A stretch of 64,000 bases of DNA from Gordonibacter urolithinfaciens. GTDB taxonomy: Bacteria > Actinomycetota > Coriobacteriia > Coriobacteriales > Eggerthellaceae. Both the position numbers and the translations under genes were made by a program. The notes below the pieces were generated by a model. It was not told where the DNA came from, searched no databases, and saw nothing but the letters and a program-made list of their open reading frames with translations. This document shows positions 1 to 64,000 of the stretch, piece by piece. The stretch spans positions 1,240,001 to 1,304,000 of the forward strand of contig NZ_LT900217.1 in the NCBI RefSeq assembly GCF_900199375.1, in the 5' to 3' direction. Within the stretch, counting starts at the first letter, position 1, and each line of letters begins with the position of its first letter.

Positions 1-1
1 T

Positions 2-484
2 GAATCGAACGGCGAACCCGAGGTGGGAAGCGCCGTGGCAACCGCAGACCAAGACAGTACGTTCACCGTCGATTACCACGACCAGGACATGAGCGCCATC
101 GATCGCGTACACCATGAAATCTGCCTGAGCTACGTGCTCGAGGGCAGCGACAGGCAGGCGTGGGACGAGCTCCAAGCCAGCACCGCCCAGCCTCGGGTTC
201 CGCGCGACAACATGACCGAAGAGGAAATCGCCGCATGGAACGAGGCGTCTGACAAATTCGAGCTTGTACTCGGCCAGCATGATGCCGAGATAATCTCGCA
301 GGCCAAGATCGCCATCACCGCCACGTTCAACGACGGAACAACCGCAACCAAAACCTACCGGCTTGTCCCCGTGGACGACTTCGAACAGGCGTACTCCGCG
401 TACCTTGCAGACCGCTTCTCCACCGATGGTGCTGCCGAGCCGAACCGTCCCGTCCTCTACACGCTCGAGGAAGTGACCGGTTAG
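2..484 (+). CDS. C-terminal part of an anti-sigma-like extracytoplasmic protein (5' end outside window)
   Basis: The frame is open from base 2, so the start lies upstream of the window and 160 residues are visible. The visible part aligns by eye with the C-terminal half of the protein at 1953-2879: both have a TxDxxxQ segment, a helical segment, an ATFxDGTxxTK/ATFADGSTQTK strand, and end in a TLEEVTG/TFTEITGN-like tail. By analogy it is the periplasm-facing domain of a single-pass anti-sigma-type protein, and its own ECF sigma gene is probably just upstream of the window. No catalytic motif is visible. A strong hairpin follows at 540-568. The homology to the second copy is seen directly; the anti-sigma role is inferred from that copy's position. 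Confidence 0.6.
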   Translation, partial: ESNGEPEVGSAVATADQDSTFTVDYHDQDMSAIDRVHHEICLSYVLEGSDRQAWDELQASTAQPRVPRDNMTEEEIAAWNEASDKFELVLGQHDAEIISQAKIAITATFNDGTTATKTYRLVPVDDFEQAYSAYLADRFSTDGAAEPNRPVLYTLEEVTG

Positions 485-539
485 ACGGCGCGTCCAACCG
501 GGCCGCGTTTGCGGAATGCGGCCGTGCGTCCTATGATGT

Positions 540-568
540 CGGGAGCCCGAACGGTGTTCGGGCTCCCG
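540..568 (+). terminator. Perfect 13-bp hairpin between the anti-sigma-like gene and nrdG
   Basis: Bases 540-552 and 556-568 are perfectly complementary around a GGT loop, followed by a pyrimidine-rich stretch (GTTCTCTTG). It probably ends the upstream transcript. It sits only about 12 bases before the nrdG ribosome-binding site, so attenuation of nrdG is also possible. Confidence 0.6.
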
Positions 569-592
569 TTCTCTTGTCCAAGGAGCCGACCC

Positions 593-1294
593 ATGAGAAT
601 AGCCGGATTGCAGAAGCTGACATTGTTGGACTTCCCCGAGCACACTGCGGCCACCGTTTTCCTCCCGGGATGCAACTTCCGCTGCCCCTTCTGCCACAAC
701 GCCGCGCTCGTGCTGGGCGCGGGCGATGCAACCGGCGATACGCCGGTCGAGGAGTTCTTCGCGTTCCTAGACAAGCGGCACGGCCTGCTCGACGGCGTGT
801 GCATCACCGGCGGCGAGCCGCTGCTCCAGCCCGAGCTGGCCGATTTCTGCGCCCGCATCAAAGGCGCGGGCTTCGCGGTGAAGCTGGACACGAACGGCAG
901 CTTTCCCGACCGGCTGCGCGAGCTCGTCGAAAGCGGGCTCGTGGACTATGTGGCGCTGGACGTGAAGAACGCGCCCGAGCGCTACGCGGAAACCGTCGGC
1001 GTACCCGGCTTCGACCCGGCGCCCGTCGCCGCATCGGTCGATTACCTGCTCGCCGACGCGGTGCCCTACGAGTTCCGCACCACCGTCACGCGCGAGCTGC
1101 ACGGGGCGGCCGACCTTGTGGCGCTCTCCCGCTGGATCGCCGGCGCCCATGCCTGGCACCTGCAGAGCTTCGTCGACGCCGACACCGTACTTGCCGGCCC
1201 CGGCGCCCTGCACGCCTGGAACCCCGACGACCTCGAGGCCCTCCTTCCCGAACTGCGCAAAGCCATCCCCAACACCCAGCTGCGCGGCGTGTAG
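593..1294 (+). CDS. nrdG: Anaerobic ribonucleoside-triphosphate reductase activating protein (radical SAM)
   Basis: A 233-residue radical SAM enzyme that would use SAM and a [4Fe-4S] cluster to install the glycyl radical on the class III ribonucleotide reductase. Cys27, Cys31 and Cys34 form the CX3CX2C cluster motif (CNFRCPFC); TGGEPLLQ is the SAM-binding GGE motif; KLDTNG and DVKNAPERY match the NrdG/PflA family. The ATG at 593 is preferred because AAGGAG lies at 580-585; an upstream start at 509 would read through the hairpin. The partner nrdD is at 4396-6840 on the other strand, so the pair is split by an ECF pair and a nuclease gene rather than forming the usual operon. The sequence matches the short anaerobic-RNR-activase type closely; a generic glycyl-radical activase cannot be excluded. 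Confidence 0.88.
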   Translation: MRIAGLQKLTLLDFPEHTAATVFLPGCNFRCPFCHNAALVLGAGDATGDTPVEEFFAFLDKRHGLLDGVCITGGEPLLQPELADFCARIKGAGFAVKLDTNGSFPDRLRELVESGLVDYVALDVKNAPERYAETVGVPGFDPAPVAASVDYLLADAVPYEFRTTVTRELHGAADLVALSRWIAGAHAWHLQSFVDADTVLAGPGALHAWNPDDLEALLPELRKAIPNTQLRGV

Positions 1295-1327
1295 AAGAGC
1301 GCACGCGACGAATTTTTGCCTTTCTTC

Positions 1328-1355
1328 GGAACAATCGGGACGCCTCTCCCGTATT
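1328..1355 (+). promoter_or_regulatory. Candidate ECF-sigma autoregulatory promoter
   Basis: GGAAC at 1328-1332 is followed after 17 bases by CGTATT at 1350-1355. A GGAAC -35 element and a CGT-type -10 element are the classical ECF promoter pattern. The site ends about 20 bases before the sigma gene's ATG, so the pair probably activates its own transcription. Confidence 0.5.
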
Positions 1356-1375
1356 GTCTGCAGAGAGGTGAATGC

Positions 1376-1969
1376 ATGCACATTCCGTTTAAGCGCAAAA
1401 CGGGCCGTACCGATGCGGCCGACAACCCTTGCCCGCTTCGTTCGGACGCGTTCCTGAAACGCGCCATGGATGCGTGGGGCGACACGGTGTATCGAGTGGC
1501 GCTCGCGCAGACGGGTTCGCCGAGCGACGCCGACGACGTGTACCAAGACGTGTTCATGCGCCTGCTGGAGCACACGGCCGCCTTCGAGAGCGACGAACAC
1601 CTGAAGGCGTGGCTGCTGCGCGTCACCATCAACCGCTGCCACGATATCGCGCGGCTGAGCTGGAACCGCCGCACCGGCGGGTTGGAGCAGGAGCTCATCG
1701 ACATTCCCGCGCCCGATGCCTTCCGGGCGGATATCTGGGAAGTTGTCGGCGCGTTGCCGCCCGACCTGCGCACCACCGTTCACCTGCACTACGCAGAAGG
1801 CTATTCGACCGAGGAGATCGCCCGCATTGCAGGCTGCAAGCCGAGCACCGTCCGCACCCGCCTCCACCGGGCGCGCGAGCGCCTTCGGACAACGTTGCTG
1901 GACGAGCAGCTTGAGCAAGCTGGCAGCACCGTGTCGAGAAAGGAGCCGGACCATGGCCGAACAGCATAA
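1376..1969 (+). CDS. ECF-type RNA polymerase sigma factor
   Basis: A 197-residue sigma-70 family protein of the extracytoplasmic-function group. Region 2 spans roughly residues 25-90 (DADDVYQDVFMRLLEH, then AWLLRVTINRCHD) and region 4 spans 135-185 (LPPDLRTTVHLHYAEGYSTEEIA, split here as two helices, then the recognition helix CKPSTVRTRLHRARERL). There is no region 1.1 or 3. The ATG at 1376 follows AGAGAGG; a longer start at 1316 lacks a ribosome-binding site and would cover the candidate promoter. Its 3' end overlaps the next gene by 17 bases, as in translationally coupled sigma/anti-sigma pairs. The signal that activates it is unknown. Confidence 0.9.
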   Translation: MHIPFKRKTGRTDAADNPCPLRSDAFLKRAMDAWGDTVYRVALAQTGSPSDADDVYQDVFMRLLEHTAAFESDEHLKAWLLRVTINRCHDIARLSWNRRTGGLEQELIDIPAPDAFRADIWEVVGALPPDLRTTVHLHYAEGYSTEEIARIAGCKPSTVRTRLHRARERLRTTLLDEQLEQAGSTVSRKEPDHGRTA

Positions 1970-2879
1970 CCGTCCTCAACCTCCCACCCTCGACGACTAC
2001 CAAGCCATGATGAGCGATTTGCGTGCTCCCGAGCAGTTGAGAGAAGCCGTCCTCAAGGAAGCCCGCGCGCGTCGTGGCGGTGCGAGCACCGCAGCAACGG
2101 GAAAGGGCCCCAGCCGCCCGTCTGTGTTTTTCAGGCATCATCGGACCAGGATCCTCGTCATAGCCGCCTGCGCTGCCTTGCTGCTCGGTGCGGGCACGAC
2201 CGCGCTCGCCCTCAACTCGCCGGGCGGGTTCGGCATCGTCAACGACCTCATGGCAGAGCCCCCGTCGCCGGACGAGAACGCTGCAAAAGAACCCGTAGCG
2301 AAAGAGAACTCATTGGAGCTCGATACGAGCCAATTCAAAGGCGGCGGAGGCTACAGCGGGCCGTGGTACAACCCTGCCGACGACTCGTTCTGGAGCTACG
2401 AATGGGCCGGGTACAAGTATCATTTCAACATACGCTGCACCGGAAACAACATCGAGACCATAACCTACGAGATCGAGGGAGAACGCAGCTATTTCGAGAT
2501 CATCGACACAACCGTCACGCAGGAGCAGCGAGCGGAGGGCGTCCATGTATACCATTATCCTAAGACCGCCACGTTCGACTTCAGCCACCAAGAATCGATC
2601 GACAACACGCGCATCGTTGAAATATATGTTGGGTTCCCCCTTTCGGAATCGGGCCTCGAAGCGTATCGCCGCCTGATGGCCGAGGGTCACTCATACGAGG
2701 CTTCCGCACAACTGGATGCCGCCGTCGAAGAAGGGGCCGCACGCGAGCTGACAGGCTCGGTACTCAGCGCGACGGCCACGTTCGCCGACGGCTCGACCCA
2801 AACCAAGTCGTATCTCATAGAAGCCCCCGACCTGGGCAACCCGACCAGCTTTACCTTCACCGAAATAACCGGCAACTAG
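1953..2879 (+). CDS. Single-pass membrane anti-sigma-like protein
   Basis: A 308-residue protein with a charged cytoplasmic N-terminus (about 1-64), one transmembrane helix (about 67-87, ILVIAACAALLLGAGTTALAL is its core) and an extracytoplasmic domain. The ATG at 1953 is preceded by AAGGAG (1940-1945) and lies inside the sigma gene, which points to coupling and to an anti-sigma role holding the ECF factor at the membrane. No zinc-type HxxxCxxC anti-sigma motif is visible, so the binding domain is unlike the ZAS class. The external domain (about 115-308) is the part shared with the protein truncated at the left window edge, indicating a local duplication of the cassette. No enzyme motif was recognised. 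Confidence 0.75.
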   Translation: MAEQHNRPQPPTLDDYQAMMSDLRAPEQLREAVLKEARARRGGASTAATGKGPSRPSVFFRHHRTRILVIAACAALLLGAGTTALALNSPGGFGIVNDLMAEPPSPDENAAKEPVAKENSLELDTSQFKGGGGYSGPWYNPADDSFWSYEWAGYKYHFNIRCTGNNIETITYEIEGERSYFEIIDTTVTQEQRAEGVHVYHYPKTATFDFSHQESIDNTRIVEIYVGFPLSESGLEAYRRLMAEGHSYEASAQLDAAVEEGAARELTGSVLSATATFADGSTQTKSYLIEAPDLGNPTSFTFTEITGN

Positions 2880-2937
2880 ACAGCCGAAGCGAAGGCGCCG
2901 GGCGCAGGAGCAGGCCGTTCATACCGTCTCCCGCACC

Positions 2938-3948
2938 CTACTCGAGGAACAACGCGCTTGTGGGCTCGAGGGCACGCGCTAGCTCCTCCTCGGTGGGGAG
3001 GCACAGCGTGTAGCGCGACGCGAACAGGCCTTTGTCATCGGCGAGGGCCGAGTAGCGTGCCACGGTTGCGTCCTTCGTCGCGCAGAGGATGATGCCGATA
3101 GTGGGGTTGTCGTCCGGTTGCGTGCAGCGGTCGTCGTACAGGCGCACGTAGAAGTCCATCTGACCGACATCCTGCGGCGTGATCTTGCCCGTCTTGAGGT
3201 CTATGAGGACGTAGCATTTCAGGATGCAGTGGTAGAACACGAGGTCGACGTAGTAGCTCTCCGTCTCCGCGGCGATGCGCTGCTGGCGCGCGACGAATGC
3301 GAAGCCCCTGCCGAGCTCTAGGAGGAACTCCTGCAGCCGGTCCATGAGCGCCTGCTCCAAATCGTCCTCGCGGTAGTCGGTGCGGCCGCCCATGTCGAGG
3401 AAATCGAGCACGTAGGGGTCCTTGAGCAGGCCGTCAGCCTTGGTGGGCGGCTCGAGCACTTTGACCTCCTGCCGGACGGACTCGCGCCCCTCCTCGCGCG
3501 TCGCCAAGAGGCGTTCGTAATAGAAGGAGTGGATCTCGCGATCGAGCTGGCGCACCGTCCAGCGCTGATCGACCGCTTCGCGCATGTAGAACAGGCGCTT
3601 CCTCTCGTCCTCCACGCGCATGAGCAGGCGGTAGTGAGACCAGCTCAATTGTGAACACAGTGTGTTCACAATTGGAAACGCCAAGTAAAACTGCCGCATG
3701 TAGTGAAGGTTCCGCTTGGTGTACGCCCGTCCGAACTCCTTCGTCAGACGTTCGGACAGGTACTCCATGAGATGCTTGCCGTACTCGGCACGGTCGCCCT
3801 GCGCCTCCACGATCTGACGGCCGATCTCCCAGTACGCCTCCACCATAGCATCGTTCACGGCAACCGCGGCCTTCTTCCGCGCCGCCTCGAGCGTGCCGCG
3901 CACCGAGTCGTACACTGCCGCGTCTTTCCTCGCCATCGGATCGTCCAT
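2938..3948 (-). CDS. YhcG/DUF1016-family PD-(D/E)XK nuclease-domain protein
   Basis: A 336-residue protein with an N-terminal DUF1016 helical domain (about 10-165; YWEIGRQIVEAQ, YTKRNLHYMRQFY, LSWSHYRLLMRVED) and a C-terminal nuclease-like domain (about 190-330; DLVFYH, then VLIDLKTG, then QMDFYVRLYDD), matching the D...(D/E)xK arrangement of the family. The start is set by GAGAGGAG upstream of MDDPMARKD; further upstream in-frame codons lack a ribosome-binding site. The family is often found near restriction-modification or phage-defence genes, but this copy stands alone. The gene carries a perfect 14+14 base palindrome at 3646-3674 that encodes the segment IVNTLCSQL, and a palindrome cluster lies upstream. 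Its actual role is not established. Confidence 0.85.
   Translation of the reverse strand: MDDPMARKDAAVYDSVRGTLEAARKKAAVAVNDAMVEAYWEIGRQIVEAQGDRAEYGKHLMEYLSERLTKEFGRAYTKRNLHYMRQFYLAFPIVNTLCSQLSWSHYRLLMRVEDERKRLFYMREAVDQRWTVRQLDREIHSFYYERLLATREEGRESVRQEVKVLEPPTKADGLLKDPYVLDFLDMGGRTDYREDDLEQALMDRLQEFLLELGRGFAFVARQQRIAAETESYYVDLVFYHCILKCYVLIDLKTGKITPQDVGQMDFYVRLYDDRCTQPDDNPTIGIILCATKDATVARYSALADDKGLFASRYTLCLPTEEELARALEPTSALFLE
3646..3674. repeat. Perfect 14-bp palindrome inside the YhcG-type gene
   Basis: CAATTGTGAACACA at 3646-3659 is the exact reverse complement of 3661-3674, with a single central base. It has the same outer AATTGTG...CACAATT design as the intergenic palindrome at 4255-4283, which suggests a shared binding site or a related repeat unit. 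Confidence 0.75.
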
Positions 3949-4254
3949 GCCTCGCTCCTCTCGTCCCCTTCCGGCGCGCCGCCGCGCATGCGCGCGCAAG
4001 CGCGGCGGCGCGAAGGGCATTCCGTTGGCTTCGAGGATCTTGCAAGCGTGGTACGGGCGGCGCGGAACCCACCGCCATCTATGGGCATCCCGACGACGAG
4101 CGGATTCGGGATGCGCTTGCACTGGCTCGTTTCTGAAGCTATTCTACCACATAAAAGGAACGTTTGTACGTTAATTTTGTTCATTTAGAATTCAGCCCTC
4201 GCTGAGTGCCGAATTCGGTACACAACATGCAAAGAACCCTCTCCTCGAGTTTGA

Positions 4255-4326
4255 GAATTGTGCGCACGCTGTGCGCACAATTCGGAACTCAGCGTGTTCC
4301 GAATTCGCTACACACGGTGTAGCGAA
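4255..4326. repeat. Three abutting palindromes upstream of the YhcG-type gene
   Basis: Bases 4255-4267 pair perfectly with 4271-4283 (13 bp, GCT spacer). Bases 4279-4288 pair with 4296-4305 (10 bp, 7-base spacer). Bases 4304-4313 pair with 4317-4326 (10 bp, ACG spacer). A further relative, GTGCCGAATTCGGTACAC, lies at about 4206-4223. The units overlap at shared AATTC cores. This is the 447-bp gap 3949-4395, which otherwise holds the YhcG promoter region and the nrdD terminator. Confidence 0.7.
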
Positions 4327-4340
4327 CTTCTCCCTCCATC

Positions 4341-4371
4341 AAAAAGGGCCGGATCGCATCGACCCGGCCCT
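4341..4371 (-). terminator. Rho-independent terminator of nrdD
   Basis: On the minus strand an 8-bp stem (AGGGCCGG/CCGGCCCT) with an 11-base loop is followed by five T residues, 24 bases after the nrdD stop codon. Confidence 0.85.
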
Positions 4372-4395
4372 CAACCTGCTTGCTTGCTCGGCGCC

Positions 4396-6840
4396 TTACG
4401 CCACCACTTGGGCGCGCATCGCGTTGACCTTCTGGAACACCGCCGCCGCGCCGGCCGTCACCTCCACGGTACCGTCCGCACCCACCTCGAGCAGCGTCGG
4501 CGCCTGCATGATGCGATAGCGCTGCGCCAGCTCCACGTTCTCCTCGGCCAACAGCTCCTCGTAGGCGATGCCGGCGGCATCCATCTCGGCCGCCGCGAAC
4601 TTGCAGTTCGGGCACGTGCGCGTTGCTACCAGGTACAAACCAGCAGGCAGCGCACTGTGCTCGGGCGCGGTCGCCGGCTCTTCGATGCCCGAAACCGTCA
4701 CGTGCGAGCCGGCCTGGCCGGCGGTCTCGGCTGCCGCCGTCACGGCCACGGCGCCTTCGCGCGTCAGATGCGAATGCCCCAGGTCGTACTCCACGCGGTC
4801 GGCGAACTCCTGAGACTTGCCGTCGTTCCAGTTCTTCACCGGGCGATAGTAGCCGGTGATGCGCGAGTACACCTCGGTCTCCTCGTGGCAGCACGGGCAC
4901 TCGTACACCTCGCCGGCGATGTAGCCGTGGTTCTTGCACACGGAGTACGTGGGCGACATGGTGTAATACGGCAGCTTGTAGTTCTCGGCGATCTTGCGCA
5001 CGAGCGTGGCGGCCGCCTTCCAGTCGGGCAGCTTCTCGCCCAAGAACGCATGGAACACGGTGCCGGACGTGTAGAGCGTCTGCAGCTCGTCCTGCACGTC
5101 GAGCGCGCTGAAGATGTCGTCGGTGAAGCCCACCGGCAAATGCGAGGAGTTCGTGTAGTACGGCTTGCCCTGGTCGTTGGCCGAGATGATGTCCGGGAAC
5201 TGCTCCTTGTCGTGCTTGGCGAAGCGGTACGTGGTGCTCTCGGCCGGCGTGGCCTCGAGGTTGTACAGGTCGCCGTACTCCTCCTGGTAGTCGGCCAGGC
5301 GGGCGCGCATGTGGTTGAGCACGTCCTTCGTGAACGCCTGCGCCGCCTCCTGCGTCATATCGGCGCGCAGCCAGCTGGCGTTCAGGCACGCCTCGTTCAT
5401 GCCCACGAGACCGATCGTGGAGAAGTGGTTCTCGAACGTGCCCAGGTAGCGCTTCGTGTACGGGTAGAGGCCCGCGTCGAGCAGCTTCGTGATGACCTCG
5501 CGCTTCGTGTGGAGCGAGCGCGCGGACACGTCCATGAGGTGGTCGAGGCGTCGGTAGAAGTCGGCCTCGTCCACCGCCTGGTAGGCGATGCGCGGCATGT
5601 TGATGGTCACGACGCCGATGGAGCCCGTGGACTCGCCGCTTCCGAAGAACCCGCCCGACTTCTTGCGCAGCTCGCGCAGGTCGAGGCGCAGGCGGCAGCA
5701 CATGGAGCGCACGTCGGAGGGCTCCATGTCGGAGTTGATGTAGTTGGAGAAGTAGGGGGTACCGTACTTGCTGGTCATCTCGAACAGCAAGCGGTTGTTC
5801 TCCGTCTCGCTCCAGTCGAAGTCGCGCGTGATGGAATAGGTGGGGATGGGGTACTGGAAGCCGCGGCCGTTCGCATCGCCCTCGATCATGATCTCGATAA
5901 ACGCCTTGTTCACCATGTCCATCTCGGCCTGGCAGTCGCCGTAGGTGAAGCCCTGCTCGCGTCCGCCCACGATGGCCGGCTGGTCGCGCAGGTCGGCCGG
6001 GCACACCCAGTCGAGCGTGATGTTGCTGAACGGCGCCTGCGTGCCCCAGCGCGACGGCGTGTTCACGCCGAACACGAACGACTCGACGCACTGCTTCGTC
6101 TCCTCGTAGGACAGGCCGTCCGCCTTCACGAACGGCGCGAGGTAGGTGTCGAAACTGCTGAACGCCTGCGCGCCGGCCCACTCGTTCTGCATGATGCCGA
6201 GGAAGTTCACCATCTGGTTGCAGAGGCTCGACAGGTGGCTCGCCGGCTTCGACGTGATCTTGCCGGGCACGCCGCCGAGCCCCTCCTGGATGAGCTGCTT
6301 GAGCGACCAGCCCGCGCAGTAGCCCGTGAGCATGGACAGATCGTGCAGGTGGATGTCGGCGTCGCGGTGCGCCTTCGCCACCTCGTCGTCGTAGATCTCG
6401 GAGAGCCAGTAGTTCGCCGTGATGGCGCCGGAGTTCGACAGGATGAGGCCGCCCACGGAGTACGTGACCGTGGAGTTCTCCTTCACGCGCCAGTCCTCCA
6501 CTTTGACGTACTGGTCCACAAGGTCCTTGTAGTCCAGCAGCGTCGCGTTAGCGTTGCGCACCTTCTCGCGCTGCTTGCGGTACAGGATGTAGGACTTCGC
6601 CACATCGGCGTAGCCGGCTGTGGAGAGCACCTCCTCCACGCTGTCCTGCACGTCCTCTACGCTGACGATGCCGTCCCTGATCTTCGGTTCGAAATGGGCG
6701 GTCACGTTGAGGGCCAGGAGGTCGATGGTCGACGGATGGTACTGCTTGCCCAAGGCGTCGAACGCCTTGGCGATGGCGCTTGAAATCTTGGCGATGTCGA
6801 ATTCCGCGATCTTGCCGTCGCGCTTCTGAACCTCGTACAT
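4396..6840 (-). CDS. nrdD: Anaerobic (class III) ribonucleoside-triphosphate reductase with C-terminal glutaredoxin-like domain
   Basis: An 814-residue glycyl-radical enzyme that reduces NTPs to dNTPs in the absence of oxygen. The N-terminal ATP-cone (about 1-90, VQKRDGKIAEFDIAKI) gives allosteric control. The central barrel carries the FFGSGESTGSIG segment. Near the C-terminus a zinc site (CKNHGY...YECPCC) precedes the glycyl-radical loop SRITGYYRPVKNW, with the radical glycine near residue 662. About 80 residues after it (about 735-814) form a second domain with a CPNC redox motif and a cis-Pro-like QAPTLL segment, as in NrdH/glutaredoxin proteins. This fusion probably supplies electrons in cis. 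The start follows AAAAGGAG. The activase nrdG is 3.1 kb away on the other strand. Candidate NrdR boxes lie upstream. Confidence 0.93.
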   Translation of the reverse strand: MYEVQKRDGKIAEFDIAKISSAIAKAFDALGKQYHPSTIDLLALNVTAHFEPKIRDGIVSVEDVQDSVEEVLSTAGYADVAKSYILYRKQREKVRNANATLLDYKDLVDQYVKVEDWRVKENSTVTYSVGGLILSNSGAITANYWLSEIYDDEVAKAHRDADIHLHDLSMLTGYCAGWSLKQLIQEGLGGVPGKITSKPASHLSSLCNQMVNFLGIMQNEWAGAQAFSSFDTYLAPFVKADGLSYEETKQCVESFVFGVNTPSRWGTQAPFSNITLDWVCPADLRDQPAIVGGREQGFTYGDCQAEMDMVNKAFIEIMIEGDANGRGFQYPIPTYSITRDFDWSETENNRLLFEMTSKYGTPYFSNYINSDMEPSDVRSMCCRLRLDLRELRKKSGGFFGSGESTGSIGVVTINMPRIAYQAVDEADFYRRLDHLMDVSARSLHTKREVITKLLDAGLYPYTKRYLGTFENHFSTIGLVGMNEACLNASWLRADMTQEAAQAFTKDVLNHMRARLADYQEEYGDLYNLEATPAESTTYRFAKHDKEQFPDIISANDQGKPYYTNSSHLPVGFTDDIFSALDVQDELQTLYTSGTVFHAFLGEKLPDWKAAATLVRKIAENYKLPYYTMSPTYSVCKNHGYIAGEVYECPCCHEETEVYSRITGYYRPVKNWNDGKSQEFADRVEYDLGHSHLTREGAVAVTAAAETAGQAGSHVTVSGIEEPATAPEHSALPAGLYLVATRTCPNCKFAAAEMDAAGIAYEELLAEENVELAQRYRIMQAPTLLEVGADGTVEVTAGAAAVFQKVNAMRAQVVA

Positions 6841-7460
6841 GGTCGCTCCTTTTTCGCTTGCTTCCGCGTTGCTTCTACGATTGGTCGACCGCGTGCAGCA
6901 TGGCGCCGGCAGGCGCAGATGGGGTTTGCGATCGGTCGGGAATCGGTAGCCCACACCCTACCAGCGTCGCGCCTCCTCGTCAACTTCTGTCACCCATATG
7001 TTGAAGTTCCAAAGAGGTGAACCAACTAGATATGGTATGTTTTGCCATCTGGGGTTTTATACGAGCATCCCGGTAAGCTCTATGAAAGGCGACCTGCGGC
7101 AACAGAACAAACCTCCCTCCGCACCCCGTGAGCAAGGTGCGGAAAAGGCCACCTGCGGCTATCTGTTTCTCGTGGAATTCGGCGGGCGGAAGCCGGCAGA
7201 ATGGCGCGGAAGCAGGCGCATCTCAACCGGCGAATGCGCGGCGCACATCGTCCTGCAGACGTTCTTCTTCGCGGACGTCGTCGACGCGCTCGTGCTGTTC
7301 TTCCGCGGTCGCGCGCTCGAACGGCGTCCCGGCGCCTTCGCCATCCCCCACAACGTCCCCGCCGTCCCCGCTCCGTGCCAGCGAAAGGACCCGCCATGAC
7401 CCATCACCCCCTGAGCCGAGCTGCGAGGCGTGGAATGACGCGGACGCCGAAGAAGCGGCT
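6841..7460. other. 620-bp gap between nrdD and the methyltransferase, with a direct repeat and coding-like composition but no clear gene
   Basis: Apart from the NrdR-like sites, the gap contains a direct repeat AAAGGCsACCTGCGGC at 7085-7100 and 7144-7159, with a 7-bp stem-loop (7119-7125/7136-7142) between the copies. From about 7200 to 7399 one plus-strand frame has the high G/C third position typical of real genes here and reads like a membrane-protein fragment (FFFADVVDALVLFFRG), and a second frame continues it to about 7490, which could be a decayed gene with a frameshift. No start codon with a ribosome-binding site and no recognised family supports a gene call. Confidence 0.35.
6991..7038 (-). 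promoter_or_regulatory. Pair of candidate NrdR boxes upstream of nrdD
   Basis: Two AT-rich 16-base sites, 6991-7006 (core CCCATATGTTG) and 7023-7038 (core CTAGATATGGT), are spaced 32 bases start to start. NrdR binds two near-palindromic boxes of consensus acaCwAtATaTwGtgt about three helical turns apart in front of ribonucleotide reductase genes. Both matches are partial. Confidence 0.35.
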
Positions 7461-8078
7461 CTACTTGCGCGCCTCCACGAGACACGCCGAGCCTTCGACG
7501 CGCCGCCACGCCACGGAGGAGAACCACCGCCCGAGGATGCGCTCGTACTCGCCCTTCGAGTAGATGTGCACGTCGCCCTCGGACGAGAAGCGCAGCGATG
7601 CGTTCATGACGGCCCGCACCGGCGCGGGCAGGGTGCAGTCGCCCACCACGAGCAGGCCCCCGGGGCGCATCACCCGCCAGATCTCGAACACCGCCTTCCC
7701 GGGATCCGGGTAGTGGTGGAATGAGTCGTTGCAGTACGCTGCGTCGAACGACTCCTCGTGGAACGGCAGCCGCTCGCTGTCGGCTTCCGCGATGCGCGCG
7801 CGATCGCCGAAAGCGGCCAAGCTCGCGCGAGCATGCGCCACCATGCCGGGCGCGAGGTCGACACCGGTCACCCGGCGCTTCGGCCCCTGCTCCAGCACGA
7901 GCCGCGCGAGCGCGCCCGTGCCGCACCCCACGTCGAGCAGCTCGCCTTCCCGCACGCCATCGAGCGCCGCGAGCACATGCGGGTAGAGCCGGCGCGCATG
8001 GGCTCCCTTTTCGGTGCGGTCGTAGTCTGCCGCCTGCGCGTCGAAGGCCTTCCGCGACTTCTCTTTGAGCTGGTCCAT
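7461..8078 (-). CDS. Class I SAM-dependent methyltransferase
   Basis: A 205-residue Rossmann-fold methyltransferase of the UbiE/Methyltransf_11 type. Motif I is LLDVGCGTGALA (about residues 48-59); VTGVDLAPGM carries the acidic residue that binds the SAM ribose; LPFHEESFDAAYC and MRPGGLLVVGD are post-I and motif III. The substrate cannot be told from sequence. It lies 131 bases downstream of, and in the same direction as, a TetR regulator, and both promoters carry an ATTGAACAA palindrome half-site. The ATG at 8078 is chosen because AAAGGA lies about 10 bases upstream; MKGWGAM, six codons earlier, is the alternative. Confidence 0.82.
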   Translation of the reverse strand: MDQLKEKSRKAFDAQAADYDRTEKGAHARRLYPHVLAALDGVREGELLDVGCGTGALARLVLEQGPKRRVTGVDLAPGMVAHARASLAAFGDRARIAEADSERLPFHEESFDAAYCNDSFHHYPDPGKAVFEIWRVMRPGGLLVVGDCTLPAPVRAVMNASLRFSSEGDVHIYSKGEYERILGRWFSSVAWRRVEGSACLVEARK

Positions 8079-8094
8079 GGCGCCCCATCCTTTC

Positions 8095-8111
8095 ATTGAA
8101 CAAAATTCAAT
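8095..8111. promoter_or_regulatory. Candidate TetR operator in front of the methyltransferase
   Basis: ATTGAA CAAAA TTCAAT is a 6+6 bp inverted repeat ending 17 bases upstream of the methyltransferase start. The ATTGAACAA half-site recurs in the tetR promoter at 8841-8849. Confidence 0.45.
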
Positions 8112-8125
8112 CCCAGTGTCGAAAG

Positions 8126-8148
8126 AAGCCCGGCTCTGCACCGGGCTT
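8126..8148 (-). terminator. Hairpin terminator after the TetR gene
   Basis: An 8-bp stem (AAGCCCGG/CCGGGCTT) with a 7-base loop is followed on the minus strand by TCTTTC. It lies between tetR and the methyltransferase, so the two may be transcribed separately. Confidence 0.6.
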
Positions 8149-8208
8149 GATCGGGTTGCGTCGCACGGGCGACGGCCCCGATGTTCACCTGAAACATTCG
8201 TACGGTTT

Positions 8209-8796
8209 TCAGGCTTCCGGGCGCTCCGTCTGCGAGTCGATCAGCACGTGCGCGTACTCCCGCAGGCGGGCGACCGTCTGCGCGTCCGCGTCCCCGTGCG
8301 CGGAGAGGATGCCGATGTGGCCGTGCAGAAGGAAGCTCGCCAGCGTCTCGGGGTCGCGCACGATGAGGCCCTCGCTGCGGCGCGCCTGCTCGAGAGCCGC
8401 CGCCATGTGCGGTTGCACGTGCTCGCACAGCCGCAGGGACAGCTGGCGATGGAAGCCCTCGTTGCCCTGCCGGTGGAAGAAATCGCTGTGGCGTTGGAGC
8501 CGCTCGTCGCCGATGTCGTCGTAGAGCGCGTCCACCTTCTCGCGGAATCCCAGGTCGGTGGAGCGCAAGAGGTTCACGAGCCCTTCGGTGCACTCCTCCA
8601 CGTACCGCTCCATGGCCTCGTCGAGCAGCTTCCGCTTCGAGTCGAAGTAGTGGTACACGAGCCCCGGCGCAGTGCCCATGCGCCGGGCGATGTCCCGCAT
8701 GGACACGCCCTCGAGCCCCTTCTCCGCGAACAGGTCCATGGCCGTGTCGAGAATCTCGCGCCTGCGGTCGTCCGGTGCCTTCACGATGCGCACCAT
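8209..8796 (-). CDS. TetR/AcrR-family transcriptional regulator
   Basis: A 195-residue repressor-type protein. The N-terminal helix-turn-helix (about 10-56) reads REILDTAMDLFAEKG, then SMRDIARRMGTAPGLVYHYF and DSKRKLLDEAM, the standard TetR pattern; the C-terminal helical domain is the ligand pocket and is unspecific. The ATG at 8796 follows AAAGGAGG. An inverted repeat in its own promoter and a related one before the methyltransferase suggest autoregulation plus control of that gene. The ligand is unknown. Confidence 0.88.
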   Translation of the reverse strand: MVRIVKAPDDRRREILDTAMDLFAEKGLEGVSMRDIARRMGTAPGLVYHYFDSKRKLLDEAMERYVEECTEGLVNLLRSTDLGFREKVDALYDDIGDERLQRHSDFFHRQGNEGFHRQLSLRLCEHVQPHMAAALEQARRSEGLIVRDPETLASFLLHGHIGILSAHGDADAQTVARLREYAHVLIDSQTERPEA

Positions 8797-8842
8797 ACGC
8801 GCCCCTCCTTTCGCTCGCCTCCCCGCCATCGTACCGCTTTAT

Positions 8843-8869
8843 TGAACAAGCGTCAATGAATATTGTTCA
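8843..8869. promoter_or_regulatory. Candidate autoregulatory operator of the TetR gene
   Basis: TGAACAA (8843-8849) and TTGTTCA (8863-8869) form an inverted repeat 47 bases before the tetR start, with the same ATTGAACAA half-site found before the methyltransferase. Confidence 0.45.
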
Positions 8870-8987
8870 GTCATCAAGTCCGTTGCAGATTTCGCGTGGC
8901 CTTTCGCGAGGCCAAGGTTGCGAGGCGTTGACGAACTGGCCTCGTCGCGCGATACTCGGCAACTACCGAAGAGAACAGGAGCGCATC

Positions 8988-10202
8988 ATGGCCAACTGCC
9001 TCGTCGCGCAATCCGGCGGGCCCACCGCCGTCATCAACTCCAGCCTGGCCGGTGTCGTGCGCGCCAACCAGCTGAACCCCCTGTACGACCGCGTGTTCGG
9101 CGGCCTCTACGGCATCGAGGGCACGCTGGACGGGAAGCTCTACGACCTCACCGACCTCACCGGCCGCGACATCGAGCTCTTGCAGCAGACGCCGTCGTCG
9201 GCGCTCGGCACGTGCCGCTACAAGCTCAAGCGCGGCAACGACGCCGACTACCATCGCCTTGTTGAGGTCATGGACGCGCACGACATCACGACGATGTTCT
9301 ACATCGGCGGCAACGACTCCATGGACACCGTGGACGCGCTGGCCGAATGGGCGCACGACAACGCGCCGGGCAAGCGGTTCATCGGCATCCCCAAGACGGT
9401 GGACAACGACCTCGTGCCGGTGGACCACTGCCCCGGCTTTCCGAGCGCGGCGAAGGTGGCCTGCGAGATCACGCACGCCACGCGGCTGGATTACGACGCG
9501 TACACGCGCCCCGAGGTGTTCGTGCTCGAGGTGATGGGCCGCGACGCGGGCTGGCTCGCCGCGAGCTGCTGCGTCACCGGCGACGTGGATTTGCTCGTGC
9601 TGCCGGAGGTGGACTTCGACCGCGAGGCGTTCCTGGCAGAGGTGCGCCGAAAGTTCGACGAGACGGGCAAGTGCTACATCGTCACGTCCGAGGGCGCTCA
9701 CTACGCGGACGGTGCGTACCTCTCCGCCGGCAACGCGGCCGACGACGGGTTCGCGCACGCCGTGCTGGGCGGTGCCGCAGCCACCATCAAGCAGATGATC
9801 GTGGACGCGGGCATCGTGCCGCGCGGCATCGTGCAGGACCTCTCGCGCGCGGCGCGCTCCAGCAACTTCGCGCAGAGCATCGTCGACCGCACCGAGGCAT
9901 GGGAGCTGGGGCTGAGCGCCCACATGCGCAGCGCCGACCCTGCGTTCACCGGCCAGGTGGTGGGCGTGCGCCGCGACGAGGCGGCGGCTGCGGAGGGGCT
10001 CTACAACGCGAAGTTCTTCGCGGCGCCGGCCTCCGAGTTCGCCAACTTCGTGCGGCGCTTCCCCGCCGAGTGGATCCTGCCGGACTACCAGGGCATCGCG
10101 CCGGAGGCGCTGGACTACTTCCGCCCGCTCATCAAGGGCGAGCCGCGCGTGGTGATGGACGGCGGCATCCCCGCCACCATCGTGCCGTTCAACCGGCGCT
10201 AG
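8988..10202 (+). CDS. Phosphofructokinase, probably pyrophosphate-dependent
   Basis: A 404-residue PfkA-superfamily enzyme that phosphorylates fructose-6-phosphate in glycolysis. GGND at residues 107-110 and PKTVDND at 135-141 are the diagnostic positions: ATP enzymes have GGDGS and PGTIDND, whereas an acidic residue after GG(D/N) and the PKT lysine mark PPi users. MGRDAGWLA and the SEGAH segment complete the sugar-phosphate site. The first residues (CLVAQSGGPTAVINSS) are the usual family N-terminus, which supports the ATG at 8988 with upstream ACAGGAG. PPi-PFK fits an energy-limited anaerobe and permits reversal of the step. Confidence 0.88.
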   Translation: MANCLVAQSGGPTAVINSSLAGVVRANQLNPLYDRVFGGLYGIEGTLDGKLYDLTDLTGRDIELLQQTPSSALGTCRYKLKRGNDADYHRLVEVMDAHDITTMFYIGGNDSMDTVDALAEWAHDNAPGKRFIGIPKTVDNDLVPVDHCPGFPSAAKVACEITHATRLDYDAYTRPEVFVLEVMGRDAGWLAASCCVTGDVDLLVLPEVDFDREAFLAEVRRKFDETGKCYIVTSEGAHYADGAYLSAGNAADDGFAHAVLGGAAATIKQMIVDAGIVPRGIVQDLSRAARSSNFAQSIVDRTEAWELGLSAHMRSADPAFTGQVVGVRRDEAAAAEGLYNAKFFAAPASEFANFVRRFPAEWILPDYQGIAPEALDYFRPLIKGEPRVVMDGGIPATIVPFNRR

Positions 10203-10344
10203 GCGGCGGCCGGCGCAACGGAGGAGCCGGGGCCTCGGAGATCGGACGCTCAACTTTCACGTGAAGCTGCGGGGCCTGCGCGAGCGGGCCCCGTCGCGCG
10301 CCTATACTTGTTCGCGCTCTCGCCGATTGCGAAGGAGGGGCGTG

Positions 10345-11634
10345 ATGAGCCTGATGGAACGAGGAACCATGCGGAAGAAGGCGGCCGCCGCGGCGCTCGC
10401 CTTGATGATGCTCTGCTGCGCCGCCGGGTGCTCCGCGCCTGCGGCGACCGACGCGCCGGAGTCGCCGGAGAGCGAGTTCGGCGGCGTGCGCGACGAGCGC
10501 GAGTCGCAGCCCGCCGAGCCTGCGCCCACGCCCACGCCCGCGCCGTCCGCGCCCAAGCCCGCGGCCGTCCCCACGCTCGACGAGCGCACCGCCGAGAATG
10601 CGGCTTCCCTCACGCTCGAGCAGAAGGTCGCGCAGCTGTTCGTGGTCACGCCCGAGGCCATCACCGGGGTGGACACCGCCACGCAGGCCGGATCTGCCAC
10701 GCAGCAGGCGCTCGCCGCCTACCCTGTGGGCGGCCTCGTGTACTTCCAGAAGAACCTGCTCTCAGCCGACCAGACGCGCGAAATGATCGCGAACTCCCAG
10801 GCCTTCGCGCAGGGCGCGTGCGGGCTGCCGCTGTTCGTCGGCGTGGACGAGGAGGGCGGCACCGTGAGCCGCATCGGCGGCAACCCCGGCTTCGACATCC
10901 CCAACGAGGGGAACATGGCCGACGTGGGCGCGGCGGGCGACACGGCGCAGGCCAAGGCCGTTGCCGCGCGCATCGGCGGCTACCTGAGCGACCTCGGCTT
11001 CAACCTCGACTTCGCGCCCGACTCCGACGTCTGCGGCGACCCCTCCACGGACGTCATGGCGCTGCGCTCGTTCGGGACCGACCCCGCGATCGTTGGCAGC
11101 ATGGTGTCCGCGCAGGTGGAGGGCTTTGCGGAGGCGGGCGTGCTCTGCAGCGCCAAGCACTTCCCCGGCATCGGCGGCGTGATGGGAGACAGCCACGAGG
11201 GCGCCATCGTCAGCGAGAAGACGCTCGACGAGCTGCGCGATTGGGAGCTCGCGCCCTTCAAGGCCGCCATCGACGCCGGCGTGCCGATGGTCATGGTGGG
11301 CCACCTCACCGCCCCGAACGCGTTCGGCAGCGACGTGCCCGCCTCGCTCAACCCCGCGGCCGTCACCGACCTCCTGCGCGGGGAGCTGGGCTTTCAAGGC
11401 CTCGTCATCGCCGACTCGCTCTCCATGGGCGCGGTCGGCGACTTCTGCACCCCCAACCAGGCGGGCGTCGCGGCGCTCGAGGCCGGCGCGGACCTCGTGC
11501 TCATGCCGGAGGACTTCGCCGCCGCCTACCAGGGCGTGCTCGACGCCGTGAGCGAGGGCTCCCTCTCCGAGGAACGCATCGACCAGTCGGTTTTGCGCAT
11601 CGTGAAGGCCAAGCTCGCGCTGGCCGGCGAGTGA
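10345..11634 (+). CDS. Lipoprotein beta-N-acetylhexosaminidase-like glycoside hydrolase family 3 protein
   Basis: A 429-residue secreted GH3 enzyme. Residues 1-29 form a lipoprotein signal (RKK, hydrophobic core, then AAGC with Cys29), followed by a Pro/Ala/Thr-rich linker to about residue 75. The catalytic barrel has [17 protein letters not shown] plus DSHEG (the NagZ-type His-Asp loop) and [10 protein letters not shown] with the nucleophilic Asp. It probably trims N-acetylglucosamine from peptidoglycan or glycans outside the membrane, unlike cytoplasmic NagZ. AAGGAGG precedes the ATG at 10345. A C-terminal second GH3 domain is absent, as in NagZ-size enzymes. Confidence 0.85.
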
Positions 11635-11749
11635 GGCAAGGGAAGCGTGCGGTGATTCTCTCGTTCTCGCACGCTCCGGGGGTCGCAGCCTGCTGGGAAA
11701 TGAGACAATAACCCCGTCCCTTCGTTTCACCCACCTGAAAGGAAGCACC

Positions 11750-12073
11750 ATGATCGTCACCACCACCCCCGCCGTCGACGGCTACCGCGTGAGCGGCTAC
11801 TACGGCATCGTGTTCGGCGAAGTCATCACCGGCGTCAACTTCCTGCGCGACTTCGGCGCGGGCATCCGCAACATCGTGGGCGGTCGCAGCGAGGGCTACG
11901 AGCAGGAGCTCACGCAGGCGCGCTCCGAGGCGCTCGCCGAGCTGGAGCAGCGCGCCGCCGCCCTGGGCGCGCACGCCGTGGTGGGCGTGGACATCGACTA
12001 CGAGGTGCTCGGCCAGGGCAACATGCTCATGGTGACGGCGTCCGGTACCGCCGTCACGCTCGAGCAGGCCTAG
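11750..12073 (+). CDS. YbjQ/UPF0145-family protein
   Basis: A 107-residue protein matching the YbjQ family over its whole length: [11 protein letters not shown] at the start, the [23 protein letters not shown] segment (a conserved loop, about residues 23-45), RSEGYEQEL, and [16 protein letters not shown] near the end. The family forms small oligomers and is annotated as a putative heavy-metal-binding domain; its function is unknown. AAAGGAAG precedes the ATG. Its stop overlaps the convergent MFS gene by four bases. Confidence 0.9.
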
Positions 12074-13371
12074 GCGCCCGCTTCGGGAGCCTCCAAGGCA
12101 GACGCGGGGGCGGGAGCTCCGCTTGCCGCCCCCGCCTCCGCCGGCAAGCCGCGCTTGAGCACGCGCCTCGTGAGCGCCGCGATGACGAGCGCGGCCGCGA
12201 CCGTGCCCAGCGCCACCGGCACCAGGTTGCCCCGAAGCGCGTCGAACAGCCCCCCGTACACCAGCTGCCCCACCGGCTGCGCGCAGTTCGCCAAGGACAT
12301 GGCCAGCGCGATCACCTTCCCCACCAGGTGCGCGGGCGTTTCCAGCTGGATGAACGAGATGCCCTGGATGCTGAACATGGTAGCGCAGGCCATGCAGACG
12401 AACAGGCTTGCCACCAGCACCCCGTAGGCGACGAGCGGGTCCAACGGAGCGCCCAGCACCACGGCGATGGGCAGGAGCGCAACGGCCGCCACGAACAGGA
12501 ACACGGGCGCTTGGCGCAAGGTCAGGCGCTTCGCCAGCACGCCAACCAGGATGCCGCCGGTCAGGCCGCCAAGCGCGAGCGCGCCTTCCGCGAAGCCCAT
12601 GAACTGGTTCGGCAGCCCGAGTATCTGCGTCACGGTGACCGGCGCGCCGATGATGATGAACGCCGACAGCGTCAGGTTGATGCCCGCCACCAGCAGGATG
12701 GTCTTGAGGATGACCGGCCGCTCGCCGCGCAGGAAGGCGAAGCTCTCGGCGATGTCGCCCGCCACCATGCGCAGGACGCCTTGGCTGCGCTCGGCGCGCT
12801 GGAAGGGGATGCGCACCACGCACACGATGAGCACGGCCGACACGGCGAAGGCCGCTCCCGCCACCGCCACCACCGGCTCGATGCCGAACAGCCCGAACAC
12901 GAGCCCGCCTATCACGGGGCCCACCAAACCCGACAGCGCGCTGATCTGGCTCACGATGGCCGTGGCGCGCACGATGCCCTCGCGCGGCGCCACGAAGGGA
13001 ACCGCCGCCTGCACCGTGGGCTGGTACACGCTCTGCGCGGCGTACAGCACGATGAGCGCGCAAATGCACAGGCCCACGAGGTCCACGGTGCCGTCGAGCG
13101 CGAGGAACGCCGCGCACGTGAGCGCCAGCAGCGTGTCGAGCGCGGCCATGATGCGCCGCTTGTTCACGCGGTCGGCCGCCACGCCCCCGATGGGCGTGAG
13201 CACGAGGTACGGCAGCCATGCCGCCGCCGACACCGCCCCCATGAGCGCCGCGGAGCCCGTCACGTTCAGCACGTAGAGCGGCAGCGCGAACCGCAGCACC
13301 GCGTCGCCGAACAGCGAGGCTATCTGCACGATCACGATCGAGACGAACGACCGGTTCAAAAGCTTGTCCAC
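12070..13371 (-). CDS. MFS-family efflux transporter
   Basis: A 433-residue major facilitator with about 12 hydrophobic segments and the [12 protein letters not shown] loop (MFS motif A) between helices 2 and 3. It resembles the macrolide-efflux/enterobactin-exporter (MFS_3) group, so drug or peptide export is likely. The GTG start (MDKLLNRSF) is preferred because GAAAGGA lies 8 bases upstream; the earlier ATG at 13392 has almost no spacer and sits inside a palindrome that matches the TetR operator upstream of the gene at 13692-14369. The Pro/Ala-rich tail is low complexity. Confidence 0.85.
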
Positions 13372-13389
13372 AGGTTCTTTCCTTTCTTT

Positions 13390-13409
13390 CATACCTTCGG
13401 TTGGTATGT
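13390..13409. promoter_or_regulatory. Candidate TetR operator in front of the MFS gene
   Basis: CATACC and GGTATG(T) flank a 7-base centre. The same ACATACC/GGTATGT half-sites form a tighter palindrome upstream of tetR at 14480-14496, so one TetR probably controls both genes. Confidence 0.5.
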
Positions 13410-13548
13410 ATCTTGGTTAAAAAAGATGCTGAGTCGAGGCAGCGATCCAGCGATGACGAGAAACGCGCGGCAGCGTACCACGGTATGCAGCGGCGCGCAG
13501 CGGCCGCGGGGAGCCCTCTCCATTCTGCACCTGCTTTTTCAGTACAAA

Positions 13549-13564
13549 TGTTTCACGTGAAACA
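13549..13564. promoter_or_regulatory. parS: parS chromosome-partition site
   Basis: TGTTTCACGTGAAACA is a perfect 16-base match to the conserved bacterial parS sequence bound by ParB. parS sites cluster around the replication origin, so the window probably lies in the origin-proximal part of the chromosome. It sits in the 320-bp gap 13372-13691, which otherwise holds only the MFS promoter/operator. A one-mismatch copy is at 38824-38839. Confidence 0.9.
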
Positions 13565-13691
13565 TCGAGCAGCGGACGAGGTGCAACCGCAGTCGGGCGA
13601 CAAGGCGCTACCCAAGCAGAGACGCACGACGCAACCGCAGCCGAAAAAACAGAGCACCCCAACCACCACGGCCGATCCAGCACTCAAACAA

Positions 13692-14369
13692 TCATGCGCG
13701 CTCCCCTTTCTCCTGCAAATTGCGCTCGTAGCCGTCGCGGAACTCCTCGAGCATGCCGGCGATGCGGCCGGGCTGCACGTCGAGGCCCATGAGGTGCAGC
13801 AGCTCCACGTAGTAGTCCATGCGGCGGCGCATCTGCTCGGCGTCGGTCAGGCGGAACGCGGGGCTCACCCACAGGTTCGCCAGCATGAGGATGACCTCGG
13901 CCATCTCCTGCGGATACTCCGTGCGGATGGTGCCGTCGGCCATGCCCTCGCGGATGATGGGCTCCACGAATTGCGGAGCCACCTCGTTGATGATCGACTG
14001 GTACTGCATGCCCAAAAAGCGACTGTTGCGCACCGGGTCGGGCGCGATAGCCACCTCGGCGCTCAGGGGCAGCTGCGGGCCCTCCATCGAGGCCTCGAAC
14101 AGCGCCTGCATCTTCTCGAGGCCGGTCATGCGCGGATCGTCGCGGATCTCCACCAGCAGCCGCATGAGCGGCTCGCTCTCGCGGTCGATGGCGGCGTTGA
14201 GGATGTCCTCCTTCGATTTGAAGTGGTGGTACACCGCCCCCTTCGTCACGTCGAGCTGATCGACGATGTCTTGGATGGTGGTGTGCTCGAAGCCCTTCTC
14301 GCGGAACAGGCACATGGCCGCATCGAGGATGCGGCTCACCGTCTCCTCAGGGTACTTGTTGCGCGCCAT
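13692..14369 (-). CDS. TetR/AcrR-family transcriptional regulator
   Basis: A 225-residue regulator. The helix-turn-helix (about 10-56) reads SRILDAAMCLFREKG, TTIQDIVDQLDVTKGAVYHHF and KSKEDILNAAI. The remaining helices are variable and the ligand is unknown. GAGGAG precedes the ATG. A perfect palindrome 111 bases upstream and a related one before the MFS gene 0.3 kb downstream suggest that it represses itself and the exporter. Confidence 0.9.
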   Translation of the reverse strand: MARNKYPEETVSRILDAAMCLFREKGFEHTTIQDIVDQLDVTKGAVYHHFKSKEDILNAAIDRESEPLMRLLVEIRDDPRMTGLEKMQALFEASMEGPQLPLSAEVAIAPDPVRNSRFLGMQYQSIINEVAPQFVEPIIREGMADGTIRTEYPQEMAEVILMLANLWVSPAFRLTDAEQMRRRMDYYVELLHLMGLDVQPGRIAGMLEEFRDGYERNLQEKGERA

Positions 14370-14479
14370 GAATATCTCCTCTTCGATAGAACGAACGGAT
14401 GTTCAATGTGAAGCATCCGAGTGGAACCCGCGCCGCATCGCTCCCTTCGTGCCGAAAACCAATGCGTCGTTTTCCTAAA

Positions 14480-14496
14480 ACATACCGACGGTATGT
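14480..14496. promoter_or_regulatory. Perfect TetR-type operator palindrome
   Basis: ACATACCG A CGGTATGT is a perfect 8+8 bp palindrome upstream of tetR. It shares its half-sites with 13390-13409. Confidence 0.6.
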
Positions 14497-14565
14497 ATCT
14501 TACGACACTGGAGCCTAGGGAGCAAGGGCGAACTTCGCAGCGATGTGAGATACTGGGAGGCGGCT

Positions 14566-15780
14566 TTGGACAAGCGGCGAAGGAAGGCAGGGGGCGTGAC
14601 GGCAAAGCGAAGCGAACGGAAGCGTCAGTGGGGAGCGAAGGCGCTTGCCATCGTGCTGTTCATGGCGGCCGGCGCCGTGGGCGGCTACCTCATCGGGCAC
14701 GCCATGAGCAGCGGCGAGGGCGATCCGCTCGGCACCGTCGCCTGGCTCGTCGCGGCCGTCGCGCTCTTGGTCGTTGCCTGCATTTTGCAGGTCGTCGTCC
14801 ACGAGGCGGGGCACCTCGTGCTCGGGCTGGCGACCGGCTACCGGTTCCGCTCGTTTCGCGTGGGCAGCCTCATGCTGGTCGAGCAAGACGGACGGCTGTG
14901 CCTCAAGCGGCTCTCCATTCAAGGGACAGGCGGGCAATGCCTCATGGGGCCGCCCGACCTCGTTGACGGGCGCATCCCCTACCGGCTCTACAACCTGGGC
15001 GGCGTGCTGGCGAACACCCTGGTCTCCTTGGTAGCGGCAGCCCTCGCCTTCGCACTGCCGCAGAGGCTCGCGGCGATCTTCTTCGCGTTCCTCGCCCTCG
15101 TCGGCTTCGTGTTCGCGTTGACGAACGGCCTGCCGCTCACCGTCGGCGGCGTGAACAACGACGGCAAGAACCTGCGCTCGGCAGGCGAATCGCCGGATGC
15201 GCTGCGGGCGTTCTGGACCATCCTCAAGGTGGGCGAGGCCCAGGCGGACGACCTGCGCGTGAAGGACATGCCCGCCGCCTGGTTCGCCGTGCCAGCCGAT
15301 GCCGAGCGCCTACGCAACCCCCTCATCGCGTCCGTGGCGGTGCTCGCCTGCAACCGGCTGCTGGACGAGGGCCGCACCTCCGAGTCCGCAGACGCCATTC
15401 GCGACCTGCTAAAACGCAAGACAGGCATGCTCGGCCTGCATCGCTCGCTGTTGAAGGTGGACCTCGCGTACTGCGAGCTCATGGGCGAGAGCCGCGCAGA
15501 GGAAGCCGAGCGCGTCCTCGACGCCGACGCCCGCAAGCTCATGAAGGCCATGAGCAGCTTCCCCTCCGTGTTGCGCACGCGCTACGCCCAAGCGCTCCTC
15601 GCCAACTGCGACGAGGAAGCGGCGCGGCGCATTCGCGAGGAGTTCGACCGCTCAGCGGCGCGCTACCCCTACCCGAGCGAGATCGAGGGCGAGCGCGAGC
15701 TGATGGACGCGGCCGACGTCCGCTTTCGCGAGCGAGCCGCGCACGCAACCGACGTAACCGAGGAAGGAGCGCAACGATGA
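14566..15780 (+). CDS. Membrane protein with an HExxH site, M50/site-2-protease-like
   Basis: A 404-residue protein whose first half is membrane-embedded (helices near residues 25-45, 52-80, 145-170 and 172-195 by hydropathy) and whose second half is a soluble helical region. VVVHEAGHLVLG carries the HExxH zinc motif within a hydrophobic helix, as in site-2 proteases; NNDGKNL after the last helix could supply the third ligand (an NxxxD-like motif), but this is uncertain. The TTG at 14566 follows GGGAGG; GTG at 14545 and at 14596 are alternatives. It overlaps the MmcQ/YjbR gene by ATGA, so the two are co-translated. No substrate is evident. Confidence 0.7.
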   Translation: MDKRRRKAGGVTAKRSERKRQWGAKALAIVLFMAAGAVGGYLIGHAMSSGEGDPLGTVAWLVAAVALLVVACILQVVVHEAGHLVLGLATGYRFRSFRVGSLMLVEQDGRLCLKRLSIQGTGGQCLMGPPDLVDGRIPYRLYNLGGVLANTLVSLVAAALAFALPQRLAAIFFAFLALVGFVFALTNGLPLTVGGVNNDGKNLRSAGESPDALRAFWTILKVGEAQADDLRVKDMPAAWFAVPADAERLRNPLIASVAVLACNRLLDEGRTSESADAIRDLLKRKTGMLGLHRSLLKVDLAYCELMGESRAEEAERVLDADARKLMKAMSSFPSVLRTRYAQALLANCDEEAARRIREEFDRSAARYPYPSEIEGERELMDAADVRFRERAAHATDVTEEGAQR

Positions 15781-16166
15781 CCGCGCACGAATGGCTGGAC
15801 GCCTACCTGCTGGGCCTGCCCGGCGCGACGACGGACTACAAGGTGGAATGGGAATGGCAGCGCTATCAGGTGGGCGGCAAGATGTTCGCCGCCACCATGC
15901 AGCCGGGCCCGCAGCACCATGAATACGCCGGCCGCCGCCTCGTGTCGCTTAAGTGCGACCCCGCCTGGGCCGAGCAGCTGCGCGCCGAGCATCCCGACGA
16001 CATCCTCCCCGGCTTCTACGCCGACAAGCGTCATTGGATCTCCGTCGACCTCGACGGCGACGTGCCCGAAGACCTTCTGCGCGAGCTGTGCGGCCACTCC
16101 TACAACCTCGTGTTCGCCAAGCTGACGAAGAAGATGCAGCGAGAGATAGCTGAAGGACAGTCCTAA
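15777..16166 (+). CDS. MmcQ/YjbR-family protein
   Basis: A 129-residue protein of the MmcQ/YjbR (CyaY-like fold) family: WLDAYLLGLPGATTDYKVEW at the N-terminus, VGGKMFA, RLVSLKCDPAWAEQLR, then PGFYADKRHWISVDLDGDVP and the SYNLVFAKLTKK end are all family features. Often annotated as DNA-binding, but the biochemical role is not established. The start codon overlaps the stop of the preceding HExxH protein (ATGA), and its stop overlaps the convergent histidine kinase by four bases. Confidence 0.85.
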   Translation: MTAHEWLDAYLLGLPGATTDYKVEWEWQRYQVGGKMFAATMQPGPQHHEYAGRRLVSLKCDPAWAEQLRAEHPDDILPGFYADKRHWISVDLDGDVPEDLLRELCGHSYNLVFAKLTKKMQREIAEGQS

Positions 16167-17041
16167 CCCGGCAGCGCCAGCTCCACGACCAGCACGTTTC
16201 CGTCCAGGCGCGCGGACAGGCGCATGCTCATGGCTGCGGCGAGGCTGGCGGACACGGCCAGGCCGAGGCCGCTCCCGACCTCGCTGCGGGCGGCGTCGGC
16301 CCGGTAGAAGCGCTCGAACAGGCGCTCGGGATCGAAGGCGGCGGGGTCGGGAACCTCGTTCGCGAATGCCACGCAGGCTCCGCGCTGCTCCACCGCAAGC
16401 GGCCCCGAACCGTGGCGCAGCGCGTTGCCCACGAGGTTCTCGAAGATGCGCGCGAGGGCCTCGGCATCGGCATCCACGGAAAGCCCCTCGTCCTCGAAGT
16501 CCACGCGCGGCTCCCATCCGCGCCGCTCGAACGCGGGGAACTGCCCCACCAGCACATCGGCCAGCGCCGGCAGCACGGCCATGGGACGCAGGTCGAGCGC
16601 GAGGTCGGGGTCGTTCGCCTGCGCGTAGGCGAACAGCTGGTCGAGGAGCGCGCCCATGTCGTCGAGCCGCGCCTCGGCGGCGGCCAACCGGCGGGCGCGC
16701 CCGGCGTCGTCGCCCTCGTCCTGCGCGAGGCGCAGGTACCCCTTCGCGCCCATGAGCGGCGTGCGGATGTCGTGCGAGAGGCTGGACAGGTCGCGCTGGA
16801 ACTCCTGCTGGCGGCGCTGCCCCTCGAGCCGCTCCCGCTGCGCGGCGTCCAACTGGGCGTTCACCGCCTCGGCCAGCTCGGCGAACGCCCGCCCGGGCGC
16901 CTCCACCGTCATGCGCGCGTTGCTGCGCGCGTCGCGCCCGCGCAGGAAGCGCGCCATGCGGCGCAGCTCCCGGCGGAAGAGGAGCGCCGCCGCGCCCGCC
17001 CCGACGGCCAAGCACGCAAGCCCCACCAGCACATACGCCAT
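16163..17041 (-). CDS. Sensor histidine kinase of the ABC-exporter operon
   Basis: A 292-residue kinase with one N-terminal transmembrane helix (about 3-22), a short linker, the H-box SLSHDIRTPL with phospho-acceptor His90, the N-box FENLVGNALRHG and the G-box GSGLGLAVS. The very short extracytoplasmic part suggests it senses through the membrane or through the neighbouring transporter, as in BceS-type intramembrane kinases. It is the last gene of the operon RR-ATPase-permease-HK (19794 to 16163). Confidence 0.9.
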   Translation of the reverse strand: MAYVLVGLACLAVGAGAAALLFRRELRRMARFLRGRDARSNARMTVEAPGRAFAELAEAVNAQLDAAQRERLEGQRRQQEFQRDLSSLSHDIRTPLMGAKGYLRLAQDEGDDAGRARRLAAAEARLDDMGALLDQLFAYAQANDPDLALDLRPMAVLPALADVLVGQFPAFERRGWEPRVDFEDEGLSVDADAEALARIFENLVGNALRHGSGPLAVEQRGACVAFANEVPDPAAFDPERLFERFYRADAARSEVGSGLGLAVSASLAAAMSMRLSARLDGNVLVVELALPG

Positions 17042-17059
17042 CCGAACGCCCTCCTTGCC

Positions 17060-17971
17060 CTACACGTCCCTGCGCCGGCACGCCGTGAGCGACAGCGCCG
17101 CGCACACGGCTGCGATCGCTCCGAACACGATAAGCGCCTGCGCCGCCGCGGGAAGCCCGGCCACGGCGGACGCGCCCGCCTCGAACAGGCCCGTGCCTCC
17201 CGCCGCCAGCCGCTGCTGCACGGACAACGGCAGCCATTGCACCGCGTCGCCCACCAGCGGCATGGCCGGCGCGAGCACCGCGGCCGCCCCCAATACCATC
17301 GATTCGAGGAAGCCCGTGGGCACGAGCGCCGCGAACACGACGCCGACCGTCTTGCTGCGCGTCGCCCACGCGATGAGCGCGCCGAGGAACGCGTACGCCG
17401 TCAGGACGAGCCACGACAGCACCGCCCAGCTCCAATACTCGCCCACCGTCTCCGTGCGCTCGTAGGAGAACCCGAGGACCGCGTACACCGCATCCGACAG
17501 GAGCATGCCCGCCAACAGGAAAACCCCGCACAAGACCGCGATCAGCACGAGCTTCTCCGCAAAGTACGCCCGACGGTCGCCGCGCCCCGCGAGCACGTTC
17601 TTCGCGAATCCCGTGTCGAAGTCGGACGAGGCCAGCAGCGCCGCCAGCACCGCGAGGATCAGCCCGAGGAATCCCACCATGAACGTGTTGCCGTACGAGT
17701 AGGTGCGGCTGCCGATGACCTTCTCATTGAGCATCCGCACTTCGGCTGCGTCGAGGTCGGCGCCGTTGGGCGTGGTGAGCGTGACGGTCGCGCCGCTCTG
17801 GCGCGCCTCCTCCTGCGCCTGCTCGTTCACCATCTGGGCGAACTCGGGCGTGGTGGCGAACCAGACGAGCCCGGCTGCCCCCACCACGACGAGCGCGAGG
17901 AAGGCCAGGCCCACCCACAGCATCTTGCCGTGCACGAGCCGGTAGACATCGGATTTCAACAGGTTAAACAT
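17060..17971 (-). CDS. ABC-2-type permease
   Basis: About 303 residues with a first helix at 16-38, a 60-residue external loop and five further hydrophobic segments (near 95-115, 142-165, 180-205, 210-235 and 275-298), the usual six-helix ABC-2 exporter layout. It overlaps the end of the ATPase gene by eight bases, so it is coupled to it. The ATG (MFNLLKSDVYRL) is chosen; a GTG three codons earlier is possible. Likely function: export of an antimicrobial peptide or lipid-active compound, inferred from the two-component partners. Confidence 0.85.
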   Translation of the reverse strand: MFNLLKSDVYRLVHGKMLWVGLAFLALVVVGAAGLVWFATTPEFAQMVNEQAQEEARQSGATVTLTTPNGADLDAAEVRMLNEKVIGSRTYSYGNTFMVGFLGLILAVLAALLASSDFDTGFAKNVLAGRGDRRAYFAEKLVLIAVLCGVFLLAGMLLSDAVYAVLGFSYERTETVGEYWSWAVLSWLVLTAYAFLGALIAWATRSKTVGVVFAALVPTGFLESMVLGAAAVLAPAMPLVGDAVQWLPLSVQQRLAAGGTGLFEAGASAVAGLPAAAQALIVFGAIAAVCAALSLTACRRRDV

Positions 17972-18944
17972 GGCGCGCACCGCCTTCCTCGCACGACGCG
18001 GCGCGCGCAGCCCCCTGCGCGCCGCCTTCCATGAGCTCCACGAAGTAGTCCTCGATATCCCGGCGCACCGGGCTCATCTCCAGCACCGTCTGGTCGGCGT
18101 CGTGGAGAAAGCGCGACACGGCCGTCGCGTCGTAGTCGCCCGCGACGGAGAGGGACTCATCGGGCAGTGCGCGCAGCGTTGCCTGGGGAAACGCCTCCTC
18201 CATCAACGCGAGCGCGCGGGCCGGGTCGGCCGTGCGCACGCGCAGGCTGTCGCCGCACTCGGCCTGCACCTGCTCGGCGGTCATCTCGCGCACCATGCGG
18301 CCTTCGGCGATGATGCCGAAGCGCGTGGCCACGCGGTCGAGCTGGTCCAGCACGTGCGAGCTGATGACCACGGTCACGCCGAGCGTCTGGTTCAGCCGCA
18401 CGATGAGGTTTCGCATGGCGCGCGTGCCCTCGGGGTCCAGGCCGTTGAACGGCTCGTCGAGCAGCAGCAGGTCGGGCGAGCCCACGAGCGCGAGCGCCAG
18501 GCCCAGCCGCTGCTTCATGCCGAGCGAGAAGCCCTTCGCCTTCTTCCTGCCCACGCCCTCGAGGCCCACGAGCGCAAGCGCCTCGCGGCAGCGCGCCGAC
18601 GCGTCGACCACGCCCAAGGCCAGGGCCTTCGCCATGAGGTTCTCGTAGGCCGTCAGGTTGGGGGCGATGCCCGGCGCCTCGATGAGGGCGCCCACGCGCG
18701 ACGTTCCCGCAGGCCGCACGGCTTCGCCGCGAACGACGGCGCCGGCGCGCCCGCCGAACAGCTCGATCTCGCCCTCGGTGGGCGCTGCCAGCCCGCACAC
18801 CATCTTCATGACGGTGGACTTCCCCGCCCCGTTCTTCCCGACGAACCCGTAGATGTCCCCCTGCGCCACATGCAGGTCGAGCCGGTCGACCGCGCGCTTG
18901 CCGCGGTAGGACTTCGTCAGCCCCCGCGTCTCAACGACGTTCAT
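17964..18944 (-). CDS. ABC transporter ATP-binding protein
   Basis: A 326-residue ATPase with Walker A GKNGAGKST, signature FSLGMKQR, Walker B LLLLDEP and the H-loop SSHVLDQ. The roughly 100-residue C-terminal extension (DSLRVRTADPARALALMEEAF onwards) is typical of the BcrA/lantibiotic-self-protection subgroup. It pairs with the permease at 17060-17971. The first residues (MNVVETRGLTKSYRGKRAVD) support the annotated start. Confidence 0.9.
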   Translation of the reverse strand: MNVVETRGLTKSYRGKRAVDRLDLHVAQGDIYGFVGKNGAGKSTVMKMVCGLAAPTEGEIELFGGRAGAVVRGEAVRPAGTSRVGALIEAPGIAPNLTAYENLMAKALALGVVDASARCREALALVGLEGVGRKKAKGFSLGMKQRLGLALALVGSPDLLLLDEPFNGLDPEGTRAMRNLIVRLNQTLGVTVVISSHVLDQLDRVATRFGIIAEGRMVREMTAEQVQAECGDSLRVRTADPARALALMEEAFPQATLRALPDESLSVAGDYDATAVSRFLHDADQTVLEMSPVRRDIEDYFVELMEGGAQGAARAASCEEGGARHV

Positions 18945-19062
18945 GAACGCCCCTTTCCCTTCGCCTTCTCAACATGCTTCCAGCTTACGGAACAGGGTTT
19001 CAGGAAGGATGAACCAACCTTTAAGAAAGCTTGAAGATGCGGGACGCTCCTTTCCGCGCAGG

Positions 19063-19794
19063 TCATGCGCCCTCGTCGACCGCCAGCTTGAACCCGAGGC
19101 CCCACACGGTGCGGAGGTAGCCGTCGGTACCGGTGGGCTTGAGCTTGGCGCGGATGTTGGACACGTGCACGCTCACCGTGCTGTCCTCGGCGGCGTAGGG
19201 TTCGCCCCAGGCCAGCTCGAACAGCTCCTGCTTCGTGTACACCTTCTTCGGATGCAGCGCCAGAAGCTCCACGATGTTGAACTCGGTGCGCGTGAGGGGC
19301 ACGTCCGCGCCGTCCACCGCGAGCGTGCGCGCGGCGCGGTCGACGGCCCATGCGCCCACGCGCAGCACGTCGCCGCCGGGCTGCGACGCAGGGACGCGGC
19401 CGCGGTGGCGCAGCTGCACCTCGATGCGTGCGAGCAGCTCGTCCAGGTCGAAGGGCTTGGCCAGGTAGTCGTCGGCGCCCAGCTTGAGGAGGTCCACCTT
19501 GTCGGTGGCGCTCGTGCGCGCCGATGTCACGACGATGGGCGTATGGGCGTCGGCAGAGCGGATGAGCCGCACGATGTCCTCGCCGGGAAGGCCGGGCAGC
19601 ATGAGGTCGCACACCACCACGTCGAACCGCTCGCCGCGCGCGTCCGCCGCCTCCAGCACGAGCCGCGCCTCCGTTCCCGAGAACGCCTGCGTGCAGGCGT
19701 ACCCCGCATGCCCCAAGTGGTCGGCCACGATGCCGCTGATGTGGGCGTCGTCCTCCACTATGAGCACGGTGGCGCTGGCTGTCGCATCCGTCAT
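19063..19794 (-). CDS. OmpR/PhoB-family response regulator
   Basis: A 243-residue two-domain regulator. The receiver (about 8-122) has acidic residues Glu14/Asp15/Asp16, the phospho-acceptor Asp63 (VVCDLMLPG) and the conserved Lys113 (YLAKPFD). The winged-helix output domain (about 145-240) reads PLTRTEFNIVELLALHPKKV, then STVSVHVSNIRAKL and the RTVWGLGFKL end. AAGGAGG five bases before the ATG at 19794 sets the start. It is the first gene of the exporter operon and probably activates it in response to the kinase at 16163-17041. Confidence 0.92.
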   Translation of the reverse strand: MTDATASATVLIVEDDAHISGIVADHLGHAGYACTQAFSGTEARLVLEAADARGERFDVVVCDLMLPGLPGEDIVRLIRSADAHTPIVVTSARTSATDKVDLLKLGADDYLAKPFDLDELLARIEVQLRHRGRVPASQPGGDVLRVGAWAVDRAARTLAVDGADVPLTRTEFNIVELLALHPKKVYTKQELFELAWGEPYAAEDSTVSVHVSNIRAKLKPTGTDGYLRTVWGLGFKLAVDEGA

Positions 19795-19866
19795 GCTCGC
19801 CTCCTTCTGCACCTTTTCCAAAGAAGTATTCGGCTATTCCGCATCTTTTCCCATGGTTTGAGCTGC

Positions 19867-20223
19867 CTATTCAACGCCTTTTCCCCTCGCCTCCACGCCC
19901 ATCTCGTCGAGCACCTCGCCACCCCATTTGCACATGGCGTTCAGCACCGGAGTGAAGCTGCGGCCGCGCTCGGTGAGCGAGTACTCCGTCTTGGGCGGCA
20001 CCTGATGGTACAGCTCGCGGTGGAGCATGCCGTCGGCTTCCAACTCGCGAAGCTGCTGGGTGAGCATCTTGGGCGTGGCCTGGGGCATGAGCCGCTGCAG
20101 CTCGCCGAAGCGCAGCACGCCGTGCTTGCTCAGGTGCCAGAGTATCAGCACCTTGTGCTTGCCGCCCACGATGTCGATGGTCGCTTCGACGGGGCAATGG
20201 TAGGCATCTGGGCAGGTTTTCAT
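19867..20223 (-). CDS. HxlR-family transcriptional regulator
   Basis: A 118-residue winged-helix regulator of the HxlR family: the N-terminal CPDAYHCPVEATIDIVGGKH is the family signature with its conserved Cys, followed by LILWHLSKHGVLRFGELQR, the recognition helix PQATPKMLTQQLRELEADG, and VPPKTEYSLTERGR. Such proteins often sense electrophiles through the N-terminal cysteine. AAAGGAG precedes the ATG. It is divergent from a nitroreductase gene 147 bases away, and the shared gap carries a candidate operator. Confidence 0.92.
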   Translation of the reverse strand: MKTCPDAYHCPVEATIDIVGGKHKVLILWHLSKHGVLRFGELQRLMPQATPKMLTQQLRELEADGMLHRELYHQVPPKTEYSLTERGRSFTPVLNAMCKWGGEVLDEMGVEARGKGVE

Positions 20224-20277
20224 GGCAGCGCTCCTTTGCGGCGGGCCTTCGGCGGCAAGCCCTTGCTTTCCTTTTCG

Positions 20278-20303
20278 GTAGTATATTCCAAAATAGTGCC
20301 TAC
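20278..20303. promoter_or_regulatory. Candidate HxlR operator in the hxlR-nitroreductase gap
   Basis: An imperfect AT-rich palindrome with outer GTAG...CTAC and inner TATT/AATA arms. It overlaps the position expected for both divergent promoters. Confidence 0.4.
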
Positions 20304-20370
20304 TTGCTTGTCCGGTAGCGGCTTCTATCATGAAAGGAGAAACGAACCCGTCCGAGAGAAGGAGCATCCC

Positions 20371-20883
20371 ATGTCGTTTACCAACCTTGCCAAGAAGCGC
20401 TGCTCTATCCGCGCCTACGATCCCGACCCCGTGGAACCGGACAAGATCGCCGCCATCGTGGAGGCGGCCCACGTCGCGCCGAGCGCCGCGAATCGCCAGC
20501 CCGTGCGCCTCATCCAGGTGGAAAGCGCGGAAGGGCTCGCGAATCTCGGAAGGTACGCGAACCTTTACGGCGCGCCGCTCGCGTTCATCGTGTGCGCAGA
20601 TGCCGAGCGCGCTTGGAAGCGCCCCGTCGACGGCATGGTCTCCACCGCCATCGACGCCTCCATCACCTGCGACCACATGATGATCGAGGCCACAGACCTG
20701 GGCCTCGGCAGCGTGTGGATCTGCGCGTTCGACCCCGCCGGCGTGCGCGAGGCGTTCAACCTGCCCGCCTCGCTCGTGCCGGTGAACATACTGGCCGTGG
20801 GCCACGCCGCCGACGAATGGAAGAGCCCCGAACGTCACGCGGTCGAGCGCATCCCCGTGCAAGAGCTGGTGACGAAGGCGTAG
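20371..20883 (+). CDS. Nitroreductase-family FMN oxidoreductase
   Basis: A 170-residue short nitroreductase. KKRCSIRAYDPDPVEPDKI is the FMN-contact N-terminal segment, APSAANRQPVR binds FMN/phosphate, and GLGSVWICAFDP is the conserved Gly-rich strand; GHAADEW near the end is also typical. It would use NAD(P)H to reduce nitroaromatics or quinones; the physiological substrate is unknown. AGAAGGAG precedes the ATG. Divergent from HxlR, which probably controls it. Confidence 0.9.
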   Translation: MSFTNLAKKRCSIRAYDPDPVEPDKIAAIVEAAHVAPSAANRQPVRLIQVESAEGLANLGRYANLYGAPLAFIVCADAERAWKRPVDGMVSTAIDASITCDHMMIEATDLGLGSVWICAFDPAGVREAFNLPASLVPVNILAVGHAADEWKSPERHAVERIPVQELVTKA

Positions 20884-20930
20884 GCTGCGCGCCGTCCCCG
20901 TGCCCTGCACGTGCGCGACTTCCTGGCTGG

Positions 20931-21065
20931 ATTGGCAATTTGGCGGTCATATGCACTCGTTATCGAACGCGCTGGATAGCGCCATCAGGCGTTTCTTTCG
21001 ATGAGCCGGCTTCGCAGGCTTTTGGAAGGGCTATTTCGGGTGCATATGCGTTCCGTTTTGCCACA
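20931..21065. repeat. Inverted-repeat element A (135 bp)
   Basis: Bases 20931-20959 and 21037-21065 are imperfect inverted repeats; the core CATATGCAC/GTGCATATG is exact and the outer ends read (A)TTGGCA and TGTGGCA. It fills the gap between the nitroreductase and the convergent MATE gene. The right end lies a few bases before the MATE stop. Same size and end sequence as element B at 25860-25993. Confidence 0.55.
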
Positions 21066-21070
21066 TCCCC

Positions 21071-22441
21071 CTATCTTTCCCGCAGCACACCGCGCGAGCG
21101 CGACCAGCGGCGCAGGTAGACGCCGCCGATGATCGCGGGAATCACGGGCGAGGCCGCCTGCGCCACGAAAATGCCCACGTAGCCGAAGCCGAGCGCGCCC
21201 GAGAGCAAAAACGCCAGGCCGAAGCGCACGGCGAACGCGTCGATGAGCGAGTTCGCCAGCACGAGCCGCGGCGAGCCGGCCCCGAGAGCGAACGAGTCGA
21301 AGCTGTACATGGCCGCGTAGAACAGGCCGTTCACACTGCACGTGATGCGCAGGTAGAGCACGGCGATGTCGAACGGCGCGCCCTGCGTGAGGCCGTAGAG
21401 CCCCACGATGGCCGGCGCGAGCAGCTGGATGAGCACCTGGATGCCCAGCGTGACGCCGATGTTGAAGCGCGCTCCCAGCCGCGCGACGTCGCGGGCGCGC
21501 GCGAGCTCGCCGGCGCCGGCGCACTGCGCGGACGCCGTGGTGATGGCCTGGCCGATGGCCCAGCAGGGCAGCCCCGCGATGGTGCTTATTTGCAGCCCCA
21601 CGCCCGCCGCTGCGGCAACGTCCACGCCATAGCGGTTGAGCATGCCGGTGACCAGCGCGTACGACAGGTTCACCACCGCCATCTGCACGGCGGAGGGCAC
21701 GCCGACCGAAAGCACCGCGCGCACGTCGGCAGCGAAGCCGCCCGCGAGAACGTTGCTCCCAAGCACGCGCCCCGCCGCGAAGCGCCGCCGCACCAGCGCG
21801 AGCGCGAGCAGCGCCGAGAGCCCCTGCGCCGCCACGGTGGCCACCGCCGCGCCCGGCACGCCCAGGCCGGCCGGGCCCACGAGCACCAGGTCGAGCGCCA
21901 CGTTCACGAACGTCGCCGCACCCACCAGCAGAAGCGGCGTCCACGCGTCGCCCTGCGCTTTGAGGAACGCGGCCGCGGCGTTCATGAGGAACGGCCCGAC
22001 CGCGCCGCAACAGAGCACGGTCGTGTAGGCCACGGCCCCGTCGAGCGCCGCCGCGGGCACCGCGTTCGCCGTGAACGCCGGCCGCGCGAGCAGCGTGCCG
22101 GCCGCAGCGATGCCCGCAGATGCCAGCAATGCCACCAGGAGCGTGGCCGCGTAGGCCCGTCGCTGCGCGCCCACGTCGCCCGCGCCCACCGCGCGCGCCA
22201 CCACCACGCCGCCTCCGGCCGAAAGGCCGATGACGAACGCGTTCACCAGGAACACGGCGTTCACCGCGTTGCTCATGGACACGAGCCCCACGTCGCCCAC
22301 CACCTGGCCGACCACCGCCATGTCGACGGCCTGGTACACGTACTGCAAGATGTTCACCGCCATGAGCGGCAAGGCAAACGAGAGCAGCTGCCGGAACAGC
22401 GGCCCCTCGGAGAAGGAAACGGTCGATGAAGAAAAAGCCAT
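21071..22441 (-). CDS. MATE-family multidrug/organic cation efflux transporter
   Basis: A 456-residue protein with about 12 transmembrane segments in two related halves. FALPLMAVNILQYVYQAVDM, then AVNAVFLVNAF and AQGDAWTPLLLVG are typical of the DinF/NorM superfamily (prokaryotic MatE domains at about 18-175 and 240-400). It probably exports cationic or amphipathic compounds using Na+ or H+. An 11-bp terminator hairpin and a sigma-70-type promoter lie about 90 and 300 bases upstream on the same strand, so expression may be decided by read-through of a leader RNA. Confidence 0.9.
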   Translation of the reverse strand: MAFSSSTVSFSEGPLFRQLLSFALPLMAVNILQYVYQAVDMAVVGQVVGDVGLVSMSNAVNAVFLVNAFVIGLSAGGGVVVARAVGAGDVGAQRRAYAATLLVALLASAGIAAAGTLLARPAFTANAVPAAALDGAVAYTTVLCCGAVGPFLMNAAAAFLKAQGDAWTPLLLVGAATFVNVALDLVLVGPAGLGVPGAAVATVAAQGLSALLALALVRRRFAAGRVLGSNVLAGGFAADVRAVLSVGVPSAVQMAVVNLSYALVTGMLNRYGVDVAAAAGVGLQISTIAGLPCWAIGQAITTASAQCAGAGELARARDVARLGARFNIGVTLGIQVLIQLLAPAIVGLYGLTQGAPFDIAVLYLRITCSVNGLFYAAMYSFDSFALGAGSPRLVLANSLIDAFAVRFGLAFLLSGALGFGYVGIFVAQAASPVIPAIIGGVYLRRWSRSRGVLRER

Positions 22442-22526
22442 AGGTCACCTCGGAGGATCGGAATGCGAAAACGGAAGGAGGCAGGGGCTCGCGACGGCCG
22501 CAGCCACGCGATGCGCCCAGCGCATG

Positions 22527-22560
22527 AAAAAGCGCCGCGGACGAAGCCATCCGCGGCGCT
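22527..22560 (-). terminator. Intrinsic terminator of the MATE leader RNA
   Basis: An 11-bp perfect stem (AGCGCCGCGGA and its complement) with an 8-base loop is followed by four to five T residues on the minus strand. Confidence 0.8.
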
Positions 22561-22731
22561 CAAGGTTCCCGGCATCCCGGCATCGACGACAAGGCGTGCC
22601 CTTAGGCAGCGCGCCTCCCGATGCCGATGGTCCTGTCCGTCCCTGCTCCGTGCGATGCTTCATCGGCGATCACGCACAGAGCGGCAGCCCTGCAAAGTAT
22701 CATTGGTTCCCCCAACGAGGTGGTTGCAACG
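22527..22731 (-). ncRNA. Probable leader RNA (attenuator or riboswitch candidate) of the MATE gene, or an independent small RNA
   Basis: A consensus promoter (22738-22766) would start transcription near 22731, and an intrinsic terminator ends it at 22527, giving a transcript of about 205 nt, 86 nt short of the MATE start codon. Predicted stems include CGTTGG/CCAATG, a 10-bp near-perfect stem GCTCTGTGCG/CGCACGGAGC, CGATG-AAG-CATCG (mutually exclusive with part of the previous loop) and GGCATCG/CGATGCC. By eye it does not fit TPP, FMN, SAM, cobalamin, Mn2+, ZTP, guanidine, 6S, SRP or tmRNA consensus. Confidence 0.55.
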
Positions 22732-22737
22732 CCGGCC

Positions 22738-22766
22738 AGCATACCGCGCCAGCCGGGTCGCGTCAA
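22738..22766 (-). promoter_or_regulatory. Sigma-70-type promoter of the MATE leader
   Basis: On the minus strand TTGACG (22761-22766) and TATGCT (22738-22743) are separated by exactly 17 bases, a near-consensus housekeeping promoter. Confidence 0.7.
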
Positions 22767-22853
22767 CCACGTGCGACCCCCACCCCGCGATGGAGGCCGC
22801 CCAGGCGAAGACCGTGCTGCGCGATATATGAAGCATGACAAAAACAGCACGAT

Positions 22854-22925
22854 GATTGAGCGAGTTTGCAGTATGTCGGCAAGCTCCTGCTGTGTCATGC
22901 TCTTGGTGGCGCGACACACGTGCAT
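22854..22925 (-). pseudogene. Remnant of an XRE-type helix-turn-helix gene
   Basis: The minus-strand reading starts MHVCRATKSMTQQELADIL, which is the characteristic first helices of an XRE/Cro regulator, and then diverges into unrelated sequence within about 24 residues. There is no continuing regulator in another frame. It lies in the 766-bp gap 22442-23207 between the MATE leader and the TetR cassette. Confidence 0.4.
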
Positions 22926-23063
22926 CTTGCTTTCGAGCGACTACCTGCTTTTCGCCACGCCGCCCCCGCTCGATTTATCGCGAACTGTTTCTTTCATTTG
23001 TTGTCATAGATACCTGGCTTCGTCCACCGCATGGAAGGAGAGCGTCGTCTCCGGGCTTGAAAA

Positions 23064-23111
23064 GCTAACGATCGTTTGCTAAATTGCTTCCATTGGCTAA
23101 CGTTCGTTAGC
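23064..23111. promoter_or_regulatory. Two copies of a TetR-type operator
   Basis: GCTAACGTTCGTTAGC (23096-23111) has perfect 7-bp arms, and a second copy, GCTAACGATCGTTTGC, lies at 23064-23079 (32 bases upstream). They precede the membrane-protein/TetR pair, the expected position for autoregulation. Confidence 0.55.
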
Positions 23112-23207
23112 TTTACGAGAGAAAGAGAGCACCATGACGACGACGGCTCGGCAGGATCGAAGGCCGCATCCCCTCGCAAGGGCTCGCGCGGGTTCGCGCT
23201 GTTCATG

Positions 23208-23603
23208 AACTGGTTCGACGGGATATGCTCCGTCGTGTGCGGAGGGTTCATGGCGGTAAGCGGGCTCGTCGCCATGTCCGTCAGCTGGAACGACGTCATG
23301 CCCATCGAGTTCCTGGGCGTCCTGCCCTTGCCCGAGCCGCTCATCGCCACGTGGTTGTGGCCGGGAGTGGCGCTCGCACTGGTGAACGGCGCGCCGAATA
23401 TCGTCGCGCTCGCTTTGCGCTTCCGCGGGAAGCGGGCGGCGTCGTATAGGTGGGGAATCGCGGCAGGCGTCCTGCTCATCGCCTGGACCGCGTTCGAGCT
23501 CGCCTTCATGCCGAACGGCATCTCCGCATTCTACCTGGCGCTCGGCGTGCTGCAGACGGCCGCGAGCTGGCACGCGCTCCGCACCGGGGAGGACATCGCA
23601 TGA
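23208..23603 (+). CDS. Small four-helix membrane protein of a TetR cassette
   Basis: A 131-residue protein with about four hydrophobic segments (near 5-27, 45-65, 77-97 and 100-120); no family recognised. The frame stays open upstream (to 23076) and reads protein-like residues (SKAASPRKGSRGFALF), but the only ATG with a purine-rich region, at 23134, is in another frame: it encodes 24 residues and stops in the ATGA that contains this gene's ATG. Either a short upstream peptide is translationally coupled, or a small frameshift separates the true N-terminus. The gene overlaps the TetR gene by ATGA. Confidence 0.6.
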   Translation, partial: NWFDGICSVVCGGFMAVSGLVAMSVSWNDVMPIEFLGVLPLPEPLIATWLWPGVALALVNGAPNIVALALRFRGKRAASYRWGIAAGVLLIAWTAFELAFMPNGISAFYLALGVLQTAASWHALRTGEDIA

Positions 23604-24253
23604 CGCCCCGCCGCAACACCAAGGAGGACATCCTGCAGGCATCGCTGCGCCTGTTCGCCCGCGCGGGGTTCGAGGCGACCGGGATGCGCGAGATCGCAGC
23701 CGCCGTCGGCATCCAGCCGGCGTCGGTCTACAAGCACTTCGCCTGCAAGCAGGCCATACTGGACGCGCTCGTCAGGCGCATGGACGAGCGATACGAGCTG
23801 GCATCCGCCGCCATCGGGCTCCCGGAGGGCAGCGTCGACGAGCAGGTGCGCGACTACGCGGTTACCCCGGTCGCACAGATGGCGGACCTCGGCGAGGGGA
23901 TGTTTCGCTACTGGACCGAGGACGAGTTCGCCACGTTGTTCCGGCAGATGCTCACCGTAGAGCAATATCGCACGCCCGAGCTGGGCGCACTGTACCGCCG
24001 CTACTTCATCGAGGCGCCGCTCGCGTGGCAGGAGACGTTGTTCGCATCCATGGTGGAATCGGGCGCTTTCGTGCGCGACGACCCGAAAATGCTGGCGCTT
24101 GAGTTCTTCGCGCCGCTCATGATGCTCATCCAAGCTGCCGACGGCGCGACCGACGCGGCCGCCCGCGAGCGCCTGGTCGATCTCGCACGACAGCATGTGA
24201 TCCGCTTCGGCGAACGCCACGCGTGCGCCCCGAACGCGGAAGGGCCCGAATAG
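23600..24253 (+). CDS. TetR/AcrR-family transcriptional regulator
   Basis: A 217-residue regulator with a standard TetR helix-turn-helix (about 8-55): EDILQASLRLFARAG, GMREIAAAVGIQPASVYKHF and ACKQAILDAL. The C-terminal domain is variable. Its ATG overlaps the stop of the small membrane protein, so both form a two-gene operon. Two copies of the palindrome GCTAACGWWCGTTWGC upstream of the operon are probable operators, implying self-repression. Confidence 0.9.
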   Translation: MTPRRNTKEDILQASLRLFARAGFEATGMREIAAAVGIQPASVYKHFACKQAILDALVRRMDERYELASAAIGLPEGSVDEQVRDYAVTPVAQMADLGEGMFRYWTEDEFATLFRQMLTVEQYRTPELGALYRRYFIEAPLAWQETLFASMVESGAFVRDDPKMLALEFFAPLMMLIQAADGATDAAARERLVDLARQHVIRFGERHACAPNAEGPE

Positions 24254-24365
24254 GCGGGGAGCAATCGGTTCGGCAACGGGCGCGAGACGGTTGCCGGCGG
24301 AGGGCAGGACGGCTTCGCGCGCGCGGCATACTGGAGGGCGCTGCCGTCCAGAAAGCTGATCGCCC

Positions 24366-25826
24366 ATGCCGCTCGAAACCCTGCTTCCCGTCCTCGCCGT
24401 CCTGGCCGTGTTCACCGTCCTGCTGGGGGCGCTCTGGCTAATGAAGCGGCGCGGCATCGGCTTCACGCCGCGGGTGTTCACGGCGCTGGGACTAGGCATC
24501 CTGTTAGGGGCGGGCATCCAGCTGGCGCTCGGTCGCGGCAGCGACGCCGCCTCCATGGCGCTCGACTGGATGGCCGTGGTGGGCCAAGGCTACATCGCGC
24601 TTTTGAAGATGCTCGTGATGCCGCTCGTGTTCGTGGCCATCGTGGGCGCGTTCACCCGCACCAAGGTGACGGAGAACCTCGGCCGCATCAGCGCCGTGGT
24701 GCTGGCGGTGCTCCTGGGCACCGTGGCCGTGGCGGCGCTCACGGGGTGGGCGGCCGTCGTGCTCTCCGGCCTGGCGGGCGCGAGCTTCACCGACGCAGGC
24801 GCCGGCTCGAGCGCCGCGAGCCTCGAGGCCCTGCAGGCCGACCAGCAGCAGGTGGCGAACCTCACGCTGCCGCAGATGATCCTGTCGTTCATCCCCGTGA
24901 ACGTGTTCGCCGACCTGGCCGGAAGCCGCGCCACGTCCACCATCGCCGTGGTCATCTTCGCCGCCATCACAGGGATCGCCTACCTCAAGCTGCGCGCCCG
25001 CGGCGAGGGCGCAGCCGACGTCCCCCCTGCCGCCACCGCCGCCGCGTGCGAGCAGGCCGCGTTCTTCCGGCAGCTCATCGACAGCCTGTATGGCATCGTC
25101 ATGCGCATCGTGTCCATGGTGCTCGCGCTCACGCCCTACGGCGTGCTGGCGCTCATCGCGCACGTCATGGCCACGAGCGACTACGCGGCCATCCTCGACC
25201 TGGGCAAGTTCGTGGCCGTGTCCTACGGGGCGCTCGCGTTCATGTTCCTGGTGCACTGCCTCATCCTGCTGGCGAACCGTGTGAGCCCGCTCGCCTACAT
25301 GCGAAAGGCGTTCCCCGTGCTCAGCTTCGCGTTCGTGGCGCGGTCGAGCGCAGGCGCCGTGCCGCTGAACATCGAGACGCAGACGCGCGCCCTGGGCGTG
25401 GACGAGGCCACGGCAAACTTCGCCGCCAGCTTCGGCATGTCCATCGGGCAGAACGGGTGCGCGGGCATCTACCCCGCCATGCTGGCCACCATCATCGCGC
25501 CCACGGTGGGCATCGACGTGTTCTCGCCCACGTTCGTCGCGGGGCTCGTGGCCGTGGTGGTGATCAGCTCGCTGGGCGTGGCGGGCGTGGGCGGCGGCGC
25601 GACGTTCGCCTCGCTCATCGTGCTGGGCACCATGGGGCTGCCCATCGAGATCGTGGGCCTGCTGGCCTCGGTCGAGCCGCTCATCGACATGGGCCGCACC
25701 GCGCTCAACGTGAGCGACTCCATGGTGGCGGGCGTCACCGCGTCGAACGCGGTGGGCGGCCTCGACCGCGCCGTGCTGCGCGACCCCGAGGCGCGCGTGA
25801 GCGGCGAGGGGCATGCGGGGATGTAG
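24366..25826 (+). CDS. Cation:dicarboxylate/amino-acid symporter, probably L-cystine importer (TcyP-like)
   Basis: A 486-residue member of the DAACS (SDF) family with about nine to ten hydrophobic segments. LKMLVMPLVFVAIVGAF, the serine-rich re-entrant loop (SFAFVARSSAGAVPLNIETQTRALG, given here as ARSSAGAVPLN), ASFGMSIGQNGCAGIYPAML and GGGATFASLIVLG match the cystine-transporter (TcyP/YdjN) branch better than glutamate or C4-dicarboxylate carriers. The ribosome-binding site is weak. Stands alone; element B lies downstream. A cysteine desulfidase-like gene occurs in the window but 30 kb away. Confidence 0.8.
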   Translation: MPLETLLPVLAVLAVFTVLLGALWLMKRRGIGFTPRVFTALGLGILLGAGIQLALGRGSDAASMALDWMAVVGQGYIALLKMLVMPLVFVAIVGAFTRTKVTENLGRISAVVLAVLLGTVAVAALTGWAAVVLSGLAGASFTDAGAGSSAASLEALQADQQQVANLTLPQMILSFIPVNVFADLAGSRATSTIAVVIFAAITGIAYLKLRARGEGAADVPPAATAAACEQAAFFRQLIDSLYGIVMRIVSMVLALTPYGVLALIAHVMATSDYAAILDLGKFVAVSYGALAFMFLVHCLILLANRVSPLAYMRKAFPVLSFAFVARSSAGAVPLNIETQTRALGVDEATANFAASFGMSIGQNGCAGIYPAMLATIIAPTVGIDVFSPTFVAGLVAVVVISSLGVAGVGGGATFASLIVLGTMGLPIEIVGLLASVEPLIDMGRTALNVSDSMVAGVTASNAVGGLDRAVLRDPEARVSGEGHAGM

Positions 25827-25859
25827 GGGATTGCCCCCGCTTTCCTCCAGACTGCAGAA

Positions 25860-25993
25860 TTTGGCAAGAATATCGAGGTAGGGCACGACGAAGTTCTCGT
25901 CGAAAAATCCGAACTGGGATTATGGCGGCGAAGGAACCCCTGGCCTCATCCAAATCGCCTGAATCTCTGCCCTAGGTCAAATTTTCTGCCACA
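25860..25993. repeat. Inverted-repeat element B (134 bp)
   Basis: Bases 25860-25885 and 25968-25993 are imperfect inverted repeats (about 18 of 26 matched), with outer TTTGGCA/TGTGGCA and inner TAGGGCA exact. Between the symporter and the convergent HAD gene. Same length and same terminal TGTGGCA as element A. Confidence 0.5.
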
Positions 25994-26044
25994 TTCAATC
26001 GAACGGGGATCCGGCTTGCGGCACTGGCCGTCCAACCTGGCAGC

Positions 26045-26836
26045 CTAGCCCAGCCCCTCCAGCACGCGGCGCAGCTCGGCCTGCACGCCGTGGTCCACGT
26101 TCGTGCCGATGACCTTATCGGCTATCTGCTTGATGGCGTAGCGCGCGTTACCCATGGCCACGCTCGTCCCGGCCATGCGCAGGATCTCGTAGTCGTTCAT
26201 GGAGTCTCCGAACGCCGTCATCTCGTCGGCCCGGATACCGTGGGCGTCCAGCACCTGGCTCACGCCGGTGGCCTTGCTCACGCCGCGCTGCATGACGTCG
26301 ATCCACTTGCGGCCAGACGGCGCGAACACGAAGTCGTCGTCCAGCTCGCGCGTGAGGATGTAGGCCATATCCATAACGTCCTCGTCGCAGTACACCGATG
26401 CCTTCAATATGTTCACCTGGGGCGACGGCACCGCATACACGCGCACGGGGTTCGGCAGATTCTTGTCCACCTCGCGCTCGAAGCGCGCCTCATCGTCCAG
26501 GAGGTAGCTGCGCGTCTCGTCGAACAGCGCCAGGTGCATGGTGTCGAACATATCCACCACGCGCGCCAGCCGCTTCACGGCCGCATGCGAGAATACCTCG
26601 AGGTCCACCAGCTCGCCCTCCACGATGACCTGCGCGCCGTTCGACGCCACGAAGTCCATGCAGTCCACGATGGGCTCGAACAGCTCGCACAGCGTGTCGA
26701 AGCGCCGCCCCGACGTGGCCGCGAACCGCACGCCCCTCTCCCGCAGGCGCAGGATGAGCTCGTACGTGCCGTCGGGCACGCACTCGTTCGCGTCGAGCAT
26801 GGTGCCGTCCATATCGCTGGCGATGAGCTTGAGCAT
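26045..26836 (-). CDS. Cof-type HAD-family phosphatase
   Basis: A 263-residue haloacid-dehalogenase hydrolase of the Cof/YidA (type IIB cap) group. Motif I is LIASDMDGTML with the nucleophilic Asp near residue 8; motif II is ATSGR; motif III is the lysine region ISKA-like (GVSKATGV); motif IV is AFGDSMNDYEIL. It probably dephosphorylates sugar phosphates or a related small metabolite; the substrate cannot be assigned. AAAGGAGG sets the start. Confidence 0.9.
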   Translation of the reverse strand: MLKLIASDMDGTMLDANECVPDGTYELILRLRERGVRFAATSGRRFDTLCELFEPIVDCMDFVASNGAQVIVEGELVDLEVFSHAAVKRLARVVDMFDTMHLALFDETRSYLLDDEARFEREVDKNLPNPVRVYAVPSPQVNILKASVYCDEDVMDMAYILTRELDDDFVFAPSGRKWIDVMQRGVSKATGVSQVLDAHGIRADEMTAFGDSMNDYEILRMAGTSVAMGNARYAIKQIADKVIGTNVDHGVQAELRRVLEGLG

Positions 26837-27222
26837 GGGAACCTCCTTTGTTGAGGTGCGGCCATGCGAAGGGCGAAGGGTTGCCGCCGCCTGAGTCGGC
26901 AGTCGCCGGAACGAGCCATCGCAGGAATTCACCGCCGGAATCCCACCACTGCCCGCTGCACATCCCGCCACCATCCAATGAACGCCGCGCCGCTTCCGCT
27001 TTCTCGGCCATTGTACGGCCCGCTTCCGCTTGGCACCGTTTCTCCACCGAGACTTTGCAGGATTTTGAACAAGCCGACAACTAGAAGGACAAAAGCCCCT
27101 CTGCAACATGAGGCACCGCACCAAAGATCGCTCAAGCATCCTTCCGCGGTGCCGTTCTTATGAAAGTGCAGCTGCGCTATCCACCGTAAACGAAACTCCC
27201 CTTTCAAATGAACGGCCGGGGG
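26837..27222. other. 386-bp gap upstream of the HAD gene
   Basis: It contains an 8-bp inverted repeat GGCACCGC/GCGGTGCC (27112-27119 and 27146-27153, 26-base loop) and, next to it on the minus strand, a weak GCCTC...GGGGC hairpin followed by TTTT (27091-27114) that may terminate the winged-helix gene. No coding sequence with plausible start and codon use was seen. Confidence 0.4.
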
Positions 27223-28419
27223 TTACCCTTCGAACGCCGTGAGCTCCAGACCGCGGAAGGCGGCGTGCTGTTCGGCGAGGACGCGCACCTGCCGGCCGTC
27301 GACGGCGTCGGACCACCAGTTCGCCTCCACCTCCAGGCCGGCGCCCTTCTTCGTGCCGGTCCACGTACCCACCACCTCGCCGCAATGTACGATAGCGCCC
27401 GGATTGGCCACCGTGCGCCATATCCGACGTTGCAGCGCTTTGTCCGACTGCAGGACGACGCGGTCGCGCTGGTCGAGGTAGGGGTCGTGCGCGGCTAGCA
27501 GCAGCAGCTCGCGCTCAAGCGGCTGCGGCGCGAGCAGGCGCTCCCGGTCGGCGGACAGCACGTAAGCCTTCTTGCCCAAAAACGTGACCGGCTCCATCTC
27601 GTCGGCGGCCGTCTTCCATAGCCGCCGCGCCTGAGCGCCAGAGCATCCCAGCCACGCGGCCAGCCGGTCGGCCGTGGTCGGCCCGTAGCAGTGGACGAAC
27701 TTCCGCACGAGTTTGCGGGACGCGTCCGCGTCGGGCGCCAAGAGGCGGCCGAGCCAAGTGCGGTACGACGTGAACGTGGGGCTGGCCCCCTCGCGCGCGC
27801 CGAACACCACCAGGCCCTTGAAGGAGCAGGGCCGCAGCAGGAACGACACCGCTGCGCCGCCCACCGTCTGCTTGTCAGGGCTGCCGTACATCGACAGCTC
27901 GTTCCACAAGGAGCGTTTCTGCGCGGGCAGTAGCGGCTCCATCCACGCGGCCAGCGTTTGGTCGAGCGATGTCTTGCCGGTCACCGTCCGCCCGTCCAGC
28001 TGTGGCATGACCTGCTCCAGCAAGACCAGCAGCTCGTCGAACCCCACGCCCAGAAAGTCGAGCGCCAGCCCGATGCCCCGCGTGTAGATCCAGGGTTCTT
28101 CGCCCTCCGCCGCAAGCGCCGACAGGAACGCGGCGCTGTCGGCCGCCGGGAACACGACGGGCGTGCCGCGAAAACTCCACGCCTGTACGAGCGAGCGCTC
28201 CTCCAGCAGCAGGCGGTCGCGATCGGCCGCCTTGCACGCGGGCACGCGGTTGAAGAGCGCAGCCTCCCACGCACCGGGCGGCGTGTTCTGCATGCCGCAG
28301 GCGCCGACCGCTGCAAGCACGTCGGCCTTAGCGTAGAACGTGTCCAGATGGTGCGCGTGCAGCCTGAAGTTCCGCACCTGCTCCACGTTCAGCTCCATGC
28401 TCGGCTCCGACTTTGCCAT
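27223..28419 (-). CDS. Winged-helix DNA-binding-domain protein (HTH_42/AlkX type)
   Basis: A 398-residue protein matching the 'winged helix DNA-binding domain-containing' family (DUF1006/HTH_42). Family features are the N-terminal RNFRLHAHHL, AWSFRGTPVVFP, the CYGPTTADRLAAWLGCSGAQAR helix-turn-helix near residues 250-275, LLLAAHDPYLDQRDR and the NPGAIVHCGEVVGTW end. Related proteins act on DNA cross-links in antibiotic producers, but most have no known function. The ATG at 28419 is preceded by AAAGGGA. Single gene. Confidence 0.8.
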   Translation of the reverse strand: MAKSEPSMELNVEQVRNFRLHAHHLDTFYAKADVLAAVGACGMQNTPPGAWEAALFNRVPACKAADRDRLLLEERSLVQAWSFRGTPVVFPAADSAAFLSALAAEGEEPWIYTRGIGLALDFLGVGFDELLVLLEQVMPQLDGRTVTGKTSLDQTLAAWMEPLLPAQKRSLWNELSMYGSPDKQTVGGAAVSFLLRPCSFKGLVVFGAREGASPTFTSYRTWLGRLLAPDADASRKLVRKFVHCYGPTTADRLAAWLGCSGAQARRLWKTAADEMEPVTFLGKKAYVLSADRERLLAPQPLERELLLLAAHDPYLDQRDRVVLQSDKALQRRIWRTVANPGAIVHCGEVVGTWTGTKKGAGLEVEANWWSDAVDGRQVRVLAEQHAAFRGLELTAFEG

Positions 28420-28668
28420 GCGACCATCCCTTTCGCGGCTCTCTTTTGCCGTCCGTTTCACGCACCATACCAAATAGGGTACCTCCTGTGGCGGCAGAAT
28501 ACGTCGCCGAACTCTTGCCGCCGAACGAAAGCGCCACGACAAGCTACGTATAACCCCAGGTCATAGCTTCCGCAACCTCAGCGTGCGCGAAAAAAAGCAA
28601 AACGCACCATCAAAGTGGTGGAGCGGGCGGCCCTGCAACCGCATGATAGAAGCACCGAAAGGGAGTGC

Positions 28669-28690
28669 GGGGGGGGGGGGGGGGGGGGGG
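28669..28690 (+). repeat. Homopolymeric tract of 22 G residues
   Basis: An uninterrupted run of 22 G on the plus strand, 184 bases before the XRE-regulator start, in the 454-bp gap 28420-28873. Tracts of this length are prone to slipped-strand changes, so the exact length may vary between cells or be a sequencing artefact. Confidence 0.85.
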
Positions 28691-28734
28691 AACGCGGGCC
28701 AGCCAATTTTGCCACGAGGGGCTGGCACATTCGC

Positions 28735-28800
28735 CCGCCTCGGGCAGCGTGCGAACGACGAATCCAAACGGGCCCGTCGCTCGCACGCTGCCCGAGGCGG
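28735..28800. repeat. 26-bp inverted repeat with 14-base loop
   Basis: Bases 28735-28760 pair with 28775-28800 with a single mismatch; the outer 20 bp are perfect (CCGCCTCGGGCAGCGTGCGA and its complement). It lies between the poly(G) tract and the regulator's probable -10 element (TATGAT, about 28840). No T-tract follows on either strand, so it is not a standard terminator. Confidence 0.7.
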
Positions 28801-28873
28801 CGAGATCGCGCACCACAGCTTCGCTGCCGCACCGTTCGGGTATGATACCTACCAACAACGAAAGGAACCTACC

Positions 28874-30028
28874 ATGAGCTTCGCCGACAACCTCGTCTAC
28901 CTGCGCCAGCATTACGGCGTGACGCAGGAGGGCCTTGCCGAGCAGCTGGGCGTGTCGCGCCAGACCGTGTCCAAGTGGGAGGCCGGAACGAACTACCCCG
29001 AGATGGACAAGCTGCTGGCGCTGTGCGACCTGTTCCACACCAGCCTCGACGACCTCATGCGCGGCAGCGTGCACGTGACCAAGGAGAACGACACCGAGCG
29101 CTACGACCGCCACATGAACCGCTTCGACCTGTCCATCGCGCTCGGCGTGGCGTGCATCCTCGTGGGCGTAGGGGTGCAGGTGCTCCTGGATGCCCTCGGA
29201 TGGCCGAGCAACATATCGACCGTCGCGTTCCTGTCGTTCGTGGTGGTGGGCGTGGTCGTCCTCATCGTGGGCAGCCTCAACCACGGCGAGTTCAAGCGCC
29301 GCAACCCCTCCATCGAGCCGCGCTACGCCGCCGACGTGCTCGAGCGCTTCAGCCGCCGCTTCCCCGTGCTCATCGCCGGCGGCGTGGGACTCATCCTGCT
29401 CGACGTGATCATGCTCATCGGCCTCTCGCCTGAGGACAGTTCGCTCGATCTCGTGCGCGGCGTCCGTTTGGACGAACTGATCGTCGCGCCGTTCATGTTC
29501 GTCCTTGCCGTCGCCGTGGGCACGCTCATCTGGGCTACGATGCAGAAGTCGAAGTACGAGCTGTCCGAGCTCACCTACATCGCCCACCGCCAGAACCTCG
29601 GCGCCGATCTGCCGCCCACCGCCGTGGTGAAGTCGCCCGAGCAGGTGCGCGCCGAACGCGTCATGGGCGTGATCTGCGGCTGTATCATGCTGCTCGCGCT
29701 GATCGTGTTCCTGGTGTGGGGCTTCGTGCCGCTGTTCGACCAGGTGGGCGGCTGGGACGGAATCGACAAGCACGCACTGAAGGACGCCATCCGCGCCGGT
29801 CAGGGTGGGTTCGCCATCAGCTGGATCGCGTTCGTGGTTGGCGGCATCCTCTGCGGCATCGTATGGATGGTGGGCAGCGTGCTGGGCAAGTCGCAGGACG
29901 ACTGGATCGCCGAGGCGAAGCAGGAGGACGCCTGGTTGAAGTACGCGCAGGCCGACGCCAAGGAAGACCCCTGGGCGCGCGGTCCCGAGCAGCCGGAAGG
30001 CTCCCCCGACCAGCCCACGTGGAAGTAA
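28874..30028 (+). CDS. XRE-family regulator fused to a multi-pass membrane domain
   Basis: A 384-residue protein. Residues about 5-60 are an XRE helix-turn-helix (NLVYLRQHYGVTQEGLAEQL, then GVSRQTVSKWEAG and DKLLALCDLFHTSLDDLM). The rest holds about six hydrophobic segments (near 84-104, 112-132, 158-178, 192-215, 258-282 and 308-332) and an acidic Pro-rich tail. Such HTH-membrane fusions are common in Gram-positive bacteria and may tie transcription to a membrane signal; the target is unknown. AAAGGAAC precedes the ATG. The upstream poly(G) tract and stem could affect its expression. Confidence 0.8.
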   Translation: MSFADNLVYLRQHYGVTQEGLAEQLGVSRQTVSKWEAGTNYPEMDKLLALCDLFHTSLDDLMRGSVHVTKENDTERYDRHMNRFDLSIALGVACILVGVGVQVLLDALGWPSNISTVAFLSFVVVGVVVLIVGSLNHGEFKRRNPSIEPRYAADVLERFSRRFPVLIAGGVGLILLDVIMLIGLSPEDSSLDLVRGVRLDELIVAPFMFVLAVAVGTLIWATMQKSKYELSELTYIAHRQNLGADLPPTAVVKSPEQVRAERVMGVICGCIMLLALIVFLVWGFVPLFDQVGGWDGIDKHALKDAIRAGQGGFAISWIAFVVGGILCGIVWMVGSVLGKSQDDWIAEAKQEDAWLKYAQADAKEDPWARGPEQPEGSPDQPTWK

Positions 30029-30117
30029 CGCCCGCCTTAGAAGGCGAGCGCCGTTATGGACGGAAGGAATGCGGCGCCGTCCCGCAGCACCGCCCGCGCC
30101 TTTCCGCCTCCCCCTCC

Positions 30118-30837
30118 CTAGAGCGGCAGGTGCTTGCGATAGGCCACGCGCTTGTCCATGATGCGTTGGACAAGGCCGATCGATCGGCCCATGAGCAAGG
30201 CGGACACGACCGTGCCCACGTTGATGCCGAACAGCGCGCCGCCGCCGACAAGGCCGATAGCGCAGGTTGCGAGCAGCGTCACGACGTCGAACCATACCTT
30301 CACGCGGGCGTAAGGCTGGCCGATGGCCGCGCACAGGTCGCGCGGAAATGTGTCGATGGGCATGACGGGCAGCTGGCAGCGCGTGCAGAAGTACACGGTC
30401 ACGGCCACGACGGCGAAACCGCCGACGAACCACAGGCACGACAGCGCAAGCGACTCTATCGGGAACAGGTCGTTCATCCACGACCCGTTGAAGTCGATGA
30501 GCGCCCCGCCCACGGCGCAGACCAGAAACGACACGAGGTAGCGCCAGTCGAGCGTTCGCCTAACGGCGCACAGGATGGCAACGAGCCCTATCTGGAATAC
30601 GACGTACCACACGCCGTAGCTCACCTGGGGCGCTATGGCGTTGAGTGCGAACGGCAGCGCGGCGGCCGGCACGAGGCCCACGTCGGCATGCGCCATGGCA
30701 GCCACGCCCAGAGGGATGATCAGGAAGTAGACCGCCCACGCCAGCTCGGCCGGAAGCACGAGCGACGGCGAAGCGGCCGCTTCGCCCGCAGGCTTGCCAG
30801 CCAGCTCGTCGGCGGCGCGCACGGCTTCCGAGGGCAT
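30118..30837 (-). CDS. YczE/YyaS/YitT-like integral membrane protein
   Basis: A 239-residue protein with about five to six transmembrane helices after a 25-residue polar start. The segment CQLPVMPIDTFPRDLCAA followed by VKVWFDVVTLL resembles the conserved PxD...R region of the YczE/YitT group, whose function is unknown. Its ATG lies one base after the ABC-F stop (TAGCATG), so it is probably translated by re-initiation from that gene. Confidence 0.65.
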   Translation of the reverse strand: MPSEAVRAADELAGKPAGEAAASPSLVLPAELAWAVYFLIIPLGVAAMAHADVGLVPAAALPFALNAIAPQVSYGVWYVVFQIGLVAILCAVRRTLDWRYLVSFLVCAVGGALIDFNGSWMNDLFPIESLALSCLWFVGGFAVVAVTVYFCTRCQLPVMPIDTFPRDLCAAIGQPYARVKVWFDVVTLLATCAIGLVGGGALFGINVGTVVSALLMGRSIGLVQRIMDKRVAYRKHLPL

Positions 30838-30838
30838 G

Positions 30839-32725
30839 CTACTCGCCCAGCTTCTCGGCGGCTTCGAGCCACTCTTCCTCAAGGGCGTCCACTTGGGATT
30901 GCAAGTCGTTGATCTGCGCTTGGAAATCGCCGAGGGCAGCGAAGTCGCTCGGGTCGGCGGCGGCCATCTGGGCGCGCACGTCCTCTATCTTGCCGTTGAG
31001 CGTCTCCATCTTGCGCTCGTTCGACTGCATGAGCTTGCGCAGCGTGCGGATCACGCCGCCGGTGAGACGGGGCCCGGAGGCGCCTTCGACTTCGGAGTCA
31101 CCCTGATCGGCGGCGCGATGGGGGCTTTGGCCTGCGGCGCGGTCGGCCGCCCGAGAGGAAAGGGCACCGGATGCGCGGCCGCTTTGGGCACCCTGGGCGG
31201 CACCGGTCGCGCGCTCCGTCAGCCGCAGGTACTCGTCCACGCCGCCGGGGAGGTGGCGCAGCTTGCCGTCCAGCAGGGCGAACTGGTGGTCGGTCACGCG
31301 TTCCATGAGGTAGAGGTCGTGCGTGACCAGCAGCAGCGTGCCCGGCCAGCCGTCCAGCAGGTCCTCCACCGAGGCCAGCATGTCGGTGTCCAGGTCGTTG
31401 CCCGGCTCGTCGAGGATGAGCACGTTCGGCTCGTCCAGCAGGATGAGCATGAGCGCCAGCCGGCGCTTCTGGCCGCCCGACAGATCGCTCACGGGCTCGT
31501 TCAGGTCGGCGCGCGTGAAGCCCAGCTTCTCCAGCAGCTGGCCCGGCGTCATCTCCTTGCCGTCGAGCATGGTGCGGCGGCTGTAGCGACCCACCACCTG
31601 CCGCACGCGGTCGTCGCCGAAGCGCGCCAGGTCGTCCAAATGCTGCGACAGCACGGCGAAGCGCACCGTTTTACCTATCTTCACCAGGCCGGCGCTGGGC
31701 TTCTGCAAACCTTGGACCACCCGCAGAAGCGTTGTTTTGCCCGCGCCGTTCTCGCCGACGATGCCGTAGCGGTCGCCGGGGCCGATGATCCAGTCCACGT
31801 CGTCCAGCACGGTACGGCCGGAGCCGTCCCCGCCGTCGAAGCGCACGGTCACGTGCTCCAGGTCCACCACCTGCTTGCCCAGGCGCGCCATGGCCATGCG
31901 CTTGAGCTCCAGCTCGTTGCGCAGAGGCGGAACATCGGCGATGAGCTCCTGGGCCAGGGCCACGTGGAACTTCGGCTTTGTCGCGCGCGCCCGCGCCCCG
32001 CGCGAGAGCCAGGCCAGCTCGCGGCGCAGGTCGTTCTGACGCTTCTGCTCGGCCAGCGCCGCCAAACGGTCGCGCTCCACGCGCTGCATGATGTAGGCCG
32101 AGAAGCCGCCCTCGAACGGGTCGACCACGCGGTCGTGCACCTCCCACATGCGCGTGCACACCTCGTCGAGGAACCAGCGGTCGTGAGTCACCACCAGCAG
32201 TGCACCCTGCCCCGCGCGCCAACGCGTTTTCAGGTGTCCGGCCAGCCACGTGATGGCGCGCACGTCCAGGTGGTTCGTGGGCTCGTCGAGCGCCAGCACA
32301 TCCCAGTCGCCGATGAGCAGCCGCGCAAGGTCCACCCGGCGGCGCTGCCCGCCGGACAGCGTGCCCACGCGCGCGTCCCACGGAATGTCGGAGGCCAGCC
32401 CCGCGATGATGTCGCGAATGCGCGCGTCGCCTGCCCACTGGTACTCCGGCAGGTCGCCCACCACGGCGCGCTCGACGGTGTCGTCGTCGGACAGCGCGTC
32501 GGCCTGCCCCAGCACGCCCACGTGCACCGTGCCGTTCTTCAGCACGCGTCCGTCGTCGGGCTCCAGCGTGCCGGCCAGCAAGTTCAGCAGCGTGGACTTC
32601 CCGTCGCCGTTGCGGCCCACAATGCCAATGCGGTCGTCCTCCTCCACGCCCAGCGACACGCTGTCGAACACCGTCTTCGTGGGGAATTCCACCCGCACCT
32701 TCTCGCAACCCAGCAGAAACTCCAT
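30839..32725 (-). CDS. ABC-F family ATPase (Uup-like)
   Basis: A 628-residue soluble protein with two ABC domains and no membrane segment. Domain 1: GRNGDGKSTL, LSGGQRRRVDL, VLALDEPTNHLD. Domain 2: GENGAGKTTL, LSGGQKRRLAL, VLILDEPGNDLD. The linker (LAALAEQKRQNDLRRELAWL) and a C-terminal coiled coil after about residue 550 (ERKMETLNGKIEDVRAQM) match Uup, which acts on branched DNA and ribosomes. Domain 1 has GDGKS instead of the usual GAGKS, and domain 2 has GNDLD instead of TNHLD. An alanine-rich linker precedes the coiled coil. An antibiotic-resistance ABC-F role is less likely given the long tail. Confidence 0.88.
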   Translation of the reverse strand: MEFLLGCEKVRVEFPTKTVFDSVSLGVEEDDRIGIVGRNGDGKSTLLNLLAGTLEPDDGRVLKNGTVHVGVLGQADALSDDDTVERAVVGDLPEYQWAGDARIRDIIAGLASDIPWDARVGTLSGGQRRRVDLARLLIGDWDVLALDEPTNHLDVRAITWLAGHLKTRWRAGQGALLVVTHDRWFLDEVCTRMWEVHDRVVDPFEGGFSAYIMQRVERDRLAALAEQKRQNDLRRELAWLSRGARARATKPKFHVALAQELIADVPPLRNELELKRMAMARLGKQVVDLEHVTVRFDGGDGSGRTVLDDVDWIIGPGDRYGIVGENGAGKTTLLRVVQGLQKPSAGLVKIGKTVRFAVLSQHLDDLARFGDDRVRQVVGRYSRRTMLDGKEMTPGQLLEKLGFTRADLNEPVSDLSGGQKRRLALMLILLDEPNVLILDEPGNDLDTDMLASVEDLLDGWPGTLLLVTHDLYLMERVTDHQFALLDGKLRHLPGGVDEYLRLTERATGAAQGAQSGRASGALSSRAADRAAGQSPHRAADQGDSEVEGASGPRLTGGVIRTLRKLMQSNERKMETLNGKIEDVRAQMAAADPSDFAALGDFQAQINDLQSQVDALEEEWLEAAEKLGE

Positions 32726-32877
32726 GTATCCATCCTTCGCATTCGCACGTTCGCTCCCATGATAGCGAAACTGCGCGGGTACGGCGTTCCCATTCGCAAA
32801 ACTGCACGTACGCCGGCGGCGTCAACGAACGGTTACGTTACAATAAAAACGAGCCCGAACATTTATATCAGCGCCTC

Positions 32878-33084
32878 GTGCAGACGGCACGTGCCGCGAA
32901 CCCTTCCATCACCGCAATCGCCACCTCCGTGGACAAAGCGGCGGACATCAAGCGCGAGAGCCTGCGGCTCGAACTCGAGGCCATCCAGTCGAGGTACGAG
33001 GACGGATCGTTACCCCGCGCCTCGTACAAGCGCTTGCGCGAGAACGTGGCCCTCATGCAGATGGATCTGGAAGACAACCTGTAG
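32878..33084 (+). CDS. Small charged coiled-coil protein, unknown
   Basis: A 68-residue hypothetical protein. Residues 20-66 are predicted helix (DIKRESLRLELEAIQSRYED, then RLRENVALMQMDLED) with heptad-like leucines. The call rests on composition and codon use; the GTG start at 32878 has no clear ribosome-binding site, and the frame is open further upstream without an ATG. TACAAT at about 32837 could be a -10 element. A short inverted repeat ACCAGGCG/CGCCTGGT follows. Confidence 0.5.
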   Translation: MQTARAANPSITAIATSVDKAADIKRESLRLELEAIQSRYEDGSLPRASYKRLRENVALMQMDLEDNL

Positions 33085-33242
33085 GAATACCAGGCGGGGA
33101 ACGCCGTCGTCGGCGATGAGGGCTTTCGGCGCTTTTCGAGCCAAGGCGCCTGGTTCCCGCATTCGACGCGTTGCCGCCCTCAAGAGCGAGGTTCAACCCG
33201 TCCGAAAGGACCTTCCTCTTCCAACCGACCTTCCGCGCCTCC

Positions 33243-34367
33243 TTACATCAGCATCATCACGACCACCACGAAAGCCACCGTGAGCACGAGACCGGCAAGC
33301 ATGATAGCCCAGACAGCAGGACGGGCCCAGTTCATGGTCCAACCGATGCCGAAGCGCTCGGGCAGAAACAGGCTGGCGTCGTCGGGATTGTAGTAGAACA
33401 CGCCCAGCTTCCAGTGTTCGTCGTCGTCGGCCAGCAGCCTTTCGGAAGCGGCCATGCGCGAGAACACGCGAGAGCCCCCCTGGCCGTAAACCAGGCTGAT
33501 AACGATGGAGCCCACCACTATCACCAGCGCCAAGGCCACCACGAACACGCCTGCCTGCCCCAACCCTATCACGCCAATGAACGAAAGCTCCATGACGGGG
33601 CCCAGCAGGCTGAGAGCCAGGCCGCCTGCCACCAGCAAGATGCTCTGGGCGCGCGCGAACATGCCGTAGGCCAGCGCCGAGGTGGCAGGTGCGGACGGGT
33701 TCGACGGCCTCTTCGAGCGCAGGATGGTCCAGTGCGCAAACGCCATGCAGGCCGCCACGAACGCCACGATGAGCGCAGGAACCAGTATGGTGAACGGGGT
33801 TTTCTCCATGTACTCCGTCACCTCGCCCTGAAAGTTCATGTGCTGCGGGATCAAGTCGGGCATCTGCGCGTACCCGACGGCGCCGATGGCCAGCGTCACG
33901 GCAATGACGGGCAGGTACAGCAAATTCCACTTGAGCGAGACCGCGCGCGGCACGGGCGCGTCGCCCACCACGGCCACCGACTCACGTGCGCTGGCCTGCC
34001 AGCCCTGCTCCTTCTTGTAGGACTGCACCTTCGCCCGGAAATACAGCATGAGGCCATAGCTTCCGACGCACAGCAGCAGCATGCCCACGCACAGCACGGC
34101 CAACGCCAAACCGGCATCGCCCGTGAACGCCCCGAAAGCGCCTACCGCGGTGAGCACGGCGGTAAGAGCGGACATGATCAGGGCGTAGCACCGCTTGAGC
34201 CGACGCAGGTAGGGGTCGTGCGCCGCCGTGTCGGGCACGGTGACGGCGAACACCTCGCCGCGCCTCATGAGGAACGGCGTTACGATGGTCATGATGCCCG
34301 TCAAGGGCACGAGCGCGACGGTGAAGGCGAGCATCGTCGCAGCGAACTCGGTTGCGTTTCCCTCCAT
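33243..34367 (-). CDS. DUF1648/DUF5808-type membrane protein
   Basis: A 374-residue protein with about eight hydrophobic segments. A central DUF1648-like patch reads MPDLIPQHMNFQGEVTEYMEK (a 'P.HF...G..D/E' motif), and the C-terminal half holds HWKLGVFYYNPDDASLFLPER and GIGWTMNWARP, the DUF5808 signature. Similar proteins accompany YtrA-type GntR regulators. It follows gntR by seven bases and is the last gene of the 37631-33243 operon. Function unknown; transport or sensing of membrane stress is possible. Confidence 0.75.
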   Translation of the reverse strand: MEGNATEFAATMLAFTVALVPLTGIMTIVTPFLMRRGEVFAVTVPDTAAHDPYLRRLKRCYALIMSALTAVLTAVGAFGAFTGDAGLALAVLCVGMLLLCVGSYGLMLYFRAKVQSYKKEQGWQASARESVAVVGDAPVPRAVSLKWNLLYLPVIAVTLAIGAVGYAQMPDLIPQHMNFQGEVTEYMEKTPFTILVPALIVAFVAACMAFAHWTILRSKRPSNPSAPATSALAYGMFARAQSILLVAGGLALSLLGPVMELSFIGVIGLGQAGVFVVALALVIVVGSIVISLVYGQGGSRVFSRMAASERLLADDDEHWKLGVFYYNPDDASLFLPERFGIGWTMNWARPAVWAIMLAGLVLTVAFVVVVMMLM

Positions 34368-34374
34368 TGCCGCG

Positions 34375-34878
34375 TCACGCGTCCTTTCCGCAAGCAGGGG
34401 CGAAGCCGGCCTCGATGGGGAGCCTGCCGGCTCCGGCCGCCCGCGCAGCCTGGGTGGATGGCACGGGGTCGGCATCGGCGCGCTCGAGGGCGGCATAGGC
34501 GCGGGCAGCCTGGGCGCTCGCGCATTCCAGGAACTCGCCGCGCGTGCCGCCGCGCGCCCGGTGTGCGAGCGCGAGCTCGAACAGGCTGTCCTCCATCTTC
34601 GCCAGCTCGATCTGCGCGCGGTCGGCCCGATCGTCCTCGCAGGGGTCGGCGATGTAGGCGCCGCTGCGGCCGCGCATGAGCACGTAGCCCTCGTCGCGCA
34701 GCACGGCGTAAGCCTTGTTCACCGTGTGCAGGTTGATTCCCAAGTCGCTGGCGAGCGACCGCACGGATGGCAGCGCGGCGCCGGGAACCAGCTCGCCGCG
34801 CGCGATGGCCGCGATGATCTGGCTGCGAATCTGCAGGTACAGCGGCTCCTCCGCCTTCTGGTCTATGCGGATGATCAT
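34375..34878 (-). CDS. GntR-family (YtrA subfamily) transcriptional regulator
   Basis: A 167-residue regulator. The winged helix (about 10-78) reads PLYLQIRSQIIAAIARGEL, LPSVRSLASDLGINLHTVNKAY and LRDEGYVLMRGRSGAYI. The effector part is short, as in the YtrA subfamily, which lacks a metabolite domain. It lies inside an ABC-transporter operon, and a perfect palindrome in the operon promoter (37657-37677) is a likely binding site. Confidence 0.9.
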   Translation of the reverse strand: MIIRIDQKAEEPLYLQIRSQIIAAIARGELVPGAALPSVRSLASDLGINLHTVNKAYAVLRDEGYVLMRGRSGAYIADPCEDDRADRAQIELAKMEDSLFELALAHRARGGTRGEFLECASAQAARAYAALERADADPVPSTQAARAAGAGRLPIEAGFAPACGKDA

Positions 34879-34894
34879 ACGGCTCCCTCCTTCG

Positions 34895-35227
34895 CTACAT
34901 CAGCATCCCGTTCACCGCAAGGTCGATGACCCCGATAAGCACGCCGATGCCGGCCAACAGCAGTCCCAGCTTCTCGCGCGAAACGCCCAGCCACACCGAG
35001 CCGAACAGCCCCAGGCCCGCCGAAAGCAGGACGGGGAACCACTTCGGCGACCAACCGTTCACGTCTCCCGTGATGCCGAAGTGCGTCGCCACCTGTTCAG
35101 GCAGCAGCACCCACTGGGCTACGGCCAACGCGACTGCCGCGATTCCCAGCGCGATTGCCGCCACGAGCCCGCTGCGTCCTTCGAGCACCGTGCCCCGATT
35201 GCGCGTCCCGTTTTCCCTTGCTCCCAT
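34895..35227 (-). CDS. Small DUF1648-domain membrane protein
   Basis: A 110-residue protein with three hydrophobic segments (near 20-42, 62-80 and 84-106). The loop LPEQVATHFGITGDVNGWSPKW is the DUF1648 signature (P...HF...G..D.W.PK). In SdpI-like proteins this domain is linked to toxin immunity, but with one domain only no function can be claimed. Third gene of the operon, between the permease and gntR. Confidence 0.75.
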   Translation of the reverse strand: MGARENGTRNRGTVLEGRSGLVAAIALGIAAVALAVAQWVLLPEQVATHFGITGDVNGWSPKWFPVLLSAGLGLFGSVWLGVSREKLGLLLAGIGVLIGVIDLAVNGMLM

Positions 35228-35278
35228 GATACCGCCTTTCGCCCTCTCTTCGATGATGCTTCCGCCTCCTGCGCCGAT

Positions 35279-36868
35279 TCACGCGGAAAGCCCGCGTTTC
35301 GCCGTGCTGCGGTAGAGCGCGGCCGACACCGCAGCCACCGCGCACGCCGCCAGCAGCGATCCCGCCTGGCCCAGGAACAACGCCGCCGCCATGCCCACCG
35401 CCACGAGGCCCATGCCGGCGAAGACAACCACGAACACCGGCATGCCGCGCTTCACCGGCTCGTACACGGTGGTCCAGTCGTAGCGCGGCCGACGGGCATC
35501 CATGGCCAGGCCCAAGCTCGTGGCCAGCAGGCACGATGCCGACGGCACCGCGAACAGCGCGGCGACGGACAGCGCGTCGAGCGGCAGCGAAACCGCCACG
35601 AGCACGGCCGACACCAGCAAAAACGGCAGGCCGATCGCCAGGTTCACCGCCGCTTTCGACCACAGCACGGTCGACGGCGGCACGGGCGCCGTCAGCATGA
35701 GCCAGCGCGAAGAGCCCTCAAGCGACACCGACGCGGCCGTGGTGGACGAGATGCTGCAGAAGAACGCCAGGCCCCACGGGAGCACGAGCCCGATGACAGG
35801 GGCCAGCTCGGGCGGCAGCAGGTCGAGCGAAAGCGCGCCCGTGAGCGTCCCCGCCGCCACGGCGATGGCCGCCACCAGCACGAGCACATAGCCGATGCAG
35901 GCGTTCATGAAGTAGATGGGCGTGGCCACGAGAAGGCGCACCTCCTTCGCCATGAGGGCCCGCAGCGGGGAGCCCGCCTTCGCCGCCGCAGCACCCTTGC
36001 CGTCGAAAGAGAACGTCCCGCGAGGGCGCGACGACATGAGCATCGAGTTTACCGGCACGAACAGGCGTACGACGAGCGCGAGCACCGCGCACGCCGCCAC
36101 GAGGTTCACGGCGGCGAACGCCAGGAACTGCTCGAGATCGCCCTCCACGATGCCGGCCGTCGCCCATGCCGCCGGAGGAAATGCGGCAGCAAGCTGGGCC
36201 ACGAGCTCGGTGCCAAGCGCCGTCATGGCCGCCATGTCGTCGGCCTGCGACGAGAACGCCAGTGATCCGAACACCGCGATGAGCGTGGCCGCCAGAGTAA
36301 GCACGATCACCACGACGTTCGCATGCTTGAAGTGCGCCGACACCGCTGCGATGAGCACCGCCAGCACGATGGCCGCGGCCAGCGGAAGCAGTGGCGCCAG
36401 CACCACCGAAAGCGCCATGCACGCGACGCCCGCCGCGGTCACGCTTGCGTTCGCCGCGTACACGGCGAACGCCGGAACCATCGCAAGCAGACCGAACGCC
36501 AAGCTCATGGCGTACAGCGACACGATGCGCGAGAGCACCACCGACGAGGTGGGCACCGGCAGCGACATCACCAGATCGTAGTCCTTGAAGCTGAACAGCA
36601 CGCCGTTCGTCTTGAGGAACGCCGCCACCGCGCCGGCAACGGCGCCCACGAGCACCGCGACAAGCGGGATGGCCTCGGGCAGCCCCATCTGCACGAGCGT
36701 CTGCGCGACGCCCGACGAGTACGCCGCGGCGAATAGCACGATGGCCGCCACGGCCAACGCAGCGAGCGCCAAGGTGCGCCTCGCCTTAGCCGGGTCGGCG
36801 TGCAGCGTCTTGTTGATGCCGAAAAGCCCCAACAGCTGGATTTTCAGCAGAAGGATGAACGAGCGCAT
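35279..36868 (-). CDS. Large membrane subunit of an ABC transporter (putative exporter permease)
   Basis: A 529-residue protein with about 12-14 hydrophobic segments and FKDYDLVMSLPVPTSSVVLSR near residue 95, a pattern of ABC-2-like permeases with 'LPV' segments; a second PVPPSTVLWSK occurs near 415. It follows the ATPase by 13 bases, so the two probably form an exporter. Ala-rich helices make the exact topology uncertain. Substrate unknown. Confidence 0.78.
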   Translation of the reverse strand: MRSFILLLKIQLLGLFGINKTLHADPAKARRTLALAALAVAAIVLFAAAYSSGVAQTLVQMGLPEAIPLVAVLVGAVAGAVAAFLKTNGVLFSFKDYDLVMSLPVPTSSVVLSRIVSLYAMSLAFGLLAMVPAFAVYAANASVTAAGVACMALSVVLAPLLPLAAAIVLAVLIAAVSAHFKHANVVVIVLTLAATLIAVFGSLAFSSQADDMAAMTALGTELVAQLAAAFPPAAWATAGIVEGDLEQFLAFAAVNLVAACAVLALVVRLFVPVNSMLMSSRPRGTFSFDGKGAAAAKAGSPLRALMAKEVRLLVATPIYFMNACIGYVLVLVAAIAVAAGTLTGALSLDLLPPELAPVIGLVLPWGLAFFCSISSTTAASVSLEGSSRWLMLTAPVPPSTVLWSKAAVNLAIGLPFLLVSAVLVAVSLPLDALSVAALFAVPSASCLLATSLGLAMDARRPRYDWTTVYEPVKRGMPVFVVVFAGMGLVAVGMAAALFLGQAGSLLAACAVAAVSAALYRSTAKRGLSA

Positions 36869-36881
36869 GCTTACCGCCCCC

Positions 36882-37631
36882 CTACCGCGCGCCGGCGGCC
36901 GAAGCGGCCTCACTGCGGTCGACCATGTCGAGGAACACGTCTTCCAGGCTCTCATCGCCCACGACCTCGGCCGTGCGACCGCACGCCCGCAACTGCCCCT
37001 GCTTGATGATGGCCACCTTGTCGCAGAGCTTCTCCACCACTTCCAGCACGTGGCTCGAGAAGAACACGGCCGCGCCTCCGTCGGCCAGCTCGCGGAGCAT
37101 CTCCTTCACCTGGAAGGACGCCTCGGGATCGAGGCCGACGAACGGTTCGTCCAGCACAAGCAGCGTCGGCTCGTGCACGAGTGCGCCGATGAGCACGAGC
37201 TTCTGGCGCATGCCGTGCGAGTACGAGGACACAAGGTCGCCCAATGCGGAGGTGAGGCCCAGGCGATCGGCACACTGCCGAATGCGGGCCTCGCGCACGT
37301 CGGCGGGCACCTGGAAGATGTCCGAGATATAGTTCAGGTACTGGATGCCCGTGAGGAACTCGTAGATGTCGGGGTTGTCGGGCACATAGGCCGTGACGCG
37401 CTTGCAAGCGAGCGCGTCGGTGCGCACCGATTGCCCGGCAATGCGGATGTCGCCCTCGTCGAAGCCCGTGACGCCCACGATGGCGCGGATGAGCGTGGTT
37501 TTGCCTGCGCCGTTGTGACCGACGAAGCCGAAGATGTCCCCCGGCATGACGTCGAGGGTCACGTCGTCCACCGCGCGCTTCGCACCGAACTTCTTCACCA
37601 CATGGTTGACTGACAATACCGGAGATGCCAT
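36882..37631 (-). CDS. ABC transporter ATP-binding protein
   Basis: A 249-residue ATPase: Walker A GHNGAGKTT, Q-loop region VPDNPDIYEF, signature YSHGMRQK, Walker B LLVLDEPFVGLDP and H-loop SSHVLEVVEKL. The ABC-2 exporter type. First gene of a five-gene operon (ATPase, permease, DUF1648, GntR, DUF1648/DUF5808). The promoter contains a GntR-type palindrome immediately upstream, so the operon is probably self-controlled. Confidence 0.92.
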   Translation of the reverse strand: MASPVLSVNHVVKKFGAKRAVDDVTLDVMPGDIFGFVGHNGAGKTTLIRAIVGVTGFDEGDIRIAGQSVRTDALACKRVTAYVPDNPDIYEFLTGIQYLNYISDIFQVPADVREARIRQCADRLGLTSALGDLVSSYSHGMRQKLVLIGALVHEPTLLVLDEPFVGLDPEASFQVKEMLRELADGGAAVFFSSHVLEVVEKLCDKVAIIKQGQLRACGRTAEVVGDESLEDVFLDMVDRSEAASAAGAR

Positions 37632-37656
37632 GCCGATTTTCCTTCCCTTGCCTGCT

Positions 37657-37677
37657 TGTTATATTTATGCTATAACA
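37657..37677. promoter_or_regulatory. Candidate GntR (YtrA-type) operator
   Basis: TGTTATA and TATAACA (7-bp perfect arms, 7-base spacer) lie 26 bases before the ATPase start codon and overlap TATAAC/TATAGC-like -10 sequences. Confidence 0.55.
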
Positions 37678-37737
37678 GATGGAACAAAGATGCAAGGGAC
37701 GTATTTGCGATCGATTGCACGGAAGCAGGCGCTCGCA

Positions 37738-37799
37738 CGCCGGGTGCTTCACGCGAAATCCGTTTGCCCGAACTGATATTTCGCGTGAAGCACCCGGCG
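37738..37799. repeat. Perfect 22-bp inverted repeat upstream of the CPBP gene
   Basis: Bases 37738-37759 are exactly complementary to 37778-37799, with an 18-base loop. Each arm contains TTCACGCGAAA / TTTCGCGTGAA, which resembles a mutated parS core. The right arm ends 25 bases before the CPBP start codon. Confidence 0.75.
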
Positions 37800-37824
37800 A
37801 TGAAGAGAGAAGAGGAGCACGACC

Positions 37825-38799
37825 ATGAGGCGCATAGCGATTTTTCTGGCGGTCACCTTCGCCTTGACGTGGGCGTACGAGTTCGGGGTGGTGTACCCGG
37901 CGTCGTCGGGGGCGCTCACCGGCATCCCGCCAGTCGCGGCGCAGTTCGTCACCGGGGCGGCCATGTTCTTCCCCGCCATCGGTGTGCTCGTAACGCGCCT
38001 CGTCACACGGGAGGGGTTCAAGAACAGCGTCGTCAAACCGCGCGGGTTCAAGAAGTCGCTACCATGGTTCGCCGTCGCCTGGTTCGGGCCGGCCATTTTG
38101 TCCGTCATCGGCGCAGCCGTGTACTTCCTCGTGTTCCCGCAGGATTTCGACCCCTCCATGGGCGCCTTCGTCGCCTCGACGCAGCAACAGGCAGCGGCGA
38201 CCGGCGCCGAGCTGCCTGCCGACACCGTCACCATGATGCTGCTCGCTCAGCTGCCATTCGCCATCTTCCTGGCGCCCGTGCTCAACATCTTCACGACGTT
38301 CGGCGAGGAATGGGGATGGCGCGGCTACCTCGTGCCGAAGGTGTCCACGCATCTGCGCATCGTCCCCACGCTGCTGGTCACGGGCGTCATCTGGGGGCTC
38401 TGGCACGCACCGCTCACCATCATCGGGCATAACTACGGCACCGGCTATCCCACCTGGCCCATCGGCGGCATAGCGGCCATGTGCCTGTTCTGCATCGTCG
38501 TCGGCATCTTCCTCACGTACGTCACCGTGCGCACGGGCAGCTGCCTGGCGGCGGCCATCGGCCACGGAGCAATCAACGGCTTCGTGAGCGCGGCGCTGTT
38601 GTTCTCGGTGACGGGCGGCAACCCCTTCGTCGGCCCCCTGCCCGTCGGCATCATCGGCGGCAGCGCCTTCGTCGTCGTGGCGGCCTTCATGCTGCGCGAC
38701 CTGCATCGTCGCGAAAAGGAGGGCACGCTCGACATGCCGAAGGCGGGACTGCCCGATGACGTGACGAAGGCCGACCTGGCTCGCGCTCCTAAGGCGTAG
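37825..38799 (+). CDS. CPBP-family intramembrane metalloprotease-like protein (CAAX/Abi type)
   Basis: A 324-residue membrane protein with about eight helices. The family motifs are present: EEWGWRGYL (EExxxR, motif 1), GLWHAPL (motif 2, His) and a third region HGAINGF (motif 3, HxxxN). In bacteria such proteins act as bacteriocin self-immunity factors or process peptides. AAGAGGAG precedes the ATG, and a perfect 22-bp inverted repeat ends 25 bases upstream. It is divergent from the ABC/GntR operon. Confidence 0.88.
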   Translation: MRRIAIFLAVTFALTWAYEFGVVYPASSGALTGIPPVAAQFVTGAAMFFPAIGVLVTRLVTREGFKNSVVKPRGFKKSLPWFAVAWFGPAILSVIGAAVYFLVFPQDFDPSMGAFVASTQQQAAATGAELPADTVTMMLLAQLPFAIFLAPVLNIFTTFGEEWGWRGYLVPKVSTHLRIVPTLLVTGVIWGLWHAPLTIIGHNYGTGYPTWPIGGIAAMCLFCIVVGIFLTYVTVRTGSCLAAAIGHGAINGFVSAALLFSVTGGNPFVGPLPVGIIGGSAFVVVAAFMLRDLHRREKEGTLDMPKAGLPDDVTKADLARAPKA

Positions 38800-38823
38800 C
38801 CCAACGGCTAGCACACGAACGGA

Positions 38824-38839
38824 TGTTTTACGTGAAACA
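38824..38839. promoter_or_regulatory. parS-like site with one mismatch
   Basis: TGTTTTACGTGAAACA differs from the parS consensus at one position (T for C in the left arm). It lies just after the CPBP gene and could be a second, weaker ParB site. Confidence 0.6.
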
Positions 38840-38857
38840 TCCGACCCTGGCATAACG

Positions 38858-38893
38858 AAAAACGGGGCCCGATCTGCCGCCAGATCGGGCCCC
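38858..38893 (-). terminator. Rho-independent terminator of the leu operon
   Basis: A 13-bp perfect stem with a 4-base loop, followed on the minus strand by five T residues, 57 bases after the leuB stop. Confidence 0.85.
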
Positions 38894-38950
38894 GCCCTGT
38901 CCATGCCTGCTGCACCGCCAAACCTGCCGATCTGCCGGGCCGCGTTCCGT

Positions 38951-40060
38951 CTACAGGCGCTCCACCACGAGGTCGCCCATGGCGACGGTGCCGACCATCT
39001 TGTCGGCCGGTGTGTCGGGTCCCTTGATGTCGCCGGTGCGCCAGCCCTCGTCGAGCACGGCGGTCACCGCGCGGCGGATGTCGTCGGCGGCCTCGCCCAT
39101 GTCGAAGCTGTAGCGCAGCATCATCTCGACGGACAAAATCTGCGCGAGCGGGTTCGCGATGCCCTTCCCCGCGATGTCGGGCGCGCTGCCGTGGCTGGGC
39201 TCGTAGAGCGCGGTGCCGTCGCCGAGGCTGGCGCTGGCCAGCATGCCGAGCGAGCCGGTGATCTGCGCGGCTTCGTCGGAGAGGATGTCGCCGAACATGT
39301 TCTCGGTCACCACCACGTCGAAGTCGGCCGGGCGGTTGATGAGCTGCATGGCCGTGTTGTCCACGAGCAGGTCCTCCAACTCCACGTCGGGGTACTCCTC
39401 CGCGCCGATGCGGTGCACGATCTCGCGCCACATGCGGCTCGTCTCCAGCACGTTCGCCTTGTCGACGCTCGTCACCTTGTTGCGGCGTTTGCGCGCGGCC
39501 TCGAAGGCTTGGCGCGCGATGCGCTCCACCTCGTACTCGCGGTACTCGAGCGTGTCGTAGGCGCGCTGGCCGGCGGTGCCGTCCGTTCCGCAGCACTCCT
39601 CGTCGTAGAAGCGCTCGCGGCGGCCGAAGTACAACCCGCCGGTCAGCTCGCGCACGATCATCATGTCCACGCCGTCCACGATCTCGGGCTTGAGCGTGGA
39701 TGCATCGGCCAGCGCGGCGAAGATCTGCACGGGGCGCAGGTTCGTGTACAGGCCCAGCGCCTTGCGGATGCCCAGCAGACCCTGCTCAGGACGCGGCTTC
39801 GCCGGATCCGTGGTGTCCCACTTCGGGCCGCCGACAGCCGCCAGCAGCACGGCGTCGGAGGCTTCGGCCGCGCGCAGCGTCTCGTCCGGCAGCGCGGTGC
39901 CTGTCGCATCGATGGCGCACCCGCCCAGCAGCGCCTCGGTGTAGGCGAACGCCGTATCGTACTTCGCGCCCACCGCGTCGAGCACCTTGACGCCCTCGGC
40001 GATGATCTCGGGGCCGATGCCGTCGCCGGGAAGCAGGCAAATTTGGTAGTTCTTGGTCAT
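38951..40060 (-). CDS. leuB: 3-isopropylmalate dehydrogenase
   Basis: A 369-residue enzyme that oxidises and decarboxylates 3-isopropylmalate to 2-oxoisocaproate with NAD+, the third step of leucine synthesis. [11 protein letters not shown] at the start, [13 protein letters not shown] plus LRP substrate loop, [11 protein letters not shown], and [23 protein letters not shown] (only [19 protein letters not shown] shown as the NAD-site region) are diagnostic. It follows leuC and leuD, with inverted-repeat element C in the 281-bp leuD-leuB gap. Confidence 0.95.
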
Positions 40061-40136
40061 GACATCTTCTTTCGGATATAGGTTTTCAGCAAAAGCACCT
40101 CGGTGACCCCTTAGGGCATGGCAAAGGGGCCGCGAT

Positions 40137-40287
40137 TGCACAAAAATCACCAGTTTGTTGCAGCTTCGAGAGCATCTCGCACAATCAGCTTGTAGCGACC
40201 TGCGAAAATGCTCTCATCTTTGGCGAGTGGCTGAGAAGAAACACCGTCAGATGCAAAAATGTGCAACAATCTGGTGATTTCTGCTCA
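40137..40287. repeat. Inverted-repeat element C (about 150 bp) in the leu operon
   Basis: AAATCACCAGTTTGTTGCA (40144-40162) and its near-complement (40262-40280) match at 18 of 19 positions, and weaker pairing extends to 40137 and 40287. An inner pair GAGAGCAT/ATGCTCTC also exists. It fills the leuD-leuB gap. It could be a mobile-type repeat or an RNA stem affecting leuB expression. Confidence 0.6.
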
Positions 40288-40341
40288 AATATCCGCCATT
40301 CTCCTTACGCAAAGCAAAGCGAACGGGCATTGCATGCGAAT

Positions 40342-40836
40342 CTACTTCCCCAGCTTCGCCTTCGTGCGGTTGATCAGGCCGCCGGCTTCGATGATCTCGC
40401 GGATGAACGGGGGGAACGGCTGGGCCTCGAAGGTCTGGCCCGTCGTCTCGTTCACGATGACGCCCGCGTCGGCGTCCACGTTCACCACGTCGCCCTGGCT
40501 GATGGCGTCCACCGCTTCGGGGCACTCCATGATGGCGAGGCCCGTGTTGATGGAGTTGCGGTAGAAGATGCGCGCGAAGCTCTTGGCGATGACCACGTCG
40601 ACGCCGGCCGCCTTGATGGCGATGGGCGCGTGCTCGCGCGACGAGCCGCAGCCGAAGTTCTCGTCGGCCACGATGATGTCGCCGGGTTGCACGCGCTCGA
40701 TGAACGACGTGTCGAGGTCCTCGAGGCAGTGCTTCGCGAGCTCGGCCGGATCGGACGTGGTCAGATAGCGAGCAGGGATGATGACGTCGGTGTCGATGTC
40801 GCGCCCATAGCGGTGCGCGGTTCCTTTGAATTGCAT
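40342..40836 (-). CDS. leuD: 3-isopropylmalate dehydratase small subunit
   Basis: A 164-residue swivel domain that completes the LeuCD isomerase. DIDTDVIIPARYL, DENFGCGSSREHAP and FARIFYRNSINTGL are family signatures. The short (about 164 aa) form is the archaeal/anaerobe-type LeuD rather than the 200-residue enterobacterial form. AGGAGG sets the start. It follows leuC by 14 bases. Confidence 0.95.
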   Translation of the reverse strand: MQFKGTAHRYGRDIDTDVIIPARYLTTSDPAELAKHCLEDLDTSFIERVQPGDIIVADENFGCGSSREHAPIAIKAAGVDVVIAKSFARIFYRNSINTGLAIMECPEAVDAISQGDVVNVDADAGVIVNETTGQTFEAQPFPPFIREIIEAGGLINRTKAKLGK

Positions 40837-40850
40837 GGTCGCAGTCCCTC

Positions 40851-42119
40851 CTAGTCCAAATCTTCCGGCAGGCCGATGTGGCCGAGCACCGCGCTCGCCG
40901 CAGCGATGGCCGGCGAGGACAGGTAGACCTCGCTCGTGGGATCGCCCATGCGGCCGACGAAGTTGCGGTTCGTCGTGGCGATGGCACGCTCGCCGGCGGC
41001 GAGGATGCCCATGTAGCCGCCCAAGCAGGGGCCGCACGTGGGCGTGGACACGGCGCAGTTCGCGTCGAGGAACACGTCCATGAGGCCTTCCTCCATGCAC
41101 TGGCGGTACACGGCCTGCGTGGCGGGGATCACGATGCAGCGCACGTCGGGATGGACGGTGCGCCCGCGCAGCACATCGGCGGCCTGGCGCATGTCGACGA
41201 TGCGGCCGTTCGTGCAGCTGCCGATGACGGCCTGGTCGATACGTACGTCGCGCGCCTCGGCGGCCGGGCGCGTGTTCGACGGCAGGTGCGGGAACGACAC
41301 GGTGGGCACGATGGAGGCGGCGTCGATCTCATACACCTTCGCGTATGTGGCGTCGGCGTCGGAGTGGTACTCGGTGTAGGGGCGCTCGGTGCGGCCGTCC
41401 ATATAGGCGCGCGTCACGTCGTCGACCTCGATGAGACCGGCCTTGCCGCCCGCTTCGATGGCCATGTTCGAGATGCTCATGCGCTCGTCCATGCCCATGT
41501 TCCGAATGGCGCTGCCGGTGAACTCCATGGCCTGGTAGAGCGCGCCGTCCACGCCGATCATGCCGATGATGTGCAGGATGACGTCCTTGCCGGTGACGCC
41601 GGGGGCCAGCTCGCCCTCGATCTTGAACAGCAGCGACTCGGGCACCTTGAACCACGCCTTGCCGGTGGCGTAGCCCACGCCGGCGTCGGTGGAGCCCACG
41701 CCCGTGGCGAACGCACCCAGCGCGCCGTACGTGCAGGTGTGGCTGTCGGCGCCGATGATGAGGTCGCCCGCGCCGACGACGCCCTGCTCGGGAAGCAGCG
41801 CATGCTCGACGCCCATGCAGCCCACCTCGTAGTAGTGGGTGATGCCCTGCTCGCGCGCGAAGTCGCGCACGATCTTGGCCTGCTCGGCGCTCTTGATGTC
41901 CTTGTTGGGGACGTAATGGTCGGGCACGAGCGCGATCTTCGTGGGATCGAACACCTTCTCAACGCCAATCTTGCGGAATTCTTTGACGGCGATGGGGGCG
42001 GTAACGTCGTTGGACAGCACGAGGTCGAGATCGCATTCGATCAGCTGACCCGGCTCCACTTCGTCGAGCCCCGCATGGGCGGCGAGGATCTTCTCCGCCA
42101 TGGTCATGGGACGTGGCAT
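40851..42119 (-). CDS. leuC: 3-isopropylmalate dehydratase large subunit
   Basis: A 422-residue aconitase-family protein that converts 2-isopropylmalate to 3-isopropylmalate with LeuD. The [4Fe-4S] ligands are in IGSCTNG and [29 protein letters not shown] is the conserved active-site segment ([12 protein letters not shown]). The length fits the shorter (about 420 aa) LeuC type that pairs with the short LeuD. First gene of leuCDB; leuA is not in the window. AAGGAG precedes the ATG. Confidence 0.95.
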
Positions 42120-42211
42120 GGGTTGCTCCTTGGTTTGCGGTGGGCCGTGCGAGCCCGCGCGGGGCGGGCAGGTGGAAAACGCCCACCATTGTAGCACTCG
42201 CTTTAGCGTGC

Positions 42212-42238
42212 AAAAGAGAAGAGCCCCGAAGGGCCCTT
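42212..42238 (-). terminator. Terminator after the proline-rich membrane protein
   Basis: On the minus strand an 8-bp stem (AAGGGCCC.../GGGCTCTT, one G-T pair) is followed by CTCTTTT, about 54 bases past the stop at 42292. Confidence 0.6.
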
Positions 42239-42291
42239 CGTTGTGAAGCGATTTTCCATGTTTCGCCGGAACGACGCCCTTTCAGGCCGGC

Positions 42292-42771
42292 TTACCAGGA
42301 GCCGTGGTAGCCGTAGTCGTAGCCGTAGGAACCGGCCGAGCCCATGGCCCCCGCAACCAGCGCCGTGATCATGCCGCCGATCGCCAAGCTGATGAGGATG
42401 CCCAGCACGATCCACACCACGAAGCCGATGATGGTCCACTTCAGGGCCTCGCTCTTTACCTGCGGCAGCTTGTCCACGTTCACGAGCCACGAGATGACGA
42501 TGCCCGGGATGCCCATGAGGGCGCCCACCACGAACCAGCCGAACTTCATGCCACCGGTAAGCTGCATGAGCGGCGCCGGCATGTACATCGGCTGCGGCTG
42601 TGGCTGATACCCGGGCTGCGGAGCCTGGTAGGGCTGCTGCGGCGGCATCTGCTGGCCCATCGGCGGCTGCTGCGGCTGCGCGGGAGGAACGGGTTGGGAC
42701 GGGGCATCCGGGGCGTCGCACGAGGGAGGCGTGGGGATGCCCTGCTCGGTGTTGTTCGTATCGTCGGCCAT
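42292..42771 (-). CDS. Small membrane protein with a Pro/Gln-rich N-terminal region
   Basis: A 159-residue protein: an acidic start, then a Pro/Gln-rich stretch (about 15-68, with PPQQPYQAPQPGYQPQP), two to three hydrophobic segments (near 75-95 and 108-140), and a Gly/Tyr tail (YGYDYGYHGSW). The layout resembles DUF4190/TM2-like proteins of Gram-positive bacteria. Function unknown. It is transcribed toward the leu operon but ended by its own terminator. Confidence 0.7.
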   Translation of the reverse strand: MADDTNNTEQGIPTPPSCDAPDAPSQPVPPAQPQQPPMGQQMPPQQPYQAPQPGYQPQPQPMYMPAPLMQLTGGMKFGWFVVGALMGIPGIVISWLVNVDKLPQVKSEALKWTIIGFVVWIVLGILISLAIGGMITALVAGAMGSAGSYGYDYGYHGSW

Positions 42772-42925
42772 AATGAACCTGCTTTCATCGAAGTTGCTTG
42801 CCAGCAAGTATAAAAGGCCCCTAGCGCACCCCCACTTCGACCGGCAAATCCGTCATCGAACTGACACGTTGGCTACTCCATCTGGTGTAGGAGCGCGCGA
42901 AAGCACTGCCGAGCCGGTCGAGGAG

Positions 42926-42954
42926 TTCCGGCGGCCGGCAGGCCGACGGAACCT
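42926..42954 (-). repeat. 29-bp hairpin repeat, copy 1
   Basis: A GTTCCGKCGGCC-type stem with TGCC loop (minus strand) that overlaps the stop of the peptidoglycan-binding gene. It is identical base for base to 44147-44175. Terminator-like position but no T-tract. Confidence 0.8.
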
Positions 42955-43858
42955 ACGAGAGCGCGGAGCAGAGGGCGTCGAGCAGGGTGATGGCGAAGTG
43001 CTGGGCGGAACGGCCCTCGCCGGCGTCCTCCCACATGGTGCCGGGCAGCTCCACGGCGATGCGCGACGGGGCGGCGGCGTCGGCCACGCCGATGGCCGTC
43101 TCCAAGCGCAGGGGCAGCGTGGCCTCGTCGTCGAAGCTCACGCGCGGCACGGCCTCGGCCGTGGCCTCCTCGGCCAGCACGATGTGCACGAGCAGCATCT
43201 CCTGGTCGGGCCTCACCAGCAGCGAGTCGGCGCTCACGATCCTGGACGCGGGGCTGGTGGCCAGCGCGAGGTTCGACATGCGCGACGCCACGCTGCGCGT
43301 GAACTCGTGCGTGCCGAACAGGCACAGAGCGTTGCCCTCCAGCACGTCGGCCGCGCGCGCGAAGCCCAGGTGCACGGCCTCGTGCACGGCTTCCTTGCCC
43401 TCCCAGGAATGGTGGAGGTTGCGTATGGCCGCGTACGTGTACGCGCCGGCGATGCCGTCGGACGGCAAGCCCAGGTTCAGCTGGAACTTGCGCAGCGCGA
43501 GCTCCGTGTACGCGCCGAAGATGCCGTCGTTCGCCCCGCAAGCGAACCCGAGCGCGCCGAGCGCCTGCTGCAGCTCCTCCACGTCGTGGCCGTGGAAGTG
43601 GGGCATGCGCAGGTACAGCGTTCGGTCGCCCAGGAAGTACGAGGCGTCCACGAGCGTCGACCACACCTTGCCGGTCACGTCCTCGCCCGCGGGCAGGCCC
43701 GCCTGGATGCAGAACGCCCGCACGGCGGCGGCGGTCTGCTCGCCGAACGAGCCGTCGACGGCGGCCTGGTCGAGCAGGCCGATGGTGGCCAGGCGCTGCT
43801 GCACGTCCTCGACGGCAGCACCCGTGTCATGTCGCTTGATGGTTTCCATGGGGGTCAT
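42953..43858 (-). CDS. Peptidoglycan-binding-domain protein, CwlM-like
   Basis: A protein of about 301 residues. Two PG_binding_1 repeats are visible: TIKRHDTGAAVEDVQQRLAT...VDGSFGEQTAAAVRAF (about 5-70) and LGDRTLYLRMPHF...DGIFGAYTELALRKFQ (about 75-150). The spacing and the 'LGDR.LYLR' link match CwlM of other actinobacteria, where the C-terminal amidase domain is degenerate and regulatory. Here the C-terminal half (about 155-301) shows no HExxE/His zinc pattern, so it is probably not an active amidase. No signal peptide is seen. The start (ATG 43858 or 43849) has a weak ribosome-binding site. Confidence 0.75.
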   Translation of the reverse strand: MTPMETIKRHDTGAAVEDVQQRLATIGLLDQAAVDGSFGEQTAAAVRAFCIQAGLPAGEDVTGKVWSTLVDASYFLGDRTLYLRMPHFHGHDVEELQQALGALGFACGANDGIFGAYTELALRKFQLNLGLPSDGIAGAYTYAAIRNLHHSWEGKEAVHEAVHLGFARAADVLEGNALCLFGTHEFTRSVASRMSNLALATSPASRIVSADSLLVRPDQEMLLVHIVLAEEATAEAVPRVSFDDEATLPLRLETAIGVADAAAPSRIAVELPGTMWEDAGEGRSAQHFAITLLDALCSALS

Positions 43859-43955
43859 GGTACCGCAGGCCGCCCTCCCCCCGGCATCCACGCTGGGGGT
43901 TTCACCAAAGGAACAGAGCGGCACGCAAGCGACGGCATCCACCCCCAAGTTGACC

Positions 43956-44130
43956 GGGCGGGAGCGAAGCGACCCGCCCATGCGCCCGGAGGGCGCATAA
44001 CGGCCGCGCAGGTTGGCGTAGTAAGTCAGCGAGAAGCCCCCTGGTGCCCGAGATTGGCGGGATCGCGGAGGTGAAGCGTACTTCGGTACGCGAACCTCCG
44101 GGATCGCGGCAAGATCGGGTGCCAGGGGGC
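43956..44130. repeat. Highly structured non-coding block
   Basis: Four stems in 175 bases of the 317-bp gap 43859-44175: GGGCGGG/CCCGCCC (43956-43979), TGCGCCC-GGA-GGGCGCA (43981-43997), an outer 16-bp stem with two mismatches (44036-44051/44115-44130), and inside it CGGAGGT...GCGTAC-TTCG-GTACGC...ACCTCCG (44066-44100) with a TTCG tetraloop. No T-tract and no plausible gene. Could be a folded RNA or a repeat family. Confidence 0.6.
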
Positions 44131-44146
44131 TTCGCAGCGTCGAGTC

Positions 44147-44175
44147 GTTCCGGCGGCCGGCAGGCCGACGGAACC
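44147..44175 (-). repeat. 29-bp hairpin repeat, copy 2
   Basis: Identical to 42926-42954 and placed directly after the stop codon of the alcohol dehydrogenase, as copy 1 is placed at the end of the next gene. Confidence 0.8.
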
Positions 44176-45348
<1,173 letters not shown>

Positions 45349-45685
45349 GGCAGCAGTCCTTTCCGCAAGCCTTCGTCGTTGGCCAACCAGTATACCGCTC
45401 CCCCGCCCCGGCATGCGCCGCGTTCGCCGGAAGCAGGGCCGGACGACGGCAGGCAAGCGGAAACGGTGAAAATACGATGGGAGCGTGCTGAAACGTCGTA
45501 AGATCCCCGCAAGGTTCGCACGGCCGGAATGCGATGAACGCGCAAGGTCGGCGCGGTTCCGCAACGGTCGAATTACGGTCGGGCGGCAAGGTTGCGGAGC
45601 TAAGATGGCCACACGGATTCGTCCAGGCGGGGAGGACCGACACCCCTCACACCCATTTCCGATTTTGGAAGGGGGGTGACCCTCT
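45349..45685. other. 337-bp gap upstream of the small hydrophobic peptide gene
   Basis: It contains the minus-strand promoter of the dehydrogenase, three imperfect CGCAAGGTtcGCnCGG-like direct repeats (about 45506-45600), and, just before the peptide gene, an inverted repeat CACCC...GGGTG (about 45650-45680) that could hide its ribosome-binding site (GGGGGGTGA). No larger coding sequence is credible. Confidence 0.4.
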
Positions 45686-45850
45686 ATGGATGATATGCTG
45701 CTTGCCCTTACCGGAGTGATCTTGCAGGTTCTCGGGCTGCACGTTGCGCTGTTGAACGTGCTGCTCGGGGCGGCCGGGCTTGTCGTCAAGCTCGTGTCGA
45801 AAGATTTGCCCCGGTCGTCCGACAAGGACGATCCGGGGCACAGCACATAG
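45686..45850 (+). CDS. 54-residue hydrophobic peptide, candidate type I toxin
   Basis: ATG at 45686 follows GGGGGGTGA. The peptide has an acidic start (MDDM), one long hydrophobic helix (about residues 5-36, LLALTGVILQVLGLHVALLN is its first part) and a charged tail (VKLVSKDLPRSSDKDDPGHST). This is the layout of small membrane toxins such as TxpA/BsrG or holin-like peptides. A TATAAT element on the opposite strand, 65 bases past the stop, could drive an antisense RNA over the 3' end. No family was recognised with certainty; a plain small membrane protein is possible. Confidence 0.5.
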   Translation: MDDMLLALTGVILQVLGLHVALLNVLLGAAGLVVKLVSKDLPRSSDKDDPGHST

Positions 45851-45875
45851 CATCCGAACCGCCAAGGCGATCCGA

Positions 45876-45920
45876 GAGCCGTGGGGAGTTAGCAGCTCCC
45901 TGCGGCTCGCCTGCATTATA
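45876..45920 (-). promoter_or_regulatory. Opposing promoter and hairpin at the 3' end of the small peptide gene
   Basis: TATAAT on the minus strand (45915-45920) would start a transcript near 45908, directly at a 13-bp stem with two mismatches (45876-45888/45896-45908), and lead toward the peptide gene. The -35 region (TTCCGC at 17 bases) is poor. The hairpin could also terminate the peptide mRNA. Confidence 0.4.
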
Positions 45921-46089
45921 GCAAACGAAAACGCTGCGCGGAAGGAGCCGATGCCGCTTATAGCGGTTCTCCACAAGAGCGCCGACGAGGTGTTGCCGAG
46001 AGCCGCCGGAACACCGCCGGGGCTTTCGCCGAAATGCGCCGGGGTCGGCTGCACCTCCCCGCCGGAGTGCAGTCAAGCGGCAGGCCCGC

Positions 46090-46884
46090 CTACCCCAGCG
46101 CCACATCCAGCACCATCATGACCAAAAACCCCGCCATGACGCCCAGCGTGCCCACGTTCGAATGCTCGCCCAGGTGCGCCTCGGGGATCAGCTCCTCCAC
46201 CACCACGTACATCATGGCGCCGGCCGAGAACGCCAGCATCCACGGCATGTACGGCGATATGAGGCCTGCGAACAGCACCACCAGGATGCCGAACACAGGC
46301 TCGGCCAGGCCCGACAACGCCCCCAGCCCGAACGCTTTCGGCGCGCTCATACCCTCCTGCAGCATGGGCAGCGCCACGGCGGCGCCCTCGGGGATATTCT
46401 GGATGCCGATGCCGATGGCCAGCGCCACCGCCATGCCGAACATGGCCGGGTCGCCGCCGTTCTGCGCTGCCATGGCGAACAGCAGGCCCACGCTCATGCC
46501 CTCGGGAATGTTGTGCAGCGTCACGGCCGTGAACAGCAGCGTGGGCCGGTCCCACTTGCTCGGCAGGCCCTCGGGCTTGCTCTCGCCCGGATGCAGGTGA
46601 GGCAGCAGCTGGTGCAGCACCATGAGGAACGCCACGCCGATAACGAACCCGCCCGCCGCGGGAATCCAACCCACCTGGCCCGCCTCCTCGGCCCGCTCGA
46701 TGGCGGGTATGAGCAGCGACCACACCGATGCCGCGATCATGACGCCGGCCGCGAACCCCAGAAACGCCCGCTGGATAGCCATGCTGTTGCGCTTGCGGAA
46801 CAGGAACACCGAGGCCGCGCCCAGCGTGGTCATCAGGAACGTGAACCCGGTGCCCGACGCAGCCCAGAGAAGCGCGGTTTGCAT
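46090..46884 (-). CDS. ZIP-family metal transporter
   Basis: A 264-residue protein with eight predicted helices. TLHNIPEGMSVGL (helix IV) and IQNIPEGAAVALP (helix V) hold the conserved His/Asn/Glu metal-site residues of the ZupT/GufA branch; LHQLLPHLHPGE is the His-containing loop after helix III. It imports Zn2+ or other divalent metals. No Zur/Fur-type box was clear upstream. Single gene. Confidence 0.92.
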   Translation of the reverse strand: MQTALLWAASGTGFTFLMTTLGAASVFLFRKRNSMAIQRAFLGFAAGVMIAASVWSLLIPAIERAEEAGQVGWIPAAGGFVIGVAFLMVLHQLLPHLHPGESKPEGLPSKWDRPTLLFTAVTLHNIPEGMSVGLLFAMAAQNGGDPAMFGMAVALAIGIGIQNIPEGAAVALPMLQEGMSAPKAFGLGALSGLAEPVFGILVVLFAGLISPYMPWMLAFSAGAMMYVVVEELIPEAHLGEHSNVGTLGVMAGFLVMMVLDVALG

Positions 46885-47443
46885 GAGCGCCCTCCTATCG
46901 TATCGCTCGCCCGCCGCAGGAGCGCAGCGGCAGGCGCCTTCATCTTCGAAGCATCAAGTGTAAGCCTTTTCGTCGGCTTAAGCGTCCGCATTTTCCCAGC
47001 GTTACCGAGCTGCCCCGCACGTTGTGCGCCTCTTGGTGGGGGGGGCGGGGCTTGCTCCTTGAGGCCTCCGCGGGCATCGCGAATGAATTGGCCGTGGCGA
47101 GTTCGAGCGCCGCAGGTGAGCAGCCCGACGCAAACGCAGGCGCTGCGAGCGGCTGGCCGCCGGTGAGCACAATGAGGCCGGGGGAACCCCGGCCTCATCG
47201 AAAGGAATGCCGACAGCGTGCTTGGCGTATCCTCAACGTAGCTCACCCACAAGCCCTGCCGCTCTGCGGCGCCGCAATCATCACGAGACTGTACTTGGCG
47301 AAGATAGTCTTTTCCGCTTACCATTGCGTTTGGTTCTACTGTCGGACAAGCCGGATTATAGGCTCTTTTCCCTGCAAACTGAACCCTTTCGGCTTCTTTT
47401 GTGCACGTGAGCAATGAAACCGTTACGATCGTCAACCGCCCGT
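46885..47443. other. 559-bp gap upstream of the ZIP gene
   Basis: Apart from the candidate RNA at 47172-47356, the gap holds a G-run (47036-47046, GTGGGGGGGGCGGGG) and the ZIP promoter region. A minus-strand frame starting at 47324 reads MVSGKDYLRQVQSRDD with A/T-richer codons than the neighbours, lacks a ribosome-binding site and does not resemble a known protein. Confidence 0.4.
47172..47356 (-). ncRNA. Candidate small RNA
   Basis: On the minus strand CCTATAATCC provides a -10 element near 47355-47362. CCGACAG (47339-47345 region) can pair with CTGTCGG (47210-47216 region), closing a domain of about 135 nt. A 12-bp perfect stem with a GAA loop (47172-47198) follows, as a terminator would, but there is no T-tract. 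Internal stems such as GCG-AAGA/TCTT-CGC and GCGGCGCCGC are possible. No known RNA family was recognised. Confidence 0.35.
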
Positions 47444-48145
47444 TTAGTCCCCCCGCGACCCGCCTTTCGCCCCGCCCGGCCGAGGGCGCTTCGCCCCGCC
47501 GCCCTTCGGCGCCCAATCGCGCAGGCCGGGAACGGCGCCGCCGGCGATCTCCCACAGGTAGAGGCTCGCCACGGAGCCGTACGGCGAGTAGCGGCGGCGG
47601 TACTTCGCGAACAGCTCGGGCGTGATACGGCGATGGTGGTGCAGCATGCGCAGGCCGCGCAGAATGGCCAGGTCGCCGTAGCTCATGATGTCGGGCCGTT
47701 GCATCGAGAACGTCATGAGCATCTCGGCCGTCCACACGCCGATGCCCGGAAGCGCCGACAGCCGGCGGCACACCTCTTCGTCCGGCAGGTCGGCCAGCCC
47801 CTTCAGATCCAGCTCGCCGGCTACCACGCGCTCGGCGGCGCCCTTGATGTAGCCCACCTTCCGAAACGACAGGCCGAACCGCTGCAATTCGTCGTCAGGG
47901 CAGGCGGCCATGGCCTCGGGCGTGATGTCGCCGAACGCACCGGTCAGGCGCTTCCAGATGGTGACCTGCGCCTTTGTAGATATCTGCTGGCCCACGATGC
48001 AGTTGACCAGCGCCGCGAACAAGTCGGGCGTCACTTCGCGGCGCACCGGCCCGATAGCGTCGATGGCCTCGGCCAGCCGCTCGTCGCGCGCCTTCAGGTA
48101 GGCGATCGCCTGCTCGTCGTACTCGAAATAACGCTGCTCTCCCAT
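47444..48145 (-). CDS. DNA-3-methyladenine glycosylase II-like protein (AlkA family)
   Basis: A 233-residue HhH-GPD base-excision enzyme that would remove alkylated bases. ALVNCIVGQQISTKA is the family's first conserved helix; the helix-hairpin-helix LPGIGVWTAEMLM and the catalytic-Asp segment MSYGDLAILRGL are present. There is no iron-sulfur cluster loop, so it is not endonuclease III. The C-terminal tail is Lys/Arg/Gly/Pro-rich and non-conserved. GAGAGGAG precedes the ATG. Confidence 0.9.
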   Translation of the reverse strand: MGEQRYFEYDEQAIAYLKARDERLAEAIDAIGPVRREVTPDLFAALVNCIVGQQISTKAQVTIWKRLTGAFGDITPEAMAACPDDELQRFGLSFRKVGYIKGAAERVVAGELDLKGLADLPDEEVCRRLSALPGIGVWTAEMLMTFSMQRPDIMSYGDLAILRGLRMLHHHRRITPELFAKYRRRYSPYGSVASLYLWEIAGGAVPGLRDWAPKGGGAKRPRPGGAKGGSRGD

Positions 48146-48440
48146 GGGGGCTCCTCTCCGCCGGGAACGGCGCACCGGCGCCGAGGACGCGCGGGCCCCG
48201 CACGGCCCCGCCTTCGGCACCAGTATAACCGGCCCTGGCGCGCAAGGCGCCCGCGAAAGCGGACGCAGGACGTTGGCAGGACCCGACCGATACGCAGGGG
48301 CAACGGTCGCCGGACAAAACGCCGCACCGGCCATAGCCAGACGGCGCCGAAAGGGGTACCATCGGACACGCAGCGCAGCGGGCCCGCAAGGCCGCTGCGC
48401 CGACAGCAGCAAAGGCAGAGAGGTGTATGAGGGGGAAACC

Positions 48441-49235
48441 ATGAAGGACCATCCGGTTCGCAACTCGATCTACAACGTGTACTTCAGCCCGACGAAGGCG
48501 ACTCAGAAAATCGCCTACGAGGTGGCCGACGCCATCGCGGCCGACCGCGACCTCACGAGCATCGCCATCAACCTGACGAAGCCGAAGAGCCGTCCCGTGC
48601 GCGCCGGCGGCCAGGAGAACGACGTGTTCCTGTTCGCCTTCCCCGTGTACAGCGGGCGCGTCCCCGCCGTGCTCATGGACTGCATCGACCAGTTCGAGGG
48701 CGACGGAGCGAAGGCCGTGGTCGTGGGCGTGTACGGCAACCGCCACTACGATGACGCGCTGCTGGAGGCCGCCGACCTGCTGGCCGAGCGCGGCTTCAAG
48801 GTCATCGCCGCCGGCGCGTTCATCGGCGAGCACTCCATGGCGCCGCGCGTGGGCGCCGGCCGTCCCGATGCCGCTGACCTGGCCGTAGCCGCGCAGTTCG
48901 GTCACGACGTGGCCGCCCTCATCGAGCAGGGCGCAACCGAAACGCCCGCCATCAAGGGCAACCGCCCCTACCGCGACGGCATGCCCGACACGGGCGCGCG
49001 CCCCGCCACCACGGACGCCTGTACGAAGTGCGGCATCTGCGTGAAGCTGTGCCCCATGGGCATCATCGACGCCGACGACCCTGCCAAAGTGGCGGACGGC
49101 TGCCTGCAGTGCAACGCCTGCGTCAAGGGGTGCCCGCAGGGCGCGAAGCGCTTCGAGGGCGAGCAGGCGGCGGCCATCGTGGCCATGCTCGAGGGCAACT
49201 GCATGGAGCGCAAGGAGCCGGAGCTGTTCCTGTAA
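48441..49235 (+). CDS. EFR1-type flavodoxin-ferredoxin protein
   Basis: A 264-residue protein. The first two thirds form a flavodoxin-like domain (NVYFSPTKATQKIA is the FMN phosphate loop; FLFAFPVYSGRVP; VVGVYGNRHYDDALLE). The C-terminal part has two [4Fe-4S] motifs, CTKCGICVKLCP (about 193-204) and CLQCNACVKGCP (about 221-232). Such EFR1 proteins shuttle electrons in anaerobes; partner unknown. GAGGGGGAAACC precedes the ATG. A shared hairpin (49247-49300) follows. Confidence 0.9.
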   Translation: MKDHPVRNSIYNVYFSPTKATQKIAYEVADAIAADRDLTSIAINLTKPKSRPVRAGGQENDVFLFAFPVYSGRVPAVLMDCIDQFEGDGAKAVVVGVYGNRHYDDALLEAADLLAERGFKVIAAGAFIGEHSMAPRVGAGRPDAADLAVAAQFGHDVAALIEQGATETPAIKGNRPYRDGMPDTGARPATTDACTKCGICVKLCPMGIIDADDPAKVADGCLQCNACVKGCPQGAKRFEGEQAAAIVAMLEGNCMERKEPELFL

Positions 49236-49246
49236 GGAAGCTAGGT

Positions 49247-49300
49247 GGACAGGAGGGACGGGGACGGGGCAAGGCAACCTTCCCCTCGTCCCTCCTGTCC
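49247..49300. terminator. Bidirectional terminator
   Basis: GGACAGGAGGGACG (49247-49260) pairs perfectly with 49287-49300 around a 26-base loop with further partial pairing. It lies between the stops of the convergent EFR1 gene and the acidic-protein gene. Confidence 0.6.
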
Positions 49301-49307
49301 CTGCCCG

Positions 49308-50390
49308 CTAGTCCAGGATGGCCTCGCCCAGCACGGAGTCGAAGCGCACGGACGTGCCGTCGGCGTAGGCCACGTTCCAGATGCGGTAGTCGAGCGAACG
49401 GGGCACGTCCTCGTCGGAGAGCGCGCAGCCCTCGCCTGACGTGTCCACCTCGGTATCGTCGCCGCCTTGCCTGCTGGAGACCGCGTCGCCACCGTGCGCG
49501 GGCTCGTCGGTGACGACCGAGGCCGGCGGCGCGCTCTCCTCGGCATCCACCGCCGCATCCTCGGCCGATGCGTCGGCCGGGTCGTCGCCACGGCGCAGCG
49601 CCGCCTCGGCCTCGGCCAGGGCGTCGTCCAGCTCGGCGCGCGTAGGCTCCTCGGTCTCGCGCGCAGAACCCTCCCACGCGTTCTCGCCATCGGGGTCGGC
49701 AGCGGTCCAGCCGCTTTGCGCCTCGTCGTCGATGCCGGCGGCCTCCGTCACGGCCGCGATGATGTCCGAGGCCGAGGACGAGCCACGCTCCTCCTTGCCG
49801 ATTGCGCGCACGGCCGCCGTCGTGCCCGCACCGTCGGCAGCGGCGCCCGCCCCTGCGTCGCCCTGCGCCGCACCGGCGCCCTGCCGCTGGGCCGCGATGC
49901 TCGCGCAGGCGGGAATGCGGATCACCTCGATGGGATCCGCGCCCAGGGCACCCGCTCGCAGCAGGGTGCGTGCCCGCCCCACGTAGCCGGCGGCCGCCTC
50001 CGGTATGGACGATTCCACCATGCGCACGGCGATTGCCGGGCCCGTGCCGAAGCGCACCTCGGCCCACGAGAAGGGCAGCTCGGGGTCGCCGTTGTTGCGG
50101 CGGGCATCGTTCTCGCGCGCCACCAGGGCCGACGTCTCGGCGAACTCCTCGTCGAGCCACGTGGTGAGCGCGCCTTCCCACAGCGGGTCCTCCGCATCCT
50201 CGTCCACCGCGTTCATCCCTACGTCGAACTCGATGACGTTCGCACGCTGCGAGCCCTTCTCGGCCCGAACGACCTCCGTAGGTGCGACAGCCGTGAAGCG
50301 ACGCTCGATCTCGGCGTCGGCGTCGCCCTGGAAGCTCTCCTCGTCGAGCACGATGTTCAGTTTCAGTTCGGGGTGGATCGATGCGGGCAT
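49308..50390 (-). CDS. Large acidic hypothetical protein
   Basis: A 360-residue, strongly acidic protein with no signal peptide or membrane segment. The first 170 residues (up to CASIAAQRQ) look folded, with an ELKLNIVLDEESFQGDA start; about 170-330 is low-complexity Ala/Asp/Glu/Ser sequence; the last 30 residues (DYRIWNVAYADGTSVRFDSVLGE) are again folded-looking. No family recognised. GAAAGGAAC precedes the ATG. It is codon-typical for the region, so it is likely native. Confidence 0.7.
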   Translation of the reverse strand: MPASIHPELKLNIVLDEESFQGDADAEIERRFTAVAPTEVVRAEKGSQRANVIEFDVGMNAVDEDAEDPLWEGALTTWLDEEFAETSALVARENDARRNNGDPELPFSWAEVRFGTGPAIAVRMVESSIPEAAAGYVGRARTLLRAGALGADPIEVIRIPACASIAAQRQGAGAAQGDAGAGAAADGAGTTAAVRAIGKEERGSSSASDIIAAVTEAAGIDDEAQSGWTAADPDGENAWEGSARETEEPTRAELDDALAEAEAALRRGDDPADASAEDAAVDAEESAPPASVVTDEPAHGGDAVSSRQGGDDTEVDTSGEGCALSDEDVPRSLDYRIWNVAYADGTSVRFDSVLGEAILD

Positions 50391-50672
50391 GGCGGTTCCT
50401 TTCGTCGACCGCGGACGGGCGCGCCCGCGGGATGGTTCGGTATCCGCTGCATTGTCGCCCCGGCCGTAGGCCGCCGAGCGGTTGGGTCGCGAGCGTGACG
50501 CAATCGTTGCACTCCCATCACCCGCAGGCAAACCGTCGAACGGGGTGCGCGGCAGTCGGCCGCTATAAGCGTCAACGTATTCAGCAGGTTACATATCGGC
50601 TATACTGGAACGGTTGGCACACTACGGCGTCGGCGATCCTTGGGGAACGTCGGCGAGGGACGGGGGATTCCC

Positions 50673-50867
50673 ATGCACGACGGCGAGGAGAACATCACCA
50701 TCGGAGCGCTCATGGAGGGCGTGTACGCCCTCTTCCGCTCGCGCGACGACTACGAGTCCGTGTCGGAGACGGAGCACGATCTGGTCGCCCGCATCCAGTA
50801 CGCCTCGGCGGTGGTGCAGGCCGAGAAGGTCACGCCGCCCGGCGGGTGGGATCCATACGGTCGCTAG
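50673..50867 (+). CDS. Small hypothetical protein (64 aa)
   Basis: ATG at 50673 follows GGGGGA. The peptide (MHDGEENITIGALMEGVYAL at the start) is predicted helical with acidic patches and ends PGGWDPYGR. Codon use matches its neighbours. A TATACT -10-like element lies at 50601-50606. An earlier GTG at 50640 is possible. No family recognised. Confidence 0.6.
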   Translation: MHDGEENITIGALMEGVYALFRSRDDYESVSETEHDLVARIQYASAVVQAEKVTPPGGWDPYGR

Positions 50868-50874
50868 GTCGTGC

Positions 50875-50915
50875 AAAAAAGGGCCGCCGATCGGGAGGGA
50901 GAGGATCGGCGGCCC
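50875..50915 (-). terminator. Rho-independent terminator of the Tat flavoprotein gene
   Basis: A 12-bp perfect stem (GGGCCGCCGATC and complement) is followed on the minus strand by six T residues, 49 bases after the stop. Confidence 0.9.
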
Positions 50916-50963
50916 GGAAAAGGAGCGGCGAGCGGGCACGACGCCCGCTCGCCTGCCCCATGG

Positions 50964-52781
50964 CTAGAGGTCGAGGCTCGGGATCTCCTCGTCGGCGTTG
51001 CCGCCCGCGGCGTTGATGCCCGCGATGCGGCCGAACGTCACGCAGCGTCCGTGGCCGATGCCCGGCACGTAGGTGGGATAGTCTCCCGCGCCGAAGAACT
51101 CGCCGGCGGCAGAGCCGCACACGTACAGGCCCTCGATGGGCTGGTCCTCGGCGTCGAGCACCTGGGCGTCCAGGTTCGTGCGCAGGCCGCCGCACATGGT
51201 GAGCATGCTGGCAACCAGCTTGCCGGCGTAGAACGGCGGGTCGACGACCTTGCCCATGACCTCGGGGCGCTTGCCGAAGTCCAGGTCACGGCCCAGATCG
51301 CACAGCTCGTTGTAGCGGTCGACCGTGGCCACCAGGTTCTCGGGCGGCACGCCCATCTTCTCCGCCAGCTCCTCGAGCGTGTTCGCCTCGACCGTCTGGC
51401 CGCTCTCCAGCTCGCCTTCCAGCACCTTCTTCTGCGCCTCCAGGTTGTACTCGCCGCCCACGGGCTGGGTGAGCTGGCCCCACTGCAAACCGCCGCCCAA
51501 GCCGGCATCCATCTGGGCCTTCACCTGCTCCAGGCCGTGGGAATCGTAGATGGTCCAGGCGTCCTTCTTCGTCTGCAGGGCCTTCGTCACGCTCTTGGAC
51601 TGGGTGTTCACGTCCTCGTTCTTGAAGCGCTTGCCCTCCCAGTTCACATGGAGGAAGCCGTAGCTGGCCGCGCCGAAGTCCAGGTGCATGACCGCCGCGT
51701 GCGGCTCGGACTTCTGCATGGCGCCGCCGGCCCAGATGGCCTGCTTGTGCATGTCGCCGGTGTCGCAGTCGGGCGGGTTGTAGAAGCGGCCGTCCATGGC
51801 GTAGGCCGTCATGGGCGAGTAGTACTGGAACATCTCGTTGTCGGCCGCGTAGTCGCCGGAGGCGATGATGACCGACTTGGCGTTGATCTGCGTGTACTCG
51901 TCCTTGCCAGTGGAAACGACAGCGCCCGTCACGGGGCCGTCGCCGTCGCGCACGAGCTGCTCGCTCTTCGTCTCCCAACGGATCTCGCCGCCCATGTCGG
52001 CGATGGTCTCGTACAGCGCCGGCACCAGCACCGCGTTGCCGTACACGTCGCCCACGCCCGAGCCCTGGTAGAACGTGAAGTTCACGGTCTCCTCGTACTT
52101 GTCGGCCTGGTAGAAGATGTGCGTGACCGGGTACTCGGTGTAGTCGGGGCCCTTGTAGTAGCCGTCCCACAACAGCGCCTCGAGGCCCTTCTTCGTGGCC
52201 AGGTCGTACAGCCAGTCGAAGCACGCGCCGCTCTTGTGCGCGAACTCCCACAGCAGCGGCTCCTTCACGCGGCCCTGCGCCCAGTTGATCCAGCGGCGAA
52301 TGACGTTGTTGTAGTCGGGCTCCTCCACGAGGCCCTCGCCGGCCAGCTTCTGCTGGACCTTGGTGTGGAAGCCGGCGATGTGCACGCCGCGCGCCACCAC
52401 GGTCTCGGGGTTCTTGTCGATGGTGATGACCTTCGCGCCCTTCTCGAGCGCCGAGATGGAGGCGCAGCAGCCCGCGAGGCCCGCGCCTATGACGAGCACG
52501 TCGCACTCCTCCGTGCCCTTGATCTTGTCCTTGGCGATGGGCTCGGGCGCTATCTCCCAGCTGTGCTTGCCGGCCACGTCGGGGCCGGCCGAGGCGCCGC
52601 TCTCCGCCACCGGGATGCCGCCCTCGCCGCCCGCGGCGGCGTCGGCCTTGGCGTCGGACTTCGACTGGGGCGCGCAGCCGGCCATGCCGGCCATGGCCGC
52701 ACCGGCGAGCGCCGTGCCGCCCAGGCCCAAGAACGCGCGACGCGACAGGCCCTTCTTCCCCATGCCCTTCTCTTCCTCCAT
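50964..52781 (-). CDS. Tat-exported, lipid-anchored FAD-dependent reductase (fumarate-reductase/urocanate-reductase type)
   Basis: A 605-residue flavoprotein. The N-terminus has a twin-arginine signal (LSRRAFLGL, Arg14-Arg15) ending in AGC with Cys36, so it is probably exported folded and lipid-anchored. The FAD-binding site is CDVLVIGAGLAGCCASISAL (about 93-112); ASGDYAADNEMFQYYSP, CGGLRTNLDAQVLD and GHGRCVTFGRIAGINAA are typical of the FAD_binding_2 family. Members of this group in Eggerthellaceae reduce varied organic acceptors in respiration; the acceptor here cannot be assigned. AAGGAGG precedes the ATG. It is divergent from the membrane LuxR gene, with a 376-bp gap. Confidence 0.9.
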   Translation of the reverse strand: MEEEKGMGKKGLSRRAFLGLGGTALAGAAMAGMAGCAPQSKSDAKADAAAGGEGGIPVAESGASAGPDVAGKHSWEIAPEPIAKDKIKGTEECDVLVIGAGLAGCCASISALEKGAKVITIDKNPETVVARGVHIAGFHTKVQQKLAGEGLVEEPDYNNVIRRWINWAQGRVKEPLLWEFAHKSGACFDWLYDLATKKGLEALLWDGYYKGPDYTEYPVTHIFYQADKYEETVNFTFYQGSGVGDVYGNAVLVPALYETIADMGGEIRWETKSEQLVRDGDGPVTGAVVSTGKDEYTQINAKSVIIASGDYAADNEMFQYYSPMTAYAMDGRFYNPPDCDTGDMHKQAIWAGGAMQKSEPHAAVMHLDFGAASYGFLHVNWEGKRFKNEDVNTQSKSVTKALQTKKDAWTIYDSHGLEQVKAQMDAGLGGGLQWGQLTQPVGGEYNLEAQKKVLEGELESGQTVEANTLEELAEKMGVPPENLVATVDRYNELCDLGRDLDFGKRPEVMGKVVDPPFYAGKLVASMLTMCGGLRTNLDAQVLDAEDQPIEGLYVCGSAAGEFFGAGDYPTYVPGIGHGRCVTFGRIAGINAAGGNADEEIPSLDL

Positions 52782-52900
52782 GAGAATCCCTCCTTGATTC
52801 GACTCGCGAACCCGGCGCGCCCCTTTTGCGCACCGGAGCGCAGCGTTGCCGCTGCCCGCAGGCTCACCTTAAAGCCGACACTGCCCGTCATCAACCCGCA

Positions 52901-52940
52901 GGCAGGGGGAAATGCCTCCCCACGTGCATTTCCCCCTGCC
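52901..52940. promoter_or_regulatory. Perfect 15-bp inverted repeat in the flavoprotein-LuxR gap
   Basis: GGCAGGGGGAAATGC (52901-52915) and its exact complement (52926-52940) are separated by 10 bases. It lies 120 bases upstream of the flavoprotein start. Candidate LuxR operator; the rest of the 376-bp gap 52782-53157 shows only the -10 element at 53087-53092. Confidence 0.5.
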
Positions 52941-53086
52941 GGGGGGATGCCCGCACGCGTCCGGTCAGGCTACCCTGCGCGCGGCGGGCGCTGCGCGCTC
53001 GCGAGGCCCGGAACAACGCCACGGGCCAGAGGCATACAAGCCGGACGGTCAGCCTGCGAGCAGGGCGCGGCACGCGACCTAGGCGC

Positions 53087-53092
53087 TATAAT
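53087..53092 (+). promoter_or_regulatory. -10 element of the LuxR-type gene
   Basis: GCTATAATG 66 bases before the start codon. No -35 match at 17 bases, so the promoter may need an activator. Confidence 0.4.
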
Positions 53093-53157
53093 GAGCACGG
53101 GGAGATCAGCCGCGCCGCGCTCCGGCGCTTCGCGGCCCGCTACGGGAGGGAGCGGCG

Positions 53158-54600
53158 ATGCCGTCGTTCAAGGACGAGCTGTGGCGCACGCCCGATCTGC
53201 TGGGGTTCGCGGCGCATTGGATCTGGATATGGTGCGTGTTCTGGAGCTCGCTGTTCTACGGCGAGGGAACGCTGCTCGACGTCTTCAGCGGCCTTGCCGG
53301 CCCGCTCGCGCTCGAGCCGCTGTGGGTGGTCTCGCTGCTGGCGAACGTCGTGACCATCGCGTTTCTGCTCATGCTGTCGTACTTCCGCAACCCGCTGGCC
53401 GATGTGCGCTGGCTGCCCCACGCGGGTGGCGCGCTCACCGCCATCGGCACGCTCGCCCTCTCGCACCCGGTGCTCGTAGCAACCGGCGGGGCCGCCGCGC
53501 CGGTCTATCTGGCAGGCGCGCTGGTCACGGGAGTGGGCAGCGCCATCGTGGTGATGCTGTGGGCCGAGCTGTTCGCCTCGCTCGGATCGAAGCGCACCGT
53601 GAACTACTCCGTGGTCGCCCTGCTCATCGCCGCCGTCGCGTACTTCGCCATCCGGCTGCTGCCCGTCGACGCAGCGCAGCTGGCCGTAGCCCTACTGCCG
53701 GCGGCGAGCATGGGCTGCTTCCTGCACTACAAGCGCAGCGTGCCCCGCCTGCCGCGGCGCGAGCGCAACGTGCGGGTGAAGGCGCGCCCACCGCTGCGGC
53801 TCGTGACCGTGGCGCTGTTTTTCGGCGTGTCGTTCGGCGCGATGAAAGGCCTCATGGCGCCGGTGGAGAGCGATTGGCTGGCCGTGCGCGACCTGCTGAA
53901 CATCGCGGCCATCGTCGGCGGGTCCGTGACCATCTTCGCAACCATGAGCTGGGCGAAGATGGACTTCGACCACCTGACGTACCAGGTGGCCCTGCCGCTC
54001 ATGGCGGCGGGTTTCCTGTTCCTGCCGCTGCACGAACCGTGGAACGTCATCGGCACGGCGGTGCACCAGGCGGGCTACCAGTACTTCTACATCGTGCTGT
54101 GGGCGCTCTGGCCCGTGCTGGCCTCGCGCGGCGTGCCGGCGGGCTGGATAGCGGGTTGGGGCCTTCTTTCCATCCAGCTCGGCCAGTTCGCCGGGTCGAT
54201 CGCCGCGGCGCTGGCCGTGAGCGTGGTGAACACCGACCTGGGGATGGCCATGCTCTCGGCGGGAATCATCTTCGCCATCCTCATCATCGCGCTGTTCGCG
54301 CTGGGCAGCGGGCAGGCCAGCACGGGCTGGGGCTACGTGAAGCCCATGGAGGAGGCCGATGCCGCCACCGACTTCGAGAAGGCCGGCACGCGCATCGCCC
54401 GGCGCTGCCGCCTGTCGCCGCGCGAGATAGAGGTGCTCTTCCTGCTGGCGAAGGGCCGTAACCGCGCCTACATCAGCGAGGAGCTGGTCATCGGCGACGA
54501 GACGGTGAAGAGCCACGTGAAAAGCATTTACCGCAAGGTGGACGTGCACTCCCAGCAGAGCCTCATCGACCTGATAGAGGCCGAAGCGCGCAACGCCTGA
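53158..54600 (+). CDS. Polytopic membrane LuxR-family regulator
   Basis: A 480-residue protein with about 12 hydrophobic segments over residues 15-385 and a C-terminal LuxR helix-turn-helix (about 412-475): CRLSPREIEVLFLLAKGRNR, then ISEELVIGDETVKSHVKSIY and RKVDVHSQQSLIDLI. This MFS-like sensor plus LuxR output is a hallmark of Eggerthellaceae, where many copies sit opposite Tat flavoprotein reductases, as here. It probably senses the substrate at the membrane and controls the reductase gene. GGGAGG precedes the ATG. How a membrane-bound HTH reaches its promoter is unresolved. Confidence 0.88.
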   Translation: MPSFKDELWRTPDLLGFAAHWIWIWCVFWSSLFYGEGTLLDVFSGLAGPLALEPLWVVSLLANVVTIAFLLMLSYFRNPLADVRWLPHAGGALTAIGTLALSHPVLVATGGAAAPVYLAGALVTGVGSAIVVMLWAELFASLGSKRTVNYSVVALLIAAVAYFAIRLLPVDAAQLAVALLPAASMGCFLHYKRSVPRLPRRERNVRVKARPPLRLVTVALFFGVSFGAMKGLMAPVESDWLAVRDLLNIAAIVGGSVTIFATMSWAKMDFDHLTYQVALPLMAAGFLFLPLHEPWNVIGTAVHQAGYQYFYIVLWALWPVLASRGVPAGWIAGWGLLSIQLGQFAGSIAAALAVSVVNTDLGMAMLSAGIIFAILIIALFALGSGQASTGWGYVKPMEEADAATDFEKAGTRIARRCRLSPREIEVLFLLAKGRNRAYISEELVIGDETVKSHVKSIYRKVDVHSQQSLIDLIEAEARNA

Positions 54601-54774
54601 GCGACGCCGCGCCGGAACCTGCCGGACACAGCCACCTCGACCTGCACGCTCATGGGCGCGCGATGCGCATCATCCGCCCCGTAACCGTCCGCCCATCGGG
54701 TTATGGTATCGTGGGTGCCTGCAAGCTGGACACGGCCGGCGCGGCGCGCGCCGGCATGGGCACGAGAGGTACCG

Positions 54775-56031
54775 ATGATGCACAACCACCGCGACGAGCG
54801 AAGCAACGCCGAGACGGATGCCGAGCTCGAAGCCGAGATAGAGGCGCTGACGTCCCAGGAAGCCGAGGCGGCGGCAACGCTCAAGAAGAAGATTCCCCTG
54901 CCGCTCAAAGTGTTCGCCATCCTGTGCATCGTGGCGGGCGTCGCCATCCTGCCCATGATCGGGTTCGTCATCGTGGCCATGGTGATCGCGTTCCGCGAGG
55001 GCGCGCTCGCAGACGACTCGACGGCGTCCACGGTGCTGTTCTTCGCGCTGCTAGCCATCCTGGCCCTGCTCACCGTGGCGTTCATCGTGTTCGGCATCCG
55101 CCTGCTGCGCGACAAGCGACGCTTTGCGGCGCAGACCGCCGAGCTGCTCACCGGCCTCATGGTGGCCGGCATCCTGTGCGACATCATGCTGTTCGGCCTG
55201 GACGGCACCGTGCTGTTCTTCGTGGCCTTCATCGTGTTCCTCGTGGTGCTGACCAGCTACCTGGACCCGTCGCTCGCCGACGAGCGCGAGCTCCAGCGCA
55301 AGCTACGCGACATGGAGACGCGCGAGGACGCCGAGGACGGCACGCTCGGACGCGACGAGACGGGCAAGGGGTTCATCGCGCTCAACTTCTTCAACCTGTT
55401 CTGGATTTTCACGGTGTGCTGCGTGCTGGGGCTGATCATCGAGACGGTGTACCACTTCGCCGTGGTCGATCCCGGCCACTACCAGGACCGCGCCGGCTTG
55501 CTATTCGGGCCGTTCTCGCCCATCTACGGATTCGGCGCCGTGCTCATGACCGTGGCGCTGAACCGCTTCCACGACAAGAACGTCATCCTCATCTTCCTGG
55601 TGAGCGCCGTCATCGGCGGGGCGTTCGAGTATCTGACCAGCTGGTTCATGCAGTTCGCGTTCGGCATCGTGGCCTGGGACTACTCGGGCACGTTCCTGTC
55701 CATCGACGGGCGCACCAACGGCATGTTCATGGCCATGTGGGGCGTGCTGGGCGTGGTGTGGATCAAGCTGTGCCTGCCCTGGATGCTGAAGCTGGTGAAC
55801 CTCATACCCTGGAACTGGCGCTACGCCCTCACCACGGTGTGCGCGGCACTCATGATCGTGGACGGCGCCATGACCTTGCTGTCGCTGGACTGCTGGTACC
55901 AGCGCATGGCCGGCAAGCCCTCCGAGACCGCCATGGCCCAGTTCTTCGACCGCAACTTCGACAACGAGTACATGCAGGAGCGCTTCCAGAGCATGTCGAT
56001 AGACCCCTCCAACGCCACGCGCGCGAACTAG
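54775..56031 (+). CDS. CmpB-like multi-pass membrane protein (putative ABC-transporter type IV, PF06541-like)
   Basis: A 418-residue protein. An acidic 40-residue start with a short coiled coil is followed by four hydrophobic segments (near 45-70, 85-108, 120-140 and 145-165), a charged linker (about 170-200), then the CmpB-like domain: LFGPFSPIYGFGAVLMTV, EYLTSWFMQF, WDYSGTFLSIDGRTNGMF and MWGVLGVVWIKL. The domain is common in anaerobic Gram-positive bacteria; function unproven. GAGAGG precedes the ATG pair (54775/54778). Confidence 0.8.
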   Translation: MMHNHRDERSNAETDAELEAEIEALTSQEAEAAATLKKKIPLPLKVFAILCIVAGVAILPMIGFVIVAMVIAFREGALADDSTASTVLFFALLAILALLTVAFIVFGIRLLRDKRRFAAQTAELLTGLMVAGILCDIMLFGLDGTVLFFVAFIVFLVVLTSYLDPSLADERELQRKLRDMETREDAEDGTLGRDETGKGFIALNFFNLFWIFTVCCVLGLIIETVYHFAVVDPGHYQDRAGLLFGPFSPIYGFGAVLMTVALNRFHDKNVILIFLVSAVIGGAFEYLTSWFMQFAFGIVAWDYSGTFLSIDGRTNGMFMAMWGVLGVVWIKLCLPWMLKLVNLIPWNWRYALTTVCAALMIVDGAMTLLSLDCWYQRMAGKPSETAMAQFFDRNFDNEYMQERFQSMSIDPSNATRAN

Positions 56032-56043
56032 GCCGGATCTCTC

Positions 56044-56073
56044 GGGAAGGGGGCGTGATTCCGCCCCCTTCCC
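56044..56073. terminator. Bidirectional terminator
   Basis: A 12-bp perfect stem (GGGAAGGGGGCG and complement) with a 6-base loop between the convergent CmpB-like and desulfidase-like genes. Confidence 0.65.
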
Positions 56074-56078
56074 CTCCC

Positions 56079-57428
56079 CTACGAGCCCAGCATGATCCTG
56101 ATGATCTCGTCGTTGGTGGCGCGCATGCCGTCGCGGCCGAGGCGGGCGATGCTGTCGATGGTGTTCTCCACGCCCTTCTTCACGATGCCGTCGCCGCCGT
56201 AGAACTGCTGGCCGTCGCGGTACATCACGTAGCCGAGGATGCCGGCGTTCACCGAGAAGGCTATCTTGCCGGCGCACGAGGGCTTCGCGCCGTCGCACAC
56301 CATGCCCGCCACGATGGACAGCGCGTTCACCACGGCGTGGCAGGCCTCCTTGTAGCCGCCGCCGTCCAGATACGCGATGCCGGCGCCCGCCGCCGCGCCC
56401 GCGCACACCGCGCCGCAGAACGCCGACAGCCGGCCGATGCCCGTCTTCTGATGGATGGCCACGAGGTTCGAGAGCACCAGCGCACGGTAGAGCTGCTCGT
56501 CGCTCGACCCCAGCTCGCGCGCGTACACGATGAGCGGCACCGACACGGTGATGCCCTGGTTGCCGCTGCCCGAGTTGATGACCACCGGCAGCTCGCAGCC
56601 GCTCATGCGCGCGTCGGACGCCGCTGCGGCGCACGCGCAGGCGCGCACCTTCACGTCGTCGCCGTAGGCGCCCAGCATGACGCTGCCGATGTTCGCGCCC
56701 CAGTCGCCGGCCAGCCCCTCGTCGGCCACGGCGCCGTTGCAGGCGATCTGCCGGTCGAGCAGCTCGCGCACGTCGTCCACGTCCACGGTCATGGCGAAGT
56801 CCCAGATACCGGCCATCGAAAGCAGGCCGCGGTCGGTCATGCCCTCGGCCGCGCCGCCCTCCGACGCAGGCGCGGCATCGCGCAGCACCTCGCCGTCGCG
56901 CTCCTCGCGCACGATGTTCGTGTGGAAGTCGGCGATGCGCACGAGCGCGCTGCGCGCCGGACCGCCCGCCGCGGCCCCGGCGCCCGCGCCGCCGCCCGCG
57001 GCCCCGGCGCCGTCGGCAGCCTCCGCGGCGAACGCGCGCACGACGATGTCGAAGTCGAGGCCCGAGTCGGCGCGCTCCACCGCGATGGGCGTGCGCCCCA
57101 GATAGGCGACGACCTCCTCCACGTCGGCCGGCGACACGTCGGCGATCACCTCCAGGCTGCGGCCGGCCTCCCCCGCCACGATGCCGGCTGCCGCCGCGGC
57201 CTCGATGCCCTTCAAGCCGCCCGTATGGGGCACCACCACGCTCTTCGCGTTCTTGATGATGCTGCCGCTGGCCGCCACGTGCACGCGGGTCGGCTCGGCT
57301 CCCAGCAGCTCGCGCGCCCTCGCCGCCGCCAGCGCGATGGCGATAGGCTCCGTGCACCCCATCGCCGCGATAAGCTCTTCTTCCAAAATGGAAACGTAGG
57401 CGCCGTAGCGCTCGTCGGTCCGCTCCAT
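56079..57428 (-). CDS. L-cysteine desulfidase/L-serine dehydratase-like protein (UPF0597, CyuA type)
   Basis: A 449-residue protein of the UPF0597 family. The N-terminal AAMGCTEPIAIALAAARA and IIKNAKSVVVPHTGGLKG, then the central NSGSGNQGITVSVPLIV and the C-terminal CGAVCAGAAAGAGIAYLDGG and PSCAGKIAFSVNAG segments carry the conserved cysteines expected to hold a [4Fe-4S] cluster. E. coli CyuA (YhaM) degrades L-cysteine to pyruvate, ammonia and sulfide. An Ala/Gly-rich insertion (about residues 140-160) is unusual. It stands alone. Confidence 0.88.
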   Translation of the reverse strand: MERTDERYGAYVSILEEELIAAMGCTEPIAIALAAARARELLGAEPTRVHVAASGSIIKNAKSVVVPHTGGLKGIEAAAAAGIVAGEAGRSLEVIADVSPADVEEVVAYLGRTPIAVERADSGLDFDIVVRAFAAEAADGAGAAGGGAGAGAAAGGPARSALVRIADFHTNIVREERDGEVLRDAAPASEGGAAEGMTDRGLLSMAGIWDFAMTVDVDDVRELLDRQIACNGAVADEGLAGDWGANIGSVMLGAYGDDVKVRACACAAAASDARMSGCELPVVINSGSGNQGITVSVPLIVYARELGSSDEQLYRALVLSNLVAIHQKTGIGRLSAFCGAVCAGAAAGAGIAYLDGGGYKEACHAVVNALSIVAGMVCDGAKPSCAGKIAFSVNAGILGYVMYRDGQQFYGGDGIVKKGVENTIDSIARLGRDGMRATNDEIIRIMLGS

Positions 57429-57527
57429 GATCCGCCTTCCCGCCGGTTACGATTCCCCCATGATAGCACGCGACCCCCGCTGGGCGCTTAACGTCAAATT
57501 GATGCCGGCAACACCGGGAGCCGTCGC

Positions 57528-57533
57528 TATAAT
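57528..57533 (+). promoter_or_regulatory. -10 element of the first GGDEF/EAL gene
   Basis: GCTATAATATG 44 bases before the TTG start; no good -35 element at the usual distance. Confidence 0.4.
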
Positions 57534-57576
57534 ATGATGCAATTGCGCTCGCGCGCTGAACAACAAGGAGGTCCGC

Positions 57577-59373
57577 TTGAAGAAGCGGAGTAGGCTGGGC
57601 AAGGGGTTTATCGTCATCGCCTTCTGGGTGCTGGGCGTAGCCATACTCATGTTCACCCTCGCGCAGGTGCGCGACTTCGCCGGCATCATCAACGACTCGG
57701 GCGTCGTGCGCGGCGGCACGCAGCGCGTGGTGAAGATGGAGCTGGCCGGCCGGCCGGCGCCGTCCACCGAGCAGCGCGTGACCTCGCTGCTGGAGAAACT
57801 GGCCGAGAACGAGGAAAACCGCCTGTACAAGGGCCCCGAAACCTACGAGTTCATGGACAACCTGGCCGCCGTCGACTCGCAATGGAAGCTCATCGAGGAC
57901 GAGATCGATGCCCTGCACCGCGGGGAGGGATCCGCCGAGCGGCTGCTGGACCTGAGCGAGACGCACTTCACCCTGGCCGACGCCATGGTGCTCTCCGCCC
58001 AGAAGCGCGCCGAGCGAGACTTCCTCGTGACGGGCGCCATCTGCACCGTGCTGTTCCTCACCGCCGCCACCATCATGCTGTTCATGCGCAACGACCGCAT
58101 CTCGAAGCTCAAGACCGCCTACTTCACCGACCCGCTCACGAGGCGCAAGAACATGCTGGCCTTCGAGGAGCAGGGGCAGCAGCTCGTGTCCAGCGCCCCC
58201 GGGGGCACGTACCTGGTGGCGTACACGAACGTGCTGAACTTCCGCTACATCAACGAGACGTACGGCTACGAGTCCGGCGACAAGCTCATCCTGACGTTGG
58301 CCCGCCTGCTGGACAATGCCTGCCGGCGCGACGAGCTGGCGACGCACGGCAACGCGGACCACTTCGTGCTGCTGCGCAACGACCCGCAGCGCATCGAGAA
58401 GCTGCACGGGCACATCGAGGCGAAGCTGCGCGCCACCCCCGACCTTCACTTCACGGGCATCCTCTCTTTCGGCTGCGGCGTGTGCGAGGTCGAGCAGCCC
58501 AGCGACAGCATCCCGCTCCTGGTGAGCAACGCCATAGCCGTGATGAAGGAGTCGCCCGACAAGGAGGGCATCTCGCGCTACGACCAGGTGTTCCGCAACG
58601 CCGTGGAGCTTAAGAACCGCATCGAGCAGCACGAGGACGAGGCGCTGGCGAACCGCGAGTTCCAGCTGTACCTGCAGCCGAAGAACCATCTGGCCGACGG
58701 CGCGCTCGCCGGGGCGGAGGCGCTTGTGCGCTGGAATTCGCCCAAGCTGGGCTTCCTCCCGCCCGACTCGTTCATCCCCCTCTTCGAGAAGAACGGGTTC
58801 ATCGTGCAGCTCGACTTCTACATGCTCAAGCGCGTGTGCCAAACCTATCCGATGACCGTACCCGGCACCGGCGAAGCGCTCGTGGTGTCCGTGAACTTCT
58901 CCCGTGTCACCATCATGCGCGAGGGCTTCATCGAGCGCCTGCTGCACGTGGTGGACAGCGCCCGCATCCCCCACGAGGCCATCGAGGTCGAAGTCACCGA
59001 AAGCGCGTTCGTCATGGACGAGGACGCGGTCATCAACAAGCTCGAGACGCTCAAGGCCATGGGCTTCCGCCTGGCCATGGACGACTTCGGTACCGGCTAC
59101 TCGTCGCTCAACCTGCTGCGCAAACTGCCCATCGACGTGCTCAAGATCGACCGCGGCTTCCTCTCCGAGAACACCGACCCGAGCCGATCGCGCTCCGTGC
59201 TGAAGGGCGTGCTGGACATGGCCGGCGACCTCGGGCTGGTCACCGTGTGCGAAGGCGTGGAAACGGAGGAGCAGGCCTCCATGCTGAGAGAGCTGGGCTG
59301 CCCGGTGGCCCAGGGCTACGTGTTCTCCAAGCCCCTGCCGGAGGGGGAGTTCCGCACCCGCTACGGACTTTGA
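57577..59373 (+). CDS. Membrane GGDEF(degenerate)-EAL protein, probable c-di-GMP phosphodiesterase
   Basis: A 598-residue protein with helices near 10-30 and 148-168 enclosing a 115-residue external sensor. The GGDEF-like domain (about 180-340) has GNADHF where GGDEF is expected, so it is unlikely to make c-di-GMP. The EAL domain (about 350-595) is intact: EALVRW (Glu near 381), VNFSR, EVTES, DDFGTGYSSL, LKID, EGVETEEQ and QGYVFSKPL. The likely reaction is hydrolysis of c-di-GMP. The TTG start follows AAGGAGG with ideal spacing. The gene ends 165 bases before a second, larger c-di-GMP gene in the same direction. Confidence 0.88.
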   Translation: MKKRSRLGKGFIVIAFWVLGVAILMFTLAQVRDFAGIINDSGVVRGGTQRVVKMELAGRPAPSTEQRVTSLLEKLAENEENRLYKGPETYEFMDNLAAVDSQWKLIEDEIDALHRGEGSAERLLDLSETHFTLADAMVLSAQKRAERDFLVTGAICTVLFLTAATIMLFMRNDRISKLKTAYFTDPLTRRKNMLAFEEQGQQLVSSAPGGTYLVAYTNVLNFRYINETYGYESGDKLILTLARLLDNACRRDELATHGNADHFVLLRNDPQRIEKLHGHIEAKLRATPDLHFTGILSFGCGVCEVEQPSDSIPLLVSNAIAVMKESPDKEGISRYDQVFRNAVELKNRIEQHEDEALANREFQLYLQPKNHLADGALAGAEALVRWNSPKLGFLPPDSFIPLFEKNGFIVQLDFYMLKRVCQTYPMTVPGTGEALVVSVNFSRVTIMREGFIERLLHVVDSARIPHEAIEVEVTESAFVMDEDAVINKLETLKAMGFRLAMDDFGTGYSSLNLLRKLPIDVLKIDRGFLSENTDPSRSRSVLKGVLDMAGDLGLVTVCEGVETEEQASMLRELGCPVAQGYVFSKPLPEGEFRTRYGL

Positions 59374-59538
59374 GGGCCGAACCGCGCGTTGACCGGGCAC
59401 GGCGATACCCGACTATTTTCATAGCCATGCACCTTTTCTCAGGCGACGCACCGTACAACCGGATACAATGGGAGCTGTTCTCCCCGCAGCACCCAGTCCG
59501 GCTTCGGGAGATCGGCCACCTCGGTTAGGAGCAGGTAC

Positions 59539-62500
59539 ATGGGCGACGACGCTTCGGGGAACCCTTCGACGCACCGGCACACGTACGTCATCGACCGCGA
59601 CCATCGCGTCGTGTACATGGACCAGGCAGCGCACCGTGCCTTCCCCCGCGGCCAGGTGGGCTCCATCTGCTACGAGGCGTTCCGCGGCGCAAGCGAGCCC
59701 TGCGATGACTGCCCCTGGCACGGGCACGAGAGCAACAGCGGGGACGCCACCCAGACCGTCATCTTCAGCGCGCGGCGCGATAGGTGGTACGAGATCACGT
59801 GCCTCGAGGTTGACTGGTTCGACCGCGGCCCCTGCGTGCTGTTCTCGGGCCGGCCCGTTGACGACCGGAGCCGCAGCCTGTTCTCCACGCTGAGGGAGCC
59901 GTCGTCCTACGACGAGCTGTTCGAGATCAACGTGACGGGCGACACGTACAAGGTGCTGTACCACGAGCCCGGCAAGTACGCCATGCCGCCGCTCTCGGGA
60001 GAGCTCGGCGCCATGTTCGACGACGTGTTGAGGAACATGATCAATCCCGAGGACCGCGAGCGGTTCCAGCGGTTCTGGGACTTCGACACCCTGCTCGAGC
60101 GTATCGAGGAGGAGGACGGCGCGCTGCGCGGCGAGTTCCGCAAGCTGCGGTGCAACGGCAGCTGGGGGTGGGTGGCGCAGACCGTCGTGTCGGTGAAGCG
60201 CGGCGAGGGCGGCGAGACCGTGGTCATGTGCTTCATCGCCGACATCGACGCCGAGGTGCGCGCCCGCGAGGAGCACGCCGAGAACGCCCAGATAAGGCAG
60301 CTTCGCGAACGTGACCAGCTCACCGGCATCTACAACGCCGCCACGTTCTACGCGAAGGCCAGCGCGCTGCTCGAAGCGCACCCCGAGCGCTGCCACGAGG
60401 CGATCTACCTGGACATCGAGCACTTCAAGCTGTTCAACGAGTGGCACGGTCGCGAGGCCGGCGACGAGATGCTGCGCGCCATAGCCAATCGCCTCTCCAA
60501 CCTGGCCGAGCGCTACGAGGGCGTGGCGGGCTACCTGGGCGGCGACGACTTCGCGCTCGTACTGCCCCACGGCACCATAACCGAGGACGCCGTCGACCGC
60601 CAGCTGAAGCTGCCTCCCTTCGACTCCGAGGACGCCATCGGGTTCCGCCCCGCCATCGGCGTGTGCTCCGTCGAGGAAGCGGGACGCTCCATCAGCACCG
60701 CCTGCGACCACGCCATGCTGGCCATGGCCACCGTCAAGAACACGTACGCCAAGCGCGTGGCCTGGTACGAGGAATCCATGTCCGAAGAGCTGAAGAACGA
60801 GGCGAAGCTGCTGCTGGAGGTGAAGCAAGCGCTGAAGAACCGCGAGTTCGTGCCGTACTGGCAGCCCCAGTGCAGCACCCGCACGGGGCGCATCGTGGGC
60901 CTCGAGGCGCTCGTGCGCTGGCAGCACCCGGAGCGCGGGGTGGTCATGCCGGGAGCCTTCATCCCCGTGCTCGAGCGCAGCGGGTTCATAGCCAGCCTCG
61001 ACCTGTACGTATGGGACGAGGTGTGTCGGCACCTGCGCTCGTGGATCGACCGTGGCTGCCGGCCCATCCCCGTGTCCGCGAACATCTCGAGGGCCGACCT
61101 GTACGCCATCGACGTGGTGGACACGCTCGAAGGCCTGGTGGGCACGTACGGCCTCGACCACAGCCTGCTGGAGCTGGAGATCACCGAAAGCGCCTATGCC
61201 GAGGACCGAAAGATGGCCGAGGCGGTGAGCAGGCTGAAAGCGCTCGGCTTCACCATCCTCATGGACGACTTCGGCAGCGGCTACTCATCGCTCAACATGC
61301 TGAAGGACATCACCGTCGACATACTCAAGATCGACATGGGCTTCCTGAACCGCAACGACAACACGCGACGCAGCGAGAGCATCCTCGAGGCCGTCGTGTC
61401 CATGGCCCGCCTCATGGACCTGCGCATCATCGCCGAAGGCGCCGAGACGAAGGAACAGGTGGGTTTTCTGCAGGACATCGGCTGCGACTACGCCCAGGGC
61501 TACTACTTCCACCGCCCCATGGACACCGAGCATCTTGAGACCCTGCTCGCCCAGCCCGACGCCGTGGACTTCCGCGGCGTGCTCGCGCCCATGATGGAGC
61601 TTATCGACATGGACGCCCTGCTGAACGAGGACGAGACGAGCAGAACCCTCGTCGACAACCTCATCGGCGGCATGGCCGTGTACGCCGTCTACCCCGACCG
61701 CTTCGAGCTGCTGCAGGTGAACAACTCGTACTATCGCGTGACCGGTTGCAACGCCGTCGACCTGCACGAGCGCCAGCGGTACATCTTCCGCCAGGTGCAC
61801 CCCGACGACCGGGACCTCGTCATGAGCCTGTTCGAGCAGGCCGAGCAGCACCCCGTGTCGGGCTCCGAGGGAACGATCCGCCGCTACCGCCTGTGCGGGG
61901 ACCTCATGTGGCTGCACATGAAGGTGTTCTTCCTCAGACGCGAGCAGGACCGCAGCATCTTCTTTGCCTCGCTCTCGGACGTGACGGGCCAGAAGGAGCA
62001 GGAGCTGGAGCTGCGCTCTTCGCAAACCGCGCTGAACGACGTGCTGGGCCTGCCGTCCGCCGAAAGGGCGCTCGACGACATGTCGTCCGAAAATCGCCAG
62101 GTGGCAGCCCAGATATTCCTGGAAAACGTGCCGGGCGGCCTCATAGGGGGCTACTGCGAGGAGGGCTTCCCCATCCTGTTCGCCAACGAGGAGATAGCCC
62201 GCATGGCGGGCTACGACACGTCGGCGGAGCTCATCGAGGCGCTCGACGGCAAGGTGGGCAACTCCATCCATCCCGACGACCTGCCGCACGTCATGGAGGA
62301 CATCGGGCCGGACTACTACGAGGGCCTCGACTACACCACCCAGTACCGCATGCCCCGCAAGGACGGGTCCTGGTTCTGGGTGGCCGACCACGGAAGGGTC
62401 GTCCGAACGAAGAACGGTCGCCTGGCCATCGCCAGCGTCTGCCTCGACATCGACGACTCCGTGCGCATGCAGCAGGAACTGGCCCTGGACGACGAGATGC

Positions 62501-63786
62501 TGCACCGTATCATCCTCCAGGCCAGCCTGAACGTGTGGATATGCGACGTGGAGCACGACCGCCTGACGTTCCAGAACCTCTCGTCCGACGGGTTGGCGGC
62601 GCTGCTGGCCTCCGCGGACCGCTTTGCCCCCGAGCAGGGCGCTGCGACCGCCGACCGGGCGGGACGCATGCTCAGGCGCCTGGCGCGCGAGGCCCTGCAC
62701 GACGGCGTGCCCGTCCGCGAGATAGAGGCGCCGGCCGAGGACGGCGACCCAACCCGGCTGCGCGTAACCTGCGAGGCCGTGCCCGACGGCACCGGCAGGC
62801 CCGTGCGCGTGATCGGCTATATCGAGAACGTCGCCCAGAGCGGCCCCGACACGGAAAGCGATTTGTTCGAGATGCTGAAGGGCCGGGCCGTGGACCACTG
62901 GTGCGTCAACCTGCGCACGCACAGCTTCCTGGACGCGTCGGACCGCCGGGCGTGGAGGCGGGCAGTGGGCGCCGTGCTGGAGGACTGGACGGACACCACG
63001 CCGGCCGAGCGCATCGGGCGCACGGTGCGCACCGTGAAGGACGCGGAGGCGGTCAAGTCGTTCCTCGACTTCGATGCCATGCTCGCACGCTTCGAAGACG
63101 GGGTGCTGTTCGACTCGCTGGAGTACCGCCAGGAGGACGAGCGGGGCGAGCGCTGGATGGAGCTGGGCTACCGCCTTATCCGCATCGAGGCGGGCGGCGA
63201 CGTGTACGCCTACCTTTCCGTGACCGACATCGACCGGCGCAAGCGCCGTGAGCTCGATCTGGAGGACAAGGCTCGCCACGATGCGCTCACGGGGCTGCTG
63301 AACCGCCAGACCGGCGCGGCGCTGCTGCCGGAAGCCCTGGCGAAGACGCTGCGCAAGGGCACCGCGGGCGCGTTCGTCATCATCGACTTGGACGACTTCA
63401 AGCTGGTCAACGACCGCCACGGCCACCTGTCCGGCGACACGGCGCTGGCCGACGTGGGTCGGCACCTGCGCAGCGCGTTCCGAAAGAACGACCTGGTGTG
63501 CCGCTGGGGCGGCGACGAGTTCATCGTGTACTGCGACGACATCACGCGGGCCAGCCTGGCGCGGCGCGTGGGCGCGCTGTGCGGCAAGCCGTGGACGACC
63601 AAGGTGAGGGGCGGCACCACCATCGAGGTGTCCGCCTCGGCCGGCGTCGTGCTCGTGCCCAAGCAGGGCACGGAGTTCAAAACGGTGTACGACCGCGCCG
63701 ACGCGGCGCTGTACCGGGCGAAGTCGATGGGCAAGGCGCACTTCTGCTTCTACGAGCCCGGCATCCCGTCGCCCCTCGCCGATTAA
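59539..63786 (+). CDS. Large cytoplasmic PAS-GGDEF-EAL-PAS-PAS-GGDEF signalling protein
   Basis: A 1,415-residue protein without membrane helices. Order: PAS-like sensor with CDDCPW cysteines (about 10-115), a second PAS-like region (about 125-245), GGDEF-1 (about 255-415, motif GGDDF at 334-338), EAL (about 430-675, LEALVRW near 454, EITES, DDFGSGYSSL, EGAETKEQ, QGYYFHRP), PAS-like regions near 700-815, 845-960 and 985-1090, another segment near 1100-1235, and GGDEF-2 (about 1245-1410, WGGDEFIVY at 1323-1331). GGDEF-2 keeps the inhibitory RxxD site (RKND five residues upstream), so it is probably an active cyclase; the EAL domain also looks active. ATG follows AGGAGCAGG. Confidence 0.9.
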   Translation: MGDDASGNPSTHRHTYVIDRDHRVVYMDQAAHRAFPRGQVGSICYEAFRGASEPCDDCPWHGHESNSGDATQTVIFSARRDRWYEITCLEVDWFDRGPCVLFSGRPVDDRSRSLFSTLREPSSYDELFEINVTGDTYKVLYHEPGKYAMPPLSGELGAMFDDVLRNMINPEDRERFQRFWDFDTLLERIEEEDGALRGEFRKLRCNGSWGWVAQTVVSVKRGEGGETVVMCFIADIDAEVRAREEHAENAQIRQLRERDQLTGIYNAATFYAKASALLEAHPERCHEAIYLDIEHFKLFNEWHGREAGDEMLRAIANRLSNLAERYEGVAGYLGGDDFALVLPHGTITEDAVDRQLKLPPFDSEDAIGFRPAIGVCSVEEAGRSISTACDHAMLAMATVKNTYAKRVAWYEESMSEELKNEAKLLLEVKQALKNREFVPYWQPQCSTRTGRIVGLEALVRWQHPERGVVMPGAFIPVLERSGFIASLDLYVWDEVCRHLRSWIDRGCRPIPVSANISRADLYAIDVVDTLEGLVGTYGLDHSLLELEITESAYAEDRKMAEAVSRLKALGFTILMDDFGSGYSSLNMLKDITVDILKIDMGFLNRNDNTRRSESILEAVVSMARLMDLRIIAEGAETKEQVGFLQDIGCDYAQGYYFHRPMDTEHLETLLAQPDAVDFRGVLAPMMELIDMDALLNEDETSRTLVDNLIGGMAVYAVYPDRFELLQVNNSYYRVTGCNAVDLHERQRYIFRQVHPDDRDLVMSLFEQAEQHPVSGSEGTIRRYRLCGDLMWLHMKVFFLRREQDRSIFFASLSDVTGQKEQELELRSSQTALNDVLGLPSAERALDDMSSENRQVAAQIFLENVPGGLIGGYCEEGFPILFANEEIARMAGYDTSAELIEALDGKVGNSIHPDDLPHVMEDIGPDYYEGLDYTTQYRMPRKDGSWFWVADHGRVVRTKNGRLAIASVCLDIDDSVRMQQELALDDEMLHRIILQASLNVWICDVEHDRLTFQNLSSDGLAALLASADRFAPEQGAATADRAGRMLRRLAREALHDGVPVREIEAPAEDGDPTRLRVTCEAVPDGTGRPVRVIGYIENVAQSGPDTESDLFEMLKGRAVDHWCVNLRTHSFLDASDRRAWRRAVGAVLEDWTDTTPAERIGRTVRTVKDAEAVKSFLDFDAMLARFEDGVLFDSLEYRQEDERGERWMELGYRLIRIEAGGDVYAYLSVTDIDRRKRRELDLEDKARHDALTGLLNRQTGAALLPEALAKTLRKGTAGAFVIIDLDDFKLVNDRHGHLSGDTALADVGRHLRSAFRKNDLVCRWGGDEFIVYCDDITRASLARRVGALCGKPWTTKVRGGTTIEVSASAGVVLVPKQGTEFKTVYDRADAALYRAKSMGKAHFCFYEPGIPSPLAD

Positions 63787-63794
63787 GCCCGGGC

Positions 63795-64000
63795 CTACAC
63801 GCCCAGCCCCACCGTCAGGTGCATCATGTAGAACGCGAAGCGCATGACGAAGATGCCGGCCAGCACGAGCACGCACGCCGCGCTGGCGCGGCCGACGCCC
63901 AGGGAGCGCCGGCCCTCGAGCGCGCGGTTTAGCAAGACCTGCGCGTCAAGGCCGATGCCCGCGAGCACCAGCACGCCGAACGCGGCGATCATGAGACCGT
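63795..64000 (-). CDS. C-terminal end of a DmsC-like DMSO-reductase membrane anchor (5' end outside window)
   Basis: About 68 residues are visible and the frame stays open to the window edge. LNRALEGRRSLGVGRASAACVL followed by a hydrophobic helix and RFAFYMMHLTVGL resembles the last helix of DmsC-type quinol-oxidising anchors (R..FY..H...GL). If correct, dmsA/dmsB-like genes lie upstream, just outside the window. A short internal ATG at 63992 is not the true start. Confidence 0.6.
   Translation of the reverse strand, partial: GLMIAAFGVLVLAGIGLDAQVLLNRALEGRRSLGVGRASAACVLVLAGIFVMRFAFYMMHLTVGLGV

Follow-up and report, generated by a model that had tools for sequence, protein, structure and literature searches.

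What decides whether transcription proceeds into a MATE efflux pump gene of Gordonibacter urolithinfaciens? The gene lies on the minus strand of the window analysed here, a stretch of 64,000 nucleotides to which all coordinates refer. From its letters alone, the DNA in front of the gene had been proposed to hold a promoter, a structured RNA with mutually exclusive stems and a terminator, and to act as a riboswitch or an attenuator.

Layout of the leader

The elements of the locus, in the order of transcription, are as follows.

22738-22766, minus strand: sigma-70-type promoter, TTGACG-N17-TATGCT, located by sequence scan
22709-22713, minus strand: Shine-Dalgarno sequence of the leader ORF, GGGGG; homologues have GGAGG, AGAAGG, AGGA or similar, judged by eye
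22602-22703, minus strand: leader ORF of 33 codons, MILCRAAALCVIADEASHGAGTDRTIGIGRRAA, stop included, with third-position bias in codons 2-8
22674-22682, minus strand: 5' arm of hairpin P1, GCUCUGUGC, which a ribosome positioned near codons 4-8 is predicted to mask
22645-22673, minus strand: antiterminator strand (loop and 3' arm of P1), for which 24 pairs with the terminator are predicted in the window sequence
22645-22653, minus strand: 3' arm of P1, GCACGGAGC, with 3 of 9 pairs changing on both sides among 21 distinct rows
22577-22626, minus strand, limits approximate: spacer hairpin P2, CGGCAUCG/CGAUGCCG, predicted to remain formed in the antiterminator state
22527-22561, minus strand: intrinsic terminator, hairpin and T-run, 13 pairs with 100% of cells paired in 14 leaders
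21071-22441, minus strand: regulated gene, encoding a MATE efflux transporter of 456 amino acids (Pfam MatE, 109.7 bits)

The promoter and terminator of the original prediction are both present on the MATE strand. The -35 element TTGACG (22766-22761) and the -10 element TATGCT (22743-22738) are separated by a 17-nt spacer, a position that would have the transcript start near 22731. The terminator hairpin at 22561-22530, which a simple terminator scan missed, has a Watson-Crick core of 11 bp, or 13-14 pairs counting G-U; the T-run at 22531-22527 comes right after it, and the MATE start codon, ATG 22441, follows about 85 nt downstream. The strongly structured RNA of about 205 nt that had been described there was recovered as well: the 207-nt leader folds with -100.9 kcal/mol against a mean of -85.3 kcal/mol for shuffled sequences (z -3.5), and 0/200 shuffles were as stable. 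The product of the gene scores 146.8 bits against the NCBIfam model matE, slightly below the cut-off of 147.4.

No common riboswitch had seemed to fit the leader, and the same picture emerged from Rfam, riboswitch and T-box models included: there were 0 matches at the gathering score in the window, and a lax threshold also yielded no family. A resemblance to uup RNA (RF03060) over 22645-22682 was rejected at 22.0 bits, far below the gathering score of 36.8. The original prediction had overlooked an upstream ORF (uORF) at 22703-22602, which begins with ATG 22703 and has its own Shine-Dalgarno sequence. Judged by sequence, the locus thus appears to have a translated leader ORF upstream of the terminator, and a predicted intrinsic terminator precedes the regulated gene in the window as in the homologues described below.

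Conservation of the leader and signs of translation

A search with the leader DNA matched 10 of 100 genomes, the own genome included, with one spurious partial match (L010). The RNA model R1 matched 16 of 138 genomes of the family, 14 of which, again counting the own genome, carry true leaders; the low-scoring matches L025 and L026 were rejected once their sequences were read, and a further one, L027, was left out of the true leaders. A pattern scan of genome contigs returned 59 loci, 8 of them with a strong R1 score. Homologues of the MATE protein at E<=1e-60 occur in 23 of 137 family genomes, the own genome among them, and all 23 are preceded by the leader (14 found by R1, nine by reading upstream). 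In these nine, the short ORF begins M-K-L-C-I-G (MRPLCIG in one) and is accompanied by a terminator-like hairpin, identified by eye in L097. In one homologue match (L092, in genome G129) there is an in-frame TAA, possibly at a site near the gene end or in a broken copy.

Across the class, the MATE search matched 26 of 396 genomes and added four outside the family. Related leaders were found at L128 and L129, which belong to families f10 and f4 of the same order; L130, where the contig ends inside the MATE gene, was excluded from the leader count, and no leader was seen at L134, a MATE fragment. The leader and the start region of the MATE gene are near-identical in L128 and L129, although the two belong to different families, which suggests horizontal transfer between families. 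A second model, R2, matched 140 of the 396 class genomes at E<=1 and reached E<1e-8 only in the known 23; the next seven loci retrieved (L158-L164) were read and rejected as leaders, and L128 and L129 were not recovered by this search. A tblastn search of plasmids with two leader peptides gave no match.

The own genome has eight other MatE genes. A filtered R2 search of this genome found nothing else above 20 bits, the remainder being three weak matches of 19.6 bits and less. We read 350 nt upstream of each of these genes, with guessed start codons. Upstream of L168, about 240 nt from the guessed start, there is a strong terminator-like hairpin, and this gene may have an attenuator of its own; two weaker terminator-like hairpins lie upstream of L165.

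In 23 of the 25 leaders, a promoter site scoring 9-10/12 is located 32-37 nt 5' of the uORF. In L104 a 9/12 site lies 72 nt before the uORF, and the same scan gave no good site in L105 (6/12). With its structure conserved among MATE-leader homologues and no Rfam match, the element stands as a candidate new regulatory RNA, as had been proposed.

A start codon with a Shine-Dalgarno-like stretch was recognized by eye in 25/25 leaders; the start is ATG or GTG, and TTG in L128 and L129. The peptide reads M-[KI]-L-C-[RI]-[GA]-x-A over codons 2-8 in most leaders. Leu-Cys is present in 23 of the 25 peptides, one codon later in L097, while L128 and L129 have no Cys at the codon-4 site and contain IG[TA]AP within the peptide. 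Over codons 2-8 of the 14 close leaders, 6/7 third positions but 3/14 first and second positions are variable (Fisher p 0.009), and for all 23 family leaders the figures are 7/7 and 6/14 (p 0.015). Because variation falls mainly at third positions, these codons look translated. The bias is gone in codons 9-20, the part that forms P1 (variable columns 4, 2 and 3 by codon position in 13 leaders), as expected if RNA pairing governs this part. A one-base insertion in L007 (genome G004) destroys the frame after codon 11 and shortens the ORF to 14 codons, with P1 and the terminator intact, and the ORF of L105 ends after 13 codons; therefore only the N-terminus of the peptide appears to be constrained.

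Predicted alternative pairings and their dependence on ribosome position

The covariance analysis of homologous leaders that had been suggested at the outset came out in favour of P1. Over its nine modelled pairs, 88.4% of cells are paired in the 21 distinct rows, and its covariation score was reached by 0/500 shuffles; the number of pairs that change on both sides, three, was reached by 61/500. Most of the terminator hairpin can in turn pair with the loop and 3' arm of P1. The mutually exclusive stems of the original prediction are thus also predicted here, the decisive alternatives being P1 and an antiterminator that extends over most of the terminator.

In the divergent leaders, the P1 loop and the terminator change together. 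When the P1 segments of six of these leaders were matched with the six terminators in all 720 ways, the true assignment scored best; with seven leaders, 3/5040 assignments are equally good, the true one included. Measured leader by leader, the complementarity is modest: 3-64/500 shuffles do equally well, and better pairing is often found in GC-rich windows elsewhere (0-107 of about 600); by raw energies, some segments, those of L097 and L101, do not prefer their own terminator. The 14 close leaders are too alike to reveal covariation of the antiterminator, which did not exceed that of shuffles. A contact of the P1 loop with the terminator loop alone had been considered as well; 11-255/1000 mononucleotide shuffles were as good, and this weaker contact was replaced by the full antiterminator.

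That a promoter and a strong terminator bound a discrete RNA of about 205 nt would also suit a terminated leader with a function of its own, as an antisense or small RNA, with constitutive, low read-through into the pump gene. We consider this extremely unlikely: linkage to MATE in 25 leaders, a translated-looking ORF and co-evolution of P1 with the terminator would all be unexpected for a trans-acting small RNA.

The effect of a ribosome on this balance was computed as the cost of forbidding the terminator, with the leading edge of the ribosome moved along the leader in 4-nt steps. In 25/25 leaders the cost is lowest with the 5' arm of P1 under the ribosome, which then stands at about codons 4-8. 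In all 23 family leaders the minimum, 0.0-6.4 kcal/mol, falls at a leading edge 24-40 nt from the start; in L128 and L129 it falls at 48 (2.2 and 7.2 kcal/mol), and P1 is shifted about equally far. For the window leader, the cost is 9.7-17.9 kcal/mol at leads of -8 to 20 and 40 to 100 and drops to 3.4 kcal/mol with the P1 5' arm covered. In eight representative leaders, the cost falls further below the median than in 48, 50, 50, 50, 47, 50, 50 and 45 of 50 shuffles, with a combined p of about 2e-5 over seven of the eight; the bare minimum was matched by 9, 0, 2, 2, 26, 3, 11 and 5 of 50 shuffles in the same leaders.

The minimum cost is 1.0 or more in 23/25 leaders, so that the terminator usually wins at equilibrium and the attenuator model relies on co-transcriptional order. 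Among the leaders listed, only L020, L097 and L103 have the antiterminator as their minimum free energy structure at the tested position. We also computed, for a transcript ending at the terminator loop, how often the terminator 5' arm is captured by the P1 segment. Among the 14 close leaders, capture is 0.33-0.83 with the P1 5' arm covered versus 0.00-0.35 without a ribosome; the window leader gives 0.56-0.57 with the arm covered and 0.0 both at lead 20 and in the absence of a ribosome. Values at lead 62 are zero by construction and carry no evidence. Capture is weak in L098-L103 (0.00-0.25) and reaches 0.55 in L128 even without a ribosome. The computations thus place the antiterminator and the leader-ORF hairpin as mutually exclusive and the former as exposed by a ribosome at a particular position, weakly so in L098-L103.

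A riboswitch, in which a small molecule binds the P1 region or the leader and sets the terminator while the ORF is incidental, might account for the stretch TCGCCGATGAAGC in the P1 loop, which is invariant in the 14 close leaders even at third positions. MATE genes are, moreover, known riboswitch targets. Such a switch is nevertheless very unlikely here, given that no Rfam family was reached, that codons 2-8 vary mainly at third positions and follow a start codon with a Shine-Dalgarno-like stretch in every leader, that the P1 loop changes along with the terminator in the divergent leaders, and that most leaders are predicted to adopt the terminator state when no ribosome is present (L128 being the exception in the capture test). 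Of the two readings originally offered, the attenuator is well supported by computation and the riboswitch is not, because the conserved element consists of a translated-looking uORF and alternative helices whose balance is predicted to shift with ribosome position.

By the toeprint convention, the leading edge of a ribosome lies about 16 nt from the first base of the P site. The modelled stall zone would accordingly comprise about codons 4-8, and in L128 and L129 about codons 10-11, the I-G of IG[TA]AP. The stall zone overlaps the conserved L-C-[RI]-[GA]-x-A or IG[TA]AP, so the peptide motif and the structural requirement coincide.

A ribosome waiting at a hungry codon rather than on a drug could operate the identical RNA mechanism, and Cys4, the sole conserved special codon, would be the place; 23 of the 25 peptides contain Leu-Cys. 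When the A site holds Cys4, the front of the ribosome would reach about 22, where the cost is falling: it is still high at 20 and has partly dropped by 24, to 1.4-9.9 kcal/mol in the 23 family leaders, which is compatible with a wait at Cys4. The cost minimum lies further on, however, at 24-40; codon 5 is Arg or Ile, L128 and L129 lack Cys at this site, and a pump would be an odd target. No leader peptide contains the run of one amino acid that marks a biosynthesis attenuator. The missing codon run and the switch of codon 5 between Arg and Ile make amino-acid starvation an unlikely signal.

Proposed mechanism and relation to known systems

We conclude that the leader is probably a ribosome-mediated transcription attenuator: ribosome stalling would release the antiterminator and so switch the MATE pump on. 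This reading, modelled throughout, is based on the conserved architecture, the translation signature, the covariation of P1, the dependence on ribosome position and the co-evolution of the pairing strands, all of them computed. The transcript would begin near 22731 and its 33-codon ORF would be translated. If the ribosome completes the ORF or fails to initiate, the loop and 3' arm of P1 would be covered or locked in P1 and so unavailable, the terminator would form, and transcription would end before the pump gene. A ribosome stalled at about codons 4-8, on L-C-[RI]-[GA]-x-A, would instead occupy the 5' arm of P1, leaving the loop and 3' arm free to pair with the emerging 5' arm of the terminator and on into its remainder, and RNA polymerase would read into the MATE gene. 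We infer both the stalling itself and that the pump relieves the stress behind it.

Drug-inducible arrest peptides of the erm, cat and msrD type show drug-dependent arrest at a fixed codon, and in the present leaders it is the conserved peptide motif that overlaps the predicted stall zone. Classical amino-acid attenuators such as the trp and his leaders follow a 1:2 / 2:3 / 3:4 pairing logic. The proposed mechanism shares this logic, with the stalled ribosome on segment 1, as in Rli60-ilv (PMC8079631). In contrast to the classical systems, it has no regulatory codon run, its target is a pump, and the pairing of the antiterminator extends past the 5' arm to most of the terminator hairpin.

The likeliest signal would be a ribosome-targeting drug, by analogy with three systems: bmrB (PMC4191407), Rli53 (PMC8079631) and toiL (PMC12121999). 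Another inhibitor of early elongation could cause the stall in its place. In bmrB-bmrCD of Bacillus subtilis, antibiotic-induced read-through needs translation of the leader, and a leader ORF, alternative stem-loops and an intrinsic terminator precede a multidrug transporter, as they do here. As far as the two can be compared by description, bmrB-bmrCD differs in its ABC transporter, 53-amino-acid leader, terminator inside the ORF and control by AbrB (PMC4191407), whereas the present leader serves a MATE pump, has its terminator downstream of the ORF and belongs to a different lineage. In Rli53/lmo0919 of Listeria, lincomycin-stalled ribosomes are reported to cause read-through into the resistance gene, with a short ORF that likewise overlaps the anti-antiterminator/antiterminator (PMC8079631). 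That ORF encodes three amino acids and the gene an ABC transporter; in the present model the ribosome stalls at codons 4-8, and the ORF itself contains the antiterminator strand. The toiL uORF of E. coli senses ribosome-targeting antibiotics through RNA refolding, but its targets are translation and Rho-dependent termination in a toxin-antitoxin operon rather than an intrinsic terminator (PMC12121999).

The mechanism is thus of a known kind, and the RNA family and the leader peptide are new as far as we searched. Among the literature matches listed, with subscription papers largely outside the scope, there was no MATE attenuator of this type, and none of the literature searched named both Gordonibacter and riboswitch. 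We know of no earlier ribosome-sensing attenuator for a MATE pump. It is conceivable, and we offer it tentatively, that M-[KI]-L-C-[RI]-[GA]-x-A-[PL] represents a new class of drug-sensing nascent peptide, one that halts the ribosome when a specific gut compound, or one of a narrow set, is present. The same bases would then encode the peptide, P1 and a near-complete complement of the terminator, in what would be the first ribosome-sensing MATE attenuator, kept across the Eggerthellaceae and perhaps spread horizontally to other families.

If the attenuator reading is correct, stalled ribosomes would induce a pump of these gut Eggerthellaceae that is then not simply constitutive, and its leader peptide would offer a ready sensor with which to search for the drug or metabolite responsible. 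Ribosome-mediated attenuation would also be extended to MATE pumps and to the Eggerthellaceae lineage.

Two further features flank the locus. Downstream of the MATE gene, at 19870-20883, genes for an HxlR-type regulator and a nitroreductase adjoin on opposite strands. On the other side, the region 23056-23119 contains two 17-nt palindromic sites, GCTAACGATCGTTTGCT and GCTAACGTTCGTTAGCT, which are 88% alike, lie 32 nt apart and precede a small ORF and, from 23600 onwards, a gene of the TetR family; from their sequence and position, they are possible TetR operators.
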